From NCBI GenBank assembly GCA_009777365.1, contig WRLZ01000014.1:1-11549 (forward strand): DNA of 11,549 bases, written 5' to 3'. The notes under the pieces are model-generated. The model saw only the letters and a list, made by a program, of their open reading frames with translations, made no database searches and was not told the origin of the DNA. Positions 1 to 11,549 of this stretch are shown one piece after another. Source of the DNA: Candidatus Saccharimonadota bacterium. GTDB lineage: Bacteria; Patescibacteriota; Saccharimonadia; Saccharimonadales; Saccharimonadaceae. The number at the start of each line of letters is the position of its first letter. The stretch's first letter is position 1. The position numbers and the translations under genes were made by a program.

Positions 1-438
1 ATGGCGGATATGACCGGGTTTGATGGTACGAAGATCCAAGTTTTGGATGCTGGGCCAGAGGTTTTGGATAATAATGACGATTTTGTTGACTACGCAAGGC
101 GGGCTGTAATGCTCGCCAATGCGGCGAAGCGAGAGAGCCAGGTGCGGGAAGTTCCAGCTCTCCTCATCCTAGTATGTCGAAGCGGCGTGGGTATGTCTAT
201 AGCGGTGAACCGATTCGACGGGTATCGTGGAGCTATTGTGTGGGATGAGGATGGGGCGTTTTCGTCACGGAATGATAATGATGCGAATGCGCTTTGTCTA
301 CCAGCTCGGATTATGGACACCGATTGGTTTTTGGCGCAGAGGATTATTGACAAATGGTTGACTACGCCGTTCTCGGGAGAAGAACGTTATCGCAGGCGGA
401 ATGTAAGGTTGGATAGAATTAGGGAGGGGGTTATATAA
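1..438 (+). CDS. rpiB: Ribose-5-phosphate isomerase B, probably N-terminally cut by the window edge
   Basis: Interconverts ribose 5-phosphate and ribulose 5-phosphate in the cytoplasmic non-oxidative pentose phosphate pathway. RpiB/LacAB-family features are seen in order: VLDAG (14-18), DDFVDYA (26-32), LVCRSGVGMSIAVNRFDGYRG (58-77), the NDNDANALCLPAR block (91-103) and WLTTPFSGEERYRRR near the C-terminus. Cys59 sits where the catalytic Cys of E. coli RpiB lies. In the HNDAN-type motif the usual His is replaced by Asp92. The family normally begins with a strand carrying a DHxGF motif followed by a helix; both are missing here. The ATG at base 1 is therefore probably an internal Met and the true start lies upstream. 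It ends TAATG with the next gene, after a strong purine-rich ribosome site (421-430). The family call is firm; the B-type isomerase activity is inferred. Confidence 0.85.
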   Translation: MADMTGFDGTKIQVLDAGPEVLDNNDDFVDYARRAVMLANAAKRESQVREVPALLILVCRSGVGMSIAVNRFDGYRGAIVWDEDGAFSSRNDNDANALCLPARIMDTDWFLAQRIIDKWLTTPFSGEERYRRRNVRLDRIREGVI

Positions 439-1127
439 TGAACGGCAACGGGCAAACGCGTGAGTTAGTACCGACAATAATGACGAAGAGCGTGGAAGAA
501 TATAAGGCGCGTTGGGGAGCGTATTACCCGTTTGCTAGTCGCGTGCAGATCGATGTTGCCGAGGCTGGCTTTGCGGCCGAGCCGTCTCTGCCCCTTCAGG
601 ATATTCTCAATGCTGGCGGATGGCCGACTGATAGGCAGGTTGATTTGCATATTATGTCAGCAAATCCATCAATGTATACTCAAACGATAATTCAGAGGCG
701 TCCACATTTGGCGATTTTTCATGTTGAGGTTGGACAGGATTTGACAAATGATTTGCAACAGATAAGGGCGGCTGGGATTAAGGTGGGAATAGCCTTTCTT
801 AAGCCAACGTATCCGAAGGACTATGAGGCTCTCTTGAACGAAGTTGACCACGCTTTGATTTTCAATGGCAACCAGCAGGATTTGGGTAAGCATAATCTGT
901 CGGCTGATTCTCATTTGTTACTGCTGGAAAAGGCTGGGCTGATTAGGTCTATAAATCCGGCTATCGAAATTGGTTGGGATGGCGGGGTGAATTTGGAAAA
1001 TATACATCAGATTGCGATTAGCGGGGTGAATGTTCTCAATGTCGGCGGAGCGATTTCGGGCGCGCAGGATCCGAGGGCGGCTTTCGAGGAGCTTAATGCT
1101 GAAATGAATCGCCCGGAAGTAATATAA
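438..1127 (+). CDS. Divergent ribulose-phosphate 3-epimerase-like TIM-barrel protein
   Basis: Probably interconverts ribulose 5-phosphate and xylulose 5-phosphate, next to the isomerase. The 229-residue length fits the Rpe family (about 220). Family landmarks are recognisable but worn: VQIDVAEAGF (36-45) corresponds to the usual HxDxMDGxF, DLHIMSANP (69-77) to the DVHLM strand, FHVE (94-97), GIAFLKPT (117-124) to the GLALNPxT strand, and IGWDGGVN (178-185) to the VDGG phosphate-binding region. The catalytic Asp39 and Asp181 and metal-ligand His71 positions are kept. The first metal-ligand His is Gln37, and the MxNPGFGGQ loop is replaced by FNGNQQDLGKH (142-152). The start ATG overlaps the preceding stop by one base (TAATG) with AGGGAGGGGG seven bases upstream. 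It could be an epimerase with altered metal binding or a related enzyme for another sugar phosphate. Confidence 0.7.
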   Translation: MNGNGQTRELVPTIMTKSVEEYKARWGAYYPFASRVQIDVAEAGFAAEPSLPLQDILNAGGWPTDRQVDLHIMSANPSMYTQTIIQRRPHLAIFHVEVGQDLTNDLQQIRAAGIKVGIAFLKPTYPKDYEALLNEVDHALIFNGNQQDLGKHNLSADSHLLLLEKAGLIRSINPAIEIGWDGGVNLENIHQIAISGVNVLNVGGAISGAQDPRAAFEELNAEMNRPEVI

Positions 1128-2147
1128 ATGAAAAACGTTAAGGTCATTACGATCGGGTCGGCGACGCAGGATGTTTTTTTGCTTGATCATGATGATTTTA
1201 CGACGATGCGGCTAGGGACTAAGACAATTTTTAACAGGTTGGCGCTAGGTACGAAGGTGCTGGTTGATCAGGCTATACAGACGACTGGCGGCGGCGGAAC
1301 GAACGCGGCGGTAACGATGGCGCGGGCTGGGTTTCGGACGGCCTTTATTGGGTCGGTCGGGGACGATTTGGCTGGAAAAGCAGTTGTGCAAGCGCTTGAG
1401 GAGGATGGGGTAGATACGAAATTCGTACGAGTGCGGAAAAATGAGGGTACTGGGTATACTGTTTTGCTACTGGCTCCGAATGGGGAACGTACGGCGCTGG
1501 TGGTGAAAGGTGCGTCGAAAACATTTGCTGGTATCAATTTCGCGAAGATTATTGCTGATGAAAAACCAGATTGGGTTTATGTTACGACCTTATCGGGAGA
1601 TATGAAAAGCCTAGCGACTATAGTTAAAACTGCGAAGGCGAGTGGGACGAGAGTGTTTCTAAATCCGGGGGATTCGGAAATTGATCAGGCCAAGGAGTTG
1701 GCGGTTATCTTGAATAATGTTGATATTTTGTCTGTCAATACGGAAGAGGCTGAGCTACTGCTTCATAAGCTAAGAATCAAAAAGGGCTGGAAGAAATATT
1801 TGGACGATAGGGGCAAATTCAATGTGGCGGATGGCGTGATTGTAACAGATGGGCCGAAGGGGGCGATCTTTTCGGATGGGGGCAAACTTTATAAAGTTGG
1901 GGTGTATAGTAAGGAGAAGTCTCTGGATCGTACGGGGGCAGGAGATGCTTTCGGGTCGGGATTTTTGGCGGAGTATATTCGGAGTGATGGAGATGCGCGG
2001 AAGGCGTTGATATTCGCGAGTGCGAGTTCGTCGAGCGTGGTGATGCGTATTGGGGCGAAGGAGGGGATATTGTCGGCTAGGACTAAGCTGAAAGACATGC
2101 CCGTTGTCGTAAAGGAACTAAAAGGTGGGTCTGGGGAGAGAAAATAA
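1128..2147 (+). CDS. PfkB-family carbohydrate/nucleoside kinase
   Basis: ATP-dependent kinase of the ribokinase/adenosine-kinase superfamily, phosphorylating a sugar or nucleoside in the cytoplasm. Seen: an early Rossmann-like strand VITIGSATQDVFL (6-18), the GGGGTNAAVTMARAG substrate/hinge motif (54-68), GSVGDD (75-80), the NPGDSE strand (179-184), VNTEEAELL (203-211), and PfkB signature 2 DRTGAGDAFGSGF (267-279) with the anion hole GAG and catalytic base Asp273. The 339-residue length is ordinary for the family. The exact substrate cannot be read from sequence. Neighbouring RpiB and Rpe homologues suggest ribose or a nucleoside, which is inference. The start follows the rpe-like stop directly (TAAATG), with GGAAG (1115-1119) as ribosome site. 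The stop overlaps the rarA start in TAATG, so translation is probably coupled. Confidence 0.85.
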   Translation: MKNVKVITIGSATQDVFLLDHDDFTTMRLGTKTIFNRLALGTKVLVDQAIQTTGGGGTNAAVTMARAGFRTAFIGSVGDDLAGKAVVQALEEDGVDTKFVRVRKNEGTGYTVLLLAPNGERTALVVKGASKTFAGINFAKIIADEKPDWVYVTTLSGDMKSLATIVKTAKASGTRVFLNPGDSEIDQAKELAVILNNVDILSVNTEEAELLLHKLRIKKGWKKYLDDRGKFNVADGVIVTDGPKGAIFSDGGKLYKVGVYSKEKSLDRTGAGDAFGSGFLAEYIRSDGDARKALIFASASSSSVVMRIGAKEGILSARTKLKDMPVVVKELKGGSGERK

Positions 2148-3322
2148 TGCTTTCCCAGCCGTTGGCTGAGGTGCTTCGGCCGAAGAAGCTGGCAGATGTG
2201 GTTGGGCAGACTGAGATTATTGGTGAAAATAAATTATTATCAAATATCGTAAAGAATAAGACGCCACTTAATTTGATATTTTGGGGGCCGGCTGGAACGG
2301 GCAAGACGACGCTTGCGAGGATTATTTCGCGCGAGCTGGAAGCGAATATGGTGGAGCTTTCGGCGGTTATTGCTAAAAAAGAGGATATTACGAATATCAT
2401 CGGGCGAGCGAAGGTGGATTGGAACCTTGGGATAAGGACTATTCTGTTTGTGGATGAGATTCATAGATTCTCGAAGGCGCAACAGGATACGTTTTTGCCT
2501 TTCGTGGAGAGTGGGCTAATTACGCTTCTGGGGGCGACTACTGAGAATCCAAGCTTTGAGATCATCAATCCACTGCTTTCGAGATCGCGTGTGGTGGTGC
2601 TGAAAGCTCTTTCGGACGATGAGCTGAAGATTATTTTGAAGCGAGGCGTGAAGGCGCTGAAGGCAAAAATTGAACCAAAAGCAGTGGAGTTTTTGGCGCA
2701 TGTCTCGGGCGGGGATGCGAGGAGTGCGCTGAAGAATTTGGAACTGGCGGCGAATTTGGCGGCTGGGGCGAAGATTACTAAGGAAATGGCGGAACAGGCG
2801 GCGGGCAAGAAAGTGCCGGTTTTTGATAAAAAGGGAGAGTTTCATTTTAATTTAATATCGGCGTTTATCAAGTCGATGCGAGCTGGGGATGATACGGCGG
2901 CGCTTTATTATTTGGCGAGGATGGTGGAGGCTGGAGAAGATCCGAAGTTTATTGCGAGGAGAATGGTGGTGTTTGCGAGTGAGGATATTGGGCTGGCGGG
3001 AAATGGGGCGCTGAATATGGCTGTGGCGGCGTTTGAGGCGATCGAGAGGATTGGTATGCCGGAGGGCGGGATTGTGCTTTCGCACGTCGTAACGGCGCTG
3101 GCGAGGTCCAAGAAGTCGCGGGAGACCTATGATGCGTGGCAGAGGGCGAAGGAGCTGGCGCATAAGACGTCGAATCTTCCGCCGCCGCTACATCTCAGGA
3201 ACGCCGTGACGGGGCTGATGAAGGATTTGGGGTATGGCAAGAATTACAAATGGGAACCAGGATTCAAACATGAGCTCTCGAATCTGCCAGAGGATATAGA
3301 TCCCAAGACCAATTTGTTTTAA
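2147..3322 (+). CDS. rarA: Replication-associated recombination protein A (RarA/MgsA AAA+ ATPase)
   Basis: RarA, related to clamp-loader ATPases and eukaryotic WRNIP1/Mgs1, acts at stalled replication forks. Domains seen: Walker A GPAGTGKTT (47-55), Walker B ILFVDEIHRF (99-108), sensor 1 LLGATTENPSF (128-138), the arginine-finger segment NPLLSRSRV (141-149), sensor 2 SGGDARSALKNLE (187-199), and the family-specific C-terminal tetramerisation domain with RRMVVFASEDIGLA (271-284) and VLSHVVTALARSKKS (310-324). At 391 residues it is somewhat shorter than E. coli RarA (about 447), but all core motifs are intact. Ribosome site GGGGAG (2133-2138) lies eight bases before the ATG. It is the last gene of the pentose operon; a DNA-repair gene in such an operon is a positional association only. 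Confidence 0.95.
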   Translation: MLSQPLAEVLRPKKLADVVGQTEIIGENKLLSNIVKNKTPLNLIFWGPAGTGKTTLARIISRELEANMVELSAVIAKKEDITNIIGRAKVDWNLGIRTILFVDEIHRFSKAQQDTFLPFVESGLITLLGATTENPSFEIINPLLSRSRVVVLKALSDDELKIILKRGVKALKAKIEPKAVEFLAHVSGGDARSALKNLELAANLAAGAKITKEMAEQAAGKKVPVFDKKGEFHFNLISAFIKSMRAGDDTAALYYLARMVEAGEDPKFIARRMVVFASEDIGLAGNGALNMAVAAFEAIERIGMPEGGIVLSHVVTALARSKKSRETYDAWQRAKELAHKTSNLPPPLHLRNAVTGLMKDLGYGKNYKWEPGFKHELSNLPEDIDPKTNLF

Positions 3323-3342
3323 TGAGAGTTTTATTGTATAAT
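3314..3342 (+). promoter_or_regulatory. Sigma-70-type promoter for the membrane-protein gene
   Basis: TTGTTT (3314-3319) and a perfect TATAAT (3337-3342) are separated by 17 bases. The -35 box overlaps the last codons of rarA. Transcription would start near 3349, giving a leader of roughly 13 bases that contains AAAGGGA (3352-3358) shortly before the ATG at 3362. This makes the membrane-protein gene an independent transcription unit. Confidence 0.7.
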
Positions 3343-3361
3343 TATAGCAAGAAAGGGACTC

Positions 3362-5122
3362 ATGAAATATGAAAAATCACCCGTGGATCAGCAGAAAACG
3401 CTGACGGATTATCTTTTGGGACAGAATAAGATAAATAAACATGGGCGTTACGAAGAAGATGATGCTCCCGACTCTCTTTCTCCTATTTTTAAGGATTACT
3501 TGCTTGACTATCAGAAGGCTGAAGAGGAAAAGAGGAAGCAGAGGGAGCAGGGCTTGGAGGTTGACGGGTTGGCTCTGACTGTGGGGAAGGCTTATGAAAG
3601 GATCCGAAAGGTTATTGATTGGAAGGAGGAGAACGCTCTGCGGAGAACTGCTATTTATCGGGCCTTGAAAAGGCACCTGCTGGGGCAAATTTACGGGTTA
3701 AAGGGTGCAAGGGGCCTAAAGGCCGCCACTTCTGAGACGATGGTGATGGAGTTGCTTCGGACTGGGTATTTTGACATCACCTTGGTTTCGGACCGAGAAA
3801 TTGGTAAAATGGCGAAGATTTTGCAAAAATACGCCACCATATTGGCTAACTCGAAGAAGACAAGGGAGAAAGATGGGCGAGGAAAGTCAAAGAGGCGGGA
3901 TATAAGGCAACAGATGAAATTTCAGACTTGGGTATTGGAGATTGCCGCCTGCGAGATAGAGGAATGCCTGGCGCCAGCGCCTAAGGAGAAGGCGAATATT
4001 GACCTGATGGTAGCGGTGATGAGGCAAAGAATGAAAGTTGAACCAGCTGATGGTTTGGGTGAGTTGGATAGAGATATTCAGATTGAATTGGCGGTGCGGC
4101 GGGCGTTATTTAGTGCGGATAATCCGACTCTGGGTTATCAGGTTATAAAAATGCGTTATCCGTTTTGGCTGAAGAATAGTAAGGGTGATGAAATAAGTCA
4201 GAAAAGCGAAGAGATTTATGAGCAGGTTCAGCTTGATATAAAGAGTCGGAATGGGCTTGTGTTTAGTAATATAACTAAGAAATATGATGCGGCTTATAGG
4301 TTGATTATTGATATTATGGATAAGATTGAACCGGAAGTGGATGCGAAGGGACGGCGGGCGTTATTTAAGGATAAAAAATGGGTGGATAAGCAGACAGAAG
4401 AGACTTATGCGATCAGGCTGAAGAGTTTGAAAAATAGGTTGTTTCGATCGGCGGTGTGGTATACATTATCTATTCTGGTCGCCAACTCGGCTACCTTTAT
4501 AATAGTGGATGGGCCACTGGCGAGACTGCTTGGGTTCCAATTCACTTGGCTTTCGATAGCGGCGGCGGTTTTGTTTCCCAGCTTGATTATGTTTTTTCTG
4601 GTTATGATTATTCGGCCGCCAAAAGCTTCCAATTATATGGTGGTACAGGGCGAGGTGGAGAATATTGTTTTTGTGTCAGAGGAAGAGAGTGTCTACCTGG
4701 TGAAACTCCGAAAGAAGAAAATGGCGCTTTGGCTGAGGATACTCTTTAATGGGATGAACGTGATTTTTGGATTGGCTGGGTTGTATTTTATCTACTGGGT
4801 GTCGTCTGGTCTTGGCTTGCCGCCGACTTCTGCCTATATAAACGTGCTGTGCGTTACGATGGTGTTTTTTGCTGGCATGTCTGTGAAGAAGAAGTCGCAA
4901 GAGATTACGATTGAAGAAAGGGGTAGCTTTCTGGAATTTCTGTGGGATTTGTTTTCTTTGCCCATGGCGAAGATCGGTTCGTGGGTTACTAACAAATGGC
5001 GGGAGCATAATGTGGTGGCGATTCTTTTTAGCACGTTGATTGATACACCTTTTAGCGCCTTGATCGGAGTGATTAGCGATTGGCGGGCCTACCTCAAGGA
5101 TCGAGTGGCGGAGATGGAGTAG
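3362..5122 (+). CDS. Large multi-pass membrane protein of unknown function
   Basis: I do not recognise a named family. The 586-residue protein has a long charged, mostly helical soluble N-terminal half (about 1-360), with a Lys/Glu-rich coiled-coil-like stretch around 50-95 and a very basic segment at 164-185. Four strongly hydrophobic segments follow in two pairs, about 364-383, 395-416, 456-479 and 488-507. A polar hairpin (417-455, containing VVQGEVENIVFVSEEE) separates the pairs. A last amphipathic stretch (about 550-571) precedes the charged C-terminus. There is no signal peptide and no recognisable catalytic motif. It has its own promoter at 3314-3342 and is followed by a 276-base gap, so it is probably monocistronic. 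The start at 3362 has a purine-rich site only four bases upstream, a short spacing, but no better start is apparent. The function is unknown; a lineage-restricted envelope protein is a guess. Confidence 0.75.
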   Translation: MKYEKSPVDQQKTLTDYLLGQNKINKHGRYEEDDAPDSLSPIFKDYLLDYQKAEEEKRKQREQGLEVDGLALTVGKAYERIRKVIDWKEENALRRTAIYRALKRHLLGQIYGLKGARGLKAATSETMVMELLRTGYFDITLVSDREIGKMAKILQKYATILANSKKTREKDGRGKSKRRDIRQQMKFQTWVLEIAACEIEECLAPAPKEKANIDLMVAVMRQRMKVEPADGLGELDRDIQIELAVRRALFSADNPTLGYQVIKMRYPFWLKNSKGDEISQKSEEIYEQVQLDIKSRNGLVFSNITKKYDAAYRLIIDIMDKIEPEVDAKGRRALFKDKKWVDKQTEETYAIRLKSLKNRLFRSAVWYTLSILVANSATFIIVDGPLARLLGFQFTWLSIAAAVLFPSLIMFFLVMIIRPPKASNYMVVQGEVENIVFVSEEESVYLVKLRKKKMALWLRILFNGMNVIFGLAGLYFIYWVSSGLGLPPTSAYINVLCVTMVFFAGMSVKKKSQEITIEERGSFLEFLWDLFSLPMAKIGSWVTNKWREHNVVAILFSTLIDTPFSALIGVISDWRAYLKDRVAEME

Positions 5123-5140
5123 GGACATTGGGGTTGTGGC

Positions 5141-5180
5141 ACTTTTGCGTGGAAAAGTCAACTGTTGTAGAATTTACAAC
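5141..5180 (+). terminator. Two small stem-loops after the membrane-protein gene, possible weak terminator or operator
   Basis: Two perfect short inverted repeats lie in tandem. ACTTTT (5141-5146) pairs with AAAAGT (5153-5158) around a 6-base loop. GTTGTA (5164-5169) pairs with TACAAC (5175-5180) around a 5-base loop and is followed by GTTTTATC. The stems are AT-rich and the T-run is poor, so termination would be weak. The second palindrome also overlaps a possible -10 box (TAGAAT, 5168-5173) and could be a repressor site instead. Confidence 0.3.
5145..5173 (+). promoter_or_regulatory. Possible upstream promoter of the nrd unit
   Basis: TTGCGT (5145-5150), 17 bases, then TAGAAT (5168-5173). 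Spacing is ideal but both boxes deviate from consensus and sit within the stem-loops described for 5141-5180. It may be a secondary promoter for nrdDG or for a short untranslated RNA. Confidence 0.3.
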
Positions 5181-5197
5181 GTTTTATCATGAAAGAC

Positions 5198-5226
5198 TTG
5201 CAATTAGAGCATTTATGGGGTATATT
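5198..5226 (+). promoter_or_regulatory. Main candidate promoter of nrdDG
   Basis: TTGCAA (5198-5203) and TATATT (5221-5226) are separated by exactly 17 bases. Transcription would begin near 5233, immediately upstream of the NrdR box at 5235-5250, so a bound repressor would cover the start site. The resulting leader is about 165 bases, long for this compact genome. Within it I see one modest stem (5347-5354 with 5364-5371, one A-C mismatch) and no recognisable riboswitch class. Confidence 0.55.
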
Positions 5227-5234
5227 TAGTACAT

Positions 5235-5250
5235 ACACCATATATAGTGT
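5235..5250. promoter_or_regulatory. NrdR box (ribonucleotide reductase repressor site)
   Basis: The sequence ACACCATATATAGTGT differs at one base from the published NrdR-box consensus ACACTATATATAGTGT and is an almost perfect 16-base palindrome. NrdR is the ATP/dATP-sensing repressor of ribonucleotide reductase genes in most bacteria, and the box sits upstream of nrdD, just past the predicted start of transcription. A weaker half-similar sequence at 5217-5232 (TATATTTAGT core) could be a partner box. Its centre is 18 bases away, not the roughly 31 bases common for paired boxes. Confidence 0.75.
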
Positions 5251-5386
5251 GTAGGGATGAGCAAAAAACTCATAAGAAACCAGAACATAACTTGTGCATT
5301 GGTAGAGGCATAGGCTGGTTTGCTACATGCGGGGTATATGTATGTATAACAGGTAAAATAAACACCCGTTAAAAAGATAATAAAAT

Positions 5387-5394
5387 AAGGAGGT
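5387..5394 (+). promoter_or_regulatory. Strong Shine-Dalgarno site fixing the nrdD start
   Basis: AAGGAGGT lies four bases before the ATG at 5399. It is the best ribosome-binding site in the window and leaves little doubt about the nrdD start. Confidence 0.85.
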
Positions 5395-5398
5395 AAAA

Positions 5399-7633
5399 AT
5401 GTTTGAGAATATACAAAAACGCGACGGAAGGGTGGTTCCTTTTGAGAAAAATAAAATCACCGAAGCGCTGACGAAAGCGGGAATAGCTACTGGAGAATTT
5501 GGCGAGAGGCAAGCCGAGAAAATGATGTATAAAGTCCTGGCGGAGGCGTTGGAGCAGATTACAGACGAGATACCGACAGTCGAGCAAGTTCAAGACGTGG
5601 TCGAGACGATATTGGTGAAGTCAAGATATAAGGAGACGGCAAAGGCGTTTATTATCTACCGGAATAAGCGGACGGAGATGCGAAAGCTGATTGAGGATTC
5701 GCAAATTGACTTGATGGATCAATACATTGGGCAGATGGACTGGCGAGTACGAGAGAACTCGAATATGGCGTTTTCGCTTCAGGGACTAAGGAATTACGTT
5801 GCAAGCGAAGTAACGAAGACTTACTGGCTGAATAATGTTTATAGCAAAGAGATCGGCGCGGCGCATAAAGACGGCGATATTCATATCCACGACCTAGATT
5901 CGCTTTCTGCGTACTGCGTGGGCTGGGATTTGGGAGACCTGTTAAAAGAGGGGTTCCATGGGGTTGCCGGGAAGATCTCCTGCAAGCCAGCTAAACATTT
6001 CCGAAGTGCGCTTGGGCAAGCGGTGAATTTCCTGTATACACTGCAAGGCGAGGCGGCGGGAGCGGAGGCGTTCTCGAACTTTGACACCCTTTTAGCGCCG
6101 TTTATACGATATGATAAACTGAGCGAAAAGCAAGTCAAGCAGGCCTTGCAAGAGTTTATCTTCAATATGAATGTGCCGACGAGAGTTGGGTTTCAGACGC
6201 CGTTTACTAATATTACGCTGGATATTACTGTGCCGAAACATATGGCGAAAACGCCAGCCGTGGTGGGTGGCGAGCTGATGGATGAAGATTATGGCGACTT
6301 CCAAGAGGAAATGAATATATTCAACAAGGCGTTGTTTGAAGTGATGACCGAGGGAGATGCTGATGGGCGTGTGTTTACTTTCCCAATCCCAACCATTAAC
6401 ATTACGAAGGACTTTGATTGGGATAATCCAGTTATCGAGAACCTATGGGAAGCTAGCGCCAAGTATGGGCTTAACTACTTCAGTAACTTTATAAACAGCG
6501 ACATGGATCCAGAGGATGCAAGGAGTATGTGCTGTCGGCTACGAATCGACAATAGGCAGTTGGCTACTAGGGGTGGCGGATTGTTTGGGTCTAACCCGCT
6601 AACCGGTTCTATCGGTGTGGTTACTCTGAACTTGCCGAGGTTGGCGCTTAAGGCTAGAAAGAATAATTGGGCAAAGACGCCGAAGCCAGGCGAGGTTGAG
6701 GAGTTCAAGGAGAACTTTAAGGGTGAGATTGAGAAGTTTATGAATGTCGCGAAGGATAGCCTTGAGGTGAAGCGTAAGTTGATCGAGAAGCTGACAGAGA
6801 TGGATCTTTACCCATATTCCAAATATTATCTAAGGTCAATAAAGGAGCGCACTGGATCCTATTGGGCTAATCACTTCAATACGATTGGGCTTCTCGGCAT
6901 GAACGAGGCTTTGTTGAATTTGTTTGGGGAAAATATCGGGTCTGATAAAGGCAAGGCTTTTGCAATTGAGATCATGGATTTCATGCGAGATAAGCTGGTC
7001 GAGTATCAGACGGAGACGGGACACAACTATAATCTCGAGGCGACACCAGGAGAGGGCACCACATATAGGTTCGCGCATATTGACCAGAAAGACTTTGGGG
7101 CTCAGGCACACTTTGCGAATGGTATTGGAGCGGATATTAAAGTTCCTTTCTATACGAACTCGACGCACTTGCCTGTTGACTATACTGACGATTTGTTTGA
7201 GATATTGGACTTACAGGACGAATTGCAGGCGAAATACACTGGTGGAACTGTAATCCATTTCTTCCTTGGCGAGAGGTTGGATGACACAAAGACGCTGAGG
7301 AGTTTGGTGAAGAAGATTTGTACGACCTATAAATTGCCTTACTTCACCTTTAGCCCGAGTTTCTCGATTTGTAAAAACCACGGATACATTGCCGGAGAGC
7401 ACGAGATCTGTGCGAAATGTAATGAAAAATGCGAAGTCTACTCGCGAGTTGTTGGATACCTAAGGCCAGTGCAACAGTGGAATGATGCGAAGCAGGCAGA
7501 GTTCGAAATACGGTCTAATCCTAGTGTGGAAAAAGCCCTGGAGAGGATGGGCGAGAAGATGAAATCGGGGGTAAAGAAAGTTACTGTGGACGTAGCTAAG
7601 CCTAGGGTGAAAGTGGCAAAGAGGAAGAAATAG
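5399..7633 (+). CDS. nrdD: Anaerobic (class III) ribonucleoside-triphosphate reductase, glycyl-radical enzyme
   Basis: Reduces ribonucleoside triphosphates to deoxyribonucleotides under anaerobic conditions using a stable glycyl radical. Seen: an N-terminal ATP-cone allosteric domain (about 3-95, beginning IQKRDGRVVPFEKNKI); HKDGDIHIHDLD (156-167); YCVGWDLGDLL (172-182), typical of the Thermotoga-type branch; the active-site segment SMCCRLRIDNR (376-386) with candidate thiyl Cys378/379; a zinc site built from Cys658, Cys671, Cys674 and Cys678; and the radical motif SRVVGYLRPVQQWN (682-695) with radical Gly686. All key residues are present. About 35 residues rich in Lys/Arg follow the last conserved block (EFEIR, 701-705), an unusual basic tail. 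It is co-transcribed with nrdG after an 8-base gap and is likely controlled by NrdR through the box at 5235-5250. Confidence 0.97.
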   Translation: MFENIQKRDGRVVPFEKNKITEALTKAGIATGEFGERQAEKMMYKVLAEALEQITDEIPTVEQVQDVVETILVKSRYKETAKAFIIYRNKRTEMRKLIEDSQIDLMDQYIGQMDWRVRENSNMAFSLQGLRNYVASEVTKTYWLNNVYSKEIGAAHKDGDIHIHDLDSLSAYCVGWDLGDLLKEGFHGVAGKISCKPAKHFRSALGQAVNFLYTLQGEAAGAEAFSNFDTLLAPFIRYDKLSEKQVKQALQEFIFNMNVPTRVGFQTPFTNITLDITVPKHMAKTPAVVGGELMDEDYGDFQEEMNIFNKALFEVMTEGDADGRVFTFPIPTINITKDFDWDNPVIENLWEASAKYGLNYFSNFINSDMDPEDARSMCCRLRIDNRQLATRGGGLFGSNPLTGSIGVVTLNLPRLALKARKNNWAKTPKPGEVEEFKENFKGEIEKFMNVAKDSLEVKRKLIEKLTEMDLYPYSKYYLRSIKERTGSYWANHFNTIGLLGMNEALLNLFGENIGSDKGKAFAIEIMDFMRDKLVEYQTETGHNYNLEATPGEGTTYRFAHIDQKDFGAQAHFANGIGADIKVPFYTNSTHLPVDYTDDLFEILDLQDELQAKYTGGTVIHFFLGERLDDTKTLRSLVKKICTTYKLPYFTFSPSFSICKNHGYIAGEHEICAKCNEKCEVYSRVVGYLRPVQQWNDAKQAEFEIRSNPSVEKALERMGEKMKSGVKKVTVDVAKPRVKVAKRKK

Positions 7634-7641
7634 GAGAGTAG

Positions 7642-8334
7642 ATGAAGATAGGCGGCCTTATCAAGACATCCCTGGTGGATTATCCCGGTAAGGTTGCCTG
7701 TTCGATTTTTACGATTGGATGCAACTTTCGATGCGGGTTTTGTCATAATCCAGAACTGGTAGATCCGATCCGATATATCCAGGAGATCCCGGAGGAGTTG
7801 GTGTTTGAGTTCTTAGAAAAGAGGAAGGACAACCTCGACGGAGTGGCGATTAGTGGCGGAGAGCCAACCGTTCAGCCAGATTTGGCGAAGTTTTTGAGGC
7901 GCGTCAAGAAACTGGGGCTCTTGGTCAAACTAGATAGCAATGGGAGCAATCCTGATGTTCTCGAGGACTTGTTCGGGCAAAATCTGGTGGACTTTATCGC
8001 GATGGACGTCAAGGGGCCGATCGAGAAATATGAGTCGATTATGGGCTGGCCAGCCGGGGCGAAATGTAAGAGAAGTATTGATTTGATCCTTGCGTCAGGA
8101 ATATCGCATGAATTTCGGACAACGGTCGTGAAGGGTATGCTTGAGGTAGAGGATTTTGAGGAGGTTGGGCAGTTGGTGCAGGGGGCGGAGCGGTTCGCCT
8201 TGCAACATTTTCGCGCGATTCCCGAGATGGTGAATACGGAAGAATATAAGGATGCAAAAACATTCACGGAGGGGGAATTCGAGCAGGCGAGGAAGATTAT
8301 GGCGAGGTATGTGAAGAAGGTGGTGGTGCACTAG
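7642..8334 (+). CDS. nrdG: Anaerobic ribonucleotide reductase activase, radical SAM protein
   Basis: Uses a [4Fe-4S] cluster and S-adenosylmethionine to generate the glycyl radical on NrdD. The start GLIKTSLVDYPGK (5-17) is typical of the bacterial NrdG/PflA-like activases (COG1180 type). The cluster motif CNFRCGFC gives Cys27, Cys31 and Cys34 (CxxxCxxC), followed by the SAM-binding SGGEPTVQP (71-79), KLDSNGS (96-102) and MDVKGP (121-126). At 230 residues it is complete and lacks any extra ferredoxin insert. GGAG at 7633-7636, overlapping the nrdD stop, is the ribosome site six bases before the ATG. Its TAG stop lies in the palindrome CTAG (8331-8334), shared with the stop of the opposing cassette A. 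No convincing terminator lies between nrdG and the cassette. Confidence 0.95.
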   Translation: MKIGGLIKTSLVDYPGKVACSIFTIGCNFRCGFCHNPELVDPIRYIQEIPEELVFEFLEKRKDNLDGVAISGGEPTVQPDLAKFLRRVKKLGLLVKLDSNGSNPDVLEDLFGQNLVDFIAMDVKGPIEKYESIMGWPAGAKCKRSIDLILASGISHEFRTTVVKGMLEVEDFEEVGQLVQGAERFALQHFRAIPEMVNTEEYKDAKTFTEGEFEQARKIMARYVKKVVVH

Positions 8335-8513
8335 GTGTGGTACGACGTTGTGCAGACTATTCCACGAAAACCGAGTGCCGTAATAGCACCTCCAGTATGG
8401 TAACTGATAGACTCGATCCCCGCACCAGTGGTATCGATTGAATGACCACCACGGCCGAACCAAGAACTGCCAGAGACAAAAGAATTGCGATACGCTCCCG
8501 ACCACCCAGAGGA
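8331..8513 (-). pseudogene. Silent C-terminal cassette A of a surface/pilin-like protein (no start codon)
   Basis: Reading on the minus strand from 8513, 60 codons run unbroken to a TAG at 8333-8331. The product begins SSGWSGAYRNSF, contains WFGRGG, then AGIESI, and ends with GFRGIV plus a short polar tail. In this frame a stop occurs seven codons upstream of SSGWSG and there is no ATG, so it cannot be expressed as it stands. It aligns end to end with cassettes B and C. The RGG ... GFRG pattern resembles the C-terminal part of C-type-lectin/formylglycine-generating-enzyme folds and the variable tails of CPR pilin-like proteins; that assignment is from memory and tentative. The intact frame despite divergence argues for a kept coding reservoir rather than a decayed gene. 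It could also be the 3' end of a gene whose front was lost. Confidence 0.6.
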
Positions 8514-8514
8514 T
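8494..8514 (-). repeat. 21-base cassette-head repeat, copy A (inverted)
   Basis: On the minus strand this is the 21-base element beginning ATCCTCTGGGTGGTCGGG and ending AGC. It differs by one base from copy B (8564-8584) and by one from copy C (9370-9390). It encodes SSGWSG and marks the exact point where similarity between the three cassettes begins. Confidence 0.85.
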
Positions 8515-8563
8515 TCGGTATATGGTTTGTCTTAGACTTAGTATCGTACAAATTATCTTCTCT

Positions 8564-8584
8564 ATCCTCTAGGTGGTCGGGAGC
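8564..8584 (+). repeat. 21-base cassette-head repeat, copy B (direct)
   Basis: Begins ATCCTCTAGGTGGTCGGG and ends AGC, with one substitution (GGG to AGG, Gly to Arg) relative to copy A. Copies A and B form an inverted repeat with a 49-base spacer (8515-8563) in which I see no gene. Reading frames lead away from the spacer on both sides. Confidence 0.85.
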
Positions 8585-8750
8585 ACAAGCTAATTCTGTC
8601 CTCACAACCTTTTCCTGGTTCATGCGTGGAGGCCTCTCAACCCTTTCCACTCCCTCTTATGCTGGAGTTGAGTCCATAGGTAGCAACTCTGGTAATGCTG
8701 GTATATCAAGGGGTTTTCGTGGGGTGGTAAGTAAACACAACAACAATTAG
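8565..8750 (+). pseudogene. Silent C-terminal cassette B of a surface/pilin-like protein
   Basis: From 8565, 61 codons run to TAG (8748-8750). The product begins SSRWSGAQANSV, carries WFMRGG, then AGVESIGSNSGN, RGFRGVV and an Asn-rich end. It shares every landmark with cassettes A and C, and the segment 8661-8680 matches 9461-9480 at 18 of 20 bases. The frame happens to stay open upstream to an ATG at 8442, but those codons are only the antisense of cassette A and the spacer. A 102-residue gene call starting there would therefore be misleading. A stem-loop begins inside the stop codon. Codon use (many TCC, TCT, CTC, ACC) differs from the purine-rich neighbouring genes. Confidence 0.6.
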
Positions 8751-8774
8751 GCCGACCTTATACAGGTCAGCCTA
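8748..8774. terminator. Stem-loop directly after cassette B
   Basis: TAGGCCGACCT (8748-8758) pairs with AGGTCAGCCTA (8764-8774) around a 5-base loop: eleven pairs with one C-A mismatch. No T-run follows on the plus strand. On the minus strand AATTGTTGTTG follows, so it may weakly terminate transcripts arriving from the tRNA operon. It could instead be part of the cassette architecture. Confidence 0.4.
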
Positions 8775-8796
8775 GTGTAATGCCTAGCAGAAACAT

Positions 8797-9000
8797 CTAT
8801 ACTTGTACTTGTAGCTTTCGTATTTGCTCAGGGGATAATCCCGTAACATCGGCCACATCTTCGGGTTTATCGCCACGTTGCAGTAGAGATTTTGCCACTC
8901 TTAGTATCCCTTCCGCTATGCCTTCGTCTTTCCCATCAAAGTATGCGCTGGAGTGTCCGGCATCGAGTATTGCCTGTGCTTTTGCTGTCAGACACAACAA
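8797..9000 (-). pseudogene. C-terminal fragment of an Rpn-family (PD-(D/E)XK) recombination-promoting nuclease/putative transposase
   Basis: The 67-codon minus-strand frame has a tail typical of Rpn/PDDEXK_2 proteins: GKDEGIAEGILRVAKSLLQRGD (23-44) followed by a small helical module VADVTGLSPEQIRKLQ (49-64), the form usually seen as 'AEGI...LLxxG...IAxxTGLSxEEIxxL'. The nuclease domain (usually about 200 residues upstream) is absent, because the frame is closed by a TGA upstream and the tRNA-Pro gene begins some 30 bases away. Only a TTG start without a ribosome site is available, so it is probably a remnant. A freestanding small C-terminal protein, as described for E. coli rpn genes with internal starts, is possible but unsupported. 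Three GCTGTCA copies (8984-8990, 9003-9009, 9015-9021) sit at its upstream border. Confidence 0.55.
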
Positions 9001-9031
9001 CTGCTGTCAAAATGGCTGTCAAATGATTTTT

Positions 9032-9109
9032 TGGTCGGGGCTATAGGATTCGAACCTACGACCTCACGGTCCCAAACCGCGCGCGCTAGCCGGACTGCGC
9101 CAAGCCCCG
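9032..9109 (-). tRNA. tRNA-Pro (anticodon TGG), CCA encoded
   Basis: The minus-strand sequence folds as a full cloverleaf: acceptor stem CGGGGCT/AGCCCCG, D stem GCGC/GCGC, anticodon stem CGCGG/CCGTG around loop TTTGGGA (anticodon TGG), and T arm GTAGG-TTCGAAT-CCTAT. Discriminator A at 9035 is followed by template-encoded CCA (9034-9032). It lies 53 bases downstream of tRNA-Thr and probably shares its transcript. Its 3' end shares CCCCGACCA with the reverse complement of cassette repeat C. Confidence 0.95.
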
Positions 9110-9138
9110 ATATAATCTGTTAATAAGGTTCGATTTTT

Positions 9139-9157
9139 ACTACTCATTCATAGTAGT
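9139..9157. other. Small stem-loop between the two tRNAs
   Basis: ACTACT (9139-9144) pairs perfectly with AGTAGT (9152-9157) around a 7-base loop. On the minus strand it is followed by an A-run, not a T-run, so it is not a terminator for the tRNA transcript. It may act as a spacer or processing structure in the tRNA precursor. Confidence 0.4.
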
Positions 9158-9162
9158 GTTAA

Positions 9163-9238
9163 TGGAGCCACGACCGAGGCTTGAACTCGGGGCCTCATCC
9201 TTACCATGGATGCGCTCTACCGACTGAGCTATCGCGGC
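9163..9238 (-). tRNA. tRNA-Thr (anticodon GGT), CCA encoded
   Basis: Minus-strand cloverleaf: acceptor GCCGCGA/TCGTGGC (one G-T pair), D arm with AGCTCAGTCGGTAGAGC, anticodon stem CATCC/GGATG around loop ATGGTAA (anticodon GGT), and T arm CCGAG-TTCAAGC-CTCGG. Discriminator T (base 9166) is followed by template-encoded CCA (9165-9163). It starts about four bases after the predicted transcription start of the promoter at 9249-9277. Confidence 0.95.
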
Positions 9239-9248
9239 CGATACACTT

Positions 9249-9277
9249 ATTATATCTCAAGCTGTGTTTTCTGTCAA
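9249..9277 (-). promoter_or_regulatory. Consensus sigma-70 promoter of the tRNA-Thr/tRNA-Pro operon
   Basis: On the minus strand, a perfect TTGACA (9277-9272) and a perfect TATAAT (9254-9249) are separated by exactly 17 bases. Transcription would start near 9242, just before tRNA-Thr. This is the strongest promoter in the window, fitting stable-RNA expression. Confidence 0.9.
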
Positions 9278-9290
9278 GATGCCTTGAGGT

Positions 9291-9305
9291 AATTGCTTCG
9301 CAATT
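9291..9305. other. Perfect stem-loop upstream of the tRNA promoter
   Basis: AATTGC (9291-9296) and GCAATT (9300-9305) form a perfect six-pair stem with a TTC loop. On the plus strand it runs into TTTTC, weakly terminator-like, but no plus-strand gene lies directly upstream. The rest of 9278-9369 shows no gene on either strand. Confidence 0.35.
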
Positions 9306-9369
9306 TTCAAAAATCGCCCAAAATACAAGCTGTTTTATAGCCTCTATCTCCCAAAAGCCATTCTATCAA

Positions 9370-9390
9370 ATCCTCTGGGTGGTCGGGGGC
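9370..9390 (+). repeat. 21-base cassette-head repeat, copy C (direct)
   Basis: Begins ATCCTCTGGGTGGTCGGG and ends GGC, with one substitution (A to G, silent) relative to copy A. It is in direct orientation with copy B, about 800 bases away, and inverted relative to copy A. The tRNA operon lies between it and the other copies. Confidence 0.85.
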
Positions 9391-9571
9391 GTTTTCTCAG
9401 TCGTTCGGCGACGGTGACCCATGGTTCACGCGTGGCGGCAGTTCGCTCACTCTCCCTTTCGCTGGAGTCGAGTCCATCGGTGTCACTTATGGCGACACTA
9501 ATGCTCTCGTCGGTTTTCGTGGGGGAGGCTACTGGATTAGGTTGGCGTATGGTATAATAAGACTGAGATAG
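9371..9571 (+). pseudogene. Silent C-terminal cassette C of a surface/pilin-like protein
   Basis: From 9371, 66 codons run to TAG (9569-9571). The product begins SSGWSGAFSQSFGDG, has PWFTRGG, FAGVESIGVTYGD and VGFRGGGYW, then a hydrophobic/basic tail (IRLAYGIIRLR). That tail overlaps the extended -10 promoter of the next gene, so the original domain end probably lies near 9525 and the last codons are read-through into flanking DNA. In frame upstream, a TAG at 9338-9340 closes the ORF and there is no ATG. Substitutions relative to cassette B include many silent third-position changes of all types. This argues against adenine-directed mutagenesis and for ordinary divergence under selection. Confidence 0.6.
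9550..9558 (+). promoter_or_regulatory. Extended -10 promoter upstream of the GH3 gene
   Basis: TGGTATAAT at 9550-9558 is a perfect TATAAT preceded by the TGN extended -10 motif. No good -35 box lies 17 bases upstream (TACTGG at 9530-9535), which extended -10 promoters tolerate. Transcription would start near 9565, about 66 bases before the first possible GH3 start. It lies within the 3' end of cassette C. Confidence 0.6.
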
Positions 9572-9630
9572 AGAGGCGAGGGATATTAAGGATTGAAAGC
9601 AAAAACACACCGTAAAGGCGCCGATGGTAT

Positions 9631-10929
9631 ATGGCAATACGTCATTGGCTCCAAGAAAATCATATGATAATAGAATCAGATATAGATAGAAAACCGAGGA
9701 AGAAGATAGGCTGGATTTTGCTTTTGGTGTTTATGGGGCTTTTGGCGGCGGCGGGAGCGTTTTCCCTTATGAAGATGAACGGAGATGGAGAGAGTGGGGA
9801 CTGGGATGATGAGATGAGCGTGGAGCCGGAAATGTCGGAGTTGGAGAAGAAGGTGAATGAGGTGATGGCGGATATGACGCTCGAGGAGAAGATTGGGCAG
9901 ATGCTGATGATTAGTTTCTCGGCCATTAGGATGAATGATGCGCTTCGGGGGCAGCTTGTGAACGATAGGCCTGGAGGGTTTATATTGTTCTCGGACAATG
10001 TTTACACTTATGAAAGCACTTTGGCGCTTGTAAATGATATAAAGGCAACAAATGAGGAGATTCCGTTGTTCATTGGAATTGATCAAGAGGGCGGGCTGGT
10101 GCAGAGGATCAGGGCGCTACCAGATGCTGATGTAACGATAATCCCGCCGATGTATGACCTTGGAAGGACTGGTAATGTGGAACTATCGAGAGAGATGGGG
10201 GCGGTGGTTGCGAGGGAGCTTAGGGCGTTTGGTGTGAATATGAATATGGCGCCGGTGATAGATGTTTGGTTGAATCCGAGTAATGTAGTGATCGGGGATA
10301 GGGCTTTTGGAACGACGGCTGATGAGGTGATAAGAATGGCGTTTCCGTTTGCGGATGGCATGGCAGAGAATGGTGTTATCCCGGTATTCAAGCATTTCCC
10401 GGGGCATGGCGATACGTATTTGGATTCGCATTTTGCTCTGCCGGTGGTGGAGAAAAGCAAGGAAGAGTTGGTGTCTCGCGAGCTTTTGCCGTTTATTGAG
10501 GCGATTAGGCGGAAAGAGGATGTGATCATGATGGGGCATTTGCAATTGATTCAGATTGACGAATTGCCGACGAGTATTTCGAGGAAAGTCGTAACGGGGC
10601 TACTTCGGGAGGAGCTTGGGTTCGAGGGGATCGTGATGACGGATGCGCTGAATATGTACGCGCTGACTATGAATTACACATGGGAGGAGATTTATATACA
10701 TGCCGTGAACGCTGGGGTGGATATACTCCTGATGCCAGAGTCGCCGAGAGGGGCGATAGAGGTTATTGGGGCGCAGGTCAAAAATGGGAGCATCACGGAA
10801 GAGAGGATCGACGAGTCGGTGCGGAGGATATTGACGCTGAAATTCTCGAAAATGGCGGAGGGGAATTTGCCTTGGAGCGCGATAGGGACGGAAGAGAATA
10901 GAGAAATAGTAGAAAGGATTTATCAATGA
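9631..10929 (+). CDS. Membrane-anchored GH3 beta-N-acetylhexosaminidase-like glycoside hydrolase (NagZ family)
   Basis: Likely removes terminal N-acetylglucosamine from peptidoglycan fragments or other glycans outside the membrane. Seen: a basic N-terminus then one transmembrane segment (about 27-48, no lipobox), an acidic linker (51-72), and the GH3 barrel starting MTLEEKIGQML (82-92). Further family features are GFILFSDN (116-123), GIDQEGGLVQRI (149-160), NMNMAPVIDV (203-212), KHFPGHGDTYLDSHFALP (254-271) and the nucleophile segment MTDALNM (336-342) with Asp338. Asp265/His267 in DSH correspond to the acid/base dyad of NagZ enzymes. Key residues are intact. The start is uncertain: ATG 9631 has only AAAGG twelve bases upstream, while ATG 9664 overlaps the stop of a tiny upstream frame. 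Both leave the membrane anchor complete. Its stop overlaps the next start as ATGA. Confidence 0.9.
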   Translation: MAIRHWLQENHMIIESDIDRKPRKKIGWILLLVFMGLLAAAGAFSLMKMNGDGESGDWDDEMSVEPEMSELEKKVNEVMADMTLEEKIGQMLMISFSAIRMNDALRGQLVNDRPGGFILFSDNVYTYESTLALVNDIKATNEEIPLFIGIDQEGGLVQRIRALPDADVTIIPPMYDLGRTGNVELSREMGAVVARELRAFGVNMNMAPVIDVWLNPSNVVIGDRAFGTTADEVIRMAFPFADGMAENGVIPVFKHFPGHGDTYLDSHFALPVVEKSKEELVSRELLPFIEAIRRKEDVIMMGHLQLIQIDELPTSISRKVVTGLLREELGFEGIVMTDALNMYALTMNYTWEEIYIHAVNAGVDILLMPESPRGAIEVIGAQVKNGSITEERIDESVRRILTLKFSKMAEGNLPWSAIGTEENREIVERIYQ

Positions 10930-11291
10930 AATACGATTGGTTTGAGAAGTATGCGACGAGCAAGAAGGGTGCGCGGAAGGAGTATAAGCCGGAGTGGGAA
11001 GTCGACCGGTATATGATTCGGGATAAGATGTTTATTATGCATGGCGGAGACAAGGAGGGTAAAGAGATTATCACGTTGAAGCTTGAGCCGTCGTTTGGGC
11101 AGTTTCTCAGGGAGCAGTTCCCGGGAGAGATTGTGCCGGGGTATTATATGAACAAGGATCATTGGAATTCGGTGTATGTGGATGGGAATGTGCCGGATGA
11201 GGTTCTGCGTGATATAATAGATAAGTCGTATGAATCAATTTTGGGTGCGTTTAGTAAGAAAGTTAAAGAAGAAATATTGGGAGATGAGTAG
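10926..11291 (+). CDS. MmcQ/YjbR-family protein
   Basis: The 121-residue protein matches the MmcQ/YjbR (DUF419) family, small proteins with a fold resembling double-wing DNA-binding domains and no settled biochemical role. The diagnostic C-terminal half is clear: FPGEIVPGYYMNKDHWNSVYV (65-85) then VPDEVLRDIIDKSYESIL (89-106), matching the family pattern of a PGYHMNKxHWNTV-type motif followed by a helix with a conserved Ser-Tyr. The N-terminal part (WFEKYATSKKGARKEYKPEW) is more charged than usual. AAAGGA at 10913-10918 is a good ribosome site, and the start overlaps the GH3 stop by ATGA, so translation is coupled. The family call is firm; function is unknown. Confidence 0.88.
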   Translation: MKYDWFEKYATSKKGARKEYKPEWEVDRYMIRDKMFIMHGGDKEGKEIITLKLEPSFGQFLREQFPGEIVPGYYMNKDHWNSVYVDGNVPDEVLRDIIDKSYESILGAFSKKVKEEILGDE

Positions 11292-11292
11292 T

Positions 11293-11549
11293 ATGAAGAG
11301 TTATGAGAGGGATCTAGGTGGGGTTATCGAGGAAGTGTGTAACGAGGAGAAAATTGCGCTGGAGAGTTATTCGTATGGATATTTCTTTAGGTTGAATAAT
11401 GGCGCGGTGGATAGGTATATATTTGAAAATAAGTTTGGCCTAAACACAGCTTCGGCGGTTGCTCTTTGCACTGACAAAAGCGCCGCGAGCGATGTGCTCC
11501 GAACATTTAATATACCGAACGTGAGACATGAGTTTTATATGTCGCCGGT
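11293..11549 (+). CDS. ATP-grasp protein, N-terminal part (cut by the right edge)
   Basis: Eighty-five codons are visible from ATG 11293, one base after the preceding stop, with GGGAG (11279-11283) as ribosome site. The product contains FENKFGLNTASAVALCTDKSAASDVLRTFNIPNVRHEFYMSP (about 44-85). This layout (GLN-S/T-A..., then a DK...A..L...GIP...H segment) is that of the linker into the ATP-grasp domain in RimK/cyanophycin-synthetase-type ligases and related CPR ATP-grasp proteins. The nucleotide-binding residues proper lie beyond the window. The substrate cannot be inferred. Confidence 0.65.
   Translation, partial: MKSYERDLGGVIEEVCNEEKIALESYSYGYFFRLNNGAVDRYIFENKFGLNTASAVALCTDKSAASDVLRTFNIPNVRHEFYMSP

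What the first reader, a model, noticed from the sequence alone, without database searches (positions are those of the whole stretch)
8331..9571. Three start-less C-terminal cassettes that each open at the same 21-base repeat: a possible shufflon-like or silent-donor variation system
Seen: frames of 60, 61 and 66 codons (A minus 8513-8331, B plus 8565-8750, C plus 9371-9571). All begin at a 21-base element with one-base differences, all show WSGA, WFxRGG, AG(V/I)ESI and GFRG in the same order, and all are unbroken to a stop. None has a start codon of its own or any shared sequence upstream of the repeat. Known: R64-type shufflons and pilS/vls systems store alternative protein ends in this start-less form. 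Inference: the repeat is a crossover or conversion boundary and the cassettes feed an expressed pilin-like or lectin-fold surface gene elsewhere. Such a system around housekeeping tRNA and nrd genes in a reduced genome would be new to me.
Basis: partly seen in the sequence, partly recalled or inferred. Interest (0 to 1): 0.9.

Follow-up and report, generated by a model that had tools for sequence, protein, structure and literature searches.

The report
Genome-wide archive of silent protein ends
A tiny uncultured bacterium carries about eighty silent, interchangeable versions of one surface-protein end scattered between its ordinary genes, apparently written by a mutation-making reverse transcriptase system and kept as spare parts.

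Summary
The three cassettes belong to a dispersed family: 88 profile matches at E<=0.001 (91 at E<=1, 42 contigs) in a 645-kb, 64%-complete genome. Each has DNA-conserved 5' and 3' arms (AATCCTCTGGGTGGTCGGGGGC; CGGTTTTCGTGGGG) around a variable, start-less, in-frame core; 70 of 74 complete dispersed copies are intact. A full-length gene (VP1) ends with the same arms and looks like a diversity-generating retroelement (DGR) target, with a hairpin after its variable region; five template-RNA units lie elsewhere. Some cassettes differ from a template mainly at adenines. A same-genus genome has canonical VP, RT and TR. One cassette repeats 135 of 135 bases upstream of VP1's variable region but holds another core. 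A second genome, G303, shows the same architecture with unrelated arms: 52 of 52 two-armed cassettes intact. Best reading: a DGR-written archive of silent variable regions that exchange at the arms. Adenine-directed writing is well supported for the youngest copies; recall into VP1 is inferred. No RT was found in this assembly.

The parts
8331..8513 (-). Cassette A: start-less frame SSGWSGA..GFRG and on to a stop
   Evidence: C14:8361-8510
8494..8515 (-). 5' arm of A (AATCCTCTGGGTGGTCGGGAGC)
8361..8373 (-). 3' arm of A (GGTTTTCGTGGA)
8511..8567 (.). 57-nt spacer of the head-to-head pair A/B; related spacers at C2 (two), C30, C34, C61
8565..8750 (+). Cassette B
   Evidence: C14:8568-8723
8564..8584 (+). 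5' arm of B (one further base change, CTCTAGG)
8712..8724 (+). 3' arm of B (GGTTTTCGTGGGG)
9334..9369 (+). Degenerate 5' flank motif of C (approximate limits)
   Evidence: profile from about -37 to -10 of 77 cassettes
9371..9571 (+). Cassette C
   Evidence: C14:9374-9523
9370..9390 (+). 5' arm of C
9512..9524 (+). 3' arm of C

Best explanation
The window holds three members of a genome-wide library of silent variable-region cassettes belonging to a diversity-generating retroelement (DGR). Template RNAs are copied by a mutagenic reverse transcriptase that randomises adenines, and the copies enter the 3' end of a surface-protein gene (VP1). Versions of that variable region are deposited as start-less cassettes in mostly intergenic DNA. 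Two short arms, shared by templates, gene and cassettes, bound the exchangeable part, so cores can move between cassettes and, by inference, back into VP1 by arm-bounded gene conversion. Shown: dispersed cassettes, DNA-conserved arms, open frames confined to the stretch between the arms, adenine-biased origin of several cassettes, different cores between like flanks, the full-length gene, the template units. Inferred: an RT in this species (not in the assembly), deposition from VP1 as the general route, transfer from cassettes into VP1, the recombination enzyme, and any adaptive benefit.
For: (1) Frames: 70 of 74 complete dispersed cassettes are in frame without a stop. The 72 in-frame units hold 6 stops in 3312 codons, all in three units; the other two sense frames of the 69 intact ones hold 69 of 3112 and 203 of 3112. 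Stops reappear outside the arms: codons -5 to -1, 0 of 356; -10 to -6, 16 of 355; downstream 4-7, 11 of 288. (2) Arms are conserved as DNA. Among 79 dispersed units found by protein profile, with synonymous positions left free, 70 have the 5' arm (TCC 70/70, TCG 70/70, GGG 66/70 for the last Gly) and 68 the 3' arm (GGT 67/68, TTT 67/68, CGT 68/68); interior RGG codons use 4-6 synonyms. (3) Adenine signature: C1:14184 differs from TR48 at 19 of 36 adenines and 5 of 85 other bases; A-tolerant matching runs exceed C-, G- or T-tolerant ones in the youngest copies. (4) C2:9672 repeats 135 of 135 nt upstream of VP1's variable region with another core. (5) Near-identical cores in unrelated flanks, C26:2683 and C18:5230. 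(6) VP1 has a 12-bp hairpin 30 nt after its variable region, as BPP-1-type targets do. (7) Five TR units share a 3' flank with 62 predicted pairs, 21 with a compensatory change in at least one of five sequences. (8) Same-genus G001: VP, RT, TR; in the repeat proper the VR/TR differences lie at adenines. (9) G303: 61 copies (59 exact) of a different 30-nt arm, 52 of 52 two-armed cassettes intact, 1 stop in 4499 codons against 398 of 4444 and 154 of 4443 in other frames, plus an RT fragment.
Against: No RT (PF00078, E up to 10) and no relative of the G001 142-aa ORF (Avd candidate) in the assembled 64% of G000. VP1's present core shares no exact stretch of 24 nt or more with any of the other 85 units compared, so no cassette-to-VP1 transfer is caught. 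VP1's variable region is not a clean copy of any known TR: 15 of 28 adenines but also 16 of 119 other bases differ. VP1's 5' arm differs by one base from the cassette arm. Of three close cassette pairs only one is mainly synonymous (5:1); the others are 2:9 and 1:15. The four intact TRs do not explain older cores (up to 41 of 88-90 non-A mismatches), and the adenine excess is weak for C8:9217 (10/33 against 10/88, p 0.025). Cores of head-to-head loci are not all unrelated (two of the left-core comparisons score 35 and 32, above background). Nothing here comes from strains or reads.
Confidence: 0.6

Rival explanations
1. Retro-debris: the cassettes are off-target copies made by the DGR machinery or its cDNA, inserted between genes and without function afterwards.
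For: Adenine signature in copies outside genes. Lineage-specific burst: with this profile no other genome came near G000 in draws of 61, 246 and 394 (overlapping). AAY template codons cannot become stops by A-mutation alone (sequence of the TRs).
Against: Cores with up to about 45% non-A difference from the templates have almost no stops, while random substitution at 20-30% per site would break 58-68% of cores. The arms stay conserved in these too. G303 repeats the pattern with other arms.
Confidence: 0.15
2. A silent-donor gene-conversion system of the Anaplasma msp2/p44 kind whose cassettes arose by ordinary duplication; the DGR acts on VP1 only and is incidental.
For: Conserved ends around a variable middle, dispersed copies, like cores in unlike flanks; C2:9672 carries a plain copy of VP1's end.
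Against: Several cassettes are template-like apart from adenines. A-change stays at 0.52-0.60 while non-A change rises from 0.17 to 0.41 over thirds of 27 copies.
Confidence: 0.12
3. The cassettes are themselves remote DGR acceptors, rewritten in place by retrohoming.
For: They carry the same body as VR and TR. For BPP-1, sequence upstream of VR is dispensable and 8 bp or more of identity suffice at the 5' side (PMC3240598, passages).
Against: They lack the 28-nt 3' extension shared by VP1 and the TR units (six copies in the assembly) and a hairpin: 4 of 69 against 60 of 2000 random pieces.
Confidence: 0.06
4. A shufflon-type site-specific inversion system.
For: Start-less alternative C-termini opening at a short repeat; head-to-head pairs.
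Against: Dispersed over 42 contigs; cassettes are bounded at both ends and VP1 keeps its own tail after the 3' arm.
Confidence: 0.02

Closest known systems
Diversity-generating retroelements (Bordetella phage BPP-1 type; DGRs of Patescibacteria)
   Same: C-terminal variable region, TR with AAY codons, adenine-directed changes, hairpin after VR, predicted structured RNA 3' of TR; RT and TR beside VP in the same-genus genome G001
   Different: Five separate TR units with no RT in the assembly, and about 80 silent VR-like cassettes outside any gene; in the passages seen, remote or multiple DGR targets are genes
Anaplasma phagocytophilum msp2/p44 and A. marginale msp2 functional pseudogenes
   Same: About 100 silent copies with conserved 5' and 3' ends around a variable middle, one expression site, recombination within the repertoire (PMC11946796, passages)
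   Different: Arms of only 22 and 14 nt; cores trace to adenine mutagenesis of RNA templates; unrelated protein; transfer into the expressed gene not observed here
Borrelia vls and Neisseria pilS
   Same: Silent cassettes feeding one expressed gene (vls: abstracts seen; pilS recalled)
   Different: vls cassettes form contiguous arrays; here they are dispersed, some in head-to-head pairs
R64 shufflon
   Same: Alternative start-less C-termini opening at a repeat (recalled)
   Different: No clustered invertible block; both ends bounded

Membership tests
DGR | DGR-type reverse transcriptase in the genome | tested here: inconclusive
   None found in G000 (64% complete). Beside VP in G001: PF00078 E 1.7e-18, best PDB sequence hit 8ub7_A, E 6.5e-28 (that this entry is the BPP-1 DGR RT is recalled). 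NCBIfam gives only sub-cut-off group II, retron and Drt matches. RT fragment in G303
DGR | TR/VR pair differing mainly at TR adenines | tested here: met
   G001; G000 cassette C1:14184, 19/36 A against 5/85 other. VP1 itself is less clean: 15/28 against 16/119
DGR | 3' homology plus hairpin after the VR of the target gene | tested here: met
   VP1: 12-bp stem, 3-nt loop; 28-nt extension shared with five TR units
DGR | The cassettes themselves are DGR targets (extension and hairpin) | tested here: not met
   Hairpin in 4 of 69, background 60 of 2000; extension only at VP1 and TR units
Silent-donor gene conversion (msp2/p44-like) | Silent copies with conserved ends and an open variable middle | tested here: met
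   G303. Silence is inferred from the lack of a start and of an upstream frame, not from expression data
Silent-donor gene conversion (msp2/p44-like) | A full-length gene bearing the same ends | tested here: met
   VP1; a second full-length relative at C69 has diverged arms. Not found in G303
Silent-donor gene conversion (msp2/p44-like) | Observed transfer of a silent core into the expressed gene | not testable with these tools
   No reads or strains; no stretch of 24 nt or more shared with VP1's core
Shufflon | Clustered invertible segments | tested here: not met
   91 places at E<=1 on 42 contigs
Shufflon | Dedicated site-specific recombinase | not tested
   No recombinase search was run

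The most novel reading that the evidence does not exclude
A two-stage diversification system with memory: a retroelement writes random variants of a surface protein, working variants are archived as intact silent cassettes across the genome, and the archive is recalled by recombination at short arms. It exists with unrelated arm sequences in two genera of one family of reduced-genome bacteria, so it may have arisen twice.
Probability: 0.4. Interest if true: 0.95.

Novelty: new variant of a known kind. Interest (0 to 1): 0.86.

Why it matters
DGRs and silent-cassette gene conversion are two powerful prokaryotic ways to vary a surface protein, and the papers seen here treat them apart. A genome that joins them would combine random search with storage of tested solutions, in a cell with a very small genome. 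It also offers a natural record: cassettes of graded age give a readable history of DGR output, so selection on DGR products could be measured from one genome.

Tried and rejected
Viral origin: the 19-base arm has three exact matches in viral contigs, none with a 3' arm or the frame, so chance. Structure: AlphaFold2 of the VP1 C-terminal part (4 sequences) gave mean pLDDT 29 and was discarded. Contig ends inside cassettes were considered as a sign of population variation and dropped, because a hand estimate (no call) put about as many there by chance. Plain neutral decay as the origin of the 5' flank motif was doubted because G is nearly absent at many positions; whether the motif is a target site or a relic of VP1 stays open. 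No Rfam family matched three of the TR-bearing loci and two others searched at gathering thresholds, apart from the two tRNAs of the window (sources window, L024, L044, L045, L068). A first AAY-codon count returned no pairs through a slicing error and was redone. An early frame count labelled the units disrupted through a one-base offset and was corrected. A first codon count of the arms used units picked by part of those same letters, so it was redone on profile-found units.

Rows set aside: of 91 profile places three with E above 0.02 were not studied further; two were not covered by the first fetch and were read later. Complete units needed both arms; four TR units and VP1's own end were set aside before the frame count. 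The mosaic test used the 27 cassettes of template length, of 69. In G303, 57 distinct arm copies with at least 60 nt upstream were examined, and 52 of them had the 5' arm. In some searches only part of the candidates was scored (for G000 28 of 101 and 17 of 98).
Full report
What was checked. The three frames, their shared motifs and the 21-base element are as described. The neighbours are ordinary: matches to ribulose-phosphate epimerase, PfkB kinase, MgsA/RarA-type ATPase, NrdD, a radical-SAM protein, GH3 glycosidase and YjbR, and tRNA-Pro and tRNA-Thr.

Scale. A degenerate form of the element has 78 matches in the window's genome (G000, 645,058 bases, 88 contigs, 64% complete) and none for the reversed control; two are chance sites. 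A profile of 33 translated cassettes finds 91 places at E<=1 on 42 contigs, 88 of them at E<=0.001. They include five template units and the ends of two full-length genes. Most lie between genes: 14 of 84 overlap an open frame of 150 codons or more by over 30 nt, while such frames cover 56% of the fetched bases.

Anatomy. In 77 aligned cassettes conservation is nearly complete over AATCCTCTGGGTGGTCGGGGGC and, in 71, over CGGTTTTCGTGGGG; it falls sharply outside, apart from a weaker motif from about -37 to -10. That alignment was anchored on part of the arm. A fairer test takes 79 dispersed units found by protein profile and leaves synonymous positions free: 70 have the 5' arm and 68 the 3' arm, with nearly one codon at each position, while interior RGG codons use four to six synonyms. 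Those interior codons mostly lack adenine too, so lack of mutable adenines does not by itself explain the invariance (inference). The open frame begins and ends with the arms: 70 of 74 complete dispersed cassettes are intact, core lengths fall into more than ten classes, and 72 of 73 keep the frame.

The expressed gene. VP1 (C1:3102-5534) has the arms, with one base changed in the 5' arm, and lies beside recA. A second full-length relative (C69) has diverged arms. VP1's C-terminal part has a weak FGE-sulfatase match below Pfam's cut-off. DGR targets commonly end in a C-type-lectin fold (PMC8144416 and PMC7517822, passages); that FGE-sulfatase belongs to this fold is recalled.

The DGR link. 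In the same-genus genome G001 the homologous gene is followed by a reverse transcriptase and a template repeat. In the repeat proper the VR/TR differences lie at adenines; the aligner's whole local match also counts 15 differences at other bases, nearly all in the poorly matching stretch before it. The matching public record is JAISJL010000022.1, a MAG labelled Candidatus Nomurabacteria bacterium (identity with G001 inferred from coordinates and contig length). A 142-aa ORF beside the RT is where Avd would be; it met no Pfam cut-off and no NCBIfam family. In G000 a 28-nt sequence after the variable region occurs six times, at VP1 and at five TR units, one of which (C24) has a broken core. The TR units share about 200 nt of 3' sequence with a predicted fold of 62 pairs, 21 with at least one compensatory change; five sequences only. 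VP1 has a 12-bp hairpin 30 nt after its variable region, matching the target requirement shown for BPP-1 (PMC3240598, passages). Cassettes do not show it above background (4 of 69 against 60 of 2000). The G000 assembly holds no RT that the searches could find.

Origin of the cassettes. C1:14184 matches TR48 over its whole core except at 19 of 36 adenines and 5 of 85 other bases (Fisher p 2e-8 after choosing the best of four templates, so descriptive). C8:9217 is weaker (p 0.025). Window cassettes A and C show 22/36 against 18/85 and 24/36 against 22/85. Allowing mismatches at A gives much longer runs than at C, G or T for the youngest copies. In the three closest cores AAY codons change at positions 1, 2 and 3 in 13, 17 and 4 of 30 cases; among the 40 most distant, position 3 has nearly caught up (0.54, 0.55, 0.45). 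Over thirds of 27 copies the A-changed share is 0.52, 0.58, 0.60 while non-A change goes 0.17, 0.26, 0.41. This fits adenine scrambling at birth followed by slow change, but diversifying selection at the same codons would add to it, and the four templates do not account for the older cores.

Movement of cores. C2:9672 carries 135 of 135 bases of VP1 upstream sequence, then the arm, then a different core; C23:9882 has 114 of 132 with the same 5' limit within 3 bases. Near-identical cores lie in unrelated flanks (C26:2683 and C18:5230), and four further pairs share part or most of a core. Six head-to-head pairs share related spacers of 57-58 nt, one enlarged to 91 nt by an insert; in the clearest case, two loci on C2, spacers match at 60 of 64 positions while cores score 18 and 9 and outer flanks 11 and 10, against a background of mean 8.1, 95th percentile 11 and maximum 14. 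Among the other pairs some cores are more alike (scores 35 and 32). So cores differ between like flanks and agree between unlike flanks. Direction and enzyme are not shown.

A second case. In the same family but another genus, G303 (about 500 kb, 71% complete) has 61 copies, 59 exact, of a different 30-nt 3' arm. A 12-nt 5' arm, CAACTCGGCGTG or CAACTCGGCGTA, is present in 52 of 57 copies examined; all 52 are intact, with 1 stop in 4499 codons against 398 of 4444 and 154 of 4443 in the other frames. These cassettes were collected by DNA pattern, so the frame result is not built in. No full-length gene with these arms turned up: the longest frame among 59 matches is 168 aa. An RT fragment did. 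Two near-complete genomes of that genus, G010 and G287, have no match. G310, also of that genus, has four TR-like units with a common 3' flank whose cores differ largely at adenines by eye. With the G000 profile no other genome came near G000's number in draws of 61, 246 and 394 genomes, which overlap and in the larger draws scored only part of the candidates.

Comparison and novelty. It works like msp2/p44 repertoires (PMC11946796, passages) with a DGR as the writer. Literature searches listed no paper whose title or abstract start reports silent DGR cassettes; passages of seven papers were read and none in full. The 2017 survey of DGRs in CPR and DPANN (recalled) was not seen.

Verdict. Real, not chance, and of high interest. 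The DGR assignment is strong for the templates and good for VP1, and incomplete for want of an RT in this assembly. Function of the cassettes as an exchangeable archive is the best explanation, at about 0.6.

Noticed in passing
G000 C8:9217, C1:14184, C2:8687, C26:3, C29:3864: A hairpin-bearing insert (of the type AGAGACACCCC..GGGGACCCCGTCGGA, about 34 nt at C2) interrupts the 5' arm in at least five cassettes: perhaps a small mobile element that targets the arm.
   Followed up: no
window 8800-9000, minus: A 67-aa frame between cassettes B and C matches the C-terminal end of TIGR01784 (Rpn family recombination-promoting nuclease), E 2e-5, 24.6 bits against a cut-off of 52.1; probably a gene fragment.
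   Followed up: partly
G000, flanks of several cassettes: An element like TTACAACATAAGCGTGATG recurs next to cassettes in either orientation; it may be an operator or a repeat of its own.
   Followed up: no
L099-L102 (G310): Four dispersed template-like units with the same 3' flank whose cores differ largely at adenines, as if templates themselves were copied by the mutagenic enzyme (by eye).
   Followed up: partly
L043:5732-6907, minus: recA lies directly downstream of VP1, on the opposite strand.
   Followed up: no
window 3362-5122, plus: A 586-aa protein with hydrophobic stretches (by eye) and no Pfam family at E<=0.001.
   Followed up: no
G303, e.g. L103, L122, L139: Head-to-head pairs whose abutting 5' arms form a palindrome such as CACGCCGAGTTGGCCAACTCGGCGTG; 22 of 52 intact cassettes show it.
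   Followed up: partly
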